This document shows, one piece after another, positions 1-64,000 of a stretch of DNA of 64,000 nucleotides. The stretch lies in the NCBI RefSeq assembly GCF_001894745.1, contig NZ_BBYF01000005.1, forward strand, positions 62,001-126,000. Direction: 5' to 3'. Source of the DNA: Paenibacillus sp. NAIST15-1 (GTDB taxonomy: Bacteria; Bacillota; Bacilli; Paenibacillales; Paenibacillaceae). The translations under genes were made by a program, and so were the position numbers. The notes beneath the pieces are model-generated. The model was not told the DNA's origin, did no database searches, and saw only the letters and a list, made by a program, of their open reading frames with translations. Positions within the stretch are counted from its first letter, which is position 1. Each line of letters starts with the position of its first letter.

Positions 1-157
1 GTAAGCCAGACATGGATATATGAGTTTTTTCCGTTCCTAATAGTTGGACATTCCAATCAGAAATACCGCCAACTAGACGTACACGATTTAATAAATCCCA
101 TGGTAAAAAAACATCTATATCAGTAAAGTTATCGAAACAGACTATTGCAATTTTCAT
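1..157 (-). CDS. DJ-1/PfpI family protein, N-terminal part (runs off window)
   Basis: The first 52 residues of a minus-strand gene are present, beginning MKIAIVCFDNFTDIDVFLPW and continuing to a segment that starts a second beta strand (DWNVQLLGTEK). This opening (a beta strand, then FxxxxDxD/E and a small loop) is typical of the DJ-1/PfpI/ThiJ class I glutamine amidotransferase-like fold, where an early acidic residue supports the catalytic cysteine. The cysteine itself would lie beyond the window. A clear ribosome binding site (GGAGGG) sits about 6 nt before the ATG. The IS1595 element inserted 20 bp upstream of the start codon and must have displaced its native promoter. The family name is from pattern recognition of a short fragment. 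Confidence 0.72.
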   Translation of the reverse strand, partial: MKIAIVCFDNFTDIDVFLPWDLLNRVRLVGGISDWNVQLLGTEKTHISMSGL

Positions 158-176
158 TCTCTAGCCCTCCATTATA

Positions 177-214
177 AAAATATTGGCTATGTTAAATTCT
201 AATGTTGATATTTG
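177..214. repeat. Left target duplication and terminal inverted repeat of the IS1595 element
   Basis: Positions 177-184 are the target copy AAAATATT. Positions 185-214 are the 30-bp inverted repeat starting GGCTATGTTAAA. It pairs with 2511-2540 with five mismatches. Confidence 0.93.
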
Positions 215-223
215 ACCATAAGA

Positions 224-250
224 AAACCGCCTTTTCAACGAAGGCGGTTT
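224..250 (-). terminator. Rho-independent terminator after the APH-like passenger
   Basis: A perfect 10-bp stem AAACCGCCTT / AAGGCGGTTT with a 7-nt loop. On the minus strand it is followed by TTCTTA. It lies between the passenger gene and the left end of the element, so it would keep element transcription from entering the DJ-1/PfpI gene. Confidence 0.8.
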
Positions 251-411
251 ATTGCTATCGTGTCCCGTTAGCGCAACGACTTACTCTGTTGAATTTCGTG
301 TTCCTCAACATAAAGCGGCATCAGAGAAGGCGGATCGTACCTTATCGCGGCCTTTAAACGACAAAATGGTGCCGATAGCCATAGCCCCATAGCCGCAACG
401 AAATAATGAGC

Positions 412-1326
412 CTATTCCGACAGTGCCCGCATGATGTTGGATTTCGCCTCTGCCGCAATCGCTTCACTCCCGTCATCGACCGCTTGCATTAAGATCAGTA
501 TGGGGATGTATACCGCGATCAGCCGCGCCAGCAGCTTCGTTTCCTCGTCCGCTCCTCCGTACGTTTCGAAAAACACGCCGCGAGCGTAAGGTGGTAAAAA
601 GCTATAAGCAACGCTCAAATCGCAAGCCGGATGGCCTACGCTCAGATCGCCCCAATCAATGATGCCGGAAACGATCCCGTTCTCATTCACAAGCATATTT
701 TTGAAATGAAGATCGCCATGTAGCAGTGCATTCACCGCCTCGACACGATCCTTTTGCAGCCTGCTAATATACGCTTCGATCACACCGGAATCCTCCGGCG
801 ACAAGTGTTCAACCACCTTCGATAGAAAGCCCTCCAATTTCACTTTGCGCGATGCTATGTCCGTCAAGTTTCGATGATCTTGCTGAACTCCGCACTTCAG
901 CGCCGCCTGCACCGGAAACTCATGCAATCTCCGCAAAAATTTCGCCAGCGTCTCTGCCGATAAAGCCCGGCGTTCTTCCGTCAAACCGATTGGGAAATCT
1001 CCTGGCACGTAGGCATAGCCAAGAAATGGTGCCGGGTATTCGTCACTTGCTTCACCATAAAACAACGGTTTCGGATAGGGGATGGTCATATATGCCTCCA
1101 GCTTCGGCAGCAGCTTGCCTTCTATACGAATCGAGCCAACTGCAATCGTTCTTCTTGGAAACCGGAACACGTACTCGTCACCGATGAGAAAAACCGTATT
1201 GTCCCAACCCCAGCCCAATCGCTTCACTTGCTTCGATGACAGCTGAGGGAATTGTCTGCCGATCAGCGTCCGCGCCTGCTCTTCGTTAACCTCCCACTCC
1301 GCATCCCATACATTCGTTCCTCCCAT
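412..1326 (-). CDS. Aminoglycoside phosphotransferase (APH) family protein, IS passenger
   Basis: 304 residues with the APH/choline kinase fold. An N-terminal ATP-binding lobe contains GWGWDNTVFLIGDEYVFRFPRR with a candidate ATP lysine/arginine region, and the catalytic segment reads LLHGDLHFKNMLV, with the metal-binding IIDWGD motif about 20 residues later and HPACDLS after that. These are the hallmarks of small-molecule O-phosphotransferases such as APH(3') and the macrolide Mph enzymes. Its substrate cannot be told from sequence; aminoglycoside, macrolide or an unrelated alcohol are all possible. The ATG at 1326 has a GAGGAGG site 8 nt upstream. It lies 77 bp downstream of the transposase and within the same element, so it is probably co-transcribed and horizontally mobile. 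Confidence 0.88.
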   Translation of the reverse strand: MGGTNVWDAEWEVNEEQARTLIGRQFPQLSSKQVKRLGWGWDNTVFLIGDEYVFRFPRRTIAVGSIRIEGKLLPKLEAYMTIPYPKPLFYGEASDEYPAPFLGYAYVPGDFPIGLTEERRALSAETLAKFLRRLHEFPVQAALKCGVQQDHRNLTDIASRKVKLEGFLSKVVEHLSPEDSGVIEAYISRLQKDRVEAVNALLHGDLHFKNMLVNENGIVSGIIDWGDLSVGHPACDLSVAYSFLPPYARGVFFETYGGADEETKLLARLIAVYIPILILMQAVDDGSEAIAAEAKSNIMRALSE

Positions 1327-1403
1327 GAATTGTCTGCCTCCTCGTTCCTTACGTTATTTAGATGTTTACATTCCCTGGAAGTTACGCATAACTGCCCGGT
1401 AGC

Positions 1404-2456
1404 TTAACAAGAATACGCAGAAAGCCGAAGTTTGTTGTTCGTGTCGGTCACAGTAAATAGGCACGATTTGACCAACATATTTTTCTTATTCGATGCGGTA
1501 TTCTCATATTCCTTGCTGTCTAAGTAACGAAACCACGCCAAGTAGTTCTGCAAATACTTTGTTGCAACACCATTGAAGCGATCCATCCATTTCTTCAAGC
1601 GGCTGTGGTAGCTGTTTACGTTTTGGATATGGTACACGCCTTTCACACGTTGTTTTCCGTCGGATTTGAATCGGTAATGAGTCATGCCTTTTGAATTCGC
1701 ATAGGAGCTAAATGCCCTCCATGAATCAGTGCATAACACGTTTGAGTCAGATAGATGACCACCAATCGCTTCGTCTAATTTTGTAGTCCGAATACGTCCA
1801 CGCCCAAGTACGCCAGAGTAAGTCATTTTCTGACGGTCACGGGCAACCAGCACGCACACTTGATCGTGGCTTATACCACGATATTTCGTTTTGCCGCCAC
1901 GTTTACGTGGCTTGCGCTTGGCAATATTCCGCTTGCCCTTTTCCGAGTAAAGAAAGTAGGTCTCGTCCATTTCAACAATATCTTGAAATGCTTCGGTTGG
2001 AATCTGCTTCAGAGCGGAAAGAATCTTATGCCGCCAGTAAAACAAGGTGACATGCGTAACTTCATCGTTTAACTGCTCTGCACATTTTCTCAGAGAAAAG
2101 CTCTCAATCATGCATTCGATAAAACGAACCCACATATGAGGTCGCCTCGTTCGTTGCAGAGGGGTGTTCGTAAGGTCATTGAATGTTTGGCGACAGGACT
2201 TACAACGGTAACGTTGACGTTTAACCTCTCCAGTGCGTGTTCTTACAGCGTACTTTCCAAATCGAACAACAGAATGGTTTTTGCAATGCGGGCAAACAAG
2301 TCCATCTTTATGCTTCTGCTCTTGAATTTCATCAATCGCTCGAACTGGAAGTGCCACTCCCTTGGTTCGGGACTGCAAATAGTAGATAAGTTCTCGCTTC
2401 CCATTATCGTCCAACGTATCAGCAAGCTTTTTCAGTTCCTTTAAATCCATGGGCAA
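1404..2456 (-). CDS. IS1595-family (ISXO2-like) transposase
   Basis: 350 residues. An N-terminal zinc ribbon (CPHCKNHSVVRFG ... YRCKSCRQTF) is followed by an ISXO2-type DDE catalytic domain opening with VEMDETYFLYSEKGKR, then a central VCVLVARDR strand and a second acidic position in VLCTDSWRAF. The C-terminal part contains HIQNVNSYHSRLKKWMDRFNGVATKYLQNYLAWFRYL, typical of IS1595 enzymes where the last catalytic position is often an asparagine (the N in VNSYHSRLK). The gene looks intact, its inverted repeats and target duplication are intact, and it has a near-consensus promoter at the right end. So this copy is probably recent and possibly active. Confidence 0.95.
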   Translation of the reverse strand: MPMDLKELKKLADTLDDNGKRELIYYLQSRTKGVALPVRAIDEIQEQKHKDGLVCPHCKNHSVVRFGKYAVRTRTGEVKRQRYRCKSCRQTFNDLTNTPLQRTRRPHMWVRFIECMIESFSLRKCAEQLNDEVTHVTLFYWRHKILSALKQIPTEAFQDIVEMDETYFLYSEKGKRNIAKRKPRKRGGKTKYRGISHDQVCVLVARDRQKMTYSGVLGRGRIRTTKLDEAIGGHLSDSNVLCTDSWRAFSSYANSKGMTHYRFKSDGKQRVKGVYHIQNVNSYHSRLKKWMDRFNGVATKYLQNYLAWFRYLDSKEYENTASNKKNMLVKSCLFTVTDTNNKLRLSAYSC

Positions 2457-2484
2457 ATCATCTCCGAACAGTTATATTGCCCTT

Positions 2485-2513
2485 ATTATAGAACACTTGT
2501 TCGTAATTATCAA
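2485..2513 (-). promoter_or_regulatory. Transposase promoter with LexA-like box in the spacer
   Basis: On the minus strand TTGATA (2513-2508) and TATAAT (2490-2485) are separated by exactly 17 bp. The spacer together with the first base of the -10 holds CGAACAAGTGTTCT (2503-2490). This matches the known Bacillus LexA (DinR) consensus CGAAC-RNRY-GTTYC at 13 of 14 positions. The promoter faces the transposase start at 2456. Control by LexA is inferred from the match alone. Confidence 0.7.
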
Positions 2514-2548
2514 ATATCAACAACAAAGTTGAACATAGCCAAAATATT
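2511..2548. repeat. Right terminal inverted repeat and target duplication of the IS1595 element
   Basis: On the minus strand 2540-2511 reads GGCTATGTTCAAC and ends TGATATTTG, like the left end. Positions 2541-2548 repeat the target sequence AAAATATT exactly, which fixes both boundaries of the element. Confidence 0.93.
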
Positions 2549-2704
2549 AAAAACATTTTAATTATAACAATTTCAAGTGGAGGTAGCGTGGTTTAAATTG
2601 TTTAATAACTGGATATCGCCCCAGCGTTACCAAGCTAAAAAATTGTATCCAAAAAGTTGAAACCCGATAGTTAATCCTGCTAAGCCTGATGAAAATCGGC
2701 TTAC

Positions 2705-3097
2705 GTGATATTGTCGGAGATCTATGCCATATCTGCGGATTCTCCGAACAAGCGGGCAGATTGGGAATTCGTCAAATTCGTGAACGGACTGGAAATGGCG
2801 CAGGTTGCTGGGAAGGCAATGAACGATACGCTGCCTACGCGATCAGACTATTTCAAGGATTTTAGAGGGCGGGAAACGGATGCTTTTTACCTCCTGAAGC
2901 CAATGGAAGCTAGCAGTGTGTTAGATAAAAAAAGCATTCCACCAGGTTTCCAAGCTGAATTCGATTCGTTATTGTCGGCTGCACTGAAATCCATTATTAA
3001 CAAAGCCTCCATCTGGCCGCATTTTATTTCTGATTTTATTCTTAAATTATATTCAGATTATGTTAAGTTGAATCTTATTTATTCAATGTTAGCATAA
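2705..3097 (+). pseudogene. Sugar ABC solute-binding protein, C-terminal remnant
   Basis: The first 100 residues read like the C-terminal lobe of a CUT1 sugar-binding protein: IYAISADSPNKRADWEFVKFVNG, then TLPTRSDYFKDFRGR and FQAEFDSLLSAALKSIIN. The same region occurs in the intact protein at 10665-12143 (PEAWDFVKFMVSEEML). There is no N-terminal lobe, no lipoprotein signal and no convincing ribosome binding site. After about position 3003 the frame continues into unrelated hydrophobic residues. It is therefore a decayed fragment. Another C-terminal tail of the same family lies at 4143-4301, so the two flank the first secreted paralog. Confidence 0.7.
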
Positions 3098-3135
3098 AAG
3101 TAGAACTCATCAATTCATACATAGGAGCAAATAAA

Positions 3136-4119
3136 ATGAACATTAAAAAAGCAATTGTAGCGTCTATGATCGTATCCAGTATGTTAGTGGCCGTGGCAGG
3201 CCCGATTCCTGCAGGAGCCGAGGCTGCGCAAGAGCAAAAGCAAACGGATAACAAGAAGGTTCAGATCGACCAGAGGCTGGCTGCCAAGCTGCAAAAAGCA
3301 ATCAAAGTATATGCAGGGAAAGAGATCAAGCTGAAGAATGTCGGCGAGAAGATAGAATTAGCTCCTCATGCTGCAAAGGTTGAATCCGTAGACGGGAAAT
3401 ATGCTGTTCGCTTTAGTGTTGGAAGTGGTGGTATATGGCAGGTTGATGAAAAGGTTACAATCGATAAAATCAGTAAAGAGGATCAGGAGAAAGTCCTGAA
3501 AGTGTTGAAAGGAGCATATGCAAATAAAACATATGTCTTTGATAAAGAAGTGATTATGCAGCGAGACTATGATGGTAAAAACGAAAAGCTGGGTGTGGGC
3601 TTGTCGTATCAGTTGACAGGGAAAGACTTTGAGGTATATTACTTCAAAGAGAATGCTCCTAAAATGCCAAAAAATGAAGTTAGTGCATTTACAATTAAGT
3701 TCACCAAGGAAGAGCTTGACCCGAAGTTGTTGGAAACGGCAATCGGAGCAATAAAAACGGTATTTAATCATGATTTGGAAGTTACATCCGCTAATCTAAG
3801 CCGCTTTACATGGACACTTGAAGATAAGGACGTATCGCTTGAAATGGAGGAGGGAAAGGTCGTTAACGTATATCATAAAACGCGTAAAGCGGTAACGACC
3901 AACACGAAGATTACGGAAAACGATGCCAAAGAAGTGGTTGCTCCGCTTGCCAAGGAATTATTCAATATGGACATTGCGGATTTGGAAGTGAAGTGGGACA
4001 GCACCTTTAAAAATTACTACTTCATTAAAGACAAGCAACCCGTATTAAGAGTAGCACTGGATGCCGATAAGAACGTAGCGTTCTTAACATCAGGTATCAG
4101 AGCGTTTTCTGGATGGTAA
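3136..4119 (+). CDS. Secreted protein, paralog 1 of 3, possible PepSY-like C-terminal module
   Basis: 327 residues with a signal peptide (MNIKKAIVASMIVSSMLVAV, cleavage near AGAEA). The mature part is rich in lysine and acidic residues. The C-terminal module (ITENDAKEVVAPLAKELFNMD ... KWDSTFKNYYFIKDKQPVLRVALDADKNVAFL) resembles PepSY or YcdB-type repeats that often bind or inhibit secreted enzymes; this is a weak resemblance. The protein is closely related to those at 4419-5528 and 5776-6746, with the same signal peptide and the recurring segment KxELDPKLLExAIxAxKTxFxHDLE. An AGGAG site lies just before the ATG. Function unknown; export is the only safe inference. Confidence 0.8.
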   Translation: MNIKKAIVASMIVSSMLVAVAGPIPAGAEAAQEQKQTDNKKVQIDQRLAAKLQKAIKVYAGKEIKLKNVGEKIELAPHAAKVESVDGKYAVRFSVGSGGIWQVDEKVTIDKISKEDQEKVLKVLKGAYANKTYVFDKEVIMQRDYDGKNEKLGVGLSYQLTGKDFEVYYFKENAPKMPKNEVSAFTIKFTKEELDPKLLETAIGAIKTVFNHDLEVTSANLSRFTWTLEDKDVSLEMEEGKVVNVYHKTRKAVTTNTKITENDAKEVVAPLAKELFNMDIADLEVKWDSTFKNYYFIKDKQPVLRVALDADKNVAFLTSGIRAFSGW

Positions 4120-4142
4120 AGTATCGAGTACCATTTGAATAG

Positions 4143-4301
4143 AGCCGGTTTGAATGTCAAAGAGTTATTGAATTGCATAGCGCAATTTGGCATGTCGTTA
4201 TCGATAACAAGAAGTCAGTGGATGAAGCGGCTGCCGTATTGGAGGCCAAGGCGCAAGAGTTGCTTATACAAGCGCGAGCAGCGTCAGGTAAGAAGCCTTA
4301 A
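4143..4301 (+). pseudogene. Sugar-binding protein, C-terminal tail remnant
   Basis: An open frame without a start codon encodes about 52 residues ending WHVVIDNKKSVDEAAAVLEAKAQELL plus a short basic tail. CUT1 solute-binding proteins typically end with such a K-K-S-V/A-D-E-A helix, and the intact protein at 10665-12143 ends in the equivalent SGQKTPEAVAELIQNRV. The fragment directly follows secreted paralog 1. Assignment is from the tail motif only. Confidence 0.45.
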
Positions 4302-4418
4302 GGAATAGTAACGTGTTCTTAATTGATGTTAATGGAATGTTATGTGGTTATTTACCAATTCCTACGCTAAAATATCTAATCGATTTTATATTCAAGTTAT
4401 TACATAGGAGGATTTATC

Positions 4419-5528
4419 ATGAATTTGAAAAAAGCAATCGTCGCAACACTGGTCGTATCCAGCATGCTGACTACATTGGCAGGCCCGATTCCTGCGGGGG
4501 CCAAGGCGCAAGAACAGAAACAATCGGATCACCGGACGATTCAAATAGATCCGAAGCTTGCTGAAAAGCTGAATCAAGCGATAAAATTATTTGCCGGGAA
4601 AGATGTTGAATTGCAGAAGGTGGGCAAGCGTGAATTAATTCATAATAAGGGTACTGCAGGTCTGGCAGAAGTTCGATCGGTAGATGGAAAATATTGTGTA
4701 CAATTTGACAGTCTTAAGGATAAGGAAATTATCTTGTGGGTAGGCGGCCAAACCACGATCGACCAAATCAGCAAGCAGCATCAAGAAGAAGTCTTAAAGT
4801 GGTTGAAAGTAATAGATGCGAAGTATGCCAAGTATGCAAAGAAGAAGTACGCCTTTGAACAAGAAGTTTGGGTGAGTAAACTAAACGTTAGAGCATTTAA
4901 TCCTCTTGACAGAGTAAAGCTATCTAAGGAGAAACGGTACGAATTGAAAGGAAAAGATTTCTCCACTTTCTCAATCGATTTTGATGATGATGGTCAACTG
5001 AAAACTGATTATCTCCGTATTGATTTTGATAAGAAAGAGCTTGATCCGAAATTGCTGTCAACAGTTATAGCTGCTGCTAAGACGGCGTTTCAACATAAAT
5101 TTGAAATGACAAGTGCTCAGCTTGCAGTTAATGTATTCCCAATAACGGCTCATGGGAAAAATAAAGCAGAGGCAGCGTGGGTATTTCATGATGGCAAAGT
5201 TACGGTTTATGCGGATCCCAATACAGGAGAAATAAAAGGCATGTACAATGAGTTTGGAATAAGAGTACGAGATCATAAGGGAATTTCAGAAAAAGAGGCG
5301 AAAGAAGCGGTTGCCCCGTTAGCGAAGAAATTATTTAATATCGACATGAATGGACATAGCGTGAAATGGGATGAACACAGGAAGGATTATTATTTCACCA
5401 GCAAAAATGGCATGAATGTGAGAGCAGCGCTCGATGCGAATAAAAAGATTGTATACATATGCGCCGGGAAAGCTGCTGATGCGCAGTTCGACGGTTATGT
5501 AGCAGATATGGAAGTGAAATCTAAATAA
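4419..5528 (+). CDS. Secreted protein, paralog 2 of 3
   Basis: 369 residues. The signal peptide (MNLKKAIVATLVVSSMLTTLAGP) is nearly that of paralogs 1 and 3, and the mature protein shares the same order of segments: IQIDPKLAEKLNQAIK, then VRSVDGKY, then TTIDQISKQHQEEVLKWLK, KELDPKLLSTVIAAAKTAF and a C-terminal module ISEKEAKEAVAPLAKKLFNID. It is about 40 residues longer than paralog 1, with extra sequence around residues 140-190 and a short tail. An AGGAGGATTTATC site precedes the ATG. A terminator follows at 5575-5609, so it probably ends its own transcript. No function is recognised; tandem duplication and divergence are evident. Confidence 0.82.
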   Translation: MNLKKAIVATLVVSSMLTTLAGPIPAGAKAQEQKQSDHRTIQIDPKLAEKLNQAIKLFAGKDVELQKVGKRELIHNKGTAGLAEVRSVDGKYCVQFDSLKDKEIILWVGGQTTIDQISKQHQEEVLKWLKVIDAKYAKYAKKKYAFEQEVWVSKLNVRAFNPLDRVKLSKEKRYELKGKDFSTFSIDFDDDGQLKTDYLRIDFDKKELDPKLLSTVIAAAKTAFQHKFEMTSAQLAVNVFPITAHGKNKAEAAWVFHDGKVTVYADPNTGEIKGMYNEFGIRVRDHKGISEKEAKEAVAPLAKKLFNIDMNGHSVKWDEHRKDYYFTSKNGMNVRAALDANKKIVYICAGKAADAQFDGYVADMEVKSK

Positions 5529-5574
5529 ACGTTGCAAATGAACCATTTAATTATATTTTGACTCAGTATCGAAT

Positions 5575-5609
5575 AATCCACTGGCTTCCATATGTCGGTG
5601 GATTTTTTT
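5575..5609 (+). terminator. Terminator after secreted paralog 2
   Basis: Stem AATCCAC (5575-5581) with GTGGATT (5598-5604), 16-nt loop, followed by a run of T. Confidence 0.7.
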
Positions 5610-5775
5610 GTGTATTTGACTAAAAATGTTGATCCGTATCACCAATCTCATGGCGTATATGATAATGAATTCAGAGTGTTAGAGATATGATGTCACAAAT
5701 GAGCGGGTTGAAACTGTTATATATTGTAGGCGATACACCAGTGGTACGTAATAAGAATATGTAGGAGGGTTTAGT

Positions 5776-6746
5776 ATGAATTTAAAAAAAGCAATTCTAG
5801 CGTCTATGATCGTATCCAGTATGTTAGTTGCCGTGGCAGGCCCGATTGCTGCAGGAGCCGAGGCTGCGCAAACGCAGAAGCAAACGGATAATAAGAAGGT
5901 TCAAATCGACCAGAAGCTGGCGGCCAAGCTGCAAAAGCGGTAAAGCAATTCGCGGAGAAAGAGATAAAGTTGCAGGAGGCTGCCGAGACTACATTTGCTA
6001 CAGATGCAAAGGTTACATCGATTGATGGAAAATATGTCGTCTACTTCGATTATAAAAAAGGAGAAGTAAGGCAGATCAACGGAACGATCCCAATCGATAA
6101 AATCAGCAAACAGGATCAGGAGAAGATCCTGAAAGCACTGAAAAGTGCATACGCGAAGAAAACATACGTCCTTGATAAAGAAGTGGTTCTGAGTCGCCTT
6201 TATGATGGTAAAAATGAAAAACTAAAAGATGATTATTTTTCGTATTGGTTGACAGGGAAGGATTTTGAGGCACATTGGGAAGCATCGGGTAAGGCGGAAT
6301 TTGAGAGTAGAGTTTTAATAAAGCTTGCCAAGGAAGAGCTCGATTCAAAGTCGCTGGAAACGGCAGCAAAAGCGATGAAAACGGCATTTGATCATGATTT
6401 TGAAATCACAGAAGCTCAACTTTATTCTAAAGGTGACAAAGTTCAAACGTTGTCACTTAAGGATAACGATGCTTCACTTCAGATGGAAGCAAAAAAGGGA
6501 AAGGTCTTGAACGTATTTAATAATACAAGAAAAAAGGTAACGACCAACCAAGAGGTTACGGAAAAAGATGCAAAGGAAGTGGTCGCTCCGCTTGCCAAGG
6601 AATTATTCAATATCGATATTTCGGGATGTGAAGTGAAGTGGGACAACCTATTTAAAGATTATTATTTTGTTAAAGGTAAAGAGACGGTATTGCAAGCAGC
6701 GTTGGATGCTGAAAAGAAGCCCGTGTACATCAGAACGAGCAAATAG
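5776..6746 (+). pseudogene. Secreted protein, paralog 3 of 3, single-base frameshift
   Basis: The gene starts at 5776 behind GTAGGAGGGT and encodes the family signal peptide (MNLKKAILASMIVSSMLVAV), then runs into a stop (5941-5943) after LAAKLQKR. In another frame the family sequence continues without a break: AVKQFAEKEIKLQEAAE and on to the C-terminal module VTEKDAKEVVAPLAKELFNID, ending at 6746. Paralog 1 has five A residues in CTGCAAAAAGC where this copy has four, so one A has been lost at about 5934-5937. If the A is restored the protein would be about 323 residues. A sequencing error or slippage in the A run would give the same picture. A fragment beginning at the TTG at 5970 could be translated, but it would lack a signal peptide. 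Confidence 0.85.
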
Positions 6747-6789
6747 ACGTTAACTGTATTCGTTTTGCAGTAGTCTCATAAGAGAAAAA

Positions 6790-6825
6790 AAGCAGTCTAT
6801 CCTCACTTGAGGAATAGGCTGCTTT
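6790..6825. terminator. Bidirectional terminator between paralog 3 and the transposase remnant
   Basis: An imperfect stem AAGCAGTCTATCCTC / GAGGAATAGGCTGCTT with a 4-nt loop. T runs follow on both strands, longer on the minus strand. Confidence 0.6.
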
Positions 6826-6829
6826 TGCT

Positions 6830-7350
6830 CTATTAGCTTTACCATCCGCTTTGCGTTTACAACAGCTGGACAGACGACGAAATCGGCGTCCTTGTTATAT
6901 TCGAAGCCTTCGCTTACGTTTATGCCATTTGCTGTTGTCTGTTCGAGCAACGCCAACAATTGCTTACCGTCGTCGGTGCTTCCCGGTGTCACCTCTAGGG
7001 CGGTAATGATTTCTTCTTCCGTCATTGCAATATGTTCTTTGTACCCAAAAAACGATTTGGAACTGCTCTTCCAGCCGAAGCGCGCATCTGGAAGCGAGTC
7101 TTCTGGATTGATCCCAATAAACCATTTGTATGCCGGATTTACTTGAGCTTCCTGTATGATTCGCTCATCCGAGAGATGTACAGGATCTGTAAGAACAACA
7201 AACGAAACAGTAATTCCGGTTCGTTTGCCGGTCTGCCATAATACTTACAGTAGGAATGCTTTGCTAGTTCATGAATAAATCCAAAATCTACAGTGGCATG
7301 TAATTTGCGAAGTAGGTGGTTTTCTGGTACAAGTTTATATAACTCCGCAT
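6830..7350 (-). pseudogene. IS1182-family transposase remnant, frameshifted and internally deleted
   Basis: Read on the minus strand, the segment starts LYKLVPENHLLRKLHATVDF, continues YYGRPANEPELLFRLLFLQ, changes frame near 7165 and goes on as RIIQEAQVNPAYKWFIGINP. It then jumps to the catalytic-domain segments KSFFGYKEHIAM and TPGSTDDGKQLLALLEQT, and ends in VVCPA. These are the N-terminal and catalytic landmarks of IS1182-type DDE transposases, which normally have about 450 or more residues. A frameshift and a large internal deletion make it inactive. It sits between the secreted paralogs and a two-component operon, a sign of past insertion activity here. Confidence 0.75.
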
Positions 7351-7397
7351 GAAACGATGTGGTTAATTAAGAAGGTCACAATAAACTGCTTACAAAA

Positions 7398-7446
7398 CAA
7401 AGGATCTGTTGGAAAGGTAGAAAACTGCCGCCAGGCAGATCCTTTG
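7398..7446. repeat. 11-bp perfect inverted repeat before the response regulator gene
   Basis: CAAAGGATCTG (7398-7408) and CAGATCCTTTG (7436-7446) surround a 27-nt loop. No T run follows on the plus strand; on the minus strand TTTTG follows. It could be a terminator of the decayed IS1182 element or one of its ends. Confidence 0.5.
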
Positions 7447-7571
7447 TCAGTTACTATATTGGTAGTCGCGATCCGGTAACGATTTTCCTCCGTCTTGCAG
7501 TTGCACTTGCTGTCGCAATCTATTCTCCTTATTATGGAACATAAGAACTGCTTGCAAGGAGTGCTGAGGTC

Positions 7572-8228
7572 ATGACACAAAAAATATTGATTGTCGAAGA
7601 CGATATTCATATCTCGAAAATTATTAAAATGAACCTCAATCTAGTAAACTATGAGACCGCCGAGGCTTACGACGGCTTGGAAGCGCTGGAGGCGCTGAAG
7701 CGGGCGCCGTTCGACCTCATCCTATTAGATGTGATGATTCCGCTTATGGACGGATTTGAGTTGATGGAGAATATTCGGCCTTACCGCATTCCAGTCATTT
7801 TTCTGACAGCGAAAAATTCGGTATACGACAAAGTCAACGGGTTGAAGCTCGGAGCGGACGACTACATAGTCAAGCCCTTTGAAGCGATTGAGCTGCTGGC
7901 TCGGATCGAAGCCGTGTTGCGTAGATATGGCAAAGAAGAGCGGCTGGTGGCGTTTCAAACGATTCAAGTGGATTTGGACAAAAGGGAAGTCCTCAAACAG
8001 GGGATACCCGTCGAGCTAACGCCGAAGGAATACGACTTGCTTGTCGTTCTACTGAAAAACAAAAACATAGCCCTCTCCAGAGAACAGTTCATCGAAAAAG
8101 TATGGGGATACGACTACTATGGGGAGACAAGAACGGTCGATATGCATATCAAATCACTTCGCAAGAAATTGGATCTCCAGGATTATATCAAGACGATTTA
8201 CAAAATGGGCTACCGGCTGGAGGACTAG
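7572..8228 (+). CDS. OmpR/PhoB-family response regulator
   Basis: 218 residues. The receiver domain (1-115) has the acidic pair in VEDD, the phospho-acceptor aspartate at about residue 53 (LILLDVMIP), the conserved T in FLTAK and K in IVKPF. The C-terminal winged helix (about 125-218) shows LTPKEYDLLVVLLKN and RTVDMHIKSLRKKL, as in DNA-binding OmpR members. An AAGGAG site lies upstream of the ATG. The histidine kinase gene begins 4 nt after its stop, so the two form a pair. The nearby ABC importer is a candidate target, because a TCS-lipoprotein-sugar ABC order is common in Paenibacillus, but no operator was identified. Confidence 0.95.
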   Translation: MTQKILIVEDDIHISKIIKMNLNLVNYETAEAYDGLEALEALKRAPFDLILLDVMIPLMDGFELMENIRPYRIPVIFLTAKNSVYDKVNGLKLGADDYIVKPFEAIELLARIEAVLRRYGKEERLVAFQTIQVDLDKREVLKQGIPVELTPKEYDLLVVLLKNKNIALSREQFIEKVWGYDYYGETRTVDMHIKSLRKKLDLQDYIKTIYKMGYRLED

Positions 8229-8231
8229 GTA

Positions 8232-9671
8232 ATGAAGTTTTGGCAGAAAATTTATGTCTTCACGGTCCTCGTATTTCTCCTCATCTTTCATGCAGCATCC
8301 ATCATGGTCATTGAGCGGAGCCATAACAAAATGCTCGGGCAAGAAATCAACAACGCGATGAGTCAAAATATGAGCATACATACGAGCGTCGAAGCGATTG
8401 TACCGATTTTGCGCATCTATGACTCTATTGATTACGAGAAAACGGTACTAACGAGAATTGCCAATGAATTTATACAAAAAACCAGTGTTCCACGGGTCTA
8501 CCTGGATATCAGGGACGAAACGAACCGGCCGGTGTTCAGCAATTTAGATTTTCCGATGCCTGCTCAGCGCAACGAACTGGATAAGCTGGAGGAGAATGAA
8601 ATTCGCTATATTTTGCGGGACATCGACCAGCGCACGATTCTCTTCACTTCGAACCTGGCGAATATCAATCATAAACCTTATATGTTTACTTACATGGTAG
8701 ATGTGACTCCCGTATATCAGGATCGGGTGGATCAATATCATTTTTTCTTCAAGGTGGATTTGGCGGCCTGCTTCCTGTTTATGTTGATTATGTTCCTCGT
8801 GAGCAGAGGGTTGACACAATCCATAGACCGGCTGAACAAGACGGCGCAGGTCATCGCTCAAGGTGGTTTTTCGGAAAGGGTTCAGTTGAAGTCTAGGGAC
8901 GAAATCGGCGTATTAGCCAACAATTTTAATGAAATGGCGGCAGTCGTAGAGGATAAAATTTCGGATCTTGAACGGCTCAATGAACAAAAGCAACGGTTTA
9001 TCGATAATTTTACTCATGAGTTAAAAACGCCTTTAACTTCCATTATCGGCTATGCCAATTTTATGAGGACGACCAAATACAACGAGGAGGTGTTCCTCGA
9101 CGGCTTGAATGTGATTTATTCCGAAGGAAAACGATTGGAATCGTTATCCCTGAAGCTGATGGATTTGATTCTGCTTCAAGAGGATCGCTTCGAAATGGTG
9201 CCGCATGAGCTCGGAGCCATTGTTGCCGAAATTCGGCCGGCGCTGGAGATCATGGCCAAGGAGAAGCGGGTTCATATCGATACGGATTGCGAGGAAGGGT
9301 GCTTGCTTGTCGATCCTGATCTGATTAAGGTGCTGATCTTCAATCTCGTAGACAATGCGATCAAAGCTTCGGAAGAAAACCAGACCGTTGAGCTGCGTAC
9401 TTTCTGGCGCGGCAGCCATTATATTGTTCAAATCGCCGATCAAGGCATCGGGATTGCCGAAGATCATCGGGATAAAATCTTCGAGCCGTTCTATATGGCG
9501 GATAAAGCAAGAACGAGAAGCAATAACGGGGCGGGTCTTGGCCTCTCGATTTGCCAAAGTGTCGCCAGATTGCACCATGCCGACATTCATATTGCAGACA
9601 GTGAGATTCAGGGAACGATCATTGAAGTCGACTTTGCCCCGTTCCAATCGAAAGGCGGGGAACATCTGTGA
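8232..9671 (+). CDS. Membrane sensor histidine kinase
   Basis: 479 residues. An N-terminal membrane helix (about 8-27), an extracellular sensor of about 140 residues, a second helix near 180 (AACFLFMLIMFLVS) and a HAMP linker (RLNKTAQVIAQGGFSERV) lead to the HisKA segment NFTHELKTPLTSI, with the phosphorylated histidine at about 262. The ATPase domain shows the N box (FNLVDNAIKAS), G1 (DQGIGI), F box (IFEPFYM) and G2 (GAGLGLSI). It is a complete class I kinase acting on the regulator just upstream. Its stop overlaps the GTG start of the lipoprotein gene by 3 bases, so translation is coupled. Confidence 0.95.
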   Translation: MKFWQKIYVFTVLVFLLIFHAASIMVIERSHNKMLGQEINNAMSQNMSIHTSVEAIVPILRIYDSIDYEKTVLTRIANEFIQKTSVPRVYLDIRDETNRPVFSNLDFPMPAQRNELDKLEENEIRYILRDIDQRTILFTSNLANINHKPYMFTYMVDVTPVYQDRVDQYHFFFKVDLAACFLFMLIMFLVSRGLTQSIDRLNKTAQVIAQGGFSERVQLKSRDEIGVLANNFNEMAAVVEDKISDLERLNEQKQRFIDNFTHELKTPLTSIIGYANFMRTTKYNEEVFLDGLNVIYSEGKRLESLSLKLMDLILLQEDRFEMVPHELGAIVAEIRPALEIMAKEKRVHIDTDCEEGCLLVDPDLIKVLIFNLVDNAIKASEENQTVELRTFWRGSHYIVQIADQGIGIAEDHRDKIFEPFYMADKARTRSNNGAGLGLSICQSVARLHHADIHIADSEIQGTIIEVDFAPFQSKGGEHL

Positions 9672-10432
9672 AAAAATGGATTTTAGCGTTTATGTGTATG
9701 GTAATCCTTATGCTGTTGACCGGATGTGAAGGCTGGTTTAACGCGATCCCCAAGGATAAAGTGATGGTCAAACAAATCAGGAAAGAGAACCCGGGCAACG
9801 AACCGGAATATGAAGGCGTGCTTTCTCAAGAAACGGCGAAGACGCTCAGTCTAAAGGCGATCAATACATACTACGAAATGAATGTGACAATGGATGAGCT
9901 TCGATTCGAATCGATGTACGTAGACCAGAACAAACTTAACGATCTGCTGAACAGCCCGCGGCCGCAAGAGGAACCTGTAGTTTACTACGGCGACAAAACC
10001 TTGCCCGATCGAATTCCAGAAGGGCAGTCTTCCTTGCTTGATCAAATCCCGAGAGGTCTGTATTATGTAACCCTAACACAATCCGTGAAGCCCAACGAGA
10101 TTTATGATGTGGTGCTGAATGCAAAGGACGGAGATATCGTCAAAATTTCGAGATCAGGCGGCAAACAAAATCGCGTCCAGGAGATTGCGAGAGATAAGGT
10201 CTTCGATATTGCGAATCGCTTTATTCAGGAAGAAGGAAGCTACCCGCTGACTGAGTTGACGTTGAATCAAGACATGACGCGGTGGGATAGGGATGGTGAA
10301 GCGGAGGTATTCTATACGAGCAAAGATAACCAAACGTTAAAATACAGTGTTACGGTAAGCTTTTATATGAACGGAGTCAGCGGTTTCAGTAAAGATATTA
10401 TGGCGCTGCTGAACTATATCCGAGTTAAATAG
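9668..10432 (+). CDS. Lipoprotein of unknown function in the two-component operon
   Basis: 254 residues starting at GTG (MKKWILAFMCMVILMLLTGC), with a lipobox whose modified cysteine is about residue 20. The mature part has no family I recognise with certainty; it contains two segments with a PepSY-like rhythm (ETAKTLSLKAINTYYEMNV and IYDVVLNAKDGDIVKIS). Because it is translationally coupled to the kinase, an accessory role in sensing at the outer face of the membrane is a fair inference. A terminator at 10452-10480 ends the operon. Confidence 0.85.
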   Translation: MKKWILAFMCMVILMLLTGCEGWFNAIPKDKVMVKQIRKENPGNEPEYEGVLSQETAKTLSLKAINTYYEMNVTMDELRFESMYVDQNKLNDLLNSPRPQEEPVVYYGDKTLPDRIPEGQSSLLDQIPRGLYYVTLTQSVKPNEIYDVVLNAKDGDIVKISRSGGKQNRVQEIARDKVFDIANRFIQEEGSYPLTELTLNQDMTRWDRDGEAEVFYTSKDNQTLKYSVTVSFYMNGVSGFSKDIMALLNYIRVK

Positions 10433-10451
10433 CCAGACTCATAGTCTCCAG

Positions 10452-10482
10452 GTCGATTGCCTACAGCGATCGGCTTTTTTAT
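10452..10482 (+). terminator. Terminator of the first two-component operon
   Basis: Stem GTCGATTGC / GCGATCGGC with loop CTACA, followed by six T. Confidence 0.85.
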
Positions 10483-10664
10483 TGTTAATTTTGGGGCTCC
10501 TCGCAGAGTATCTGAAATTACACCGAAGCCAAAGCTTCACTTTGTGGAGATTGATTTTACAACTTCTATACAAGTCCATCTAATTTCTCATATATCGGCT
10601 CATTATACTGATGGAGAACCGCGAGCGTGGTGAATACCATACTGTAATTGAGAGGAAGTGCCCA

Positions 10665-12143
10665 ATGAAGAAGTTTTTGATCATCCTGACAGCCGTTTTC
10701 TCTATGGTCGCCGTTTCAGCCTGCAGCAGTACCGGTAACGGCAGCGGAAATGGCAATAGATCCGGAGGAAGCGTCAGTGATCCTACAACCCAAACGGCGC
10801 AGAAAGGTCATGCAGCCGAACCTCCGGGAGGAGCGATGCCGCCCCCGTCCGATACGGAGAAAAAAACGGTGGTGTTCTCTACCGGCTTTCCAAACGATTA
10901 TTATAAGCTGGCAAAGCAGCAATATGAAGCCAAGCATCCTAATATCACGATTGAGCTGCAATCCGTCGAAAGCGATGATTCCCGAATAGAACAGGATATG
11001 GAGAAATTCGTCAAGACGACGAATACAGCCTTGCTATCCGGTAAAGGTCCCGATCTTATCAATTTGGATCAATTGCCTTCAGCCGATTACATCAACAAAG
11101 GTTTATTAACCGATATGTCCAAAATTATCGATAAGGATCCCGGATTTATAAAAGAGGACTATTTCAATAACGTGCTGGATGGTATTAAGGCCAACGGTGG
11201 AATTTATGGGATGCCGCTCTATTTTTTCGTTTATGGTTTAATGGGAAACCAGACTTTCATCGAGAAGAGCGGAGTTACATTCGATGATACGAAGTGGACC
11301 TGGGCCGATTTCGCCGACACTGCCAAACAGTTGACCAAGAATGCGGATAAAGAATATTATCGATATGCTTTAGGAGGAATTACGCCCGAGCACATGTTGT
11401 CCAGATTTGTTAATGACCAATACGGTTCCTATGTGGATCAAGTCAATGGGAAAGCCAAATTTGATACAAGCAGCTTTATTCAGATGATGAAGCAAGTGAA
11501 ATCCTTGTACGACAATAATATTATTAGTTCAACTGAATTATCTCTAATATTCAACCCGGTTCAAATCAATTCACCGGAAGATTACATACGCCAATTAAGG
11601 CAAAGCGAGTTCGGGGGGGAGTTTGCTTACAAGTCGAAGCTTTACTTGAGTCCGAATCCGGAAGGGGGGAAACCCGGAGCCACTTTCAGGACGTATATGA
11701 TGATCGGCATCAACAACAGGTCGTCTGTTAAACCGGAAGCTTGGGATTTCGTCAAGTTTATGGTATCTGAAGAAATGCTATCTCAGGCGAAAAGCACCGG
11801 TTTCTCAATAAATAAAGCTTCCTATGTGAAGAGAGCGAAGGAACTGCTGAAAACGGGGAAGGTGGAATCCGATCAAGAAGTCGGCCCTATGAAAGGCCAA
11901 GTATTTGAGATTATCCAAAAGGATATTGACGATTTAGAGAAGTTTGTGAACGGAGCCAACTATCATGTTTTGGAGAAGCTCGTGAGCAGCTCCATCTCTC
12001 TTGCTTCTTCGTCTCAGAAAAGTACGAACAAAATCGATCAAATTGTGCAGGAAGAATCGATTGCTTATTTCAGCGGGCAGAAAACCCCGGAAGCTGTGGC
12101 CGAACTGATTCAAAATCGGGTAACCACAGTACTGAATGAGTAA
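10665..12143 (+). CDS. Extracellular solute-binding lipoprotein of a sugar ABC importer
   Basis: 492 residues from the ATG at 10665, chosen because GAGAGGAAG precedes it and a lipoprotein signal (MKKFLIILTAVFSMVAVSAC, cysteine 20) starts there; an earlier in-frame ATG at 10611 would spoil the signal. A low-complexity Gly/Ser/Asn linker follows. Family 1 binding-protein features are LINLDQLPSADYI, the MPLYFFVYGLMGN hinge region and PEAWDFVKFMVSEEML near the C-terminus. It captures an oligosaccharide or other sugar ligand for the two permeases encoded next. The permease gene overlaps its last codons by 8 bp. Confidence 0.92.
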   Translation: MKKFLIILTAVFSMVAVSACSSTGNGSGNGNRSGGSVSDPTTQTAQKGHAAEPPGGAMPPPSDTEKKTVVFSTGFPNDYYKLAKQQYEAKHPNITIELQSVESDDSRIEQDMEKFVKTTNTALLSGKGPDLINLDQLPSADYINKGLLTDMSKIIDKDPGFIKEDYFNNVLDGIKANGGIYGMPLYFFVYGLMGNQTFIEKSGVTFDDTKWTWADFADTAKQLTKNADKEYYRYALGGITPEHMLSRFVNDQYGSYVDQVNGKAKFDTSSFIQMMKQVKSLYDNNIISSTELSLIFNPVQINSPEDYIRQLRQSEFGGEFAYKSKLYLSPNPEGGKPGATFRTYMMIGINNRSSVKPEAWDFVKFMVSEEMLSQAKSTGFSINKASYVKRAKELLKTGKVESDQEVGPMKGQVFEIIQKDIDDLEKFVNGANYHVLEKLVSSSISLASSSQKSTNKIDQIVQEESIAYFSGQKTPEAVAELIQNRVTTVLNE

Positions 12144-13002
12144 GCTGCTGCGCAATGAAATGGCCGTGGCTGCGCTCTTCCTGTCGCCAAGCTTGATCGG
12201 ATTTGCCATCTTTTATTTGATTCCCTTTATCATGGGGGTTCTGTATTCATTTCAAGATAGCCCGGGGAACGGCTCTTTTGTCGGATTTCACAATTATGAG
12301 TCACTGCTGGAGAGCGCTTCCTTCCGCAAAGCGGCAGCTAACACTTTTCTGTTTACCAGTGTATGCGTACCGCTAATCGTTGCTCTGTCACTATTTTTTG
12401 CCCATCTTCTGAACCAAAGGCTGTTTATCCGGAATTGGCTGCAAACTGCCTTTGTAATGCCGCTCGTAGTGCCCGTCGCTTCCATTGTGATGATGTGGCA
12501 AATTGTATTCGACTGGAACGGAACGTTGAACGAATGGCTGCATAGCTTGCATTTGGAGCGGGTGGACTGGATGAAATCAGATTGGTCTATCGTTGTGCTG
12601 GCGGTTGTATATACATGGAAAAATATCGGATACAACATCATTTTGTTTTTGGTCGGCATGCGGAACATTCCAAAGGATTACTACGAGACAGCGGAGATCG
12701 AAGGTGCGGGAAAGTTCCATCAATGGGCTCATATTACATTCGTCTATTTAACGCCAACGATGTTTTTCGTCGTTCTCATGTCCATTATCAACTCGTTCAA
12801 AGTGTTCCGCGAAACCTATCTGATTGCGGGCGATTATCCGCATGATCAAATCTACATGCTCCAGCATTATATGAACAACATGTTTCTATCGCTCGATATC
12901 CAGAAGCTGACCGCCGCGGCTGTTGTTATGGTAGGGGGCATCTTGATTTTCGTGAGCTCCATGCTGGCCATCGAGCGACGTTTCCGGAATTTTATGGAGT
13001 AG
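12136..13002 (+). CDS. Sugar ABC transporter permease (UgpA/MalF type)
   Basis: 288 residues with six predicted membrane helices. The cytoplasmic coupling loop reads YYETAEIEGAGKFHQWAHITFVYLTP, the EAA motif in the CUT1 form (E-xx-EGAG), which docks an ATPase. N-terminal sequence MSKLLRNEMAVAALFLSPSLIGFAIFYLIPF is typical of the MalF/UgpA side. The ATG lies within the end of the binding-protein gene. No ABC ATPase is encoded nearby, so a shared ATPase of the MsmX type is the likely partner; that is inference from what is known in Bacillus. Confidence 0.93.
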   Translation: MSKLLRNEMAVAALFLSPSLIGFAIFYLIPFIMGVLYSFQDSPGNGSFVGFHNYESLLESASFRKAAANTFLFTSVCVPLIVALSLFFAHLLNQRLFIRNWLQTAFVMPLVVPVASIVMMWQIVFDWNGTLNEWLHSLHLERVDWMKSDWSIVVLAVVYTWKNIGYNIILFLVGMRNIPKDYYETAEIEGAGKFHQWAHITFVYLTPTMFFVVLMSIINSFKVFRETYLIAGDYPHDQIYMLQHYMNNMFLSLDIQKLTAAAVVMVGGILIFVSSMLAIERRFRNFME

Positions 13003-13012
13003 GCGAGGGGGA

Positions 13013-13888
13013 GTGAAAGTGGCTGTATTTCGTAAGCTGGTGCGAACAATAGCGCTTTTCCCGGTCGCTGTGATCATGCTTTTCCCGATCGTAGTCACAT
13101 TTTCGAATTCATTGATGACTGAGGAAGAAATTAACCTTAACTATAATCTAATCGGCAAGATGGTCAAGACTTCAGCGGGAGAAGTCAGCTCCTTTATTAA
13201 TCTTAAGCTGATTCCTGACTGGGTATCGTTTCATCAATATATGGAAGTGCTGATTGTTAAGCCCGTGTTTCTGCAAATGTTTTGGAATTCCGTGTTCTTG
13301 GTCGTACCGATCATTGTCGGACAGGTCATTGTTGCATCTTTGGCTGCCTACGCGCTGTCAAAGATGCGGTTCAGGGGGAGGGATAAGCTATTTTTCGTTT
13401 ATTTAATCACCATGCTGATGCCCTTTCAGGTTACGTTAGTCCCCAACTACATCATTGCGGATGAGCTCGGAATCCTCAATACCGAATCTGCGATTATTTT
13501 GCCGGGAATTTTCAGCGCTTTTGGGGTGTTTATGCTGAGACAGTTCATGCTGCATATCCCGCAAACGTATATCGAAGCGGCGCAAATGGATGGAGCCGGA
13601 CATGGGAAGATTTTTTGCAAAATTATCGTTCCATTGATTCAGCCGGGAATCGCTGCATTAATCGTATTGTTGTTTGTTGACAACTGGAATATGGTGGAGC
13701 AGCCGCTCATTTTTTTGGAGGATTCCTTCAAGCAGCCGCTATCTTTATACTTGTCGCGTATTCAAGAAGGAGCCCGCGGGGTAGCTTTTGCCGCATCCGT
13801 CATCTATATGGCTCCGATGGTTTTATTGTTTTTGTATGCAGAATCCAGCTTTGTCGAAGGGATTCAGCTGTCAGGAATAAAAGGATAG
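13013..13888 (+). CDS. Carbohydrate ABC transporter permease (UgpE/MalG type)
   Basis: 291 residues beginning at GTG with GAGGGGG upstream. Six helices are expected, and the EAA coupling loop is YIEAAQMDGAGHGKIFCKIIVPLIQPG. An extracellular insertion follows helix 1 (residues about 40-75). The C-terminus ends FVEGIQLSGIKG, the classic MalG-family tail (V-x-G-x-x-x-GxxKG). It is the second half of the importer channel and follows the first permease by 10 bp. Confidence 0.94.
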   Translation: MKVAVFRKLVRTIALFPVAVIMLFPIVVTFSNSLMTEEEINLNYNLIGKMVKTSAGEVSSFINLKLIPDWVSFHQYMEVLIVKPVFLQMFWNSVFLVVPIIVGQVIVASLAAYALSKMRFRGRDKLFFVYLITMLMPFQVTLVPNYIIADELGILNTESAIILPGIFSAFGVFMLRQFMLHIPQTYIEAAQMDGAGHGKIFCKIIVPLIQPGIAALIVLLFVDNWNMVEQPLIFLEDSFKQPLSLYLSRIQEGARGVAFAASVIYMAPMVLLFLYAESSFVEGIQLSGIKG

Positions 13889-13900
13889 ACCTTATATGGG

Positions 13901-15049
13901 GTGAACGGAATGGAGTTTCAACAAAGTGAACAGGCAGCAATGGGACGGAAACGAACCATACGCCTCGTATTTGGCTTGTTTATCGGGCTCTTGATTGGAT
14001 TTACGCTATTTAGCAATACATTAGCGACACTGAGCTTGCCCAAGGTGGTGTTGGCGTTGCCGTCCAAGGGACAGCTTGTTCATACGTTTACGGGCAGCGG
14101 GGTGTTGAAATGGAAGGCGGAAGCGCGCTTATCGAACAACTCGGGGTGGAAGGTCGAGAAAGTACACGTAAAGGAAGGGCAGCTTGTGAAGAAAGGACAG
14201 CGGCTCGTCTCTTATGAAACAGAAGCGGCCGAACAGCAAATTCTGGACGAACGGGCGAGTCTGAAAAAGCTGAAGCTTTCGCAGGAAGGGCTGAAGCGCG
14301 ATTTTCTCGAGGCTTCACACAAAGCGGACGAACAGGCGATTGCGGCAGCGAAAAATGCGCTTGGTATCAGTGAGATCGATCTCGAGGTTCAGGGGCGACG
14401 AATTCAAAAGCTGCAACATGATTTGAAAGCGAACGGCAACCTGGTTGCTCCATTTGATGGGATCATTACGACGATCGGTGTGACGGAGGGGGTGCCTTCT
14501 GGTGGAGCTCCCGATGTCGTCATCTCAAACAAAAGCCTAGGATTTCAGTTTGAATTCCTTGCGCCTGCTCATATGACCGCATCGCTGCAATCGGGCGAGA
14601 GCTTGAAGGTGCGGGTGGAGGGAAGCCAGGCTCTTCAAGTTGAAGGCCGAATTGAACATATCCAAAGTGCCTTTTCCAGCAATCAGGCCGGTGCTCCGGA
14701 TGGAAAAGGAACAAATGCCGAAGTTGCCATGAAGTTTATACGGATTACGTTGAAAAATCAGGATATAAAAGGCGGTGAGAATGCTCAGGTCGAGTTGACG
14801 AAAATAACGGGCGATGCGCTCCTCGTACCCAATAAAGCGATCCGCGATGACGGCGGCGGAAAGTATGTGTTTGGAATCGAGGAAAAAAACGGCCCGCTCG
14901 GCAACGCATTTTACATTCGGAAGCTGCCTGTTACCGTTATCGATTCCAATGAATCCGTATCGGCCGTAACCGAAGGACAATTCGAAGAGGAAAAAATCGT
15001 CACCGAGAGCAGCGAGCCACTTCAGGTAGGCGATAAAATTCGATTATAA
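13901..15049 (+). CDS. HlyD/RND-type periplasmic adaptor-like protein
   Basis: 382 residues if started at the GTG at 13901; an ATG at 13910 has equal claim (GGGGTGA 5-6 nt before it). One N-terminal membrane helix (residues about 22-42) is followed by a biotinyl-lipoyl-like half (VEKVHVKEGQLVKKGQRLVSYE), a coiled-coil hairpin (AEQQILDERASLKKLKLSQEGLKRD ...), the second lipoyl half (APFDGIITTIGVTEGVPSG) and a beta-barrel domain. Such adaptors normally work with exporters, yet here the gene is the last of a sugar importer operon and no exporter is adjacent. It may link the importer to the cell wall, or serve an ATPase encoded elsewhere. Fold assignment is good; role unknown. Confidence 0.85.
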   Translation: MNGMEFQQSEQAAMGRKRTIRLVFGLFIGLLIGFTLFSNTLATLSLPKVVLALPSKGQLVHTFTGSGVLKWKAEARLSNNSGWKVEKVHVKEGQLVKKGQRLVSYETEAAEQQILDERASLKKLKLSQEGLKRDFLEASHKADEQAIAAAKNALGISEIDLEVQGRRIQKLQHDLKANGNLVAPFDGIITTIGVTEGVPSGGAPDVVISNKSLGFQFEFLAPAHMTASLQSGESLKVRVEGSQALQVEGRIEHIQSAFSSNQAGAPDGKGTNAEVAMKFIRITLKNQDIKGGENAQVELTKITGDALLVPNKAIRDDGGGKYVFGIEEKNGPLGNAFYIRKLPVTVIDSNESVSAVTEGQFEEEKIVTESSEPLQVGDKIRL

Positions 15050-15084
15050 TCAATTTTTCTATTGATTTCTCAAAGTCGGAGATC

Positions 15085-15285
15085 AGTTCAAGCCTATCAT
15101 CTCCTTTTTCCCCAATCGTCGATCTCATGACCTGCTTTTCCTCGTGGCTCCATTGCTAAGGCAAGCTCTCCAGCATATATCCATAGTCTTGAACTTGGAT
15201 GGTGGCCAGAGGAGTGCGCAGATTGTGGGAACCCTTGACATCCACTCCGCTTGCGCCTTTTCGAGGATCTAGGCGACTGTTCTTG
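15085..15285 (-). pseudogene. Histidine kinase remnant (HisKA segment)
   Basis: On the minus strand, with two frame changes and a stop, the segment reads ILEKAQAEWMSRV, then SHNLRTPLATIQ, YGYMLESLP, a stop, and QWSHEEKQVMRS. This is the H box of a sensor kinase with the helix around it. It is too short and broken to function, and the rest of the kinase is missing. Confidence 0.55.
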
Positions 15286-15352
15286 CCATTACAATCTGGT
15301 TGATACAATTGTCTATTGACAGCAATGGGATTTATGTGCAAAATAAAATTGA

Positions 15353-15364
15353 TTGATCGACCAA
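15353..15364. promoter_or_regulatory. Candidate TetR operator
   Basis: TTGATCGACCAA is a near-perfect palindrome (one asymmetric pair) 42 bp before the TetR gene. A second, looser AACGACCAATT motif follows at 15375-15386. TetR genes usually regulate themselves through such sites; binding is inferred. Confidence 0.35.
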
Positions 15365-15406
15365 ATTAAAAAACAAACGACCAATTAAATGACGGTGGAG
15401 GTTCTG

Positions 15407-16006
15407 ATGGAAGACAAACAATCTTTTATTGCCGAAGCAAGAAGAGAACAGATTATTCAAGCATGCATTAACACACTTGAGGAACTCGGCTACACCAATG
15501 TCAGTTTAACCAAAATCGCTAAAACAGCAAAAGTAAGTACAGGGTTAATTTCGTATCATTTTTCTGACAAAATGGATTTGATTAACCAGACCTTGCTGTA
15601 CTTGCTTAACAAAAAGTTGGATTTCATTAGTGAAAAGGTGGTTCAAGAAGAAACACCTAGTTCACAATTGAAAGCCTATATTGGAGCCAGTTTAGCTTAT
15701 CAAGTAGCTAACTATAAGAATAATATCGCATTAATTGAGATTGTATTTAATGCTCAAAACGAAGAAGGAATTCCTTACTATAGGGCCGATCATGGAGAAG
15801 AAGAGGATCCATTACATTCATTACTCAAAGAGATCCTAATCGAGGGACAACAAAAACAAGAGTTTTCGAATGAGTTTGATGTTGAAATGATCTGTGTTGT
15901 GATTCAAGGTGCGATTGAAGAAAGTATGCTTAAGCACATAAATTCCTTTAGTTTTGAGAAGTACGCTGATGAGCTAACTAAATTAGCCTTGAAAGTCGTC
16001 TTGTAA
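15407..16006 (+). CDS. TetR/AcrR-family transcriptional regulator
   Basis: 199 residues from the ATG at 15407, which has GGTGGAGG 6 nt upstream; an ATG 18 nt earlier has no such site. The N-terminal TetR helix-turn-helix is RREQIIQACINTLEELGYTNVSLTKIAKTAKVSTGLISYHFSDK. The ligand-binding half is of the BetI/YcnC kind. The YqeB gene follows 30 bp downstream on the same strand, so it is the likely partner or target. The inducer is unknown. Confidence 0.92.
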   Translation: MEDKQSFIAEARREQIIQACINTLEELGYTNVSLTKIAKTAKVSTGLISYHFSDKMDLINQTLLYLLNKKLDFISEKVVQEETPSSQLKAYIGASLAYQVANYKNNIALIEIVFNAQNEEGIPYYRADHGEEEDPLHSLLKEILIEGQQKQEFSNEFDVEMICVVIQGAIEESMLKHINSFSFEKYADELTKLALKVVL

Positions 16007-16036
16007 CATCCATTAAGGTTGGAGGTAACAATCATA

Positions 16037-16711
16037 ATGAACAATACATCCACAATTGGTATGGGCTTCTTGGAAAAATGGATTGCAGCATTATTTCCTT
16101 TTGTGTTAGGAACGATAGGCTGGTATCTTCCAAAGTTGTTGGAATTCGCAAAAAGGATACCTTTCTTTTCCGATTCAAAAGTCATTAAACTTTTACTTTC
16201 ATTCAGCCCGTTTTGGGCGTCTGTGATCTTGATGATCGCAGGAGGAGTCATAGGCGTTCTCTTATCACTAACAGTCTATAGTGAAGCATTGAAAATGAGC
16301 ATAAGAGATCAAGAAATACGGATCAATAAAGATAATATAGAAAAGAGAATCAGTAAATCTGAGATAAAGGAAATCTTTATGGAAGATAATATTGTCGTTA
16401 TTACGGGAACAAAGGGACAAGAGCTTTTGAGCGAAAAGACAGACATCAAGAAGGAAAAAATACGAGAAATCTTCCTGTATCATCATTACCCATGGAGTGA
16501 ACAGGATCCGTATAAAGATGAATTCAATCTTTGGACCCTGGATGATCATGCATGTGGAGAAAATGCGAATGCTATCTTATATGAACGTCGAAATGCAATT
16601 AGGGAAGGGGATAAGAAAAAGGCCACAAATTTAAAAATGGACTTACGTGAACTAGGAATCGTTGTGAAAAATCAGGGCGAGAATCAATATGTACGAAAGA
16701 TCAAATACTAA
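16037..16711 (+). CDS. yqeB: YqeB-family membrane protein
   Basis: 224 residues from the ATG at 16037 (GGAGGTAAC 8 nt upstream). Two membrane helices (about 11-30 and 56-82) are followed by a cytoplasmic domain with the segment SKSEIKEIFMEDNIVVITGTKGQELLSEKTDIKKEK and a C-terminal winged-helix-like end LRELGIVVKNQGENQYVRKIKY. This arrangement matches Bacillus subtilis YqeB, whose function is not known. It probably shares a transcript with the TetR regulator and is closed by a terminator at 16752-16777. The symbol rests on remembered similarity. Confidence 0.75.
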   Translation: MNNTSTIGMGFLEKWIAALFPFVLGTIGWYLPKLLEFAKRIPFFSDSKVIKLLLSFSPFWASVILMIAGGVIGVLLSLTVYSEALKMSIRDQEIRINKDNIEKRISKSEIKEIFMEDNIVVITGTKGQELLSEKTDIKKEKIREIFLYHHYPWSEQDPYKDEFNLWTLDDHACGENANAILYERRNAIREGDKKKATNLKMDLRELGIVVKNQGENQYVRKIKY

Positions 16712-16751
16712 TTTCCTATTGATTTCCACAAAGGTTTATGTAAAACTATAG

Positions 16752-16777
16752 AAGTGAAATTGTAATTCCACTTTTTT
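16752..16777 (+). terminator. Terminator of the tetR-yqeB unit
   Basis: Stem AAGTGAAATT / AATTCCACTT (one mismatch) followed by six T. It lies just before the leader region of the rsgA-like gene. Confidence 0.65.
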
Positions 16778-16798
16778 CCTCGAAAGGAGATGTTTTAA

Positions 16799-16834
16799 AT
16801 GGCTGCTTATATGGTATTGGTGATTTTAACTTAG
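16799..16834 (+). CDS. Leader peptide, 11 residues
   Basis: ATG at 16799 opens the frame MAAYMVLVILT and closes with TAG. AAAGGAGATG 8 nt upstream is as good a ribosome binding site as any in the window, which argues that the frame is translated. It precedes two terminators and the rsgA-like gene. Stalling of a ribosome on this frame could let polymerase pass the terminators. No homologue is known to me. Confidence 0.5.
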   Translation: MAAYMVLVILT

Positions 16835-16957
16835 CCGAATATCGGGCGTAGTAAATTCCAATCTTTGATTATAGCTTGGAATGAGACAATCGGGAATATT
16901 ACCCGTGTTTCTTTGCTATGCCGTAAACAGTAACCTTTCGTGAATACTGCTGTTAGC

Positions 16958-16986
16958 GGGATACGATGTAGGTCGTATCCCTTTTT
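16958..16986 (+). terminator. Leader terminator 1
   Basis: Perfect 9-bp stem GGGATACGA / TCGTATCCC with loop TGTAGG, followed by five T. It is followed by no gene for 115 bp, so it acts within the leader. Confidence 0.85.
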
Positions 16987-17013
16987 GATTATAAGCCGAC
17001 TTTTGGCTTGTCG

Positions 17014-17060
17014 CCGCGAAACAGCAGCTTCTTAGGAGGCTGCTTGTTCGCGGTATTTTT
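17014..17060 (+). terminator. Leader terminator 2
   Basis: Stem CCGCGAA + GCAGC against GCTGC + TTCGCGG with a bulge, then TATTTTT. It ends 42 bp before the GTPase start codon. Confidence 0.75.
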
Positions 17061-17101
17061 ATGCCCAAAAACAACATTAATTTTAGGAGAGGATCGGCTC
17101 A

Positions 17102-18169
17102 ATGATTGATTTAAAACAATACGGCTATATCGAAGCCGAGACGCCGCCGATAGGATTAATACCCGGAAGGGTTACGGAACTTCAGCGGGACCAATATACC
17201 GTCATCACCGAACAAGGAGAAGTGACGGCTGTATTGAAGGGTGCATTCTACCACTCTGTGGGGACTCGAGAGGAGTTTCCGTGCGTTGGCGATTTTGTTT
17301 TTCTACAATACAACGAAAGCGGCGCTTCGCGCATTGCCAAATTGCTGCCTCGCCGCTCGAAATTTTCCCGCGCTGATTATTCGGGACACGCAGCAGGGTA
17401 TGCCAAAACCATACTGGAACAAGTCGTAGCAACGAATTTTGATTACGTATTTATCGTGTCGTCCCTAAACTGGGATTTCAAGGTCAGCCGCATCATGCGC
17501 TATCTGACACAGACACGGCAGAGTGGTGGCCAGCCTGTCGTAATTTTAACAAAAGCTGACTTGGCTCCGGATTTCAGTGCATCGTTAGCTGAGGTTCAGA
17601 AAATCGCCCCTGGTGTGCCGGTACACGCAGTTTCCAGTCATACCGGGAGTGGCTTAGACGGGTTGAGTGAATATCTGCAACCTGGGAAAACCGTGGTATT
17701 CCTCGGCATGTCCGGCGTGGGAAAATCCTCGCTGGTAAACGCCTTGATGAATCAGGAAGTAATGACTGTCAATGCTATCCGCGAGACTGACAGCCGGGGG
17801 CGGCACACAACAACGCATCGCCAGCTTTTTATGCTTCCTTCAGGCGCGATGGTTATTGATACGCCGGGAATGCGTGAACTTGGGTTGTTCGGTGCGGACG
17901 ACGGGATCAGCGCGGGATATCACGATGTGGAGGATTTATTCACACAGTGTCGCTTCAGTGACTGCCGCCATCAGACGGAACCAGGCTGCGCAGTTCTTGC
18001 CGCTCTTGCCGATGGATCATTGGCGCCAGAGCATTGGGAGCGTTACCTTGTACAGAAGCGTGAAAACAAGTTTGTGGATGATAAAACGGGGTATCTCATA
18101 AATAAACGGGCGTGGCAAAAGTCGATTGCCATGCAGCATAAGGGTAAAAATGGAGGACACAAGAAATGA
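17102..18169 (+). CDS. rsgA: RsgA/YjeQ-like circularly permuted GTPase (paralog)
   Basis: 355 residues. An N-terminal OB domain (IPGRVTELQRDQYTVITEQGEV) is followed by a GTPase with permuted motifs: the G4 motif LTKAD (about 149) comes before the P-loop GMSGVGKSS (about 202) and the G3 motif DTPGM (about 252). A zinc knuckle (CRFSDCRHQTEPGC) follows. RsgA assists late 30S subunit maturation. Paenibacilli normally have a housekeeping rsgA in the prpC-prkC region, so this copy, next to an APH-like kinase and behind an attenuator-like leader, is probably a specialised paralog. A role in ribosome protection or antibiotic response is inference. The next gene overlaps by 4 bp. Confidence 0.9.
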   Translation: MIDLKQYGYIEAETPPIGLIPGRVTELQRDQYTVITEQGEVTAVLKGAFYHSVGTREEFPCVGDFVFLQYNESGASRIAKLLPRRSKFSRADYSGHAAGYAKTILEQVVATNFDYVFIVSSLNWDFKVSRIMRYLTQTRQSGGQPVVILTKADLAPDFSASLAEVQKIAPGVPVHAVSSHTGSGLDGLSEYLQPGKTVVFLGMSGVGKSSLVNALMNQEVMTVNAIRETDSRGRHTTTHRQLFMLPSGAMVIDTPGMRELGLFGADDGISAGYHDVEDLFTQCRFSDCRHQTEPGCAVLAALADGSLAPEHWERYLVQKRENKFVDDKTGYLINKRAWQKSIAMQHKGKNGGHKK

Positions 18170-19182
18170 ACAACCATGATGAAATGTTTGTAAAGCCCGA
18201 AATACTGGTGCTTGTTGTGAGTAGAATGCTCGGCAAGACGATAATCCGCGCAGATTATCAACTTAAAGAGTTGCAAGGCGGGACAGTAGGAGATGTTCGG
18301 CTTGTAACGGGCATGGCTGAAACTTCCGACGGTGAAAATCTGCCGTATAAGGTAGTTTGGAAAACACAGAAAAAATGGGAGCGTTATGGTGATCCGGATT
18401 CATGGCGAAGGGAATACGATCTCTATGCATCGGATTTCAACAAGGTTTTCTTCGATTCGTTCCGTTGTCCGGAGTGTTATCACGCCGAAATAAATGGCGA
18501 TGAGATACAGCTATGGATGGAATATATTGATGGTGTGTCAAGTTTAAATCTGACCTCCGAAATGTATGAACGTGCAGCCAAGGAATTGGGGCGGTTTCAA
18601 GGCAAGCTGTACGCTGAACAACCAAACGTATTGCAGAATTTGACCAATTTAAGCAAGGTTGAGTTTACAAAAAACTACTATCTGCGGTATCGGTCATGGA
18701 ATGTTTTGTATGATTACATACGCTCCGATGACTGCGAAATCCCGAAGCACCTATGTAAAATGCTTATAGACTTAGATAACAATTCGGACGAAATATTCAG
18801 TCGCATTGAAAAGCTGCCAATCGTGCTTTGCCATAGAGATTTTTGGGTGGCAAACATATTCTGCTCGGAGAGTAAAATCGTACTGATCGACTGGGATACC
18901 GCCGGATGGGGGCATATGGGCGAGGATATCGCGAGTTTAATAGCGGACGAAGCGGATGTCTGTCATATGGTTGAATACTACCAAAGATGCGTTCCGGCGT
19001 ATTACAGGGGTTTTTCGGAATATGCGGATGTGTCCCACAACTCCGATCATTGTGTTTATGAACTAATCCTTGTTATGTTCGGATACAGGCTTGTGGAGTG
19101 GTATAAATTCGCTGAGTCGCCCGAAGATAAATCAATGCACCTTAATACCTTGCAAAAAATCTATGAGATGAGAAATTTGTAG
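18166..19182 (+). CDS. APH-family phosphotransferase
   Basis: 338 residues. The catalytic segment is VLCHRDFWVANIFCSESKIVLIDWDTAGWGHMGEDIASL: H-R-D with the downstream N and the metal-binding D in IDWD are the APH signature, with R and W replacing the usual G and L/H residues. The N-terminal lobe is variable. The ATG overlaps the GTPase stop (ATGA), so the two are translationally coupled and share the leader. The substrate is unknown; co-regulation with a ribosome-associated GTPase hints at an antibiotic that hits the ribosome. A terminator follows at 19196-19250. Confidence 0.85.
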   Translation: MNNHDEMFVKPEILVLVVSRMLGKTIIRADYQLKELQGGTVGDVRLVTGMAETSDGENLPYKVVWKTQKKWERYGDPDSWRREYDLYASDFNKVFFDSFRCPECYHAEINGDEIQLWMEYIDGVSSLNLTSEMYERAAKELGRFQGKLYAEQPNVLQNLTNLSKVEFTKNYYLRYRSWNVLYDYIRSDDCEIPKHLCKMLIDLDNNSDEIFSRIEKLPIVLCHRDFWVANIFCSESKIVLIDWDTAGWGHMGEDIASLIADEADVCHMVEYYQRCVPAYYRGFSEYADVSHNSDHCVYELILVMFGYRLVEWYKFAESPEDKSMHLNTLQKIYEMRNL

Positions 19183-19195
19183 ATCCTGTCTAATA

Positions 19196-19250
19196 AATCC
19201 TTCTGCTATGGAAATGGCATACGCCTACTTCGTAGCATTAGGATTTTTTT
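19196..19250 (+). terminator. Terminator of the rsgA-APH unit
   Basis: AATCCTTCTGCTA pairs with TAGCATTAGGATT (one mismatch) across a 25-nt loop, followed by seven T. Confidence 0.8.
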
Positions 19251-19525
19251 GTTCAGGCAAGAACATTGCCGACATTCATGATGAAATGAATCAATCGATT
19301 TGTCAATAGAAACTTACAGCTTATGTTGCGAGTTTGTTTTTTTATTAAAAGCAGAATAAAGATGGAATTGAAGCAATAGAGATAAACGGTGTTATTTAAC
19401 AAATGTAAAAAAGTGGAATGTAATAGTATCATTATAGTCTGAAATCCATTTATTACTTACCAAGATGGATACGCCAGCAGTAAATGCTAGCTATGCATAA
19501 ATTTCATTTGTTCTAGGAGGATTTG
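19251..19525. other. Intergenic region before the M60 peptidase gene
   Basis: AT-rich, no open frame with a ribosome binding site except that of the next gene (TAGGAGG at 19514-19520). No hairpin or known motif was recognised. Confidence 0.6.
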
Positions 19526-21808
19526 ATGAGAAAACTCAAGAAGTCACTTCAGGTTTTATCTCTTACGGTGGTAACAGCGGTTGTAGTAGCTGGCTCGCCA
19601 TCTTGGGCACTAGCCCAAACTTCAGAGCCAGTCACCACACCAACAGAGCCAGTCATCACACCAACGGAGCCAGTCATCACACCAACAGAGCCAGTCATCA
19701 CGCCAACAGAGGAAGCCATTACAGAGCTAAATAATCTTCTTGTTCAGCGAAATTTTGAAGTAAAAGCGCTTGGAGATATATGGGCGGAAGGCGACCGAGA
19801 ACGTAGATTCATAAATGCTCGAAAAATATATCAGCCAACAGGTTTATATGCAAAACCCAATGAACAAATTAAGATTGAAGTTTCAGGTGACAAACCAATT
19901 ACAGCGGTTATTGGAATACATCGTCATGATAAAGAATGGGCGCTTTTTTATCCATTACAACCAGGCATAAACACAATGACCTCACCAAATGGCGGTTTGT
20001 TATCATTTGATAACAGCAACAATGAAGGTAGTATTAATGTAAATGTAGTGAGCGGGGGGAGTCCTGTTCCATTCTTTGTATTAGGCAAGAATACAAATGC
20101 GGATTGGCAGGCAATGATGAATGCATATCCTAATGCACCTTCTGTTGTTCTTCAATCAGAAAGAGCTCTCTTTGTCTTCTATTATGCTACTGCTAGAGAT
20201 CATATCTTGAATCAAGACCCAACTACTCTTTTACAGACTTATGATAAGTTTATTACAGCACAGGATCAAATATCTGGACTATCTAGTTCTGATTCTGATC
20301 CTAGGCATCGGTTAGATAGGCATTTGATTGGCTTTATTGAATCAGAAAATACCATACCAGGAGCGTATGCATATGCAAATTGGGATGGGGCAATTATGCC
20401 TAAAGATACTGGAGCAAGTGCCGATGCTTTAGACCTTACAAGAACGGGTTGGGGGCAGTATCATGAGGCAGGTCATCTGAGACAACAAGCACCTTGGAAT
20501 TGGGATGGGATGACTGAGGTTAATGTAAATATATATTCTATAGCCGCTAAGAAGGCTCTTAAGCCTACTGAACCTGCAAGATCCCCAGGCGAGTACTTAG
20601 CTGCTTTCACGTTTGTAGATCAGCCAACCAAGAATTTTGCAGACTCTAATTCAAAATTAGAAATGCTGTGGCAGCTTAATCTTGCTTTTGGGGATAACTT
20701 CTACCCACAGTTACATCGATTATATCGTGAGATGGAAAAAACTGATCTGCCAACTACAGATGATCAGAAAAAGCAGGCATTTATTCTCAACACTTCAAAA
20801 GTAGCTCACTATGACTTGACGCCTTTCTTTGATAAATGGGGTTTACCTGCAACAAATGACACAAAAAACAAGATTAATGCATTGGGTTTACCTCTTCTAA
20901 CCGCACCAATTTGGTTTGGGTCAGATTATAACATCATTAAACCGACTGATGGAATGGATAAGGTAAAAGGTATTGGGGGTATCATTGCCGCAACAGCAAA
21001 TAGCGAAGAGACTTCACAGGGTAATGCCGCAGTATATGCATTTGATGGAGATACAAAAACTATCTGGCACAGTGCATGGAATAACCCAAATCAGTTTCCT
21101 TATCATATTACAGCAAAGTATGTAAATCCTACAACATTCACCAAGCTAACCTATCTACCACGACAAAGTGAAGAAAATGGAATTATTACAAAATATAGAA
21201 TCCTAACTAGTCTTGATGGAGTATCCTTCAATGAGGTTGCCACAGGCACTTGGGCAAAGGACAAAACAGAAAAGACAGCCACTTTCACACCTACTCTTGC
21301 CAAATATGTTCGACTTGAAGTACCTCAAGGTGGTGGCACAAATGGTTTTGCATCTGCAAGTGAGATTAAACTCTTTGAAGCACCACAACCTGTTACAACG
21401 TATCTCAGCGATATTAATTGGTTTTCTGCCACAGCAGGTTGGGGAACAGTCCAAAAAGATCGTAGTGTTGATGGAAATACACTCAAGTTAAATGACAAGA
21501 CCTATACAAAAGGTTTGGGCACACATGCTAACAGTGAAATTGTATACAAACTGAATGGGCAGTACACATCCTTTGCCGCGCTAGTTGGGGTAGATAGTGA
21601 GGTAGGTACTGTAGGTACTGTGGAGTTCAAAGTTGTTGTAGACAATCAAGTTGTATTCACTAGTGGCGTAATGAATAAAAATACAGCGGCAAAAGAGGTA
21701 AACGTTAATCTATCTGGAAAGAATGAGCTAAAACTCATTGTCACAGATGGCGGAGATGGTATAAATAGTGACCATGCCGATTGGGTAAATGCTCGTCTTA
21801 TCAAATAG
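19526..21808 (+). CDS. Secreted M60-family (enhancin-like) metallopeptidase with F5/8C and NPCBM domains
   Basis: 760 residues from the ATG at 19526 (CTAGGAGG 5 nt upstream). Signal peptide to about residue 29, then a linker of four TEPVxTP repeats. The peptidase part has an N-terminal jelly-roll-like region and the gluzincin site HEAGH (about 313-317) with the third ligand likely the E of MTEVN (about 331), as in M60/enhancin enzymes. A discoidin-type F5/8C domain (AYAFDGDTKTIWHSAW ... YVRLEV) and a C-terminal NPCBM domain (DRSVDGNTLKLNDKTYTKGLGTHANSEIVYKL) bind glycans. M60 enzymes cut glycosylated proteins such as mucins and insect intestinal mucin. The gene stands alone between two terminators. 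Confidence 0.92.
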   Translation: MRKLKKSLQVLSLTVVTAVVVAGSPSWALAQTSEPVTTPTEPVITPTEPVITPTEPVITPTEEAITELNNLLVQRNFEVKALGDIWAEGDRERRFINARKIYQPTGLYAKPNEQIKIEVSGDKPITAVIGIHRHDKEWALFYPLQPGINTMTSPNGGLLSFDNSNNEGSINVNVVSGGSPVPFFVLGKNTNADWQAMMNAYPNAPSVVLQSERALFVFYYATARDHILNQDPTTLLQTYDKFITAQDQISGLSSSDSDPRHRLDRHLIGFIESENTIPGAYAYANWDGAIMPKDTGASADALDLTRTGWGQYHEAGHLRQQAPWNWDGMTEVNVNIYSIAAKKALKPTEPARSPGEYLAAFTFVDQPTKNFADSNSKLEMLWQLNLAFGDNFYPQLHRLYREMEKTDLPTTDDQKKQAFILNTSKVAHYDLTPFFDKWGLPATNDTKNKINALGLPLLTAPIWFGSDYNIIKPTDGMDKVKGIGGIIAATANSEETSQGNAAVYAFDGDTKTIWHSAWNNPNQFPYHITAKYVNPTTFTKLTYLPRQSEENGIITKYRILTSLDGVSFNEVATGTWAKDKTEKTATFTPTLAKYVRLEVPQGGGTNGFASASEIKLFEAPQPVTTYLSDINWFSATAGWGTVQKDRSVDGNTLKLNDKTYTKGLGTHANSEIVYKLNGQYTSFAALVGVDSEVGTVGTVEFKVVVDNQVVFTSGVMNKNTAAKEVNVNLSGKNELKLIVTDGGDGINSDHADWVNARLIK
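19625..19708 (+). repeat. 21-bp tandem repeat, four units, in the M60 gene
   Basis: Four units of 21 bp starting GAGCCAGTCA encode TEPV(T/I)TP. Units differ by one to three bases, all but one silent. The copy number of such repeats can vary and would change linker length in frame. Confidence 0.9.
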
Positions 21809-21832
21809 AATTTAACTTTACTAGTAAGTGTC

Positions 21833-21870
21833 TAATAGCCCTCACCTTGTTATCGAGGTGTGGGCTATTT
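21833..21870 (+). terminator. Terminator of the M60 peptidase gene
   Basis: Stem AATAGCCCTCACCT / AGGTGTGGGCTATT with an 8-nt loop, then TTTGC. Confidence 0.75.
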
Positions 21871-21927
21871 TGCTTTTCTTTATTTTCTCTGAACAACTAA
21901 TAGGAAAGGAAATAAGGAAGATCGGGG

Positions 21928-22336
21928 ATCTACAGTCTGGATTATGTGAACCAATATCCTAACGAAGTGAGAGCGTTTATTCGGGCTGGATAGCAGTGTT
22001 CCCTCGCTGAGTGAACAGAAGATTGATTCGTCAGTGACAGAACCGATTAAATGGTTCCGCGACTTGGGCTTCGCCCGTATACAATTGAAACTGGGTGCTG
22101 ACCCTTATGATGGACTGCCTTATGATGAACAAACGAAAGAACAATTGAACATTTTGATACGCAAAAACATGTATAATACAACTCAATTAAATGAGGCAGA
22201 GAGCATGTATTTCAACTTTAATGCAACAGAACAGCAATCTTTCCCTCCTAATTTACCTGTTCTTTTCTTTGTCCAAGCGCACCACCCTGTGACGGATCGA
22301 TGGATCCCCGAACATGAGAAGCAAATAAAGGATTGA
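21928..22336 (+). pseudogene. Alpha/beta hydrolase, C-terminal remnant, copy 1
   Basis: Open sequence IYSLDYVNQYPNEVRAFI is separated by a one-base insertion (near 21986) from GLDSSVPSLSEQKIDSSVTEPIKWFRDLGF, which then continues to a stop at 22336 (VLFFVQAHHPVTDRWIPEHEKQIKD). The Y-S-L-D-Y plus GLDSSVP context resembles the helix after the nucleophile elbow in alpha/beta hydrolases. The N-terminal half with the nucleophile is missing. A second, shorter copy lies at 25777-25928. It is a decayed gene within a segmental duplication. Confidence 0.65.
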
Positions 22337-22463
22337 GATTAATCGTAGATAAAGCATATAGCCTCTTATATAATGAAACTATCTTCAAAAATGAAGGGAC
22401 TGAACTATGCGCAGATATCAATATTTTCAACCTAACTATTAAAATATAATGGAGGTAAAAGTA

Positions 22464-22994
22464 TTGATTACTGAGTTACACACAGAACGTTTACATTTGA
22501 GAAAAATGAAGATATCGGATTCGTCTAGTTTGTTTAAAATTTGGTCTGATCCGGACGTAACTAAATTTATGAATATTTGTAGTTTTACTAATGAAAATCA
22601 AGCACTGGAAATGATTAATCTCTTTGATGGTCTTTCTCAAGAGAGTAAGGCTATTCGTTTCTCCATCATTAAAAAAGAGTCCAATGAGATTATTGGTTCT
22701 TGCGGTTATAATGACTTAGATTTTGAAAATGGCAAGGCAGAGATTGGATATGACATTGCTAAATCATTTTGGGGAAGAGGGTACGCTACAGAAGCTATCT
22801 CTTCTCTGTTAGAACATGGATTTTCATCCTTAAAGCTGAATCGAATCGAAGCAAGGGTTGACCCCAGAAATGTGAATTCTATGAAGCTTTTACAAAAGCT
22901 CAACTTCCGGTTTGAAGGAACACTCAGACAATACGAGAGAGTAGACGGAAAGTTTAACGATCTCAGTATTTATTCGAAATTAATATCAGATTGA
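22464..22994 (+). CDS. GNAT-family N-acetyltransferase (RimJ/RimL type)
   Basis: 176 residues from the TTG at 22464, preferred because GGAGGTAAA lies 7 nt before it; the ATG at 22449 overlaps that site. The start ELHTERLHLRKMKISDSSSLFKIWSDPDVTKFM, the acetyl-CoA segment GYDIAKSFWGRGYATEAISSLLEHGF and VDPRNVNSMKLLQKLNF are typical of the RimJ/RimL group. These enzymes acetylate protein N-termini or small amines and some give resistance to antibiotics; the acceptor here is unknown. The gene sits between two pieces of the duplicated region and is absent from the other copy. Confidence 0.93.
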   Translation: MITELHTERLHLRKMKISDSSSLFKIWSDPDVTKFMNICSFTNENQALEMINLFDGLSQESKAIRFSIIKKESNEIIGSCGYNDLDFENGKAEIGYDIAKSFWGRGYATEAISSLLEHGFSSLKLNRIEARVDPRNVNSMKLLQKLNFRFEGTLRQYERVDGKFNDLSIYSKLISD

Positions 22995-23016
22995 TTTTAT
23001 TGAAGATATTAATAGT

Positions 23017-23050
23017 GAGGTAGGGGATTAATATGCCCCTACCTCTTCTT
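23017..23050. terminator. Bidirectional terminator, copy 1
   Basis: GAGGTAGGGG (23017-23026) and CCCCTACCTC (23036-23045) form a perfect 10-bp stem with T-rich flank. The same hairpin occurs at 25979-26014, after the second copy of the duplicated hydrolase. Confidence 0.8.
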
Positions 23051-23055
23051 ATTAT

Positions 23056-23415
23056 CAAGGCCCGAGCACAGTCCAAGCATCGTTCGGGCCATTTTTCACA
23101 TCTGGGTATTCATTTTGTGTCCACCATTTGGCTTGATACTTCACTCCGTTATAAGAAACAATGTCACCTTGAACATAAGTGGAGGAAGCGCTCCATGGAG
23201 CAGGGCAGGGGTCAACTTGAACTTGAACGGTACAAAGACAATCCCTAGGCTTGTTGCATATTGGATTGCATCAAACTCTGTTGGCAGTGTTTCGATAGGT
23301 AACCAAGGGCCGCCGTTATTACCGATCTGTATTTCGAGCAGAATAACGTCACCCGGAGATAATATTTTCTCCTTTTTATTTTCTTGAATTTTTCTGTTGC
23401 TAGCTGGACAGATAA
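23056..23415 (-). pseudogene. S8 peptidase remnant with two internal deletions (copy of 26036-27901)
   Basis: The first 170 bp are nearly identical to the 3' end of the intact S8 gene (the chitin-binding module; CCACCATTTGGCTTGATACT in both). The sequence then jumps, near 23230, to the part of the catalytic domain around ATSLGIV / FDAIQYATS and VILLEIQ. Near 23365 it jumps again to the sequence upstream of the S8 start codon (AATTTTTCTGTTGCTAGCTG in both). The fragments keep their order but about 1.5 kb is missing, so no product is expected. It shows that the hydrolase-terminator-S8 block was duplicated and then eroded. Confidence 0.85.
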
Positions 23416-23619
23416 AAGAAGCACGGATGAGTCGGAACGCAACTATCTTACAGACGAAGATCGTGTCGGGCAGCATATCTGACCTCCACCTCATGGACAG
23501 GTTGAATGAAGGAATGTGGGAGAGTTGTCTCTGTGAGACATGGGAGAGTTCAAACGGTCAACTTCTAAGGATACGTGAGCATTTAAGAGAAATGCGTTTC
23601 TACATAGAGGGAGTAAAAC

Positions 23620-23657
23620 TTGACTTTTTAAATAAATTTTTATATGCTATAGCATGT
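23620..23657 (+). promoter_or_regulatory. marR promoter with palindromic operator
   Basis: TTGACT (23620-23625) and TATGCT (23643-23648) are 17 bp apart. The palindrome ATGCTATAGCAT (23644-23655) covers the -10 element. The same 12 bases form the centre of a longer palindrome before the DoxX gene at 24328-24357, so both are probably bound by the MarR protein. Confidence 0.65.
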
Positions 23658-23787
23658 ATTTTTGTGAAAGAACATGAAACAGTATGGGTTCAATGATGTG
23701 ACTATGTGAATTGGAATCAGGTGTACTGGAGCACTGGGGTACTATAGGTAAGTCAACATTCCATAATAATAATTGGGGGGGAAAACT

Positions 23788-24216
23788 ATGGAATTGTGTA
23801 ATTTAACGGGTTTTTTGATTCACCGTACGGATGTTAAAATGACCAACTATTTTACAAAGCAATTAAAGCCCTATGAGATGACGCCAGAGCAATGGAGTAT
23901 TATCAGTGTCCTAGACGGGGATAGACCAACAACTCAAAAAGAACTTGCGGAAGCAATCGACCGAGATCAGAGCACGGTTGTTCGAATGATCCACTCGCTC
24001 GAGAAGAAGGAGATCGTCAAACGGATTGTAAATGATACAGATAAACGATCTCATAACTTATATCTGAGCGATAAAGGTATACTACTCAAATCAGAACTAC
24101 TGCCGGTTGTCATCGAAGCACACAAGCACGTGACAAGGTACTTAAGTGAAGATGAAATGCAGGTACTGGAATCTTTACTTGAAAAACTGTATGCAAGTGT
24201 TATGGATGACGGTTAG
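23788..24216 (+). CDS. MarR-family transcriptional regulator
   Basis: 142 residues from the ATG at 23788, with GGGGGG 7 nt upstream. The winged helix is seen in MTPEQWSIISVLDGDRPTTQKELAEAIDRDQSTVVRMIHSLEKKEIVKRIVNDTDKRSHNLYLSDKG, including the D-x-R wing common to MarR proteins. It most likely represses itself and the DoxX gene downstream through the shared ATGCTATAGCAT palindromes. The inducer may be an oxidant or a phenolic compound, as for many MarR-DoxX pairs; this is inference. Confidence 0.93.
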   Translation: MELCNLTGFLIHRTDVKMTNYFTKQLKPYEMTPEQWSIISVLDGDRPTTQKELAEAIDRDQSTVVRMIHSLEKKEIVKRIVNDTDKRSHNLYLSDKGILLKSELLPVVIEAHKHVTRYLSEDEMQVLESLLEKLYASVMDDG

Positions 24217-24327
24217 ATCATCTTCGTTCCACGTTACCCGAGACGGTACGCACAAGACCCGACTCTATGGTCTTACGTCTATGAAAGCTTTTAAGAAACG
24301 ATTTTGTCAAAAGAAATAAATATTTTT

Positions 24328-24357
24328 GTATATTATATGCTATAGCATATAATATAC
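24328..24357. promoter_or_regulatory. 30-bp perfect palindrome, operator before the DoxX gene
   Basis: The two 15-base halves (first half GTATATTATATGCTA) are exact reverse complements. It overlaps possible -10 sequences (TATATT, TATAAT) downstream of TTGTCA (24304-24309) and ends 21 bp before the DoxX start codon. The core ATGCTATAGCAT matches the site at 23644-23655. Confidence 0.75.
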
Positions 24358-24378
24358 TCCGAGAAAGGGGGGATTTTC

Positions 24379-24717
24379 TTGGTTATTATCATTTTGCAAG
24401 TTATTATAGGATTATTTTTTATGTTTACTGGGAGTAAGATTATTTCCGGTAAAATGGCAGATGAGTTCAAGCGTTTCGGCATGCCTCCCATCTTTAATTT
24501 TTTGACGGGATTTATTGAGATTGCATCTGCAATCGGATTATTTGCAGGTATTTGGTTTCCAATAGCGGCTGTTATTGCAGGATTTTTACTAGCGGTTACG
24601 ATGTTTGTCGCAGCCTTTACTCTTCTTGCTGTTGCTAAGGATCCTTTTCCAAAAGCAATACCGGCTATCGTACTTTGCTTATTGTCTATCATCGTCAGTA
24701 TGAATCATTTGATCTAG
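24379..24717 (+). CDS. DoxX-family membrane protein
   Basis: 112 residues starting at TTG (AAAGGGGGG 8 nt upstream). Four membrane helices, beginning MVIIILQVIIGLFFMFTGSKIISG and including FNFLTGFIEIASAIGLFAGIW, follow the DoxX/DoxD pattern of a first helix with FxxxGxxK and a second with G-x-x-E. Members are linked to thiol and oxidant stress or to quinone metabolism, but biochemical function is mostly unknown. The palindromic operator directly upstream ties it to the MarR protein. Confidence 0.88.
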   Translation: MVIIILQVIIGLFFMFTGSKIISGKMADEFKRFGMPPIFNFLTGFIEIASAIGLFAGIWFPIAAVIAGFLLAVTMFVAAFTLLAVAKDPFPKAIPAIVLCLLSIIVSMNHLI

Positions 24718-24819
24718 TCTGAAAGCTAGTGATGATAAAATCCTTCTAACTTTGCTGAAGAAATATGAATAAAGTTAAAGGAAATAATATGTAACAATTT
24801 AAGTGAGGAGTTTTTTTAA

Positions 24820-25548
24820 ATGGTTATCGATTGGTCAACAACAGCTGTGTATAACACAATAATGTCAGTTGCAACTGGTATAGGGTTATTATTAATGCTT
24901 CGATTTGAATCCCATTTAGCCAAAGGAAAAGTTGGACAACTAGAAGGTTGGGCTATAGGATTTGGAATACCCGGGTTTATATTAACGCTAACAGGAGCTC
25001 ATATGACCCTTACTTGGCCCTTGTCAAAGATTGGATTCCCATTTGATGATATTATATTTGGTGAGTCTTCTCTAGGTTTTGGGGTTCTGCTTCTGGCTGC
25101 AACCGTCTTAATATGGAGAAAATCTAATCTATATGTAAAACAAGGCATTAATATGAACGATACGAAAATAGTATCCAATACATTAAAGGCGGAATTACCG
25201 TATTTATTAAAACCAGTATCTTATTTTGCTGCAGCAATGGGGCTAGCACTCATCTCAATCGCATTTGCAGGTATTGGATTTCAATTATTTGCAGCGCCAC
25301 CAGAAGAACCAATATCAGGAGCTTTTGCTGATTATCCAATGTTGGAAGCTACTTTTATGTCAGGATTATTCGCGATTATAGGGATTGGAGCTGTATTATT
25401 TCCTTTTGCCTTAAACAAAGACGCAAATCGAAACTTTGCTAAAGTTATTAAATTCCTTTGGGCACTTGCAGGCATAGCCTTTGTTCTATTTGGAGCCATG
25501 AACTACTTTACACATATTGGATTGATTGTGAATACAATGCCCAAATAG
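24820..25548 (+). CDS. DUF981-family membrane protein
   Basis: 242 residues with six or seven membrane helices. The segment GFILTLTGAHMTLTWPLSKIGFPFDDIIFGESSLGFGVLLLAA is the characteristic part of DUF981, a family of unknown function in Bacillota and Archaea. AGTGAGGAG precedes the ATG. It lies 102 bp after the DoxX gene without a terminator between them, so the two may be co-transcribed under MarR control. A strong terminator follows at 25721-25746. Confidence 0.8.
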   Translation: MVIDWSTTAVYNTIMSVATGIGLLLMLRFESHLAKGKVGQLEGWAIGFGIPGFILTLTGAHMTLTWPLSKIGFPFDDIIFGESSLGFGVLLLAATVLIWRKSNLYVKQGINMNDTKIVSNTLKAELPYLLKPVSYFAAAMGLALISIAFAGIGFQLFAAPPEEPISGAFADYPMLEATFMSGLFAIIGIGAVLFPFALNKDANRNFAKVIKFLWALAGIAFVLFGAMNYFTHIGLIVNTMPK

Positions 25549-25720
25549 TATTGAATGATATACAATGACTATCGCTCCCAATTCGATAAAATGTGGGTTG
25601 CATAAAAAGATAAAGGGATAAAAATTAACCTGCTATTAGTGATAGGTTGGTACAGTTACTAGACTAACATAGAAGCAGAATGCTTCAGCAGGGGACTGAG
25701 AACGATAAATCAATTGCATT

Positions 25721-25746
25721 AAGGCTGCCACAAGGCAGCCTTTTTC
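25721..25746 (+). terminator. Terminator of the MarR-DoxX-DUF981 region
   Basis: Perfect 9-bp stem AAGGCTGCC / GGCAGCCTT with loop ACAA, followed by TTT. Confidence 0.9.
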
Positions 25747-25776
25747 TCATCTAACGGGCAATTTAGTTGGAAATGA

Positions 25777-25928
25777 GAGCGATTATCGGGCTGGATAGCA
25801 GTGTTCTCTCTGTGAGTGAACAGAAGATTGATTTGTCAGTGACAGAACCGATTAAATGGTTCCGCGGCTTGGGCTTTGACCGATTACAATTGAAACTAAG
25901 TGCTGACCCTTATGATGGACTGACTTAG
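25777..25928 (+). pseudogene. Alpha/beta hydrolase remnant, copy 2
   Basis: About 150 bp at nearly 90 percent identity to 21980-22130 (IIGLDSSVLSVSEQKIDLSVTEPIKWFRGLGF). One base is missing near 25881 relative to copy 1, and the frame ends soon after at TGACTTAG. The sequence flanking both copies includes the same GGTAGGGG hairpin and S8 gene sequence, so this is part of the segmental duplication. Confidence 0.75.
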
Positions 25929-25978
25929 GGGTTTACTTACAGAGCTGAAGTATAGGGTTATCGAAGATAATAAGTAGA

Positions 25979-26014
25979 AGAGGTAGGGAATGGATATGCC
26001 CCTACCTCTCTTTT
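25979..26014. terminator. Bidirectional terminator, copy 2, after the S8 peptidase gene
   Basis: Stem AGAGGTAGGG / CCCTACCTCT with an 11-nt loop, followed by CTTTTA. On the minus strand it lies 22 bp after the S8 stop codon. Confidence 0.8.
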
Positions 26015-26035
26015 ATTTAATCAAGTTTTATTCTT

Positions 26036-27901
26036 TTAGCAAGGACCGAGCGCAGTCCAAACATCGTTGGGACCACTTTTCAGATCTGGACGTTCATTAT
26101 GCGTCCACCATTTGGCTTGATACTTCACTCCGTTATAAGAAACAATGTCACCTTGAACATAAGTGGAGGAAGCACTCCATGGAGTAGGGCAGGGGTCAAC
26201 TTGAACTTGAACGGTCACCGAGTTACTTGCCGCAGACAAATTACTAAAGCCATCCCGAGCCTTGACAGTAAACGTATATGAACCACTTGTTAATCCACTG
26301 ATCGTGGCGGAGTTGCTAGTTGATCTTGCTTTAGCAAAAGGATCGTTATTTACATAAATGTCATAGCCGATCAAACCAACATTGTCCGTAGAAGCAGTCC
26401 AATTCAAGTTAACTGTGCCAGAGGTAGTATTAACAACTAGATTAGTTGGTGCTAGTGGTGCTTCTATATCGTTAGGTACAGCACCTGGCGTAGGTAAATT
26501 CGTTATAATTTGTTGCAAATTAGGTAGGGTACCAATTCTATCATTGGCTATATCGGAAGTCGGGGTATTGAACGGTAACCATCTCAGTATTCTACGAACT
26601 TCATCTGGCGAATACGGCACGCCGAATTTGGCTTTAGCAATCCCTTGCAGTTGTAGAATCGCACCTACAACGACAGGTGAAGCGGAAGAGGTTCCATTGA
26701 AATAGTCGTTGTAACCAGTTGTCGAAGCAGTACTTGTTGCATTTAAGGTAGCAACGTTCTCACCAATACCGTAAGCGTCGATCCGATTGCCATGGCTGCT
26801 GAAGCCGAGTCTGTAGTGAGGTGCAGTTGATGATCCTGCTCCAACAAGTATTGCTCCTGAATCTCTGAAATCTGGGAGATCCCGATTGAAGATGTATTTA
26901 TTATCCCAATGCTTGTACTGATCGAGATCAGCACTACCGTTGGCTCCCGCTTCTACAACGACAATACCTAAGCTTGTTGCATATTGGATTGCATCAAACT
27001 CTGCAGACTGTACTTCGACAGGCATCCAAGTATCATAGCCGAGCTGTATTTCGAGCAGAATAACGTCACCTGGTGATAATACTTGTGTAGCCGCTAAAAT
27101 TGCTTCTACTATACCTCCTGTACGAACTAAAGAGGATACAATCGGCGTAGCTTTGTTAGCTAGCCCGATATTGCCGATAGCATTGTCAACTGCAGATACA
27201 ACCCCGAGCACACCTGTACCGTGACTAGCATTTCCGTTATTAGTGCCGCCTGGTAAAATCTGTATGTTATGAGCGGCTAGATCTTCATGATTTAAAGCCC
27301 AATCCCACTCGACATCGGCCCACTTGGTGCCTTTGCCATCGCCACCTTCAAATTGCCAAGCATAAGGAGCGTTGATACCTAGAGGAGCTGCTTGCGCATA
27401 ACTTTGTAAGGTGAAGCGCGGATCGTCGTCTGGAAGGACAGGTGTTGTGTTCGGAGCAGGTGCATTGGCTAGTTCTGGTTTTTTACTTACGTATGCATCC
27501 TCAACAAGCGGGAAGCTTCGCAACGTTTGCAATAACTGTTCGACATCAGCGCCAGCGGGAATTTTGGAGGAATAATAGCGGTCAAACACGGCTGCAAGAG
27601 GGCTAGCAGCAATGCTTTTGTTAGCTGACGGTAAGAATTGCTGCGAGATTAGCGGTTCAAACGATAATTCTGGTACAGCGGCTAACGGTGATATTTCTTG
27701 TTGCAATTGAAGTCTTCCTTCTTCACTTGGAAGGAAAGCTTGTTGTGTAAATTTGACAACAATTTTTTCTTCGAAGGTTGGAGTTGCAGTGTCTGAGAAT
27801 GATGTGCTCGTTGGAAAGGACTGTCCACTCTCTAGAGCGTTTGCTCCATTTGACAAAGTGCCTAATGATAAAAGCAAGGTCGAGGCAAGAGCGACGGACA
27901 A
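26036..27901 (-). CDS. Secreted subtilisin-like (S8) serine peptidase with FN3 and chitin-binding modules
   Basis: 621 residues from the TTG at 27901. The catalytic triad is in ADVEWDWALNHEDL (Asp), NASHGTGVLGVVSA (His) and FNGTSSASPVVVGAI (Ser). An FN3 domain (APTNLVVNTTSGTVNLNWTAS) and a C-terminal CBM5/12-like module (PTPWSASSTYVQGDIVSYNGVKYQAKWW) follow. The start is doubtful: with TTG the signal peptide loses its basic end, whereas the frame stays open upstream to IIHTYSRLKKTLSVALAS just after a strong AAAGGAGAG site. An ATT codon at 27934 or 27931 would fit perfectly, so either a rare ATT start is used or an ATG has mutated. The enzyme probably degrades protein in chitin-containing material. 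Confidence 0.9.
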   Translation of the reverse strand: MSVALASTLLLSLGTLSNGANALESGQSFPTSTSFSDTATPTFEEKIVVKFTQQAFLPSEEGRLQLQQEISPLAAVPELSFEPLISQQFLPSANKSIAASPLAAVFDRYYSSKIPAGADVEQLLQTLRSFPLVEDAYVSKKPELANAPAPNTTPVLPDDDPRFTLQSYAQAAPLGINAPYAWQFEGGDGKGTKWADVEWDWALNHEDLAAHNIQILPGGTNNGNASHGTGVLGVVSAVDNAIGNIGLANKATPIVSSLVRTGGIVEAILAATQVLSPGDVILLEIQLGYDTWMPVEVQSAEFDAIQYATSLGIVVVEAGANGSADLDQYKHWDNKYIFNRDLPDFRDSGAILVGAGSSTAPHYRLGFSSHGNRIDAYGIGENVATLNATSTASTTGYNDYFNGTSSASPVVVGAILQLQGIAKAKFGVPYSPDEVRRILRWLPFNTPTSDIANDRIGTLPNLQQIITNLPTPGAVPNDIEAPLAPTNLVVNTTSGTVNLNWTASTDNVGLIGYDIYVNNDPFAKARSTSNSATISGLTSGSYTFTVKARDGFSNLSAASNSVTVQVQVDPCPTPWSASSTYVQGDIVSYNGVKYQAKWWTHNERPDLKSGPNDVWTALGPC

Positions 27902-27934
27902 CGTTTTTTTTAAGCGGGAATAAGTGTGAATAAT

Positions 27935-28537
27935 AGTAATCTCTCCTTTCCATTCTCTTAAATTTTTCTGTTGCTAGCTGAATAAATAGGCTAACAATTG
28001 TCAGTATAAGGTAAGGTAAATGTTGGATCAATTTCGAGGTAAGCGTAAACAACGATAGTTATATACAGATATCACGTTAAAACTTCTATTTACTTTATTT
28101 CACATAGGTTCAGTAGGAGATGGAGTCGAATAATCCCCTGAAGAATGTTCACAAAAAGTTTAGGTTTATCTATTGTAAATAGCTATGTAGAGGATAAACT
28201 AAAAGGGAGCATGCAAATTAAATCTACAGCGTGTGGAACAACAGTTTCATTCACGTTTAAAATCTAATAGAGGACTACAAAGGCGTAGTCTTACTAAAGC
28301 AAAGAGGCTTAGGGTTATAGCATTCCTACTTGATAGGAAGCGGGATAACCCTAGGCCTCTTTATGTTTATTCTCTGGTATGGAGGATTAGGAAGTGGCAG
28401 AAAATTTGTTTCACACCTCCTTTTAGCCGAGAACAGAATCGATGTTCATAAGTGTATTACAGCTGTAATGGTTGCTATGCTCATTGCAAGTAAAATGGTT
28501 CTAAAAAACTGCACCTAAGAAATAGAGGAGGGTACCC
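27935..28537. other. Intergenic region between the S8 and EutQ-like genes
   Basis: Holds the S8 ribosome binding site (27941-27949, minus), a 20-base segment shared with the decayed S8 copy (AATTTTTCTGTTGCTAGCTG), and the dispersed repeat described at 28298-28446. No gene is supported; open frames here lack ribosome binding sites and family resemblance. Confidence 0.6.
28298..28446. repeat. Dispersed repeat with long hairpin, copy A
   Basis: A hairpin of AAAGAGGCTTAGGGTTAT with ATAACCCTAGGCCTCTTT (17 of 18 paired), then TATGTTTATTCTCTGG, 47 variable bases and AGCCGAGAACAGAATCGATG. The same order is found at 48948-49065 with fewer variable bases. The hairpin could terminate transcription, but the conserved downstream segment is not explained by that. 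Confidence 0.75.
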
Positions 28538-28996
28538 ATGAGTATCGATAAAAAGATGATTGAAGAGATGGTTCGTAAAATCATCATGGAAAAAGTAGGG
28601 GCTGATGCGATTGAACAGAACGTTCATAGAGGTCCTGGAGGGATTACTTCTGTTAAAGTGCCAAATATGAAAGTAACAGAAGAGGATCGTCTCGATACAG
28701 GCAACCCGAATGATATCGTCTATTGTAAAGATCTTTTCTCGCTTAAGGAAAGTCCAAGACTTGGCTGCGGTATCATGGAGATGAAAGAAACAACCTTTGA
28801 CTGGACACTTAACTATGATGAAGTTGATTATGTGATTGAGGGACATCTGGATGTTATCATTGATGGTACAAAGGTGTCAGCTGGTCCAGGAGAAGTGATC
28901 CTGATTCCGAATGGAAGTAAGATTCAATTTTCTGTGCCAGAATATGCACGATTTATCTATGTAACATATCCGGCTAACTGGGCAGAACAAGCGTAA
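28538..28996 (+). CDS. eutQ: EutQ-like cupin protein
   Basis: 152 residues. An N-terminal helix (IDKKMIEEMVRKIIMEKV) precedes a single cupin domain with GCGIMEMKETTFDWTLNYDEVDYVIEGHLDVIIDG and GPGEVILIPNGSKIQFS, the pattern of EutQ, whose enzyme type is acetate kinase-like in Salmonella and which belongs to ethanolamine catabolism and its microcompartment. No other eut gene is present, so here it stands alone and may do something else. GAGGAGGGT precedes the ATG, and a terminator follows at 29059-29094. Confidence 0.82.
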   Translation: MSIDKKMIEEMVRKIIMEKVGADAIEQNVHRGPGGITSVKVPNMKVTEEDRLDTGNPNDIVYCKDLFSLKESPRLGCGIMEMKETTFDWTLNYDEVDYVIEGHLDVIIDGTKVSAGPGEVILIPNGSKIQFSVPEYARFIYVTYPANWAEQA

Positions 28997-29058
28997 CATG
29001 CTAATTTCTTTTTGCCAGAGTTAAGCGGTTTATTTCGGAGATAACAATCACCAAGGAC

Positions 29059-29094
29059 GAGGCTACCGACATGGAACGGCAGCCTCATTTTCTC
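29059..29094 (+). terminator. Terminator after the EutQ-like gene
   Basis: Stem GAGGCTACCG / CGGCAGCCTC (one mismatch) with an 8-nt loop, then ATTTTCT. Confidence 0.8.
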
Positions 29095-29221
29095 TGATCT
29101 CTGAATTGAACCGGGTTACGGGTCGTACCAAACCGTGAATATCGTATCCATTAGTTCTTGCAGGAAATGAGCATTTCTTTCCTAAACAGTTCTCCCCATT
29201 ATAACGGGACCTATGAAAGGG

Positions 29222-29902
29222 TTATTTTCCATCTTGGTTCACTTCGTACTCGTCATGTAATCGCCACCACGTGTATGGAGGTGTTTGCGGCCACCCTTTA
29301 GGGGAATCCTCCCATTCCTCTTGACGACCATAAGGCGTAAGATCGAGGAGATTGAAATCGGCTCTGATCCTGTCCACACCGCGTGCAGTCGTATAGTAGG
29401 TTCGAAACACACTATCGTCATTACGCAGGAAGATGCTCAAACCAAATCCCTTGCCTGCACCGCAATCGAAATTGAAATTGTCGCCGTTTGAGGAATACCA
29501 AGGGATAGTCCAGCCCATATGCTTTCGAAATGATTCGATCTGAGTAAAGGGTGCTGGCGAAACGAGTATGAAGGAAGTATCACGGGCGTGCAGATGAGAT
29601 AGGTGGCCAATGTTGTCAACAAAGGATGAGCAGCCGCGGCAGCGATGATCAGAGCCTGGAGACATCATGAAATGATAAATGATGAGTTGGCGCCGTCCTT
29701 CGAAAAGATCAAGCAGGCTTGCAGTGCCGTTCGATCCTTCGAACACGTAATCTTTTTCAATTCTCACCATCGGCAGTCTTCTACGTTCCGCAGCAAGTGC
29801 ATCTAACTCGCGGGTGAGCTCCTTTTCTCTGACGAGCAGTTTTTGACGGGCAATCTGCCACTCTTCTTCTGAAACGATCCGAGGCATTGAAGAAATGCTC
29901 AT
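29222..29902 (-). CDS. DUF899-family thioredoxin-like protein
   Basis: 226 residues. The start RIVSEEEWQIARQKLLVREKELTRELDALAAERRRLPMV and the motif YHFMMSPGSDHRCRGCSSFVDN are landmarks of DUF899, a thioredoxin-fold family with a C-x-x-C site (here CRGC). The C-terminus DLTPYGRQEEWEDSP is also usual. A redox or peroxidase-like function is thought likely but is not proven. A truncated HxlR gene lies divergently 20 bp away; HxlR regulators often neighbour such genes, so regulation may have been lost here. Confidence 0.9.
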   Translation of the reverse strand: MSISSMPRIVSEEEWQIARQKLLVREKELTRELDALAAERRRLPMVRIEKDYVFEGSNGTASLLDLFEGRRQLIIYHFMMSPGSDHRCRGCSSFVDNIGHLSHLHARDTSFILVSPAPFTQIESFRKHMGWTIPWYSSNGDNFNFDCGAGKGFGLSIFLRNDDSVFRTYYTTARGVDRIRADFNLLDLTPYGRQEEWEDSPKGWPQTPPYTWWRLHDEYEVNQDGK

Positions 29903-29921
29903 TTAATCCATTCCTCCCTAT

Positions 29922-30134
29922 ATGAGTTGGAAATTTAATTTTTCTTTAGAGGCGTTTGGCGATCACTGGTCGTTGCTGATTATCCGAGACATCTTGTATT
30001 TCGGAAAGAACACATACGGGGAGTTTATTGAGTCTGAAGAGAGAATCTCATCAAAAATAGCGTTGTTAGTAAGAGCTGTTGGTGGCATTGCATTAGGGAT
30101 CGTAGAATACATGAACAAAGACGCTCTCACATAA
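29922..30134 (+). pseudogene. HxlR-family regulator, truncated after the N-terminal helices
   Basis: The first 45 residues (FSLEAFGDHWSLLIIRDILYFGKNTYGEFIESEERISSKI) are the start of an HxlR winged helix. The recognition helix and wing, which normally continue L-x-x-R-L-x-x-L-E-x-x-G-I, are replaced by unrelated residues (ALLVRAVGGIALGIVEYMNKD). Normal length is about 110 residues. The ATG at 29922 lies divergent to DUF899. It is unlikely to bind DNA. Confidence 0.75.
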
Positions 30135-30147
30135 GAGCGTCTGTTTT
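30120..30147 (+). terminator. Terminator after the HxlR remnant
   Basis: Perfect stem GACGCTCT / AGAGCGTC, loop CACATA, followed by TGTTTTTA. Confidence 0.8.
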
Positions 30148-30160
30148 TATGATACCATTT

Positions 30161-30174
30161 CGAACAAATGTTCG
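30161..30174. promoter_or_regulatory. LexA (SOS) box
   Basis: CGAACAAATGTTCG matches the known Bacillus LexA consensus CGAAC-RNRY-GTTYC at 13 of 14 positions and is palindromic in its arms. It lies 185 bp before the MFS gene with no intervening terminator. Promoter elements around it are not clear, so the controlled gene is inferred. Confidence 0.6.
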
Positions 30175-30358
30175 TTTTTTGGAGCAGTTAAATTAAAATG
30201 GGTTACCTCGAATTTCCATATTATGAGTATAACTTATTAAAAATTATAAGTCTATATTTAATTTCCCAAGTACTTTATCATTGGTTTACCTGGCCGGGGA
30301 AAACGGTGAATATTCGTAGACCTATACGGATGTTTGCGTTAGAGAAGAGGGAGAACAT

Positions 30359-31615
30359 TTGAAATTACATGTTTGGGATGTGAATTTGAAAATTCGCCTA
30401 ATCGGCGAGGGGCTGTTCAATTTGTTGTTTTGGATGTACTTCCCTTTTATTACGGTCTACTTTAGCGAATCATTAGGTAAACAGACGGCAGGGATGTTAA
30501 TGGCGATTCCGCCTCTCATTGGCATACTTGGCAGCATGGTTGGAGGGAGTTTAGCGGATAGGGTGGGACGTCGTCCCATGATGTTGGCAGGCGCCTCCCT
30601 TAAAGCGTGTATGTTCGCATTGTTTGCGTTGTCCAGTTCGCATTGGATTAATTATTTCGCCTATATTGGCATTGGATTAGGAGGTGCCTTCTATGGACCT
30701 GCTAGTGATGCGATGGTAGCTGATCTTATTCCCGATAAGGATCGACGTCAGGTGTTCGCCACGTTTACGACAGCTAATAATATTGGTGCTGTATTAGGAC
30801 CCGCATTGGGCGCATTTTTTTTCTTTCAAAATCGAAGTGAGCTGCTATGGACTTGTACAATCGTCATGCTGCTCTATACGATTGCAATCTTTCTGAGAAT
30901 TCATGAGAGTATGCCGGGTACCAGCAAAAAGGTTTCATTACATGCAGTTTCAACTTCGATAAAAGAACAATGGAAAGGCTATAAAATCATCTTTCAGGAT
31001 AAAATATTTGTTCTATATATTCTGGCAGGCGTTTTCTCTATTATAACAATCATGCAATTGGATCTGTATTTAGCGATATATGTCACGCAATATGTCCCGT
31101 CGCAACCCCTATTCACTTGGTATGATTGGACGCTCCGGCTTACGAGTACAGAAGTATTTGGATGGATTCTCGGGTTAAATGGGCTGCTATTCGTTCTATT
31201 TGTTTTACCCACTACAAAATGGTTAAATCGCTTAAAAGATCGAGACGTGTTCATTCTGTCATCCGCTTTGGCTGGGGTGGGCATGTTCGCCATTGGATTA
31301 ACGACGCATATTTGGTTATTATTCCTTATCACGGTCGTGTTTACGTTTGGAGAAATTATACGAGCTCCGGTGACCAATAATTTTGTAAGTCAGTATGCAC
31401 CTGCGAACGCGAGAGGGCAATATATGGGGGCATCGAGGCTGCAATTCACGATTGGGAGATTCGCAGCACCCTTGACCGTTATTTTATCGGCATGGGTACC
31501 TCCAATGGGGGTTTTTACTTTCATCCTTGTCTGTTCACTAATTAGTATTATTCTTTATATAAAACTTTTTAAGATCTATGCATATGATGAATCTGCATCT
31601 AGGACAGGAACTTGA
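30359..31615 (+). CDS. Major facilitator superfamily transporter
   Basis: 418 residues starting at TTG, with GAGGGAG a few nt upstream. Twelve membrane helices are expected. Signature A reads GGSLADRVGRRPMMLAG between helices 2 and 3, and a second copy is in the central loop before helix 8. The segment FYGPASDAMVADLIPDKDRRQVFATFTTANNIGAVLGPALGAFFF is typical of drug:H+ antiporters of the 12-helix group. The substrate is unknown. A LexA-type box lies upstream. No clear terminator follows within 300 bp. Confidence 0.92.
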   Translation: MKLHVWDVNLKIRLIGEGLFNLLFWMYFPFITVYFSESLGKQTAGMLMAIPPLIGILGSMVGGSLADRVGRRPMMLAGASLKACMFALFALSSSHWINYFAYIGIGLGGAFYGPASDAMVADLIPDKDRRQVFATFTTANNIGAVLGPALGAFFFFQNRSELLWTCTIVMLLYTIAIFLRIHESMPGTSKKVSLHAVSTSIKEQWKGYKIIFQDKIFVLYILAGVFSIITIMQLDLYLAIYVTQYVPSQPLFTWYDWTLRLTSTEVFGWILGLNGLLFVLFVLPTTKWLNRLKDRDVFILSSALAGVGMFAIGLTTHIWLLFLITVVFTFGEIIRAPVTNNFVSQYAPANARGQYMGASRLQFTIGRFAAPLTVILSAWVPPMGVFTFILVCSLISIILYIKLFKIYAYDESASRTGT

Positions 31616-31953
31616 AACACGTTCAAGCATCCGGTACAAACGCGCAATCTTGGGCTCGATTCCTTCTGGGCACATTCAAGTAAAAGCCCTATTATCAGGG
31701 TAGTCTTCATATTTGTCTTTGATTTAGGGAAAACATAGTGGTATGTTGGTACAAATGCCCTTATGGAATGGCTCGGCCTTTGGATGAGCTATTCCAAGGG
31801 GGCAACTCATCGGTGAGCCTTGATGGACTAATGTTTTTTCCCTTTACTGTTCGCACTAAGTTTGAAGATACGCGGGCTAGCCCCAAAAAGGCCATAGGTC
31901 TTCTAAGTATACCTGGCTGGATATCACCGTTTCCCTGAAGGAGGACAACTGTA
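31616..31953. other. Leader region before fbp
   Basis: No gene is supported. A 10-bp hairpin GGAATGGCTC / GAGCTATTCC (31765-31774 and 31786-31795) and a weaker GGCCATAGGT / ACCTGGC stem (31890-31925) suggest a folded 5' leader. The ribosome binding site AAGGAGGAC lies 9 nt before the fbp start. Confidence 0.4.
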
Positions 31954-33885
31954 TTGGATGCGCAGTTTCTAGATTTATTGGCCCAGAAATATGATACGGA
32001 AGAAAAAGTCGTAACAGAAATCATCAATCTTAAAGCGATCTCCAATCTACCCAAGGGAACTGAGCATTTTGTCAGTGACTTGCATGGGGAGTTCCAGGCT
32101 TTTCAGCATGTACTCAGAAACGGTTCTGGTACCGTAAAAGAGAAAATCAAAGAATTGTTCCAAGAGGTTTGGACGGATAAAGAAATCAATGATTTTGCAG
32201 CGTTAGTTTATTATCCGGAAGAAAAAATACAGCTGGTTAAAGGAGACCTGTGCAATCAACAAGCCTTGAACCAGTGGTATAGACAAACGATTGAACAAAT
32301 GCTTAAGCTCATTTCTTATGCCTCCTCCAAATATACGCGCTCGAAATTGCGTAAAGCTCTGCCGGAGCAGTTCGTATATATTATAGAAGAGCTTCTATAC
32401 AAGACGGATTCTACCAACAATAAGGATCCTTATTATGAGGAAATATACCGGCAGATTATCTCCTTGGGTCAGGCGGATAAGCTGATTATCGGCCTTGCTT
32501 ATACGACCCAGCGCCTAGTGGTTGACCATCTTCATGTGGTCGGAGATATCTATGACCGCGGGCCGGACCCCGATAAAATTATGGATACGCTTATCAACCA
32601 CCATTCTGTAGACATTCAATGGGGGAACCATGATGTCCTGTGGATAGGCGCCTATGCGGGTTCTCTGGTCTGCCTTGCGAATATTATCCGGATCTGCGCC
32701 AGATACGACAATTTGGACATCATCGAAGACGTATACGGAATCAATCTTCGCCCATTGCTGAACTTGGCGGAAAAATACTATGATGACAACCCAGCCTTCA
32801 GACCGAAGCTGCAGCAAGGCCATAACGTATCGGAGCAGGAAATCCTTCAGATTACTAAAATCCATCAAGCCATTGCCATGATCCAGTTTAAGCTTGAAAT
32901 CCCGATTATCAAGAGACGTCCTTACTTTCATATGTCTGAAAGGCTTTTGCTTGAGCAGATCGATTACGACAAAGATGAAATCAAGATCGGCGGAAAAACG
33001 TACCCGCTGGAAAACACCTGTTTCGCTACCGTAAATCCGCAGCAGCCTGAACAATTGCTGGAGGAGGAAGGGCAGGTGATGGAGAAGCTGCTGTTCTCCG
33101 TTCAGCATTCCGAAAAGCTGGCCAGACATATGAATTTCCTTATGAAGAAGGGCAGCCTTTATTTAAAATACAACGGGAATTTGTTGATCCACGGCTGCAT
33201 TCCTTTGAATGAAGAAGGAAACATGGAAGAAATGCAGATTGAAGACAAGACCTATTCGGGTCGTCAGCTGATCGATGTTTTTGAATATTATTTGCGTTAC
33301 GCCTTTGCGAATCCGGAAGAGACGGATGATCTGGCTACGGATATGGTATGGTACATCTGGACAGGGAAATGTTCCTCGCTCTTTGGAAAGAGAGAAATGA
33401 CCACCTTTGAGCGGTACTTTATCCAAGATAAAGAAACCCATAAGGAGAGAAAGAACCCTTACTACCATTTGCGAGAAAATGAGGAGATCTGCCGGAAAAT
33501 CCTGCTGGAGTTTGATTTGAATCCGGATCATGGACATATCATTAACGGGCATACTCCGGTTAAAGAAATTAGTGGAGAGAACCCTGTTAAAGCAAATGGG
33601 AAAATGGTCGTCATTGACGGCGGTTTTTCCAAAGCCTATCAATCCACAACGGGTATCGCCGGATATACCTTGTTGTATAATTCCTTTGGCATGCAGCTCG
33701 TCGCGCATAAGAAATTTAATTCAAAAGAAGATGTGTTATGTAACGGAACGGACGTATTGTCTGTAAAAAGACTGGTGGACAAAGAACTGGAACGGAAACT
33801 AGTGAGGGAAACCAATGTCGGGGAGAAGCTGCTGCAGAAAATCTCCAATTTGAAGAATCTCCTGGAATATCGCTACATGAAATGA
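31954..33885 (+). CDS. fbp: Fructose-1,6-bisphosphatase class III
   Basis: 643 residues starting at TTG behind AAGGAGG. The calcineurin-like metal-binding motifs are visible: [12 protein letters not shown] (about 36), [15 protein letters not shown] (about 195) and [16 protein letters not shown] (about 220), with NGHTPVKE near 530. Length and sequence match the Firmicutes-type class III enzyme, which converts fructose 1,6-bisphosphate to fructose 6-phosphate in gluconeogenesis. The stop codon overlaps the start of a small frame (33882-34049). Confidence 0.97.
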
Positions 33886-34049
33886 AACAGCTTCTAAATG
33901 AAGCAACTGTTAAAGGTAAAAGAGCAGCCGGTGGGTTGGTAGGACCCCATTTAGAGAACATAGAAAAAATACCTAAGAAGCAAGCTGTCGTCGGTACTCT
34001 ACTGGCGGCAGCTTCTTTAGCTTTCTTTGTGATTGAGGCATTGTCGTAA
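33882..34049 (+). CDS. Small membrane protein, possibly coupled to fbp
   Basis: 55 residues. Its ATG shares the ATGA overlap with the fbp stop, a common sign of translational coupling. It begins with a basic segment ([18 protein letters not shown]) and ends with one membrane helix ([21 protein letters not shown]). The 3' half can also fold as a stem (AAGCTGTCG / CGGCAGCTT, 33982-34014). It may be a real small protein or the tail of a decayed one; no family is recognised. Confidence 0.4.
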
Positions 34050-34217
34050 CAAATGCCTTTCCTCATCACGTTTCTTCTTGCATCTCTCTTTCTATTTTGC
34101 TATATTTGATATTAACAAAATGATATTATTAAAATGTTACTAACTATAAATTGATGTTGAGGAACTCATTTCGAAGAGCTGCACGGCTAGAATAAATAAC
34201 AATGGAGGTAAGGACGC

Positions 34218-35111
34218 TTGAATTTGTTGGATCGCGATGGACTTACGGAACGTGAATTTTTAGAGCAGTACCGTGCCGGGGATTACGAACGGCCTTCGGT
34301 GGCGGCGGACGTGGTTATTTTCACAGTTACGAAAACGGAGGTGGACAGCTACCGCAAACTTCCGGAAAAAGAGCTGCGTATATTGCTCATTCGACGCGGA
34401 GGTCATCCATTCTTGGGCAGTTGGGCGCTTCCGGGCGGATTCGTCCGGCCGAATGAGACGACGGAGCAGGCGGCGGTGAGGGAGCTGCGCGAGGAAACCG
34501 GTGTGGATGACATATATTTGGAGCAGTTGTACACCTTCAGCGATGTTGGAAGGGATCCGCGCACCTGGGTGATGAGCTGCAGCTACATGGCCTTAATTAA
34601 CAGCGATCAGGTACAGCTGAAAGCAGGGGATGACGCTGTCGGCGCAGCCTGGTTCAAGGCAACCTATCGGCTTCTACGTGAGCGTAGAGAGTTTATTGAG
34701 GATGGGTTTGTGAAAACGATGGAAAACGAGCTCAAGCTAAGCAGCGAAGAGGAAGAGCTTACGGCAGTTGTGGAATGGACGATGACGTCAAAGCCGGCCT
34801 CGACGTCGACCTCCTACTCCATCGTATCAAATCACGGATTGGCTTTTGATCATGCGAAGATTATCGCCTGCGCTATTGAGCGACTGCGGGGGAAAGTGAA
34901 TTATACCGGCATTGCGCTGCACTTGATGCCGCACCTCTTTACTTTGACGGAGCTGCAGCAGGTTTACGAGGTGATCTTGGACAAAGAATTATTAAAAGCC
35001 GCCTTCCGGCGTAAAGTGGCGCATCTTGTAGCGGAGACCGATCATTATACTGAAAATGCGGGACACCGTCCCTCCCGCTTGTTTCGAAGAAATTTGGAGG
35101 AATATCGATGA
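34218..35111 (+). CDS. NUDIX hydrolase with C-terminal winged helix (NrtR-like)
   Basis: 297 residues starting at TTG, with GGAGGTAAGG upstream. The NUDIX box is GGFVRPNETTEQAAVRELREETGV (about 75-97). The C-terminal third (NYTGIALHLMPHLFTLTELQQVYEVILDKELLKAAFRRKV) is the winged helix found in NrtR-type regulators and in related ADP-ribose hydrolases, with the typical F-T-L-x-x-L-Q-x-x-Y-E motif. The NUDIX part either cleaves ADP-ribose or only senses it. The next gene (NADAR) overlaps by 4 bp, so this is the first gene of an ADP-ribose-related operon and may also regulate it. Confidence 0.9.
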   Translation: MNLLDRDGLTEREFLEQYRAGDYERPSVAADVVIFTVTKTEVDSYRKLPEKELRILLIRRGGHPFLGSWALPGGFVRPNETTEQAAVRELREETGVDDIYLEQLYTFSDVGRDPRTWVMSCSYMALINSDQVQLKAGDDAVGAAWFKATYRLLRERREFIEDGFVKTMENELKLSSEEEELTAVVEWTMTSKPASTSTSYSIVSNHGLAFDHAKIIACAIERLRGKVNYTGIALHLMPHLFTLTELQQVYEVILDKELLKAAFRRKVAHLVAETDHYTENAGHRPSRLFRRNLEEYR

Positions 35112-35665
35112 TGATGATATACAATATCGAGCAGTTAAGAAAAGCATATATTGCAGGTAAAACGTTCAAGTTTGTCTTCTTCTGGGGCCATACACCGCCA
35201 AAATACGGTGGGGTTGACAAAAGCTGTTTTAGCCAATGGTGGATGAGCCCTTTCGTGGTAGAGGGACACGAGTATTCCTGTGTCGAGCAGTTTATGATGT
35301 CCGAGAAAGCAAGACTTTTTGGAGATGGCGAAATGTTGGACGCGATTCTTAAAGCTAAGCATCCTAAGGAGATGAAAGCCTACGGGCGTGCAGTTGGAAA
35401 CTTCGACAAGGACATTTGGGACAACGAATGCTATGGCATCGTTAAAAGAGGCAATTTGGCTAAATTTTCGCAGAATCCGAAGCTTGGCGAATATCTTAAG
35501 TCAACGAAAAACCGTATTCTCGTCGAAGCCAGCCCACGGGATCGCATTTGGGGAATCGGCATGGGACAGTCCAATCCGGATGTGGAGAATCCACTAAAAT
35601 GGCGTGGTAAGAACCTACTCGGATTTGTGCTGACCGAAGTGAGAGACGAATTACTGCGAGATTAA
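35108..35665 (+). CDS. NADAR family protein (YbiA-like)
   Basis: 185 residues. Landmarks of the NADAR fold are FFWGHTPPK, CFSQWWMSPFVVEGHEYSCVEQFMMSEKARLFGD, then KAYGRAVGNFDKDIWD and the C-terminal DRIWGIGMGQSNPDVENPLKWRGKNLLGFVL. NADAR proteins act on ADP-ribose linked compounds; some reverse ADP-ribosylation of guanine in DNA, others (YbiA type) act on riboflavin intermediates. The ATG overlaps the NUDIX stop and a PARG-like gene follows, so an ADP-ribose substrate fits the context best. Confidence 0.92.
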   Translation: MMMIYNIEQLRKAYIAGKTFKFVFFWGHTPPKYGGVDKSCFSQWWMSPFVVEGHEYSCVEQFMMSEKARLFGDGEMLDAILKAKHPKEMKAYGRAVGNFDKDIWDNECYGIVKRGNLAKFSQNPKLGEYLKSTKNRILVEASPRDRIWGIGMGQSNPDVENPLKWRGKNLLGFVLTEVRDELLRD

Positions 35666-35706
35666 CATCTACCGGATTTGTTATTGATGAAAGAAGAGGG
35701 AATGAA

Positions 35707-36543
35707 ATGAAACGAAAAGAAATTGCTGAGGAAACATTACGAATACAGCGGCAAGGCTTCTATGAATATAAGGGGCGGCGGGTAGAATTCGCCACTGCAC
35801 AAAAGCAATCCGAGGCAAATAGCGAGCTGATTACACCGGAACTGGGAGAGAAACTGGTTCGGGGAATTGACGAGTTGCCTAAGTTGCCGCAAGAACCCGT
35901 TTATTCTGTCGCCAACGAGACCACAGTAAAGTCGATCTTGGATTTTGCGGAGCTAGGGAAAGGGCGCGCCGGCGTGTTAAACTTTGCTAGCGCAAAAAAT
36001 CCCGGAGGTGGATTTTTAAACGGGGCGATGGCTCAGGAGGAAAGCCTGGCGGCCTCCAGCGGATTATATGAAACACAGCTGCGCAATGAACGTTATTATA
36101 AGGCTAATCGGGCCTGCAAATCGATGATGTATACGAATCACGCTATCTATTCCCCGGACGTAGTGTTTTTCCGTAACCAGCGGTTTGATCTTATAGAGCG
36201 GCCGGTGACAGCTTCAGTATTGACTCTGCCCGCCGTGAATTATGGGCAGGTTCTGCTTAAGGGAGAGGATCCCCGGAAAGCGGAATGTATGATGAAAGAC
36301 AGGATGCGACTGGCCTTAGCCATATTCGCCCAAAAAGGCGATAAAAACCTCATTTTGGGTGCCTATGGCTGCGGTGTTTTCCGGAATGACCCGGTGAAGG
36401 TAGCAGGATGGTGGCGGGAGCTGCTGAAGGATGAAGGCTTAGGATACCTATTTTCGGAAATTCGTTTTGCAGTCTTGGACACTTCCAAAGAGGGCAAGTG
36501 CATTCATGCTTTTGAAAAGGAGTTCAATGGGAACAGAGGGTGA
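35707..36543 (+). CDS. TIGR02452 (PARG-like macrodomain) protein
   Basis: 278 residues. The macrodomain-type ADP-ribose loop is VLNFASAKNPGGGFLNGAMAQEESLAASSGLY: N-P-G-G-G followed by Q-E-E is the catalytic signature of bacterial poly(ADP-ribose) glycohydrolases. TLPAVNYGQV and ILGAYGCGVFRNDPVKVA follow as expected. It probably removes ADP-ribose from proteins or nucleic acid. AGAAGAGGGAATGAA precedes the ATG, and the gene lies 41 bp after NADAR and 6 bp before the next gene, so all four form one operon. Confidence 0.93.
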   Translation: MKRKEIAEETLRIQRQGFYEYKGRRVEFATAQKQSEANSELITPELGEKLVRGIDELPKLPQEPVYSVANETTVKSILDFAELGKGRAGVLNFASAKNPGGGFLNGAMAQEESLAASSGLYETQLRNERYYKANRACKSMMYTNHAIYSPDVVFFRNQRFDLIERPVTASVLTLPAVNYGQVLLKGEDPRKAECMMKDRMRLALAIFAQKGDKNLILGAYGCGVFRNDPVKVAGWWRELLKDEGLGYLFSEIRFAVLDTSKEGKCIHAFEKEFNGNRG

Positions 36544-36549
36544 ATCAAA

Positions 36550-37035
36550 ATGAGCTTTATGGATGCTTTGGAGCAAATAATAGCTGAGCAGGAGCAAGAA
36601 CGCGACCGTCTTCGAGTTAATCAAATCACCGTACGGGCCGACTATAAGAAAAAGAGTAAAAGCAATGTTTATCAAAAGGAAAAAGTTATTGAATATGGCT
36701 TTGTAGAACGTGATTTGGATGATGAGAATTTATATGGCAGGTTTGAGCTCTATTTCGCCGATCGCGACACTCTTCTCCAGGATAATCGGTTTGGAGATGA
36801 AACTGCTTTTGGTGAGCTTACAGATGTACATGCAGTTGCAACGGCAATCTTCCCCTATTTAGCAGAGCATTATCCCCGTTTTTTGGAGGAAACACCCTTT
36901 GCTATCAGCTATAACCCTATTGCAGAAGCTTGGATTATCGAGGGAACTCTTCCTCCGGGATCTTTTGGCGGTGTCATTTATATTGCTCTTGCAAAAGAAA
37001 ATGGGAGGATGCTCATGATGTATGCAACAAGATAA
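36550..37035 (+). CDS. NTF2-fold-like protein of unknown function
   Basis: 161 residues. An N-terminal charged helix (MDALEQIIAEQEQERDRLRVN) is followed by mixed sequence ending in PFAISYNPIAEAWIIEGTLPPGSFGGVIYIALAKENGRMLMMYATR. This end (a W, then G-T-L-P, G-G-V, a conserved dipeptide repeat and K-x-x-G-R-x-L) resembles NTF2-fold immunity proteins of polymorphic toxin systems. It follows the PARG-like gene by 6 bp. A link to ADP-ribosylating toxins is possible but rests on this partial resemblance. Confidence 0.6.
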   Translation: MSFMDALEQIIAEQEQERDRLRVNQITVRADYKKKSKSNVYQKEKVIEYGFVERDLDDENLYGRFELYFADRDTLLQDNRFGDETAFGELTDVHAVATAIFPYLAEHYPRFLEETPFAISYNPIAEAWIIEGTLPPGSFGGVIYIALAKENGRMLMMYATR

Positions 37036-37274
37036 ATTACAAATGAAATGAGCAGATTTCAGCGAGGTAATAACACTCGTTGTCATTTTCATTTGACAAG
37101 AACATAAGGAATTAGTTATATGCAATTTTGGCTTTCACAGAAAGAGATACGGCTGTCGGATCCCTTCCGCAAGGCAATTATTTTAGGGGATATTTATGGA
37201 TTGGAAACATTTGATACTTACAAGTGTGGCTATTATAATGAACAAGTTAGTATTCATTTTCAGGAGGTAATGTT

Positions 37275-38120
37275 ATGTCCGAATGTAAACTATCTGTCGA
37301 TTATGATCAATACGAGGAAGGTGTCAAAATCGTAGATTTAATAGAGGAGCTTGCAGGCAAGGATGAGAGCTTGCAGCTTGAAAGTCTCATAATCGGTGAC
37401 TGGGGCGGCGCCTATGAGGATGATTCCAGTGTAGTTGTCGAAGCTCTTGTTCGGTTAAAAGACCGCTTTCCGCAGCTGCGGAGCTTATTTATTGGCGATA
37501 TGTCCTCTGAAGAATGTGAGGTCTCTTGGATCAATCAATCTAATTTAGGGCCGATTTTATCTGCTTATCCTGAGCTTCGCTCACTCACCATTAAAGGGAG
37601 CACAGATCTTAGTCTTGTTCCGGCTCGCCATGACAAACTAGAGGAGCTTACTATTATTTGCGGCGGGCTTGGAACAGACGTCATTACTAGCATAAGTGAA
37701 GGCAGTTTCAAAAATTTGAAGAAGCTGGAGCTTTATTTAGGGGTAGAGGAGTATGGATTTGACGGAAGTCTCGCGGATGTGCTCCAGTTGATTGAACCTG
37801 GAAAATTCCCTCTGCTTTCCTATCTTGGGCTCAAAGACAGTGAAATTCAAGACGAAATCGCTATTGCAGTAGCCGATGCACCGATTCTTGATCAACTACA
37901 TACGTTGGATCTTTCTATGGGGACGTTGACAGATAAGGGAGCGGAAGCTCTTATCAATAGTGAAAAGATAATGAAACTGAAGTCGCTTGATTTAAGCTAT
38001 CATTACATGTCGGATGAAATGATGAATCGTTGGAAGCAGTCAGGCCTCAATGTAGATATCAGCGATCAACAGGATGCTGATGAAGACGAGGATTATCGCT
38101 ATCCTTCATTGACGGAATAA
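37275..38120 (+). CDS. STM4015-family leucine-rich-repeat protein
   Basis: 281 residues. CAGGAGG lies 6 nt before the ATG. An N-terminal segment KLSVDYDQYEEGVKIVDLIEELAGK precedes irregular LRR units (LRSLFIGDM, LRSLTIKGST, LEELTIICGG, LKKLELYLG, LSYLGLKDS, LHTLDLSMG, LKSLDLSYH). It ends with an acidic tail DADEDEDYRYPSLTE, conserved in the STM4015 family. Other members carry about 30 extra residues upstream; here a frame at 37175-37230 encodes IYGLETFDTYK, so the N-terminus may have been lost by a frameshift. It opens the STM4015-4011 cassette; its role, perhaps as a scaffold or substrate, is unknown. Confidence 0.85.
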   Translation: MSECKLSVDYDQYEEGVKIVDLIEELAGKDESLQLESLIIGDWGGAYEDDSSVVVEALVRLKDRFPQLRSLFIGDMSSEECEVSWINQSNLGPILSAYPELRSLTIKGSTDLSLVPARHDKLEELTIICGGLGTDVITSISEGSFKNLKKLELYLGVEEYGFDGSLADVLQLIEPGKFPLLSYLGLKDSEIQDEIAIAVADAPILDQLHTLDLSMGTLTDKGAEALINSEKIMKLKSLDLSYHYMSDEMMNRWKQSGLNVDISDQQDADEDEDYRYPSLTE

Positions 38121-38122
38121 CG

Positions 38123-39340
38123 ATGAAATCGATGATTATCATTGGCAATTCCGGCAATAGAAGAACAACCGGACTACAAGCAGCAAGAACTCGGCTGGGG
38201 TTGCCCCCAGCTCTTGTTTTGAATTATTTAGATGTGTTGCAGGGAAATGTATCCTTGAGTTCGGTTGCACATAGCTTGAGGCTAACGTTTGATGAACCTC
38301 CATTGCTGCGGCTTGACGCGCCCGGGGAACATTTTGAAGTGGAACGTGAGCTTATTGCACTTGGCGCCCCTGATTCGGCCAACACCCATATAGACGAGCG
38401 ATGGCTTAGATATAACAAGTGCGTTGTTCAGCCTATCTCGGTAAGGATGGCCAAAGGGTTGGAGGAAAATAAGGGAGAGCTATATCATCCTTCCCAGTGG
38501 TTTCGTGGGTATTGCAAGCTGTTATCTCAACTGGACAGGGAGGCAGCACAGCTGTGGAATACGCCACGTTGGATGAATGCTCCCGAGGATATAGCCGCAA
38601 TGTTCGATAAAAGGTATACTCACCAGATCTTATCATCGGCTGGATTACCGGTACCAAGAAGATTAGCTGCACCGGAAGACATACCGGATTACAATACACT
38701 TCGGGATGTTATGGCAAAAGAGCGGATATATCGTTTATTTATTAAGCTAGCAACGGGTTCCGGCGCATGTGGTGTAATCGCGTATCAGGTAAACCCCATT
38801 ACAGGTGCAGAGTCGGCCGTGACTACGATAGGTGTGGAGAACTATCTACGTAGACCTCCTATATTTTATAACGTAAAAAAGCTGGTGAACTATAAAGAAC
38901 GCCAAGTCATTCGCCAAATCATCAACTGGTTATTGGGACATGGAGCTCATGTAGAGCAATGGATTCCAAAAGCGTCTTATCGGGATCGCACCTTTGATAT
39001 CCGGCAACTTGTCGTAGCAGGTAAAGCGTGTCACAGTATTGTAAGGGTAAGCAGAACACCTATAACGAATCTGCATCTTGATAGTGATCGAATGAGCTTG
39101 GATGAAATCGGCTTGTCTGACAATCTTCAAGCTGCCGTGCGACAATGCGCTGAACAAACGTTAGCGGTATTTCCACGATCAACCGTCGCAGGCATAGATG
39201 TGTTATTGAGCAGCGGTTCCTATAGACCTTATGTATTGGATGTTAATCCGTTCGGAGATTTACTGTACCATAGTCATTATGAAGGACATGATCCCTATGA
39301 ATGGGAAATGAGAATGGCTACACTCTCTACGACTATCTAA
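38123..39340 (+). CDS. STM4014-family ATP-grasp protein
   Basis: 405 residues beginning 3 nt after the STM4015 stop. The central and C-terminal parts carry ATP-grasp features: IYRLFIKLATGSGACGVIAYQV (ATP lysine strand and glycine loop), VEQWIPKASYRDRTFDIRQLVV and the metal-binding end VAGIDVLLSSGSYRPYVLDVNPFGD. Such enzymes join a carboxylate to an amine or thiol with ATP. The partner is not known. It probably attaches an amino group within whatever the cassette makes or modifies. Confidence 0.87.
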   Translation: MKSMIIIGNSGNRRTTGLQAARTRLGLPPALVLNYLDVLQGNVSLSSVAHSLRLTFDEPPLLRLDAPGEHFEVERELIALGAPDSANTHIDERWLRYNKCVVQPISVRMAKGLEENKGELYHPSQWFRGYCKLLSQLDREAAQLWNTPRWMNAPEDIAAMFDKRYTHQILSSAGLPVPRRLAAPEDIPDYNTLRDVMAKERIYRLFIKLATGSGACGVIAYQVNPITGAESAVTTIGVENYLRRPPIFYNVKKLVNYKERQVIRQIINWLLGHGAHVEQWIPKASYRDRTFDIRQLVVAGKACHSIVRVSRTPITNLHLDSDRMSLDEIGLSDNLQAAVRQCAEQTLAVFPRSTVAGIDVLLSSGSYRPYVLDVNPFGDLLYHSHYEGHDPYEWEMRMATLSTTI

Positions 39341-39360
39341 AATGGAAGAGGCTCACCACG

Positions 39361-40146
39361 ATGTTTAACATGAATGAAATTGTAGGCAGTCACGATATTC
39401 TCATGATTACGCTGGATACACTGCGATATGACGCCGCTGTGCTGGAGGAAGCAAACTGTCCGAATTTGTGCGCGAGCGGACATTGGGAAAAGCGACATAC
39501 TCCAGGCAGCTTCACTTATGCAGCTCATCATGCTTTCTTTGGCGGATTTCTGCCAACTCCGGCTACGACAAATAAGGCAGAGCATGTTCGATTGTTTCAT
39601 TCGAAAAATACGGGATTAAAGACACATCCGTATACATGGCAATTTGATACAACGGATATCGTATCTGGATTGCAAGCTGTGGGCTACCGTACGATTTGTA
39701 TAGGCGGAGTCATCTTCTTTACCAAAAAAGTTCCGCTAGCCAAAGTTCTTCCAAGCTATTTCCAAGAAAGCTATTGGCGGATGACCTTTGGGGTTACAAA
39801 TCAACGCTCGACAGAGCATCAGGTGAACCATGCCATCAAGCTCCTGCATAATTCGAATCAGACAGAACGACTGTTTCTATTTATGAACGTATCAGCGATT
39901 CATGGGCCCAATCATTATTTTGTACCAGGAGCAAAGAAAGACTCATTAGAGACACAGCGCGCAGCACTTCGATATGTTGACGGTGAGCTTGGTCGATTAT
40001 TTCAGGCATTCAGAGAACGGGAACGGCCTGTATTTTGCATGGCGTTCTCTGATCATGGAACCGCCTTCGGTGAAGATGGCTACAACGGCCATAGGCTAGC
40101 GCATGAGGTCGTGTGGAACGTGCCTTATCGCGAATTTATTTTGTAA
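39361..40146 (+). CDS. STM4013/SEN3800-family hydrolase (alkaline phosphatase/sulfatase superfamily)
   Basis: 261 residues from the ATG at 39361, chosen for the GAAGAGG site; an in-frame start inside the previous gene would add 20 unconserved residues. The metal/nucleophile motif is MITLDTLRYDA and the distal motif is FSDHGTAFGEDGYNGHRLAHEVVWNVPYREF, with D-H-G and G-H as in phosphatases and sulfatases. A threonine takes the nucleophile position (TLDT), so phosphatase or phosphotransferase activity is at least as likely as sulfatase. It follows STM4014 by 20 bp. Confidence 0.88.
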   Translation: MFNMNEIVGSHDILMITLDTLRYDAAVLEEANCPNLCASGHWEKRHTPGSFTYAAHHAFFGGFLPTPATTNKAEHVRLFHSKNTGLKTHPYTWQFDTTDIVSGLQAVGYRTICIGGVIFFTKKVPLAKVLPSYFQESYWRMTFGVTNQRSTEHQVNHAIKLLHNSNQTERLFLFMNVSAIHGPNHYFVPGAKKDSLETQRAALRYVDGELGRLFQAFRERERPVFCMAFSDHGTAFGEDGYNGHRLAHEVVWNVPYREFIL

Positions 40147-40162
40147 GGTGAGAGGAGAGAAC

Positions 40163-41542
40163 ATGATGAGCCATACGGTCTACCCTAATTACACGGATAT
40201 CATCCAGAATTCGGAGGCTCTGCGCAGTTGGAAGGAAAACCTCACATCAGAGCCTTACCGATCATATCTATACGCTTATCCACACAAAACTTCCTATCGA
40301 GAATTGGAGAGGAAGCTGCCGCTTTCCGAACTGTGGAGCGAGGAAAAGGCAGATTCACTCTTTTTATATATGCATATCCCGTTTTGTGGAGCACGCTGCG
40401 GATTTTGCAATTTATTCACGTTGCCTGACAAGAGAGCCGACGTACATACCAATTATGTGGATGCATTGGAGAGACAAGCTGCACAATGGGCTCCACTTAT
40501 TCCGAATAAGCCGATTGCTAGATTTGCTATTGGAGGCGGTACGCCGACTTTACTCGAACCTGACCAGCTGGATCGGTTGTTTCATATTGCTCAACATGTG
40601 ATGGGCATGAATCCAGCCCAAGCTTCCATCTCGGTAGAAACATCTCCCGAGACGATAACCACCGAACGCTTGAATATTTTAAAAAGCAGGCAGGTGGATC
40701 GGGTCAGTATGGGGATTCAAAGCTTCGTAGAATTTGAAGCGGACGCGATCTATCGTCCCCAGAAGCCGCAGGAAGTCGAAAGAGCTCTGAGGCAGCTCAA
40801 GTTGTACCAATTTCCAATCCTAAATCTGGATTTGATTTATGGCCTTCCCGGTCAAACCCATGATTCATGGATATATTCGCTGGATAAGGCGTTGTCTTAC
40901 GACCCAGAGGAGTTATTTATTTATCCGCTATATACTCGCGAGCACACGATTGTAAAGCCAGAGCAGATAAGGCAGAGTGGCGAGGATCAGAGGGTAAGCT
41001 TCTATCGTGCAGCGCGGGATCGTTTGCTTGCACATGGATATACCCAGTACTCTATGCGCAGATTTGCCAAAGCAGATGCGATTTCGAAAAAATCATTGCT
41101 TCCGTATGGTTGTCAGGAGGAGGGCATGATTGGACTTGGCTGTGGCGCACGCTCTTACACAAGAGAGGTTCATTACTCCTCGCGATACAGTGTAGGTCGT
41201 TCAGCTACAGCAAGCATCATTGCCGACTACGTGGCTTCAGCCGACTACACCTATGCAGATTATGGCATTGTATTAAGCAAGGATGACCAGCAGCGACGCT
41301 TTATACTAAAAGCGCTGCTTCATACGGAAGGCTTGGCATTGAGCAGCTACGTGGAGCGGTTCGGAACGTCATCTCTCGTCGATTATCCCGAGTTGAATCT
41401 GCTTGTGCATACGGATCTTGCTGTTATCGAGCATGAGGTGCTTCGGCTGACGGATGAAGGGCTTATGTACTCCGATTCCATAGGAGATTGGTTCATTTCT
41501 CCGGATATTCGGGCACGTATGGAAAGCTGTGTACTATCATGA
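40163..41542 (+). CDS. STM4012-family radical SAM protein (HemW-like)
   Basis: 459 residues from the ATG at 40163 (GAGAGGAGAG upstream). The radical SAM cluster motif is HIPFCGARCGFCNL, with Cys at about 75, 79 and 82. IGGGTPTLL, SVETSPETI, SMGIQSF and DLIYGLPGQTHDSW are standard HemW/HemN landmarks, and a HemN-like C-terminal domain follows. HemW proteins bind heme; HemN oxidises coproporphyrinogen. This family differs enough that neither activity can be assigned. Its last bases overlap the start of STM4011 (ATGA). Confidence 0.93.
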   Translation: MMSHTVYPNYTDIIQNSEALRSWKENLTSEPYRSYLYAYPHKTSYRELERKLPLSELWSEEKADSLFLYMHIPFCGARCGFCNLFTLPDKRADVHTNYVDALERQAAQWAPLIPNKPIARFAIGGGTPTLLEPDQLDRLFHIAQHVMGMNPAQASISVETSPETITTERLNILKSRQVDRVSMGIQSFVEFEADAIYRPQKPQEVERALRQLKLYQFPILNLDLIYGLPGQTHDSWIYSLDKALSYDPEELFIYPLYTREHTIVKPEQIRQSGEDQRVSFYRAARDRLLAHGYTQYSMRRFAKADAISKKSLLPYGCQEEGMIGLGCGARSYTREVHYSSRYSVGRSATASIIADYVASADYTYADYGIVLSKDDQQRRFILKALLHTEGLALSSYVERFGTSSLVDYPELNLLVHTDLAVIEHEVLRLTDEGLMYSDSIGDWFISPDIRARMESCVLS

Positions 41543-42396
41543 AAGCGACGATTTATTTTCGCGGGAGCTTGAGCTCATGCAATTATGACTGCCCTTACTG
41601 TCCTTTTAGCAAGAACACGGATAGTCCAGAGACATTGGCGAAGGATCGGCTGCAAGTGCAGACATTTGTCGATTGGGTAACGAAGCAAGAAGGAAGCGGG
41701 CATCAGCTGTCCGTTTTTTTCAACCCATATGGTGAAGGGCTTACGCATAGTTGGTACAGGGAAGCGATGGTTAAGCTGTCCCACATGCAGCACGTTCAAA
41801 AGGTCGCTATACAAACCAACTTATCCGCTAAGCTCGATTGGACGCGCGAGTTGAATCCGGTTACGGCTGCATTCTGGGTAACGTACCATCCTGGGCAGAC
41901 GAAGGAAGAACGTTTTTTACAGCAATGCGGCAAACTTTATGAACAAAAAATACCGTTCAGTGTAGGCTGTGTCGGTGTGAAGAGCGCGTTCAACTCCATT
42001 TCTTCATTAAGGAAGGTTCTGCCTGATGATGTTTATATGTGGGTGAACGCCTACAAAGATAAACCAGCATACTATTCTGCTGAGGATACAGCATTTTTGA
42101 CCGATATGGATCCCTATTTTATCCTTAATGCCAGGGATTACGACAGTATGGACAAGCCGTGCCGTGCCGGAAAAAATGTGTTTTATGTCCAAGGAGACGG
42201 GCGCGTAAAGCGTTGCTATAAGGATCGTCAAGTAATCGGAAATTTGTATAAAGATGGGCTTGATGGAATCTCTAAAGAACGCTCGTGTCGTATGAGGCAA
42301 TGTGATTGTTATATAGGCTATATCCATATGGAGGAGCAGTCGTTCGATTCTATTTACGGAGAACGTATACTCGAACGGATCGCAATATTATCATAA
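41539..42396 (+). CDS. STM4011-family radical SAM protein
   Basis: 285 residues from the ATG at 41539. The cluster motif is SLSSCNYDCPYCPFSK, with Cys at 14, 18 and 21 as expected for the first beta/alpha unit. VFFNPYGEGLTH and ILNARDYDSMDKPCRAGKNVFYVQGDGRVKRCYKDR follow; the last two C-x-n-C groups and C-R-M-R-Q-C-D-C near the end resemble a SPASM-like region that could hold extra iron-sulfur clusters. That would fit a peptide or protein substrate. Translation is coupled to STM4012 by the ATGA overlap. Confidence 0.92.
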   Translation: MKATIYFRGSLSSCNYDCPYCPFSKNTDSPETLAKDRLQVQTFVDWVTKQEGSGHQLSVFFNPYGEGLTHSWYREAMVKLSHMQHVQKVAIQTNLSAKLDWTRELNPVTAAFWVTYHPGQTKEERFLQQCGKLYEQKIPFSVGCVGVKSAFNSISSLRKVLPDDVYMWVNAYKDKPAYYSAEDTAFLTDMDPYFILNARDYDSMDKPCRAGKNVFYVQGDGRVKRCYKDRQVIGNLYKDGLDGISKERSCRMRQCDCYIGYIHMEEQSFDSIYGERILERIAILS

Positions 42397-42410
42397 AGGG
42401 GAACTATGCA

Positions 42411-42920
42411 TTGGTAGGAACGGCAATATGGTTAACAGGAATTCCAAGCTCCGGTAAAACGACAACGGCGTTAGCTTTGTCAGCAGCTCTTCAAGAAAGA
42501 GGCGTTAGGGTCGAATGCTTGGACGGCGATGAACTTAGACAAATGGTAGGACGAGGGCTTGGATTCAGTAGAGAAGATCGAATGGAGAATATTCGCCGTG
42601 CCGTCTATATTAGCAAGCTGCTGAACCGCAATGGTGTTACGACGATCATTTCCATGATTGCACCCTATTTGGAAATGCGAGACTATGCGCGAGCAAAGCT
42701 GGAGCCATATGTTGAAGTGTATGTGCATTGTCCCTTAGAGGATTGTGTGCGCAGAGATGTGAAGGGCTTATATGCAAAAGCAATAAAAGGTGAGATAACA
42801 GCATTTACGGGTATTTCTGATGTCTATGAACCGCCGGTGCACCCAGAAATCACGATACATACGCACTTAAACAGTGTGGAGTCCAATGTGAGTCAAATTT
42901 TAGAGTACTTGATGAAATAA
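42411..42920 (+). CDS. cysC: Adenylylsulfate (APS) kinase homologue
   Basis: 169 residues from the TTG at 42411 (AAAGGGGAAC 9 nt upstream). The P-loop is GIPSSGKTT. The APS-binding region reads DGDELRQMVGRGLGFSREDRMENIRRA and the C-terminal segment FTGISDVYEPPVHPEI, both diagnostic of CysC. APS kinase makes PAPS from APS and ATP. No ATP sulfurylase or PAPS reductase lies nearby, so this copy probably supplies PAPS or phosphorylates another nucleotide for the STM40xx cassette it follows by 14 bp. The symbol marks the family, not a proven role. Confidence 0.88.
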   Translation: MVGTAIWLTGIPSSGKTTTALALSAALQERGVRVECLDGDELRQMVGRGLGFSREDRMENIRRAVYISKLLNRNGVTTIISMIAPYLEMRDYARAKLEPYVEVYVHCPLEDCVRRDVKGLYAKAIKGEITAFTGISDVYEPPVHPEITIHTHLNSVESNVSQILEYLMK

Positions 42921-42932
42921 TGAGAGGAGGGA

Positions 42933-43679
42933 ATGGCGTTGATTGAGCATAGCAATCTTGAAGAATATCAGGATCCCGTAAATTACGATCTTGAATTTGG
43001 CGGTGAAATGGACAAATATCAGTTCTTTCTTGAGCTTGCTAGATAGAGTCCTGGAGAAGTGTTAGAACTTGCTTGTGGTACAGGCTTAACAACGATCCCC
43101 CTGGCAAAAGCCGGCATAACGATGACTGGTGTAGATATCTCATCAGAGATGCTCGCATATGCGCGGTTGAAGGCGGAGGGGTTGCCTGTTACTTTTATGG
43201 AAGGCGATGCCCGTACTTTCGAATCGGACAAGCGATTTTCGATGATTTATTTGACTGGCAATGCATTTCAGGCATTCTTACGTGAGCAAGATCAGATCGA
43301 TTTGCTCACGACCGTTCACAAACATTTACAACCCCACGGAATCTTTGCATTTGAGACTCGTAATCCGGAGGGAACGGATTTATCCGATGAAGAGGAAACA
43401 GAATGGGGATCATTTATTGATAAGGATGGAAATACTGTCAAGGTGTCTGGCACACAACGTTACGATGCTAGCCAGCAAATCATGCATTGGGTCACGATGC
43501 GTGATTGGGGGGATAAGCGAACGACTTCCCGAATTGCTTGTCGGTTCACGGATCAGAATACGCTGCATACTTTATTAACTCGTCACGGCTTTCGCGTGGA
43601 ACATCAATATGCTGACTGGGATAAAACGCCGTTCTCTCCGTTATCTCCATCGATCATTAGCGTTTGTAGGAAAGATTAG
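42933..43679 (+). pseudogene. Class I SAM-dependent methyltransferase with an in-frame stop
   Basis: The gene starts at 42933 behind GAGAGGAGGGA and encodes 37 residues (MALIEHSNLEEYQDPVNYDL ... FFLELAR), then a TAG at 43044-43046, after which the same frame continues SPGEVLELACGTGLTTIPLAKAG. The SAM-binding motif I is ELACGTG and motif II GVDISSEMLAYAR. Without the stop the protein would have 248 residues. CAG to TAG is a one-base change. Restart at the GTG at 43059 would give 206 residues lacking the N-terminal helix. It follows the APS kinase by 12 bp, so it probably belongs to the same operon. Confidence 0.85.
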
Positions 43680-43704
43680 GAGAGACAGACATACTGCATT
43701 GCAA

Positions 43705-43734
43705 TAAAACATCCCCTCAACTCGAGGGGATGTT
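43705..43734. terminator. Bidirectional terminator closing the STM40xx operon
   Basis: Stem AACATCCCCTC / GAGGGGATGTT, loop 5 nt. The T run is stronger on the minus strand (TTTTATT). Confidence 0.75.
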
Positions 43735-43789
43735 TGGTGATCCCTAGTTTAGAATGCGAGCAGGTCCATCCCTTATGGGATAGAGCTTT

Positions 43790-44009
43790 AACGGTCTGTT
43801 CAACGAGGGCGGGCGCACCCGTTCGGGACATGCTCATCGTAATGCCGTTTCCTTTTCCAGCATTTTGATAAGCCTGAACGTGTACACGCATCTTCTAAAT
43901 ACCACTTCATCCAGACCTTCAGCTGATCCTCACTCTTGATATTTAGCTCCTTCATTACTTCTTTCACAGAAATACTTACAAATCTCATCTCGATTGATTT
44001 CAATTTCAA
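43790..44009 (-). pseudogene. IS3-family OrfA-like remnant
   Basis: On the minus strand the first 35 residues (MRFVSISVKEVMKELNIKSEDQLKVWMKWY) match the helix-turn-helix of IS3/IS150-type OrfA proteins (K-E-L-x-I-x-x-x-x-Q-V-K-x-W-x-x-W-Y). After that the frames are broken and no OrfB is present. Identification rests on this short part. Confidence 0.45.
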
Positions 44010-44028
44010 CCCCTGATTATTTCATGAA

Positions 44029-44306
44029 AATACGACATTCCACATCAAAAAGAGGTTATCCTCATTTTTATTGATGGAAATTTTACGGTAGACAATCTCT
44101 ATAATAAAGAAACAGATGGGGCCATAAGTCTTATGGTCAACGGTAATTTGTGTGCGAAAAATATAGCTGTTGGCGGTCAGGAAATATATGTATCGGGTAA
44201 TCTGATGATTGAGGAAATATTGTGCGGCTCCTACAATCATGGAGAATCGATTGTTCAAGGTGATCTCACCGTCAAGCGCGTACAGACGAAGATGGAGACT
44301 ACCTGA
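44029..44306 (+). pseudogene. Fragment with repetitive G-N/D beta motifs (bactofilin-like)
   Basis: A frame without a start codon encodes LIFIDGNFTVDNLYNKETDGAISLMVNGNLCAKNIAVGGQEIYVSGNLMIEE and ILCGSYNHGESIVQGDLTVK. The recurring (V/S)-x-G-(N/D)-L-x-(V/A) strands suggest a right-handed beta helix like bactofilins and polymer-forming proteins. It has lost its N-terminus and stops at 44304-44306. Function unknown. Confidence 0.45.
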
Positions 44307-44503
44307 ATGCCCGGATTGAAATCAGAACTCCTGATGGAGCGTATTATTTTTATTCACTGGATCATGGAAATTATGTTTCATGGCATTATCAGCCACCTGA
44401 TCAATATGGCATGCAGGACATGTCCTTATTGGATCTGAGGCGCTGGGAGGCATCTGAGCGGTATTTTGCTGGATTCAAAAAATTCATTGCTCAGAAAATA
44501 TGA
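44285..44503 (+). pseudogene. C-terminal fragment of an unknown protein
   Basis: Overlapping the previous fragment in another frame, this one encodes DEDGDYLNARIEIRTPDGAYYFY, then DHGNYVSWHYQPPDQYGMQD and RRWEASERYFAGFKKF before a stop. It may be the end of the same gene after a frameshift, or a second gene joined by deletion. No ribosome binding site is seen. Confidence 0.35.
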
Positions 44504-44690
44504 AAACGCGTACTGATTGTAGCATCAATAATTATAGGTAGTAGGTAAAAATACTGGGCTGATTTGCAAATCCATTTATAAACACTTACATGATCAAATG
44601 ATGATGCAGAAACAAAAAAATTGTGACAGATAAACTAGGCTTATTGAAGGATTTGACGCTAGAAAATAGGTATGCAATTATCATTGCAAA

Positions 44691-44705
44691 TGATAATCAA
44701 TATCA
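44691..44705. promoter_or_regulatory. Fur box before the AraC gene
   Basis: TGATAATCAATATCA matches the 7-1-7 Fur consensus TGATAATNATTATCA at all but one position. A second overlapping palindrome ATTATCATT-GCA-AATGATAAT (44678-44698) extends it. It sits over a possible -10 (TATATT, 44706 onward) and about 60 bp before the GTG start. Confidence 0.85.
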
Positions 44706-44764
44706 TATATTATGGGGGTATAAATCTTTCAACACAGAGTGAAAGTGAAGGGGAGAGCAAGACG

Positions 44765-46726
44765 GTGAAATTGAATGAGCAAGCTTTACTATGGAACCAA
44801 GCATTCATCAAGATTATAGATGTACGGCATACAATAATGAAGCAAGGCGAGGAGTTGCATGCGTACAGAATGCCCTCAAGCGCCTTCTTATATGTAATTA
44901 GAGGCAGCGCACAGCTCCAGCTGGACGGCATTGCACACCACGTCAGCCGGTTTTCCTTGATCCATGGAGGCAAGGGAGTCTATCTTGATATTACTGCGGA
45001 TGAGCTCCTGGACTATTATATGATTTTATATAAAGCGGTGCTGGCGCTGCCAGCCCGTCAAGAAACGGTCAAGTTGATAGAGGATCACAATCCGTTTCAA
45101 ATGCAATATGTGTTCAAGCCTCATTACCCGATCTCCGTCTTCCATCATGTCACCGCCATGAGCAAGGAGTGGCATCATTCGGATTTCATAGAGAAACTTC
45201 ATGTTAAAGCGATATTTTATCAAATGGTCTATGAAATACTAGAGCAAATGGAACGACAGAATGTCATAGCCGTCAAGCCTGACCTCGTGGCCCAAGCGGT
45301 ACGCTATATTCATGAGCGCTATCAGGAGCCGATTACGCTCGAGACGCTGCTTGAACACCTTGATTGCAGCTCCAGACAGCTGCTGCGCGTCTTCAAGAAG
45401 CAAGTTAGAACAAGCCCGATCGATTATTTGATTCAATTACGGATGAGCAAGGCGAAGCAGTTACTTCTTTCCACAGATTTCACCTTGAAGGAAATTGCGG
45501 AGAGCGTAGGTTATACCGACAGCTATTATTTTAGCCGTATCTTCAAGAAATACGAAGGTGCTTCTCCTACTAGCTTTAAAGAAGCTGCATTGCAGCAGGA
45601 GCAGCGTCGAAATAATCCATCCGTCGTGTCCAGATATCCCATTGCTGCTAAAAGACAGCAACGTTATATTGATAATGATTATGAGAATCATTATCATAAA
45701 AAGAGAGAAGGGGTATTACCGATGTATCGAAAGTCGAGAACAGCAATGGCAGCAACCTTATTATTTTGTTTCACCCTCTTGTTGAGCGCATGCACAACAG
45801 GAGGAACGAACGCCACATCGGCAAACAGTGGCTCGCCCAGTAATAACGTAGCAGCTTCCACAAGTCCGGCTGCAAGCAATGAGACAAGAGTAATTAAGCA
45901 TGCGATGGGGGAAGAAACACTCAGCGGTACCCCTGAACGTATTGTTATATTGACCAATGAAGGAACGGAGGCGCTGTTGGCAGTTGGCATTAAACCAGTC
46001 GGAGCCGTTCAGTCTTGGATTGGCGATCCTTGGTACGACCATATCAAGCAAGAGATGGAAGGGGTCACCGTTGTCGGAGACGAGCTGCAGCCGAATCTTG
46101 AATTGATCGCGAGCCTCAAGCCGGATCTGATTATCGGCAATAAGGTCAGACAAGAGAAAATTTACGACCAATTAAAGCAAATTGCTCCCACGATATTCTC
46201 CGAAGATCTGGCGGGAGATTGGAAAATCAATTTCAAGCTCTACTCCGAAGCTTTAAACAAGCAGGCAGAAGGAGAGCAAAAGATGGCGGCCTTTGACAAA
46301 CGTGTCGAGGAAGTCAAGGCAAAACTGGGCAGCAAAGCGGAAACGAAAGTATCAGTGGCCCGCTTCTCTGCCAAACAAGTTCGTATCTATCAGAAGCAAA
46401 CGTTCTCCGGTGTGCTATTGAGCCAATTAGGTATTGCCCGCCCAGAATCGCAGGATAAAGACTCCTTTATGGAGGTTATGTCCAAGGAAACGATACCTAG
46501 CATGGACGGCGATGTGCTCTTCTACTTCGTATCGGAGGTTCCGGGCAAGAACGATGCGGCGAAGGTGGTAGAGGAATGGAAAAAAGATCCGCTGTTCCAG
46601 AACTTGAGTGTTACCAAGAACAACAAAATTATTCAAGTCGATGAAGCCATATGGAACTCAGCAGGCGGATATGAAGCGGCCAATCTGCTGCTGGATGAAC
46701 TTGTTAAGTACTTTGATGTAAAGTAA
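44765..46726 (+). CDS. AraC-family regulator reading in frame into a siderophore-binding lipoprotein
   Basis: A single frame of 653 residues from the GTG at 44765 (AAGGGGAGAG 9 nt upstream). Residues 1-130 form a cupin-like AraC N-terminal domain, and about 185-285 contain two helix-turn-helix units (TLETLLEHLDCSSRQLLRVFKKQV; TLKEIAESVGYTDSYYFSRIFKKYEGASPTSF). After about residue 300 the frame passes without a stop through Fur-box DNA (translated IDNDYENHYHKKREG) into a complete lipoprotein that has its own start (45722). A cytoplasmic regulator with an internal lipoprotein signal makes little sense, so either two products are made or the AraC stop codon has been lost. Iron-siderophore response is the likely role. 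Confidence 0.8.
   Translation: MKLNEQALLWNQAFIKIIDVRHTIMKQGEELHAYRMPSSAFLYVIRGSAQLQLDGIAHHVSRFSLIHGGKGVYLDITADELLDYYMILYKAVLALPARQETVKLIEDHNPFQMQYVFKPHYPISVFHHVTAMSKEWHHSDFIEKLHVKAIFYQMVYEILEQMERQNVIAVKPDLVAQAVRYIHERYQEPITLETLLEHLDCSSRQLLRVFKKQVRTSPIDYLIQLRMSKAKQLLLSTDFTLKEIAESVGYTDSYYFSRIFKKYEGASPTSFKEAALQQEQRRNNPSVVSRYPIAAKRQQRYIDNDYENHYHKKREGVLPMYRKSRTAMAATLLFCFTLLLSACTTGGTNATSANSGSPSNNVAASTSPAASNETRVIKHAMGEETLSGTPERIVILTNEGTEALLAVGIKPVGAVQSWIGDPWYDHIKQEMEGVTVVGDELQPNLELIASLKPDLIIGNKVRQEKIYDQLKQIAPTIFSEDLAGDWKINFKLYSEALNKQAEGEQKMAAFDKRVEEVKAKLGSKAETKVSVARFSAKQVRIYQKQTFSGVLLSQLGIARPESQDKDSFMEVMSKETIPSMDGDVLFYFVSEVPGKNDAAKVVEEWKKDPLFQNLSVTKNNKIIQVDEAIWNSAGGYEAANLLLDELVKYFDVK
45670..45696. 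promoter_or_regulatory. Overlapping Fur boxes before the siderophore-binding protein
   Basis: TGATAATGATTATGA (45670-45684) and TGAGAATCATTATCA (45682-45696) match the Fur consensus at 13 and 14 of 15 positions. They overlap by three bases and lie 26 bp before the ATG at 45722, inside the coding frame of the AraC protein. Confidence 0.88.
45722..46726 (+). CDS. Iron-siderophore ABC transporter substrate-binding lipoprotein
   Basis: 334 residues from an internal ATG, supported by GAGAAGGGG 9 nt upstream, a full lipoprotein signal (MYRKSRTAMAATLLFCFTLL then LSAC, cysteine 24) and its own Fur boxes. The mature part is a class III binding protein (FhuD/FepB/BtuF type): TPERIVILTNEGTEALLAVGIKPVGAVQSW, LELIASLKPDLIIGNKVRQEKIYDQLKQIAPTI and YEAANLLLDELVKYF. 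It delivers a ferric siderophore to the FecCD permeases downstream. A stable hairpin separates it from them, which would favour higher expression of this protein. Confidence 0.9.
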   Translation: MYRKSRTAMAATLLFCFTLLLSACTTGGTNATSANSGSPSNNVAASTSPAASNETRVIKHAMGEETLSGTPERIVILTNEGTEALLAVGIKPVGAVQSWIGDPWYDHIKQEMEGVTVVGDELQPNLELIASLKPDLIIGNKVRQEKIYDQLKQIAPTIFSEDLAGDWKINFKLYSEALNKQAEGEQKMAAFDKRVEEVKAKLGSKAETKVSVARFSAKQVRIYQKQTFSGVLLSQLGIARPESQDKDSFMEVMSKETIPSMDGDVLFYFVSEVPGKNDAAKVVEEWKKDPLFQNLSVTKNNKIIQVDEAIWNSAGGYEAANLLLDELVKYFDVK

Positions 46727-46743
46727 TTAAGGCGTATCGAATT

Positions 46744-46776
46744 AACAAGCTGACGCTGTATTCGCGTCAGCTTGTT
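46744..46776 (+). other. Intercistronic hairpin between binding protein and permeases
   Basis: A perfect 13-bp stem AACAAGCTGACGC / GCGTCAGCTTGTT with a 7-nt loop and no T run. Such hairpins protect the upstream mRNA from 3' exonucleases or attenuate distal genes; either effect is inferred. Confidence 0.7.
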
Positions 46777-46834
46777 GGCGATTTTGGCAGTTTCGTTGTT
46801 AAGGCTGCCAATGAAAAGGAGGCACGGTGCAGAC

Positions 46835-47848
46835 ATGAATGGTTCTTTCCTCACGCGAAGCAGCAAGCGGAAGCTCGCCGGCCTAGCTGTCAGCGCGATC
46901 CTGCTGCTGATTAGTATGTTGTGCAGTGTATTGTACGGTCTTCATCACTTCGGTTTGAAAGACTTGTGGCAGGCCTACAGTCAATTCGACGGATCCAATG
47001 AGCATCTTATTCTGACGACGGCTCGCGTACCCCGAACCTTAGTTGCGGCTCTGGTAGGAGCAAGCTTAGCCGTAGCAGGGGCGATTATGCAGGTTCTAAC
47101 AAGAAATCCACTGGCTTCGCCCTCTGTCTTTGGCGTAAATGCAGGGGCAGTGCTATTTATTGTAATCGGGCTGCTCGCATACGGTTCCTCGTTAACGATG
47201 AGCGGTATGGTCTGGCTAGCTTTCGCAGGCGCGATCGCAACATCAGTGGCCGTCTATACGCTAGGCCTGCAAGGAGGCGGGTTCGAGCCAGTGAAGCTGA
47301 CCTTGGCTGGCGCTTGTATGGCTGCTTTCACTTCTTCTATTACATCCGGCATTATGCTTATTGATAAGCAGTCGCTTGAATCTGCCCTGTTCTGGATGAT
47401 CGGCTCCGTGGAAGGAAGAAATGTAGAACATTTGCTGATGGTACTGCCCTATATGGTAATAGGGTTAGCTATCTCATTCCTATTGGCGGGCTCTTTAAAT
47501 ATTATGGCGCTTGGAGACGATAGCGCAAGAAGCTTAGGACAGCGGTTGACTCTGGTGCGTGTCCTATCAGCTGCGGCAATCGTACTACTCGCTGGGAGCT
47601 CAGTAGCAGCAGCTGGTCCGATCGCTTTTGTCGGGCTTATTGTTCCTCACTTGTGCAGATACATCATTGGACATGATTTCAAGTGGCTGCTTCCTTATAC
47701 CGCACTAGTTGGTGCAATCCTTCTAGTGACTGCAGATTTAGCATCACGCTTTATTCTAGAAACCAAAGAAGTTCCGGTAGGCGTCGCAACGGCGATTGTC
47801 GGAGTTCCCTTTCTGATTCATGTGGCCAGGAGGAAATTGCATGCTTAA
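46835..47848 (+). CDS. FecCD-family iron-siderophore ABC permease 1
   Basis: 337 residues from the ATG at 46835, preceded by AAAGGAGG. About ten helices, with the family landmarks LTTARVPRTLVAALVGASLAVAGAIMQVLTRNPLASPSVFGVNAGA, the coupling region DDSARSLGQRL and the C-terminal PIAFVGLIVPHLCRYIIGHDFKWLLP. It pairs with the next gene to form the membrane channel. The last 8 bases overlap the start of that gene. Confidence 0.95.
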   Translation: MNGSFLTRSSKRKLAGLAVSAILLLISMLCSVLYGLHHFGLKDLWQAYSQFDGSNEHLILTTARVPRTLVAALVGASLAVAGAIMQVLTRNPLASPSVFGVNAGAVLFIVIGLLAYGSSLTMSGMVWLAFAGAIATSVAVYTLGLQGGGFEPVKLTLAGACMAAFTSSITSGIMLIDKQSLESALFWMIGSVEGRNVEHLLMVLPYMVIGLAISFLLAGSLNIMALGDDSARSLGQRLTLVRVLSAAAIVLLAGSSVAAAGPIAFVGLIVPHLCRYIIGHDFKWLLPYTALVGAILLVTADLASRFILETKEVPVGVATAIVGVPFLIHVARRKLHA

Positions 47849-48839
47849 CCCGCGTACAGCCAAATATACGATCATGTTTATCGCTTTAACCTTTATCGTT
47901 GCTGCCTTGTCACTTCTTAGTTTATCGGTCGGTGGAGTTGGTGTTCCTCTAGAAGAGGTGCTTGCTTCTCTTGTCGGGCGAAATGCGGAAGCCAGCAACC
48001 TGATCATTATGCAGTTCCGTCTGCCTCGAATAACAGCCGCTATTCTCATTGGTGCAGCATTGGCAGCAGCCGGAGCGCTATTGCAGGGCGTCATTCGCAA
48101 TCCGCTAGCTTCTCCGGATTTGCTTGGTGTAACGGGTGGTGCGTCGGTAGCAGTGGTTGCTTTCATGACTTTCGTGACGGGCTACAGCATTCACTGGGTA
48201 CCGTTCATTGCGATCGGCGGCGCGTTGGTTACGGCTACCCTCAATTATGTATTGGCTTGGAAAAAAGGGGTGTCGCCGTTCCGGCTGGTGCTGATCGGCA
48301 TCGGCATTTCAACCGCAATGGGGGCGCTCACTACATTCCTGCTCATTAGCGGTCCGACGTATTTGGCCGCGCAAGTGCTGAATTGGATGACAGGAAGCAT
48401 CTATGGTACCAATTGGGCCTATATCGAAGTGCTCTGGCCGTGGGTAGCGATATTCATTCCTTTGTCACTGCTGATGGCGAAGGAATTAAATGTGCAATCT
48501 TTAGGCGAGGATGTCGCTCGAGGCCTTGGAAATAGGCTTCAACTCAGCCGGATGATTCTCTTATTTTATAGTGTTGCGCTTGCCGGCGCAGCGGTTGGTG
48601 CAGCCGGTACGATCTCTTTCATCGGATTAATGGCACCGCATATTGCCAGAAGACTGGTCGGAAATTGTTACAAGCTGATCATCCCGGTATCCGCGTTTAT
48701 AGGTGCGATTATTCTATTGCTGGCGGATTTGGCAGGAAGAATGCTTTTTCAGCCGCTGGATATTCCGGCTGGCGTATTCACAGCAGGCATTGGCGCTCCA
48801 TTCTTCATGTACTTGCTATTTAAACGCAAGAGGACTTAG
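47841..48839 (+). CDS. FecCD-family iron-siderophore ABC permease 2
   Basis: 332 residues from the ATG at 47841 (AGGAGG 8 nt upstream). Landmarks are MQFRLPRITAAILIGAALAAAGALLQGVIRNPLASPDLLGVTGGA, EDVARGLGNRL and GTISFIGLMAPHIARRLVGNCYKLIIP. It forms a heterodimer with permease 1. No FepC/FhuC-type ATPase gene is encoded after it, so an ATPase encoded elsewhere must drive the importer. Downstream lies the dispersed repeat at 48948. Confidence 0.95.
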   Translation: MLNPRTAKYTIMFIALTFIVAALSLLSLSVGGVGVPLEEVLASLVGRNAEASNLIIMQFRLPRITAAILIGAALAAAGALLQGVIRNPLASPDLLGVTGGASVAVVAFMTFVTGYSIHWVPFIAIGGALVTATLNYVLAWKKGVSPFRLVLIGIGISTAMGALTTFLLISGPTYLAAQVLNWMTGSIYGTNWAYIEVLWPWVAIFIPLSLLMAKELNVQSLGEDVARGLGNRLQLSRMILLFYSVALAGAAVGAAGTISFIGLMAPHIARRLVGNCYKLIIPVSAFIGAIILLLADLAGRMLFQPLDIPAGVFTAGIGAPFFMYLLFKRKRT

Positions 48840-48947
48840 CTCATCTGTCATCTCAGATAGAGATAGAGGAGGAGAATAATGGAACGCTCATTGAGTATGC
48901 TCCTGGTTAGATCATAGACTCGCTACTGAGACGAATAGAGTCCTTAT

Positions 48948-49065
48948 AGCAAAGAGGCTTAAGGTTTTAGCATTTCTACTTACTAGGAAGCTGTATACTT
49001 TAGGCCTCTTTGTGTTTATTCTCTGGTTTGAGTGACTCCTTTCAGCCGAGAACAGAATCGATGTT
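48948..49065. repeat. Dispersed repeat with long hairpin, copy B
   Basis: AGCAAAGAGGCTTA, TAGCATT(T/C)CTACTT, TAGGAAGC, GGCCTCTTTGTGTTTATTCT and AGCCGAGAACAGAATCGATG occur in the same order as in copy A (28298-28446). The hairpin is less perfect here, and about 30 bases after TCTCTGGTTTGAG are missing relative to copy A. Confidence 0.75.
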
Positions 49066-49305
49066 TAGAACATTCAAAAATATCTCTTTAAGGTCGGCCC
49101 ACTTGAGCTAACCGAGGGGACGGATTTGCTTTCGGGGATTATCGATCTTTTTGAAGAGGGAGCAGTCTTGGGGAAAGGCGTGCTGGAAGTGACGGGCAGT
49201 GACGTAGCAGCTTTCTGCGACGGTCTAATCAAAGATACAAAAACTTACGCTGACCTCTATCAAGAATCTGTTGGCCAAGAAGGTAACAACAGGAATTTTC
49301 TATAA
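49066..49305 (+). pseudogene. C-terminal fragment of an unrecognised protein
   Basis: An open frame of 79 codons starting directly after a TAG at the edge of repeat copy B and without a start codon reads KVGPLELTEGTDLLSGIIDLFEEGAVLGKGVLEVTG, then DVAAFCDGLIKDTKTYADLYQESVG. The steady helix-like composition indicates past coding. No family is recognised, and the N-terminal part appears to have been replaced by the repeat. Confidence 0.4.
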
Positions 49306-49797
49306 TGCCCCCAAACACAAAACTACAATTCTATAGGGTGTAGTTTGGGCGGGGATACTTACTGTGGTAGGTCCATAAATAACAATTAGATCTCGGTTCG
49401 CAGGGGTTCCTGAAAAGTGTTGCCCATTTGTTAGTATGATTTGAGTATATGGAGAAATGGTTAATCGTAATCGTCCATCACTACTCTCCAACTCAGTATT
49501 AAAATAATCTACTTTTACATTCTGATAGGGGCTATTTTTTACCATGACAATTGCTTGATATTGTGGAGGGTAAATTAGAGGTGCGGGTGCATTTCCGTCA
49601 TAATATCCAGTCACTTGATCTCCTACTGACACCATTACATGGTCTACAAAATAAGTTTTGGGCGACACCACGAAATTTACGATTTCCCCCAACCCGTTGT
49701 CTACAGCTATTAATTTATAACATCCTTCGCCATTTTGCCCTGTAAAAAAATCATTAATCATAGTGATAGTACCGTGAAAAGAATAAAAATTTGTCAT
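49300..49797 (-). CDS. Hypothetical protein
   Basis: 165 residues with AAAGGAGG 8 nt before the ATG. No signal peptide or membrane helix. The sequence is beta-rich with two related halves: FHGTITMINDFFTGQNGEGCYKLIAVDNGLGEIVNFVVSPKTYFVDH and VSVGDQVTGYYDGNAPAPLIYPPQYQAIVM, the latter having the pattern of an OB-fold strand set (V-G-D-x-V-x-G-Y-Y). Proteins of this kind occur in Bacillus and Paenibacillus without a known role. It stands alone. Confidence 0.75.
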   Translation of the reverse strand: MTNFYSFHGTITMINDFFTGQNGEGCYKLIAVDNGLGEIVNFVVSPKTYFVDHVMVSVGDQVTGYYDGNAPAPLIYPPQYQAIVMVKNSPYQNVKVDYFNTELESSDGRLRLTISPYTQIILTNGQHFSGTPANRDLIVIYGPTTVSIPAQTTPYRIVVLCLGAL

Positions 49798-50658
49798 TAC
49801 AATACCTCCTTTTGCTGTGTAAAGATACGCACTATTCGTAAAGTCAAATATCCTGTATGTATAGTATGTAGGTTAATAACTATATGATTGTGCAGATGCC
49901 TATATAGGAGATTCCTCGTGTTGTGCTAACATGTATTAGCCTTGTAACATACCTTGATGATTCCAACCACTCCACACTTATTAGAGGAACTAATCTTTAA
50001 CTTTACAGGAGCGGATTTTTGTTTTAATGGTATAAGTTCATGTCCCGAGCTAAGGATAAGAACTTGTATTCATAGCCGATTAGATACCTGCATAAAAAAT
50101 AAAAGCGGTATTATTTAAGTCTTATTGTTCAGAGGGAAAATCCTTTAAAGAAAAGTGCTAATTCATGACACTCCGATAACACGACTCCAATTGAGACGAA
50201 ATTCTATTATGCTTATCTGTATAAATTCCTCCATATTGAGACATGATTCCAATCCCCTCCATGCTTTACCCATAGGCGTACTTACTTGGTTTTTGATCCC
50301 CAATTAATTGCGCGTTATGAATGTCAGCGTTCATCAGCAGTTTACTAGCTGATTCTATATTGTAGAGCAGAGTTGCTCACGCTTAATTTCCCCTTCCTAC
50401 GTAGATTTCCAACCCGCTTGTCTATGCTTCTCACGATGTGATTAGGTATTGTTTTTCATGACTTTGTACGAGTATATAAGCTCTAAGGAGTTTGTATAAA
50501 TCGGTTTAAGAAGGAGTGGATGCCCGCACGTTAACGGTTGTGCACAGCTTAGGCAGGATCCTATTCAAGAGAGGAGGCAGCTCACAAGATCGCGGCAAAG
50601 ATGGTGTCGAAAAACGAAAGGCACATTATGACCAAACCAAATCATGGGAGGTAATGTG
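49798..50658. other. Long intergenic region before the LPMO gene
   Basis: About 860 bp with no supported gene. A short minus-strand frame (50246-50163, 28 codons, GGAGGGG upstream, MSQYGGIYTDKHNRISSQLE) and a minus-strand tail (about 50367-50264, IESASKLLMNADIHNAQLIG) may be remains of small genes. The last 60 bp hold the LPMO ribosome binding site GGGAGG. Confidence 0.5.
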
Positions 50659-52008
50659 ATGATGTTTCAAACCCGTTTGGATTCCCGTTTCATCCTGCGA
50701 TTAATGCTGATTGGCGGCGGATTGCTGCTCGTATTCGCTTGTATGTTTGCGTTCTCGAAGACCTTGTCAGCCCACGGATATATCAATGATCCAGCCAGCC
50801 GCGCGATCCAGTGTAAAAACGGATTAAATACCAACTGCGGCCCGATCGTCTATGAGCCTCAGAGCCTGGAGGGGCCGAAAGGTTTTCCTGCTGCCGGGCC
50901 CCCTGACGGCAAAATCGCCAGTGCCGGCCTTGCCGGCTTCGCCCCGCTTGATCAGCAATCAGCTACTCGCTGGAACAAGGTGAGCATGAAGAGCGGCACC
51001 AACAACTTTACTTGGATTTTTACCGCTCGTCATGCCACGACAAGCTACCGGTATTTCATCACCAAGCCGGATTGGAATCCCAATGCACCGTTGACCCGCG
51101 CCCAGTTTGATCTGACTCCGTTCTGCACGATTAACGGGAATGGCCAGCAGCCGCCGGCTACGTTAACCCAAACCTGCAATGTGCCGCAAAGAGACGGTTA
51201 CCATGTAATTCTCGGGGTGTGGGATATCGCGGATACCCAAAATGCCTGGTACATCGTCATCGATGCCCAATTCGGTTCTGGCGACAACATTGCGCCTACG
51301 GCGCCGACTAATTTGGCAGTCAGCAACGTTGGCACAACGACGGCTACACTGACTTGGGGGGCCTCGACAGACAACATTGCCGTCACGGGTTATGAGGTGT
51401 ACAACGGCGTCAATGTCATCGCCACGGTTCCTGCCAATCAGACGAGCGCCAATCTCACCAATCTATTGGCAGGCACGACTTATAATCTAGCTGTGAAGGC
51501 GTTCGACGCTTCCGGTAATCGGTCACCGCTCAGCAATAGTGTCCAGTTTACGACTACGAAATTACCGGTTGACGTGACGCCGCCGACCAATCCGACCGGC
51601 CTCCATGTGATGGGCACCCCGACGTCGACGTCAGTGACGTTGATGTGGAATGCATCCACAGATGATTCCGGCATCGCTGGTTACCGGATTTACAACGGCA
51701 ACACGGTGATCGCTACTGTCACTGGTACGGCAACCGAGAAGGTCGTTACCGGTTTGTCGCCGAACACGCAATATACGTTTACGGTTCGCGCTTACGACCC
51801 GTCGAACAACGAATCTGGTGACAGCAATGCCGTGACGGTGTCAACGCCTGACGGTCCGAGCGCAACGCCATGGGCTCCAAATACCGCTTATGCGGTCAAT
51901 GCGCTCGTATCTTATAATGGCAAGGTGTACAAATGCCTCCAGAACCATACCTCCTTGCCGGGGTGGGAGCCGAGCAACGTGCCCGCGCTCTGGCAGCTGC
52001 AACCGTAA
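50659..52008 (+). CDS. AA10 lytic polysaccharide monooxygenase, chitin-active type
   Basis: 449 residues from the ATG at 50659 (GGGAGG 7 nt upstream). The signal peptide ends LSA, leaving the mature N-terminal histidine in [11 protein letters not shown]; the second histidine of the copper brace is in [13 protein letters not shown]. The catalytic domain (to about 215) is followed by two FN3 domains ([44 protein letters not shown]) and a CBM5/12 module ([29 protein letters not shown]). Oxidative cleavage of crystalline chitin is expected. Similar proteins help Paenibacillus larvae attack the insect peritrophic matrix. Terminator at 52031. Confidence 0.95.
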
Positions 52009-52030
52009 ACCCAGGCTTTAAAAGAGCTGG

Positions 52031-52067
52031 AATCCCGCCGTTTGCAAAGAGCGGCGGGATTATTTTT
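52031..52067 (+). terminator. Terminator of the LPMO gene
   Basis: Perfect stem AATCCCGCCG / CGGCGGGATT, loop TTTGCAAAGAG, followed by ATTTTT. Confidence 0.95.
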
Positions 52068-52169
52068 CATGATAGATTCGATCGAGTGGATTCCATGCAA
52101 TGACTCTACCATCTGGTACAAAGAAGTGCTTGTCGAGTTCACTCTATGAAAAAAGGAGCTGGAGATGGT

Positions 52170-52544
52170 ATGAAAAGGAAAATCGCGTCTATCGCTTTCG
52201 TGTTTGTCCTGTTGTTCAGTTTTGCTTCCACTGGTTTGGCCGCCTCAAGCGGACCGGGTACAGGCAACAATACTTGGGCGCCGGTTCAAGCCCATGGCAA
52301 TATTTATATCGAAGGCAACTTCATAAACAACGGGCAGATCAGCCTCGGGGTTAATTTTAATCTGTATCGGGTTACCCCGACCGGAGATGTGCTGGTAGGG
52401 AGTAATTCGACGAATACTATTGCGGCCGGTCAATATGCACGTCTCAAGATTCCTTTGGCTTCGAATCAACCCGACGGACAGTATAGACTTGTCTTAAGCT
52501 CACCAGGTGACTTTACCGTCGTTGCCTATCTGGGCTACAATTAA
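52170..52544 (+). CDS. Small secreted beta-rich protein
   Basis: 124 residues from the ATG at 52170, chosen because GGAGAT precedes it and a normal signal peptide starts there (MKRKIASIAFVFVLLFSFAS, cleavage after GLAA). The mature part of about 95 residues has alternating hydrophobic strands: VQAHGNIYIEGNFINNGQISLGVNFNLYRV, then TNTIAAGQYARLKIPL and YRLVLSSPGDFTVVAYLGYN. This looks like a single Ig-like or jelly-roll domain. No family is recognised. The gene has its own terminator and follows the LPMO gene. Confidence 0.75.
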   Translation: MKRKIASIAFVFVLLFSFASTGLAASSGPGTGNNTWAPVQAHGNIYIEGNFINNGQISLGVNFNLYRVTPTGDVLVGSNSTNTIAAGQYARLKIPLASNQPDGQYRLVLSSPGDFTVVAYLGYN

Positions 52545-52548
52545 CGTT

Positions 52549-52600
52549 AAAAACCTCCTCGGCCACATTTCTCCTTACGGTGGCGATGGAGGTTTTTCTT
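52549..52600 (+). terminator. Terminator after the small secreted protein
   Basis: AAAAACCTCC pairs with GGAGGTTTTT, with an inner CCAC / GTGG stem, followed by CTT. Confidence 0.85.
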
Positions 52601-52745
52601 ATTTTTAACATATTAACGAACTCAAATGTCTTTTAACAAAGTTAGATACTTTCGGAATCAATTTAGCTATTGACCTGAAATGGATTTCATACTTTAGCAT
52701 ACAAATAGGAGTTCTTTTTAAATATGCCAAAGGAGGATGATAACC

Positions 52746-53378
52746 ATGTATACAACAATTATTTTTGATATTGATGGAACATTAATAAATACAGAACAAG
52801 CGGTGTTGAGATCCTTGCAGAAGCTGCTAAAAATTACCTATGATCGGGAAGTTGACTTCTCAGAACTTGCTTTTGTGCTAGGGATACCAGGTTCTGTCTC
52901 TTTGAAACGACTGGGCATTAAGGATAATGACATCGAATATGCCAATCATTGTTGGAATGAGTTTATGGGGGATTATAAACATTCAATCCATGTTTACGAA
53001 GGTATTCAACAGTTGCTTGCGAGTCTGAAAGAACATTCTATTTCTACCGGGGTAGTCACATCCAAGACGAAACAAGAATTTGTCGACGATTTTGTTCCTT
53101 TTGGTCTTGATCAATATATGCAATACGTAATATGTGCAGATGATACAACATTGCACAAGCCTAATCCCGAACCATTACTAAAGTTTCTGGATATCTCGGG
53201 GGCGAAATCTGGGGCATCCATATACATCGGCGACACCATTTACGATTCTGAATGTGCCAGAGACGCTGGTGTTGACTTTGGACTAGCTTTGTGGGGATGT
53301 AAGCATGGGGATTCTATTCCAGCAAAGTATAAGTTCAACCATCCACTGGACATGCTTACACTTTTAAATCTCCAGTAA
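52746..53378 (+). CDS. HAD-superfamily hydrolase (PpaX/Gph-like)
   Basis: 210 residues from the ATG at 52746 (AGGAGG 9 nt upstream; the ATG at 52737 overlaps that site). Motif I is FDIDGTLINTE, motif II TGVVTSKTK, motif III lysine KPNPEP and motif IV IYIGDTIYDSECARDAG. The cap is of the alpha-helical C1 type, as in phosphoglycolate phosphatase and pyrophosphatase PpaX. The substrate is probably a small phosphate ester. The gene stands alone with a strong terminator. Confidence 0.93.
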   Translation: MYTTIIFDIDGTLINTEQAVLRSLQKLLKITYDREVDFSELAFVLGIPGSVSLKRLGIKDNDIEYANHCWNEFMGDYKHSIHVYEGIQQLLASLKEHSISTGVVTSKTKQEFVDDFVPFGLDQYMQYVICADDTTLHKPNPEPLLKFLDISGAKSGASIYIGDTIYDSECARDAGVDFGLALWGCKHGDSIPAKYKFNHPLDMLTLLNLQ

Positions 53379-53397
53379 AGGTATGCATCACAGCTAA

Positions 53398-53438
53398 AAC
53401 TTCTCATCTAAAGATTGAATAGATGAGAAGTTTTTTAT
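53398..53438 (+). terminator. Terminator of the HAD hydrolase gene
   Basis: Perfect 13-bp stem AACTTCTCATCTA / TAGATGAGAAGTT with a 9-nt loop, followed by TTTTAT. Confidence 0.95.
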
Positions 53439-53743
53439 ATAGGTAAATGATATTTATAGGTGAAGAGCATAGATTAGTTCAATCAGACTTATCGGCAATG
53501 ATAAAAATTCATCTCAACTATCTGATGATGCCACTTTGACACCTGCTTGTCGGGGGACAAGAACATGGTCCTATTTAAGTCGCTATTAGCGGATTTTTTA
53601 AGATTGATTTTTCAGATAGTCGTTATCTAGATTACATTTATATACATTGAACTGTATTTAAAGTTCTAATACTCTTATAAAAAGGATATGACATTGTAAA
53701 TTCATTTTAAAGTAAGAAAAGAAAAAGAAGGAAAGGATAACCA
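53439..53743. other. Intergenic region before the GDPD gene
   Basis: AT-rich. Contains a small hairpin CTTGT-CGGGGG-ACAAG (53548-53563) and CGCT-ATT-AGCG followed by GATTTTTT (about 53582-53600), possibly a weak terminator. AGAAGGAAAGGA precedes the GDPD start. No gene seen. Confidence 0.5.
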
Positions 53744-54715
53744 ATGAAAAAAAGAAAAAATAAAAAGACATATATCATTTTGGGGATAACCCTTTTGGTT
53801 GTTATGGTTTGGTTGAATAATACGAGTCTATTTTACTCGAAAGATACAAATTATAAGATTCTAGCTCATAGAGGATTGGCTCAAACCTTTGATATTTCAC
53901 AGGTAGAGTATGATACGAATACAGCTGAAATCATTTATCCACCTGAGCACCCTTATATAGAAAATACAATTCCTTCTATGAAGGCAGCATTTGATCATGG
54001 TGCTGACGTCGTGGAATTAGATATTCAGTTAACGAAGGATCATCAATTAGCTGTTTTTCATGATTTTACTTTAGAATATAGAACAAATGGTAAAGGTGAA
54101 GTCAAAGATTATATAATGAACGATTTGAAGAAACTAGATGTCGGCTTTAGATATACGGCTGATAATGGTGAGAGCTATCCGTTTCGTGGCAAAGGCATTG
54201 GTATGATGCCAAGCTTAGATGAGGTGTTTGCAGCTTTTCCTAATAAAGAGTTTTTAATTCATGACAAAGATGGAGATATGGAAACAACAAAAGTATTGTG
54301 GCATTCTTATTTAAGCAAATTGTCTAAGAACCAATTAGATAAAATAACAGTTTATGGTGATGGAGACAGCGAAGGGTTTGATTATTTACGTTCAAAACAT
54401 GCAGAGTTGAAATTGTTGACGAAAACAATGATGAAAAACGCACTTTTAAAATACGAATTATTAGGTTGGACGGGATATATTCCGAAAGAATTGCATAATA
54501 TGGAGCTTCATTTGCCTTTAAATTATGCGAAGTTCTTATGGGGTTGGCCAAATAAATTTATTGATAGAATGGAATCTGTCAATACGCGAGTCGTAATCGT
54601 AGAGGGAAATGGTAAATGGTCAGAAGGATTTGATACAAAAGAAAGCCTTGAAAAAATTCCAGCAGGATATCAGGGCTACATATGGACAAATAGGGTTGAT
54701 AAAGTTACTAAATGA
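53744..54715 (+). CDS. Membrane-anchored glycerophosphodiester phosphodiesterase family protein
   Basis: 323 residues. A basic N-terminus and one membrane helix (MKKRKNKKTYIILGITLLVV) anchor the protein outside. The GDPD site is LAHRGLAQTF, then ENTIPSMKAAFDHGADVVELDIQLTKDHQLAVFHDFTLEYRTNGKG: H-R-G, the E-x-D metal pair and H-D are intact. It hydrolyses glycerophosphodiesters to glycerol 3-phosphate and an alcohol. An extra segment between the HRG and ENT motifs (residues 48-70) is longer than usual. The gene stands alone; codon use is more AT-rich than in its neighbours. Confidence 0.93.
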   Translation: MKKRKNKKTYIILGITLLVVMVWLNNTSLFYSKDTNYKILAHRGLAQTFDISQVEYDTNTAEIIYPPEHPYIENTIPSMKAAFDHGADVVELDIQLTKDHQLAVFHDFTLEYRTNGKGEVKDYIMNDLKKLDVGFRYTADNGESYPFRGKGIGMMPSLDEVFAAFPNKEFLIHDKDGDMETTKVLWHSYLSKLSKNQLDKITVYGDGDSEGFDYLRSKHAELKLLTKTMMKNALLKYELLGWTGYIPKELHNMELHLPLNYAKFLWGWPNKFIDRMESVNTRVVIVEGNGKWSEGFDTKESLEKIPAGYQGYIWTNRVDKVTK

Positions 54716-55105
54716 TTTCATTTATCAAAAACAGTTGCTTCTTCATTGACCTTGAGGGGAATCGAATTGAACACTGAAGAAGTATGCGGCACGGGGTAAG
54801 GAATAGCGATTAGGGAATTAGAAAGCAATTAGAATCAGACATAGGAGGCACGGCCATCAGAATGTAACGCTGGCATGCCTCTTTTTGTTTTCAGGATTAC
54901 ATTCCAACGTATATTTATAGGAAGAAAGGCGCGACAAGGGTTTGAATATACTTTTATACATATGAACAAAATACAATGTATTCTACACTATGAAGCATAT
55001 ATCGCCGAAGTGGTTGATACGAAGGAGGAAGCCTTTGTTAAGACCAAATAGTTCGTTGAAGAGGTTGTATCAAAAAATCAACTAGCTTGCGTGGGTGAAC
55101 GACAG
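54716..55105. other. Intergenic region between GDPD and rpiA
   Basis: Contains a terminator (54844-54890). A short frame 54962-55051 (MNKIQCILHYEAYIAEVVDT..) ends in TAG, and the same frame then continues FVEEVVSKNQLACVGE directly into rpiA. This looks like the remains of a small protein gene with a nonsense codon. Confidence 0.45.
54844..54890 (+). terminator. Terminator-like hairpin after the GDPD gene
   Basis: GAGGCA-CGGCCA pairs with TGGCA-TGCCTC across a loop of about 15 nt, followed by TTTTTG. Confidence 0.7.
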
Positions 55106-55801
55106 ATGACCAATTATGAACAAGAAAAAAAGCTAGCTGCATTAACGGCGCTGGCTTATGTAGAAGACAAGATGATAATCGGGATCGGAAGCGGGAGCAC
55201 GGCAAGCCACTTTATCCAATTTCTCGGAGAGAAAGTGGGAGAAGGGCTTCAAGTAACCGGCGTGCCTACGTCCAAAGAGACGGAGCGCCTCTGTACATTA
55301 CTTGGCATTCCACTGATCACAACTCAAATTCCAGAAAAAATTGATCTTACCGTTGACGGAGCAGATGAATTCGATCCGTATCTGCGATTAATAAAAGGGG
55401 GAGGCGGCTACTTGCTAAAGGAAAAACTGGTTGCCTCTTGTTCCGCTAGAACGGTTATTATTACGGATTCCAGAAAACAAGTAAGCGTACTCGGACGCAC
55501 ATACGCGCTACCGATCGAAGTGATTCCGCTAATGTGGGGCCAGATCGCGAAGAAGCTTAGGGACTTGGGAGGCGAAGCGAAATTACGCTCTTTTGGGACA
55601 CCGCCTGTACCTTATTTGAGCGAAAATGGAAACTATATTCTAGACTGCAAGTTCGCATCTATCGATCAGCCAGAACGCCTAGCCGATGAGCTTTCCCGAA
55701 TGAACGGCATCGTCGAACACGGACTGTTCATCGGAATTGCTGATGAGGTCATCATGGGGGATAAGGAGGGGACGAGATGTTTTCGCATTGGCTCAAAATG
55801 A
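55106..55801 (+). CDS. rpiA: Ribose-5-phosphate isomerase A
   Basis: 231 residues from the ATG at 55106; the GTG at 55091 is an alternative, and the ribosome binding site (GGGTGA) is weak for both. Landmarks are GIGSGSTASHFIQFLGEKV, TSKETERLCTLLGIPL, DLTVDGADEFDPYLRLIKGGGGYLLKEKLVA (with the active-site D-G-A-D-E and K-G-G-G) and GIVEHGLFIGIADEVIMG. It interconverts ribose 5-phosphate and ribulose 5-phosphate in the pentose phosphate pathway. No neighbouring pathway genes are present, so it may be a second copy. Confidence 0.96.
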   Translation: MTNYEQEKKLAALTALAYVEDKMIIGIGSGSTASHFIQFLGEKVGEGLQVTGVPTSKETERLCTLLGIPLITTQIPEKIDLTVDGADEFDPYLRLIKGGGGYLLKEKLVASCSARTVIITDSRKQVSVLGRTYALPIEVIPLMWGQIAKKLRDLGGEAKLRSFGTPPVPYLSENGNYILDCKFASIDQPERLADELSRMNGIVEHGLFIGIADEVIMGDKEGTRCFRIGSK

Positions 55802-55905
55802 CAGAGTTTCAATGTTGTTTTTCCGGAGCAGCAATCGACATCAATATCTTGAGACGTTTCTCGCTGCCAGAGAAATATCCGCAACTTCGTTGGGATGAGT
55901 CATAA
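55798..55905 (+). CDS. Possible 35-residue frame overlapping the rpiA stop
   Basis: ATG overlaps the rpiA stop (ATGA). The frame reads MTEFQCCFSGAAIDINILRR, then SLPEKYPQLRWDES. The overlap suggests coupling, but the peptide matches nothing known to me and may be a remnant of a neighbouring gene. Confidence 0.22.
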   Translation: MTEFQCCFSGAAIDINILRRFSLPEKYPQLRWDES

Positions 55906-55912
55906 GGATGGC

Positions 55913-55978
55913 GTAGAGTCGATAGCAAGCGTTTATTCCACCTTATTACAAACCGTAAATTGTAGGAATAAACTCTAC
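55913..55978. repeat. Nested inverted repeat
   Basis: GTAGAGT ... GTTTATTCC ... TACAA is mirrored by TTGTA, GGAATAAAC and ACTCTAC. The right arm is contiguous and the left arm has inserts. No T run follows. It is the only notable structure in 55906-56278, which otherwise holds no gene. Confidence 0.6.
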
Positions 55979-56278
55979 GGACGAGCTTTTGACTTACAAA
56001 TTATATTAAATATTAGGGACATTAAAAACTGCCTAGAGGCACGGAAACCATATTAATAACATACTCTCTGAGCTCTACGGTGAGCTCAAGCGGCGCATTC
56101 CAAACATTAATTAGCGTTGAGTTTGTTTCTTAAGCCAGTATTGGCGATTGTAGGTCTGAATGAAAGGTTGTTCGGATTGCACTTGCAAGGTGAAACTGTG
56201 CTTTCATTGAGTCCATGTGAAACAAAGTGGAACATAATGTAATCATTTTACGTCTACGTTATTAAAGGGAGGGGTTCG

Positions 56279-56544
56279 ATGCTTCGAAAAATACTGCCGA
56301 TTGTATTCTCTATCGTAATGTTATTGAGTGCTTGCAGGTCAGATGAAGGCTTTCCGAACCACAATTGGGTAATACTCCTCCCCAGCCAGAAGTCAACGTT
56401 AATGGAGAATCCATTCAGGTGTATCAAAGCTCATACTGTTGGGGAAACACTTGTGCCGATTATATAAGACCAGAAGAAATGCTTAGAGATAAGGAAAAAG
56501 AATTTCTGAAGGTAGTTCAAGCTACGTATTTGTTATCGAAGTGA
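56279..56544 (+). pseudogene. Small lipoprotein gene with a frameshift
   Basis: The ATG at 56279 follows GGGAGGGG and encodes a lipoprotein signal (MLRKILPIVFSIVMLLSAC, cysteine 19). The frame ends at 56467 with non-conserved residues, while in the +1 frame, from about 56368, the sequence reads LGNTPPQPEVNVNGESIQVYQSSYCWGNTCADYIRPEEMLRDKEKEF. That segment (V-N-G-x-x-I-x-V-Y-Q-S-S-Y-C-W-G) is known from small Paenibacillus and Bacillus lipoproteins of about 150 residues. Both the frameshift and an early stop after LLSK indicate decay. Confidence 0.65.
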
Positions 56545-56598
56545 TAGATTAACTTGTTTGTTCAATGAAACCAGGGAGCAAACCTTAGGGGGGATTCA

Positions 56599-56889
56599 AT
56601 GATTGTACCTGCTCATTTAGACGGTGCGAAGGTGATAATGTATGTGGATAATGATGTGAACCGTCCAATCGCAAGAATGCTATATGAAGAAGATAATGGC
56701 TCTTCTAAGGAAATAATCATTACAGGGTTAGCACTTGCGAAATACGACGATTCCAATGATTATTATCTGTTCTTATGTGATAAGAACTGGGAAGTCTATC
56801 AAGATTTTGATATGGGATCAATCGAAGAGGCACTCCATAGTTCTATCGCAAGTTTTGAGCTAAACAAGAGTGATTGGAAGTATGTATAG
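56599..56889 (+). CDS. Hypothetical protein, 96 residues
   Basis: GGGGGGATTCA gives a good ribosome binding site before the ATG. The protein has no signal or membrane helix. It is acidic and looks like a compact alpha/beta domain (AKVIMYVDNDVNRPIARMLYE, then YYLFLCDKNWEVYQDFDMGSIEEALHSSIASF). The ending D-x-G-S-I-E-E-A-x-x-x-x-x-x-x-F is found in several small Bacillota proteins without a known role. It follows the broken lipoprotein gene by 54 bp. Confidence 0.65.
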   Translation: MIVPAHLDGAKVIMYVDNDVNRPIARMLYEEDNGSSKEIIITGLALAKYDDSNDYYLFLCDKNWEVYQDFDMGSIEEALHSSIASFELNKSDWKYV

Positions 56890-56982
56890 ATTACGCTAAC
56901 AAGACACGATAGTTTAAACATATTTTGTTGAGCAGCTTCCGAAGCCAGCATACTTAATCAGTATGTAAACCTTTTAAAAAAC

Positions 56983-57008
56983 AAAAAAAGGGACGGAGTC
57001 CCTCTTTT
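56983..57008 (-). terminator. Terminator of the small membrane protein gene
   Basis: On the minus strand AGAGGGACTCCGTCCCTTTT: stem AGGGAC / GTCCCT with a short loop, followed by seven T. It lies 11 bp after the stop at 57020. Confidence 0.85.
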
Positions 57009-57019
57009 CAAAGAGTATA

Positions 57020-57208
57020 TTAGATTTTAACTGTACCCGTTTGTCTGTCTGATGCAATAAATAATGGATCTCCAGTTTCAGTATGCTTCACACCTGCATC
57101 TGAAGTAAAGATGATGCCAATAGAAATCATCAAAAATAACAATAAGGCACTTAACAATAAGCTTGTAGGAAAAGATTGGGAGCTTGAACTTTTCAAAAAG
57201 TACCACAC
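57020..57208 (-). CDS. Small single-pass membrane protein
   Basis: 62 residues starting at GTG (AAAGG upstream). A membrane helix (SLLLSALLLFLMISIGIIF) is followed by a polar tail (TSDAGVKHTETGDPLFIASD). It has its own promoter (57239-57266) and a strong terminator (56983-57008) at the right distances, which is the main reason to accept it. Function unknown. Confidence 0.6.
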   Translation of the reverse strand: MWYFLKSSSSQSFPTSLLLSALLLFLMISIGIIFTSDAGVKHTETGDPLFIASDRQTGTVKI

Positions 57209-57238
57209 CCTTTACGTGGAAATACTTACTGGTTTTAT

Positions 57239-57266
57239 GATATAGTCTACCATTTATTTGTGTCAA
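57239..57266 (-). promoter_or_regulatory. Promoter of the small membrane protein gene
   Basis: TTGACA (57266-57261) and TATATC (57244-57239) are 16 bp apart on the minus strand, 31 bp before the GTG start. Confidence 0.55.
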
Positions 57267-57543
57267 GACTAAAAAACATGTGAAGCTTTCGTTTGGGCAG
57301 ATGACTTACCTTTGGTCTATACTAGCAATCAGTAACCCATCCATCGCTGAATTTATTGATTATGTAGGTCGATGGGTGGCAGCACGCTAGAGCATGTGGA
57401 TGTAATTGCTATCTAGGGGAATCTGTAATCTTCTAAAACTAAAGGAGATAGAGGCGCTGGATGTTGGGCACTGATTCCAGTGTTTTTTGTGTGATACAAT
57501 AAGGAAAAGGGTAGAAGATGGAAATTTGGAACGGAGGGAAAGC
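57267..57543. other. Intergenic region before the twin-CxxC protein gene
   Basis: No gene is supported. A loose inverted repeat ACCCATC...CGATGGGT (about 57332-57377) is present. The ribosome binding site GGAGGG lies at the end. Confidence 0.5.
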
Positions 57544-58383
57544 TTGCTTACGTGGAATAGCGATGTATGGGGAAAGCTGACAGGGCCGTACAGTTCTGCA
57601 GAAAATCTATCTGAGTTATTGCAGCAGCTAATGCGCCATTATAGTGAGGAGCTTTTTGATGAAATCTTCCAAGAGTACTTGTACCATCAAAATACGATAT
57701 ATACGGCCACATATGCAGCGATGCCTTTTTTAGCACAAATCGCATGTTCAACATCTGATGCTGAAGTGCGCAAAGAGCTGTTTGTAAATTGCGGTATAAT
57801 CGAGGCAAGCCGTGATGGGCACGATGAGGAGCCATTTCCAGAAGCTTGGGCTGAACTGGCTGAAGATGTAGGCAAGTCTGTCTGCACTGAATTGTATCGT
57901 GAATATGTAGAGGCTATCGGGAAACTCAAGGCGCTTACGAAGGAAGTATTCACCTATACAGCCCATCATTCCGTCGATGAGACGGAGAAACGTTTTATTC
58001 TTATTGCGGATGCCGCTTATCGAGGTTCGTATATGCTTGCCGATATGTTGATGACTTTTAGTAACGGTGATGAGTATGTGGCCATGTGTCCGGCCTGCGA
58101 CAATGATGTATATATCTGGCCTCATGTAGATCATTCTGAAGAAATCGAAATACTTCAAGCCTATGAACAAGATCCCGTCTTTCACACTGATCAGGAATCC
58201 CATCTGATCGTCCCGGTCACGTCATTTGCAGATAAAGAAATACGAATATTAGCGGAGCGGGCGGAAGCGATCGGGGAGCAAACATTGGTTAGGCATCTGT
58301 ATTATTTAGCGGGGGAAGCATCATGTCCATCCTGCCGTGAGAAAATTTCCGTATGGCCGTCTTTACTTAGCACATTTTCATAG
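57544..58383 (+). CDS. Unknown protein with two CxxC zinc-ribbon-like motifs
   Basis: 279 residues from the TTG at 57544, preferred over an earlier GTG/ATG because GGAGGGAAAG lies just upstream. The N-terminal 200 residues are helical and HEAT-repeat-like (FQEYLYHQNTIYTATYAAMPFLAQIACS; VDETEKRFILIADAAYRGSYMLADML). The C-terminal part carries CPACDNDVYIWP and, about 95 residues later, CPSCREKISVWP; the two halves of a zinc site, each followed by an (I/V)WP, look like an internal duplication. No family name is certain. It is followed by a terminator. Confidence 0.8.
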   Translation: MLTWNSDVWGKLTGPYSSAENLSELLQQLMRHYSEELFDEIFQEYLYHQNTIYTATYAAMPFLAQIACSTSDAEVRKELFVNCGIIEASRDGHDEEPFPEAWAELAEDVGKSVCTELYREYVEAIGKLKALTKEVFTYTAHHSVDETEKRFILIADAAYRGSYMLADMLMTFSNGDEYVAMCPACDNDVYIWPHVDHSEEIEILQAYEQDPVFHTDQESHLIVPVTSFADKEIRILAERAEAIGEQTLVRHLYYLAGEASCPSCREKISVWPSLLSTFS

Positions 58384-58423
58384 TTGGGCGCAAGTTAAGA
58401 GTATGTTAACCAATTGGATTTCT

Positions 58424-58458
58424 AGGAGCTGTCACGCGCGACAAGCTCCTTCTTATTT
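58424..58458 (+). terminator. Terminator of the twin-CxxC protein gene
   Basis: AGGAGCTGTC pairs with GAC-A-AGCTCCT across loop ACGCGC, followed by TCTTATTTT. Confidence 0.75.
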
Positions 58459-58666
58459 TCCGCCGATAGCCCCTTTGAGGTGAACCTTATTACTAGTTGG
58501 GCGAAAAAATCTACATTTTATTTGATCTCCTGTGAAAGAGGAGAATCTACCGTACGCAAGTGAAAACAAATAGATCCAATTTATATTGGAGCAGCCAAAC
58601 CACTTATGCGTGATTTAGTTACAGCTGTTATACAACCTACAAGCAAGTGGAGGGCACTTTGTTGAT

Positions 58667-58906
58667 TTGCCTGATGCAGTGGGAATGGGTGTTGTTTTAT
58701 GGGATGATATCGTTCTTGAAGACAAGCTATGTTACTGCTATGTGTGTACCACAGAAGAAGCAGCTTATGGCCAAGTTATCATAAATGATGGGAGTAAATC
58801 AGCTATCTCAGATGGCTTTGGTGGCAATCCTCCTAATGCAACGGTCTGTAAGACCATTGACAATCAGTTATTCAAGAAACGGTTATTAGAATTATTGGTA
58901 AGTTAA
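58667..58906 (+). CDS. Hypothetical protein or C-terminal remnant, 79 residues
   Basis: Starts at TTG behind GTGGAGGG. Sequence like that of a compact domain: GVVLWDDIVLEDKLCYCYVCTTEEAAYGQVIIND, then NPPNATVCKTIDNQLFKKRLLELL. In the same frame the coding character begins earlier (QLLYNLQASGGHFVDLPDAVGMG from 58619), so this may be the end of a longer, truncated protein. No family is recognised. A terminator follows at 58968-58997. Confidence 0.45.
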   Translation: MPDAVGMGVVLWDDIVLEDKLCYCYVCTTEEAAYGQVIINDGSKSAISDGFGGNPPNATVCKTIDNQLFKKRLLELLVS

Positions 58907-58967
58907 CATTACGGCGTGTTTTGATGAAAAACAATTTCCAGTAATAGATTATCAAAAAGTAGTATTT

Positions 58968-58997
58968 ATGAGCAGGCCATCAGTCTGCTCATTTTAT
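58968..58997 (+). terminator. Terminator before the second two-component operon
   Basis: Perfect stem ATGAGCAG / CTGCTCAT with a 9-nt loop, followed by TTTATG. Confidence 0.8.
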
Positions 58998-59143
58998 GTG
59001 TGCAACGCATGGTGATAGACTTTAGACGGGCCTCATTTTTATGAAACTCTATAAACTAACGTTAAAATCGTCTTAACTGGAAAATTTCTTGTATTGTGTT
59101 AATCTGTCTAATGGCGAACGCAATTTAGAGAGAGGGATGCTAC

Positions 59144-59821
59144 TTGAAAAGAAACGTATTATATATTGAAGATAATGAGAAAATAGGCAGTTGGGTAAAA
59201 GAAGAATTGGAACAGCGAGGATTTTCAGTTCAGTGGCTGCTTTCTGGTGAAGGAGCCGAAAAAGAAGTACATCAGCATGAAGTAGTTATTTTGGATATCA
59301 TGTTACCCGGGTTAGACGGATTTACGGTGGGAAAACGATTAAAGAAAGCAGCTCCTGCTGTTCCTATTTTGTTGTTATCTGCTCGAACATCGATAGATGA
59401 CAAGGTAGATGGTTTGCAATTTGCTGATGACTATGTAACGAAACCATTCCATACGGATGAATTGGTTGCAAGATTAGAAGTATTAATCCGTCGAAGAGGT
59501 GGAACACATTCCGAACGCATTTCATTAGGAGATCATATAGAAGTAGATCCGGAAGTCCAAATGGTATATGACAAACGCACAGGAGAAGAAATTATATTGA
59601 CTGGGAAACAACATCAAATTTTAATGTACTTCTTACGCCACCCCAATCAAGTTCTACCAAAAGAACAAATCTATGAAGCAATTTGGCAAGAAACTTATAT
59701 CACTGGTGATAAGACCATAATGGTACATATCCATCGACTGCGTCAAAAGCTGGAACGTCATCCTGATTCTCCAGAGATTATTGAAACGTTGAAGGGAATA
59801 GGCTATCGGGTGAAACTATGA
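59144..59821 (+). CDS. OmpR/PhoB-family response regulator
   Basis: 225 residues starting at TTG (GAGAGAGGGA upstream). The receiver has IEDNEK, the phospho-acceptor D in VVILDIMLPGLDG, LLLSARTS and the K in YVTKPF. The strand before helix 4 reads DGLQFADDYVTKPF, one residue shorter than the usual G-L-x-x-G-A-D-D-Y; a three-base deletion is likely. The C-terminal winged helix is complete (LTGKQHQILMYFLRHPNQVLPKEQIYEAIWQ; MVHIHRLRQKLE). Its stop overlaps the histidine kinase start by 4 bp. Confidence 0.95.
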   Translation: MKRNVLYIEDNEKIGSWVKEELEQRGFSVQWLLSGEGAEKEVHQHEVVILDIMLPGLDGFTVGKRLKKAAPAVPILLLSARTSIDDKVDGLQFADDYVTKPFHTDELVARLEVLIRRRGGTHSERISLGDHIEVDPEVQMVYDKRTGEEIILTGKQHQILMYFLRHPNQVLPKEQIYEAIWQETYITGDKTIMVHIHRLRQKLERHPDSPEIIETLKGIGYRVKL

Positions 59822-60840
59822 AACAGAATAGATCATTATTTCGACGTTTTCTAAAAGTACATTTTCTATTTATCTTTCTTCCTCCCATTGTGCTTATTTT
59901 CTTCAGTGCGTTTATTGGGTTTTCTATCAATGGAGATTCTATCAATAGTGAAGATCTAAATACGTTACATCTATTTTACGTTGCCTTGCTATTGTTTGGT
60001 TTTATTATTGTCGCATTTGTTATATTATCTTGGCTGTTCTTCTTGAGACTTCGCAAACGTCTCGCCCGCTTACAGAAAGTCATGTCATCTTCTGCTAAAA
60101 ATAACTCATTTCCGAAACCCATATCTGTTCAAGCGGATCGTATGGATGAGATAGACCAGTTAGGAAGTTCTTTTAATTGGATGATTCAGCAGCTTGAAGA
60201 CAGTCGTAAACAAGCATATGAAGAAGAATTGTTACGACATCGACTCATTGCGAATTTATCACACGACTTACGAACGCCACTTACCATTTTGAGAGGACAT
60301 GTCACCAAATTAAATAAAGAATCCATGAGTGTAGAAGGACAAAACTCGTTAACAGAGATCAACCATACGATTACAAGAGTCGGAGATCTAATGGATGATT
60401 TACTTACGTATACATTGCTTACCTCAGGAAAACATCCTTTTGAGCCCGTTTCAACAGATATCGGACGTTTGGTAAGGGCATCTGTTGCTGCGTGGTATCC
60501 TGTATTTGAGGAAAAAGAAATTCAGCTCGATGTTGATTTACCGGCAGATGAAACATTTTATTGGGAAGCAGATCCTACATGGGTGACACGGGTTCTGGAT
60601 AATTTATTTCAGAATATTATTCGCCATGCAGCAGCGGGGAAATATGCAAACATTGTGGTTGATGTAGAAAAAGAACAAATCATTGTTGCAGACAGAGGCC
60701 CAGGTATGGATAACTCATCCTATGAGCGTGGAGCGGGGATTGGTTTATCGACTTCAAACTATATGTTGAAAAAAATGAAGCTGAAGGCTGACTTTACATC
60801 AAATGAAAATGGCACAAGAGTAGCTATTGGTAGAGCGTAA
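59818..60840 (+). CDS. Membrane sensor histidine kinase
   Basis: 340 residues. Two membrane helices (about 15-37 and 50-78) with a very short external loop, so the signal is probably sensed within the membrane or through the ABC exporter. A HAMP-like linker leads to NLSHDLRTPLTIL with the phosphorylated histidine at about 149. The ATPase domain has LDNLFQNIIRHA, DRGPGMD and GAGIGLSTS. It works with the regulator at 59144. Kinases of this intramembrane form often respond to peptide antibiotics with the help of an adjacent ABC exporter, which is present here. Confidence 0.94.
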   Translation: MKQNRSLFRRFLKVHFLFIFLPPIVLIFFSAFIGFSINGDSINSEDLNTLHLFYVALLLFGFIIVAFVILSWLFFLRLRKRLARLQKVMSSSAKNNSFPKPISVQADRMDEIDQLGSSFNWMIQQLEDSRKQAYEEELLRHRLIANLSHDLRTPLTILRGHVTKLNKESMSVEGQNSLTEINHTITRVGDLMDDLLTYTLLTSGKHPFEPVSTDIGRLVRASVAAWYPVFEEKEIQLDVDLPADETFYWEADPTWVTRVLDNLFQNIIRHAAAGKYANIVVDVEKEQIIVADRGPGMDNSSYERGAGIGLSTSNYMLKKMKLKADFTSNENGTRVAIGRA

Positions 60841-60931
60841 CCTAAAGGTAAGCCAGAAGTAAACAGCATGATAACCGAGATGTAACTTTGCTTCTTTATA
60901 ATAGAACCATAACAGAAAGGGAGTGTTATGG

Positions 60932-61645
60932 TTGCTTACCATTAATAACTTGGTGACACATCGCGGAACTAGGGAAATCCTGTCGGGTGTCAGCTTTAAA
61001 GCTAGACCAGGCAGAGTAACTGGTTTTTTAGGTCCAAATGGGGCAGGTAAAAGTTCTACACTTCGCATCCTGCTTGGACTAGATCGTGCAACCTCAGGGA
61101 GTGCACTAATTAATGGAAAGACATTCGCAGAATTACATAATCCTCTAACAACAGTAGGTGCCGCACTTGATGGATTTGGAGCTCATCGTATGCGAACAGG
61201 ACGGGCACACTTGCGTTGGATTGCTCGTGCCGCAGGATTGCCTCGTTCACGTGTAGAGGAAGTTCTGGAAATAGTGGGTCTCACGAATGCAGCAGGTAAA
61301 CGGGTTGGGAGTTATTCCCTTGGTATGGGGAGAAGACTTGGAATGGCTGCTGCACTTCTTGGTGATCCCGAAATACTGGTCTTAGATGAACCCGTAAACG
61401 GGCTCGACCCACAAGGAATTCGCTGGATTCGGACATTTTTACGTGAACGTGCTGCGTCTGGTAACACGGTGTTGCTTTCGAGTCATCTCATGGGAGAGCT
61501 TGCAGAGACGGTTGATGATGTGGTGATTATTAATCACGGGAAAATCGTTGCAGATGGAACTTTGGAAGAAATTATAGGTAACCACTCTACGCTGGAGGAA
61601 GCCTTTTTTGCTCTGACATCTGAACATGCAGGTGATGTTATATGA
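60932..61645 (+). CDS. ABC transporter ATPase (LanF/BcrA-like)
   Basis: 237 residues from the TTG at 60932, chosen because AAAGGGAG lies 9 nt before it; a GTG at 60923 would be too close. Walker A GPNGAGKSST, signature motif SYSLGMGRRLGMA, Walker B EILVLDEPVNGLD and the switch histidine in LLSSHLMGEL are all present. Length and the QGIRWIRTFLRERAASGNTVLLSSH segment are typical of exporters for antimicrobial peptides (BcrA, LanF). The two permease genes follow with 4-bp overlaps. Confidence 0.95.
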   Translation: MLTINNLVTHRGTREILSGVSFKARPGRVTGFLGPNGAGKSSTLRILLGLDRATSGSALINGKTFAELHNPLTTVGAALDGFGAHRMRTGRAHLRWIARAAGLPRSRVEEVLEIVGLTNAAGKRVGSYSLGMGRRLGMAAALLGDPEILVLDEPVNGLDPQGIRWIRTFLRERAASGNTVLLSSHLMGELAETVDDVVIINHGKIVADGTLEEIIGNHSTLEEAFFALTSEHAGDVI

Positions 61646-62391
61646 GAGCATTCAACGCAGAATTATCTAAATTGTTCTCCCTGCCGGGCATTTGGCTTGC
61701 CTTTCTTATTGGAGCGTTTGCCCCAGCGGTCATTGCTGCCTTGGACATTACAGCACAAAAAGAGGAGATAATAGCTGGAGTTAGCACACGGCTATCAGAA
61801 GTTGGCTATATTGGATTCGGTCTTGGTGTGCAAGGTGTCATTATTCTTGGTGTGCTTGCTGTCAGCAGTGAGTATATGACAGAGAGCAGTGAATCTGGTG
61901 GAGGACAACAGATTACCTCAAGTTTAACGGTTGTTCCATCAAGGCTTCATTTTTTGCTGGCAAAAGCAGGCGTTGTGACGGTGATCAGCATACTGCTTTG
62001 TATGGTTGCTATGATGACAACTGCGTCAGCAACACATCTTATTCTTGGTGAATACGCCCCTGTATTTGAAGCATCTAGACTTATCGGTGCAGTTTGTTAC
62101 TGGATATTCACTGCCCTTTTAGCATTTGGGATTACGGTTCTAACTAAGAATGGCATTATCCCGCTTGCTGTGCTCATCATAAATTCATCCGTTGTATCAT
62201 TTAGTTTCCTGCTTTCTAAGGTTACAAAGTTAGCGTTTTACTTACCAGACAGGGCTGGCTTTGATATGTTTATGTTTACGAGCGACAGATTTCACACCCC
62301 ATTCACAGGCGGTTTAGTCATGTTTGATTGGGTAGCCGTTCTATTCATTGTTGCAGTTATTGTGTTCCATAGGAGGGACGTTGCATCATGA
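61642..62391 (+). CDS. ABC-2-type permease 1 of a LanEG-like exporter
   Basis: 249 residues with six helices. It begins RAFNAELSKLFSLPGIWLAFLIG, as in immunity-type permeases, and has a long first loop (LDITAQKEEIIAGVSTRLSEVGYIGFG) and the segment SSEYMTESSESGGGQQITSSLTVVPSRLHFLLAK. The usual S-x-E-Y-x-x-x-Q-I-R-T-T-L motif has extra residues (ESSESGGG). It dimerises with the next protein. ATGA overlaps on both sides make the operon fully coupled. Confidence 0.88.
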   Translation: MRAFNAELSKLFSLPGIWLAFLIGAFAPAVIAALDITAQKEEIIAGVSTRLSEVGYIGFGLGVQGVIILGVLAVSSEYMTESSESGGGQQITSSLTVVPSRLHFLLAKAGVVTVISILLCMVAMMTTASATHLILGEYAPVFEASRLIGAVCYWIFTALLAFGITVLTKNGIIPLAVLIINSSVVSFSFLLSKVTKLAFYLPDRAGFDMFMFTSDRFHTPFTGGLVMFDWVAVLFIVAVIVFHRRDVAS

Positions 62392-63137
62392 GTGACTCTT
62401 CTAGTAGAAAGATAATACAAATCCTTGGTGCTGAACTAGATAAATTAGTTACATTGCCATTGATATGGCGCACTCTTACTGGTACGTTCATTGTTAATTT
62501 ATTTTTAGCCGAAGCTTTTACTTCTGTTGGTCTACAAGAGGAAGCAGGAACGCGAAGTATACTGAATATAGGACTTGCTTCTATGGGATATCTTCAAGCA
62601 GGGTTCATTATTCTTGGTATCTTAGCTGCTTGTTCGGAGTATACTGGTGGACAGATACGAACTACGTTAACTACGATACCTTGGCGTGGTTTTCAATTAT
62701 CCGCGAAGCATTTGGCATTAGCAATTATAACTATTCCTGTGGCGTTTATTATTGCTGCATCAGGTGTACTATATACTTTTATTTTAATGAGAGACGCAGC
62801 AGTAGGGTTTGAAATAGACACACTGATAAAAACATTAGTAGGAGCAACAGGCTATCTAACATTAACCACACTTCTCAGTGCAGCTGTAGGTGCATTACTA
62901 AGACGAACCACTCCTGCCTTAGTAATATTGCTTGGTTATTATTTCATTGCTAGTCCATTGTCGAGAGATTTTCTGCCTAATTATTTTCCGGATACGGCAG
63001 GATATTATATGTATATGCCGGCTTCCACTGATGAAATAAATATCTTTACACCAATGCAAGGGACAGGTATTTTAATGTTATGGACACTGGTTTTTATTAC
63101 AGTAGCTATTATATTTTACCGTAAACGAGATGCCTAG
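62388..63137 (+). CDS. ABC-2-type permease 2 of a LanEG-like exporter
   Basis: 249 residues with six helices. It starts IQILGAELDKLVTLPLIWRTLTGTFIV and carries the regular motif CSEYTGGQIRTTLTTIPWRGFQLSAKHLALAI. Its length equals that of permease 1, and both descend from a duplication. Together with the ATPase they form an exporter that probably removes a hydrophobic peptide from the membrane. It is the last gene before the M13 peptidase. Confidence 0.9.
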   Translation: MSDSSSRKIIQILGAELDKLVTLPLIWRTLTGTFIVNLFLAEAFTSVGLQEEAGTRSILNIGLASMGYLQAGFIILGILAACSEYTGGQIRTTLTTIPWRGFQLSAKHLALAIITIPVAFIIAASGVLYTFILMRDAAVGFEIDTLIKTLVGATGYLTLTTLLSAAVGALLRRTTPALVILLGYYFIASPLSRDFLPNYFPDTAGYYMYMPASTDEINIFTPMQGTGILMLWTLVFITVAIIFYRKRDA

Positions 63138-63167
63138 ATGCTCAATCCAAATTTAGGGGGAGAAGAC

Positions 63168-64000
63168 TTGAAAAAAATTGCAGTATTATTATTGTCCTCA
63201 TCATTGTTCTTGACCGCGTTGCCTACATACGTGCTGGCACAAGAAGCCAAACCGAACGTAACACGGGGAGAAGTTGTAGAATTTTTGCTGAATGCCGCAG
63301 ACGATTACAATTCGGGCATCAAAAGAGAAGATATTTTGAAAGGTTACGGCAAAGGAGAGGCAAGAGAAGATCAGGAAGTGACCAGAATTGAAGCTTTGAT
63401 CATGCTGGGCCGCGCGTTTTCGAACCTGCCTGCGCCAAAAGGCAATGATTTGCGCGTAGCCAACACCTCTGCATCCTATACTGACGTACCGAAATGGGGA
63501 CAAGACGAAATCACCAAGCTAATTGCTTCTGGCGTGCTTACCGATTATCCGGACGGCAAACTCGGCGTTTCCGATCATATCACGAAAGAACAACTGCTTA
63601 CGCTGACGAATCGGGTCATGGCCCTTAAAGGCTCGAATCCACGCGATGATTATTATGAATATGTTAATAAAAAATGGCTGAACGATTCCAAGATCCCAGC
63701 AGGCGAAATGTCCAACGGCGTATTTAACGAGCTGGCAAAAGCCAACGAGGACCGGACTAAAGCAATCATCGATGAACTTGTAAAAAAACAAAACCCAGCA
63801 GGCTCCAAAGAGCAAAAAATCGCCGATTTCTACAAATCGGTACTCGATATGGAAAGTCGCAACAAGCTAGGGATCAAACCGATTGCAACTTATATTACAG
63901 ATCTGGAGAAGGCTTCCTCTGTCAAAGAATTATTTGATACTAACATGAAGATGGAGAACGAAATCTCGAAAGGCGGTTTGTTGTCTTTTGCCGTGATGGG
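63168..64000 (+). CDS. SLH-domain M13-family metallopeptidase, N-terminal part (runs off window)
   Basis: 277 residues are present, starting at TTG (GGGGGAGAAGAC upstream). A signal peptide (MKKIAVLLLSSSLFLTALPT then YVLAQ) is followed by SLH-like segments: VTRGEVVEFLLNAADD, SYTDVPKWGQDEITKLIASGVLTDYPDGKLGVSDHITKEQLLTL. These normally anchor a protein to secondary cell wall polymer. Then the M13 (neprilysin/PepO) N-terminal domain begins: NPRDDYYEYVNKKWLNDSKIPAGEMSNGVFNELAKANEDR. The HExxH site would lie outside the window. The gene starts 30 bp after the exporter operon and may be co-transcribed. Confidence 0.92.
   Translation, partial: MKKIAVLLLSSSLFLTALPTYVLAQEAKPNVTRGEVVEFLLNAADDYNSGIKREDILKGYGKGEAREDQEVTRIEALIMLGRAFSNLPAPKGNDLRVANTSASYTDVPKWGQDEITKLIASGVLTDYPDGKLGVSDHITKEQLLTLTNRVMALKGSNPRDDYYEYVNKKWLNDSKIPAGEMSNGVFNELAKANEDRTKAIIDELVKKQNPAGSKEQKIADFYKSVLDMESRNKLGIKPIATYITDLEKASSVKELFDTNMKMENEISKGGLLSFAVM

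What the first reader, a model, noticed from the sequence alone, without database searches (positions are those of the whole stretch)
37275..43679. Complete STM4015-4014-4013-4012-4011 cassette with an APS kinase and a methyltransferase
Five families named only after Salmonella loci occur in fixed order: LRR protein, ATP-grasp, phosphatase/sulfatase-like hydrolase, HemW-like radical SAM and a second radical SAM with extra cysteines. An adenylylsulfate kinase and a SAM methyltransferase follow. The gene types are those of a biosynthetic or protein-modifying pathway, and I know of no described product. The LRR protein with its conserved D-E-D-Y-R-Y tail could be the modified substrate or a scaffold. 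The kinase suggests a sulfated or nucleotide-linked intermediate.
Basis: partly seen in the sequence, partly recalled or inferred. Interest (0 to 1): 0.85.

Follow-up and report, generated by a model that had tools for sequence, protein, structure and literature searches.

The report
Glutamate-tailed LRR proteins with ligase cassette
A five-gene cassette found in bacteria of many phyla encodes a leucine-rich-repeat protein that nearly always ends in the amino acid glutamate, beside a ligase and two radical-SAM enzymes that are predicted to attach and remodel a small chemical group on that glutamate, which would be an undescribed kind of protein decoration.

Summary
In detail: all five genes are present, in order, each above its NCBIfam cut-off. 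The cassette is a real unit: 64 of 80 loci selected by STM4011 alone have the order 15-14-13-12-11, and in 197 Paenibacillaceae genomes four of the families occur together in the same 73.

New here: the LRR protein ends in glutamate in 129 of 135 STM4015 ORFs. Distantly related planctomycete WGR-LRR proteins in its place end so too, with another tail pattern (116 of 120 listed). STM4014 is nearest to RimK, LysX and ArgX:LysW, ligases that act on a protein's C-terminal glutamate. I infer that STM4014 loads the STM4015 tail and that the radical-SAM enzymes and STM4013 make or modify the loaded group. No chemistry was shown.

Corrections: the APS kinase follows only 7 of 13 complete relative cassettes; the methyltransferase is interrupted by a stop; the ADP-ribose genes are not linked in 15 relatives; STM4013 lacks the sulfatase maturation motif. 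Nine keyword searches of the paper library turned up no functional study.

The parts
37275..38120 (+). STM4015: LRR protein, proposed carrier/substrate
   Evidence: NF038076 355.5 bits; AF2 model mean pLDDT 94, 81 over residues 271-280 and 59 at residue 281; matches solved structure 2ra8 at 37% identity
38073..38117 (+). C-terminal tail DADEDEDYRYPSLTE with the terminal Glu
   Evidence: 129 of 135 STM4015 ORFs end in E; 119 of the 120 listed homologues of 2263
38123..39340 (+). STM4014: ATP-grasp ligase nearest to RimK/LysX
   Evidence: NF038074 441.8 bits; LysX/RimK by profile and by fold
39361..40146 (+). STM4013: alkaline-phosphatase-superfamily hydrolase with Thr in the nucleophile position
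   Evidence: NF038075 395.3 bits; D19, F51-T52, D231-H232, H248 invariant in the 14 sequences of A10; Thr aligned with sulfatase Cys and with the NPP Thr
40163..41542 (+). STM4012: HemN-like radical SAM protein, CxxxCxxC
   Evidence: NF006067 596.6 bits; HemN 1olt and NocN 9p2u by profile
41539..42396 (+). STM4011: radical SAM protein with five further conserved Cys
   Evidence: NF038073 403.7 bits; SkfB 6efn by profile (E 1.6e-4); invariant Cys in A4
42411..42920 (+). APS-kinase-like protein, accessory gene
   Evidence: TIGR00455 195.7 bits; only PF01583 match in the genome; cassette-linked clade, support 95/92
42939..43679 (+). methyltransferase remnant, in-frame TAG at 43044-43046; not judged part of the cassette
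   Evidence: a homologue lies 3-4 kb beyond the cassette in 2 of 15 relative loci

Best explanation
The LRR protein STM4015 likely serves as the carrier or substrate of a C-terminal modification: the ATP-grasp enzyme STM4014 is predicted to join an amino acid or amine to the conserved C-terminal glutamate, and the radical-SAM enzymes STM4012 and STM4011, with the phosphatase-like STM4013, would make or remodel the attached group. Shown: the cassette, its order and co-occurrence, the terminal Glu, and the similarity of STM4014 to RimK/LysX. Inferred: the ligation itself, the order of steps, and a phosphorylated intermediate, on which the APS-kinase-like protein (Paenibacillus) and a HAD phosphatase (Salmonella, Bacteroides) would act. 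Whether the finished group stays on the LRR protein (prosthetic group) or is cut off (small molecule) is open. I favour that it stays: no protease is among the five genes, tandem LRR copies share one enzyme set, and in planctomycetes the LRR/ligase pair has diverged more than STM4011-4013.
Confidence: 0.58

Rival explanations
1. The tail is the core of a graspetide-like or SPASM-type crosslink: STM4014 and STM4011 join side chains within the tail (for example an aromatic residue or Asp and the Glu), and nothing is added from outside.
For: PsnB is Foldseek's first hit for STM4014; STM4011 matches SkfB, a sporulation-killing-factor maturase; aromatic residues precede the Glu in most tails; Asp at -3 is constant in the planctomycete tails (116 of 116 ending in E).
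Against: In STM4015 tails no position but the Glu is invariant: -6 is Y/F in 90 of 98 distinct tails and S, N or M in the rest. Profile search and VIA-align put LysX/RimK first.
Confidence: 0.18
2. The LRR protein is a non-covalent scaffold or regulator that docks the enzymes by its tail; the enzymes make a free small molecule.
For: Conserved LRR body motifs; exact C-terminal motifs can be docking signals (general knowledge).
Against: The terminal Glu is kept across two tail patterns that otherwise differ, and the neighbouring ligase is nearest to enzymes that act on such a Glu.
Confidence: 0.16
3. A haem- or porphyrin-handling system in which STM4012 is a HemW-like haem chaperone.
For: STM4012 matches HemW TIGR00539 (168.8 bits) and HemN 1olt; a hemN gene lies about 7 kb beyond the Salmonella cassette.
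Against: The HemW score lies under its cut-off of 205.4; the ligase and Glu tail stay unexplained. Linkage to porphyrin genes was not searched for systematically.
Confidence: 0.05

Closest known systems
LysW / LysX-ArgX amino-group carrier protein system (3vpb, 3vpd, 5k2m)
   Same: ATP-grasp ligase of similar fold beside a protein with a C-terminal Glu after an acidic stretch (LysW tail EDWGE recalled)
   Different: Carrier is a 281-residue LRR protein, not a small zinc-binding LysW (recalled); two radical SAM enzymes and a phosphatase-like enzyme stand in place of the lysine/arginine enzymes
RimK / ribosomal protein S6 (RpsF) C-terminal glutamylation
   Same: RimK-type fold; RimK adds Glu to the C-terminus of a protein (PMC10092738, passages seen)
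   Different: Dedicated LRR protein encoded next door, with rSAM enzymes; STM4014 has 405 residues against about 290 and is under the rimK_fam cut-off (26.2 of 143.4)
Pearlins (TglA/TglB, PEARL enzymes)
   Same: Amino acid added to the C-terminus of a carrier, then remodelled by rSAM and other enzymes (PMC9303977, passages seen)
   Different: PEARL uses aminoacyl-tRNA, carrier peptides and a protease; here an ATP-grasp, a folded LRR protein and no protease in the five genes
Graspetides (PsnB)
   Same: ATP-grasp ligase acting on an encoded substrate; PsnB is Foldseek's first hit
   Different: Graspetide precursors are short peptides with several core residues (recalled); here a folded protein with one constant terminal Glu

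Membership tests
NCBIfam STM4011-STM4015 families | score over curated cut-off | tested here: met
   all five over cut-off
LysW amino-group carrier protein | C-terminal Glu at the exact end | tested here: met
   129 of 135 ORFs, and the window protein
LysW amino-group carrier protein | LysX/ArgX/RimK-type ATP-grasp partner | tested here: met
   nearest by profile (E 3e-5) and by fold, though under the curated RimK-type cut-offs listed
LysW amino-group carrier protein | small zinc-binding LysW body | tested here: not met
   LRR protein of 281 residues
LysW amino-group carrier protein | isopeptide bond on the Glu gamma-carboxyl | not testable with these tools
   needs mass spectrometry
RimK (S6 glutamate ligase) | rimK_fam TIGR00768 cut-off | tested here: not met
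   26.2 bits, cut-off 143.4
Type I sulfatase (formylglycine) | C/S-x-P-x-R maturation motif | tested here: not met
   Thr aligned with the Cys of CAPSR of 6hhm (weak alignment); Thr invariant in 14 sequences; motif recalled
Alkaline phosphatase superfamily | conserved Asp/His metal ligands and nucleophile | tested here: met
   D19, T52, D231, H232, H248 invariant in 14 sequences; Pfam Sulfatase 39.9 and Phosphodiest 28.9 bits, both over cut-off; residue roles from recall
HemW haem chaperone | TIGR00539 cut-off | tested here: not met
   168.8 bits, cut-off 205.4
SPASM/twitch radical SAM | CxxxCxxC plus auxiliary-cluster Cys | tested here: met
   three plus five invariant Cys in the 10 sequences of A4; Pfam SPASM 20 bits, just under its cut-off of 21.5
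APS kinase | TIGR00455 cut-off | tested here: met
   195.7 bits, cut-off 138.7; PAPS formation not testable here
Graspetide/RiPP precursor | short precursor peptide with leader and core | tested here: not met
   281-residue LRR protein, ordered model

The most novel reading that the evidence does not exclude
Bacteria of about ten phyla arm whole families of LRR proteins, sometimes in tandem arrays of up to six, with a radical-SAM-made prosthetic group hung on a C-terminal glutamate, so that one enzyme set turns many different LRR binding modules into chemically active effectors.
Probability: 0.28. Interest if true: 0.93.

Novelty: new variant of a known kind. Interest (0 to 1): 0.77.

Why it matters
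More than two thousand protein clusters each of STM4015 and STM4011 carry names that only recall Salmonella locus numbers. A constant C-terminal Glu beside a ligase nearest to LysX/RimK gives a concrete target: one residue to mutate and one mass to measure. If right, it extends C-terminal tethering from small carriers and peptides to folded repeat proteins, and gives a role to a planctomycete WGR-LRR family and to the uncharacterised structure 2ra8.

Tried and rejected
APS kinase as a core part: rejected, it follows 7 of 13 complete relative cassettes and forms its own clade there. Against this, 3 of the 80 distant loci (L040, L055, L086) also hold an APS-kinase homologue in the fetched stretch, L086's right behind STM4011 on the other strand; I did not test whether that exceeds chance. 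ADP-ribose genes as partners: rejected. Methyltransferase as a partner: rejected. Sulfatase reading of STM4013: rejected. Defence system: among the five cassette proteins PADLOC gave only one hit, for STM4012 (41.6 bits), with 27 bits for the APS kinase and 60 for the methyltransferase. Body against tail identity of tandem copies: not informative. DUF6745 plus a roughly 100-residue protein: both in 48 of 80 loci, always together, but not found in the Paenibacillus, Salmonella and Bacteroides plasmid loci, so accessory. Literature: nine keyword searches listed no paper whose title or abstract start tells a function of this cassette; two name single genes in tables (PMC2784778, PMC3844500; one passage each seen). 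In four others I saw passages only, none on this cassette (PMC4431377, PMC4275035, PMC8939145, PMC10434189). Passages of PMC9303977 and PMC10092738 served the comparison. The other listed papers I did not open. The 2009 amidoligase survey by Iyer et al. (PMC3268129) is not held and may mention such a neighbourhood.

Full report
Observation. NCBIfam places all five genes of window 37275-42396 in their named families, each over its curated cut-off, with small or overlapping gaps (2, 29 and 16 bases; STM4011 starts inside the end of STM4012). The APS-kinase gene follows at 42411. The methyltransferase is a remnant with an in-frame TAG at 43044.

A real unit. Mapping the other four families in those 80 loci gave the complete order 15-14-13-12-11 in 64. 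Eight have little sequence upstream of STM4011; of these L082 has the order 12-11-15-14-13 and L095 has STM4015 directly before STM4011. Eight others differ: three planctomycetes (L027, L034, L037), L036 (12-11 only), L040 (13-12-11 with an LRR protein 7 kb on), L078 (14-15-13-12-11), L085 (12-11-15-14-13), and L093, whose STM4011 was not found as a closed ORF at the contig end. Record titles and annotated plasmids cover Bacillota, Pseudomonadota, Actinomycetota, Deinococcota, Bacteroidota, Planctomycetota, Chloroflexota, Acidobacteriota, Myxococcota and cyanobacteria with relatives (phylum placement partly recalled). In 197 Paenibacillaceae genomes, STM4011, STM4013 and STM4014 are each over the cut-off in 73 and STM4015 in 74; 73 genomes have all four, and the odd one (G015) holds a broken cassette. 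STM4012 was not in that survey.

The tail. Of 135 STM4015 ORFs over 60 bits (three duplicate loci removed), 129 end in Glu and 125 end [VIL][SGAT]E; 10 of 6132 other mechanical ORFs of 80 residues or more end so. The profile was built on full-length proteins, tail included. The six misses are four fragments or overruns (L016, L017, second ORFs in L056 and L089) and the first copies in L032 and L035. The set is redundant: 95 distinct ten-residue tails, 89 of them with Glu. The usual form is acidic-R-Y-x-A-V-S-E; only the Glu is constant among the 129. STM4011, STM4013 and STM4014 end in varied residues, STM4012 in Arg in 33 of 62 distinct tails. Of the 120 listed homologues of the window protein (2263 hits), 119 end in Glu.

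A second tail pattern. In the three planctomycete loci, one to four LRR proteins, most with a WGR domain, stand before an STM4014-like gene; all seven end in Glu, while a further weak LRR hit behind that gene in L027 does not. They are distant relatives of STM4015 (40-63 bits). Of the 120 listed relatives of one of them (842 hits), 116 end in Glu, as do all 110 of 464 residues or more, and the 116 share Asp at -3. As a control, one Gemmata genome has 14 TIGR02996 matches; of the nine whose ORF I read, only the cassette-linked protein ends in Glu; five were not assessed.

The other enzymes. STM4012 has CxxxCxxC and resembles HemN and the methyltransferase NocN. STM4011 has CxxxCxxC and five more invariant Cys and resembles SkfB (E 1.6e-4); BtrN comes only at E 0.1. 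STM4013 aligns with sulfatases and nucleotide phosphodiesterases, with Thr where the former have Cys and the latter Thr. STM4015 matches 2ra8, an uncharacterised Bacteroides protein; the match ends ..YPMITE at residue 354 of 362, the rest presumably an expression tag.

Two modules. In planctomycetes STM4011, STM4012 and (two loci) STM4013 are as close to those of 16 chosen loci as these are to each other, while STM4014 is more distant and the LRR partner only weakly recognisable. I read this as a ligase/carrier pair and a group-making trio; three loci are a thin basis.

Accessories. The kinase follows 7 of 13 complete relative cassettes (8 of 14 with the window), all in the window's genus, and forms its own clade among the kinases compared (95/92). 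Two relatives have broken cassettes: in G008 the kinase is broken too, and G015 has no APS-kinase match. Elsewhere a Cof-type HAD phosphatase follows (Salmonella) or is fused to STM4011 (Bacteroides). DUF6745 and a roughly 100-residue protein sit in 48 of 80 loci, always together; the small one ends in Asp in 52 of 52 hits. Phosphate chemistry on the attached group would explain the kinase and phosphatases; this is inference.

Conclusion. The best reading is a C-terminal-Glu ligation system with a folded LRR carrier: like LysW/LysX, RimK and pearlins in principle, a member of none by the tests run.

Noticed in passing
34218-37035: NrtR-like Nudix regulator, NADAR protein, microbial PARG (TIGR02452) and an Imm-NTF2 protein in a row: an NAD/ADP-ribose cluster next to the cassette but not linked to it in 15 relatives.
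   Followed up: partly
44672-46726: One 684-residue ORF joins an AraC-type regulator to a siderophore-binding-like domain, followed by two permease-like ORFs (named by eye, no family search).
   Followed up: no
L019, L020, L021, L026 and many actinobacterial loci: DUF6745 proteins mostly end in Thr (34 of 37 distinct tails) and the paired roughly 100-residue proteins end in Asp (52 of 52), so further protein families around this cassette have fixed C-termini.
   Followed up: partly
L022:8965-10530: Bacteroides STM4011 is fused to a HAD phosphatase, and the locus shows no STM4012 and only a fragment of STM4013.
   Followed up: partly
L121: A relative (G008) holds fragments of the cassette and of the APS kinase together, as if lost as one unit.
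   Followed up: no
L095: In the Hyella contig STM4015 stands directly before STM4011 without the other three genes between.
   Followed up: no
L023: The Salmonella cassette lies in a record labelled plasmid beside typA, glnA, glnL, glnG and hemN, a chromosome-like stretch.
   Followed up: no
L020:9897-10607: A TauE/SafE sulfite exporter gene overlaps the end of STM4011 in Streptomyces cadmiisoli, a second hint of sulfur besides the APS kinase.
   Followed up: no
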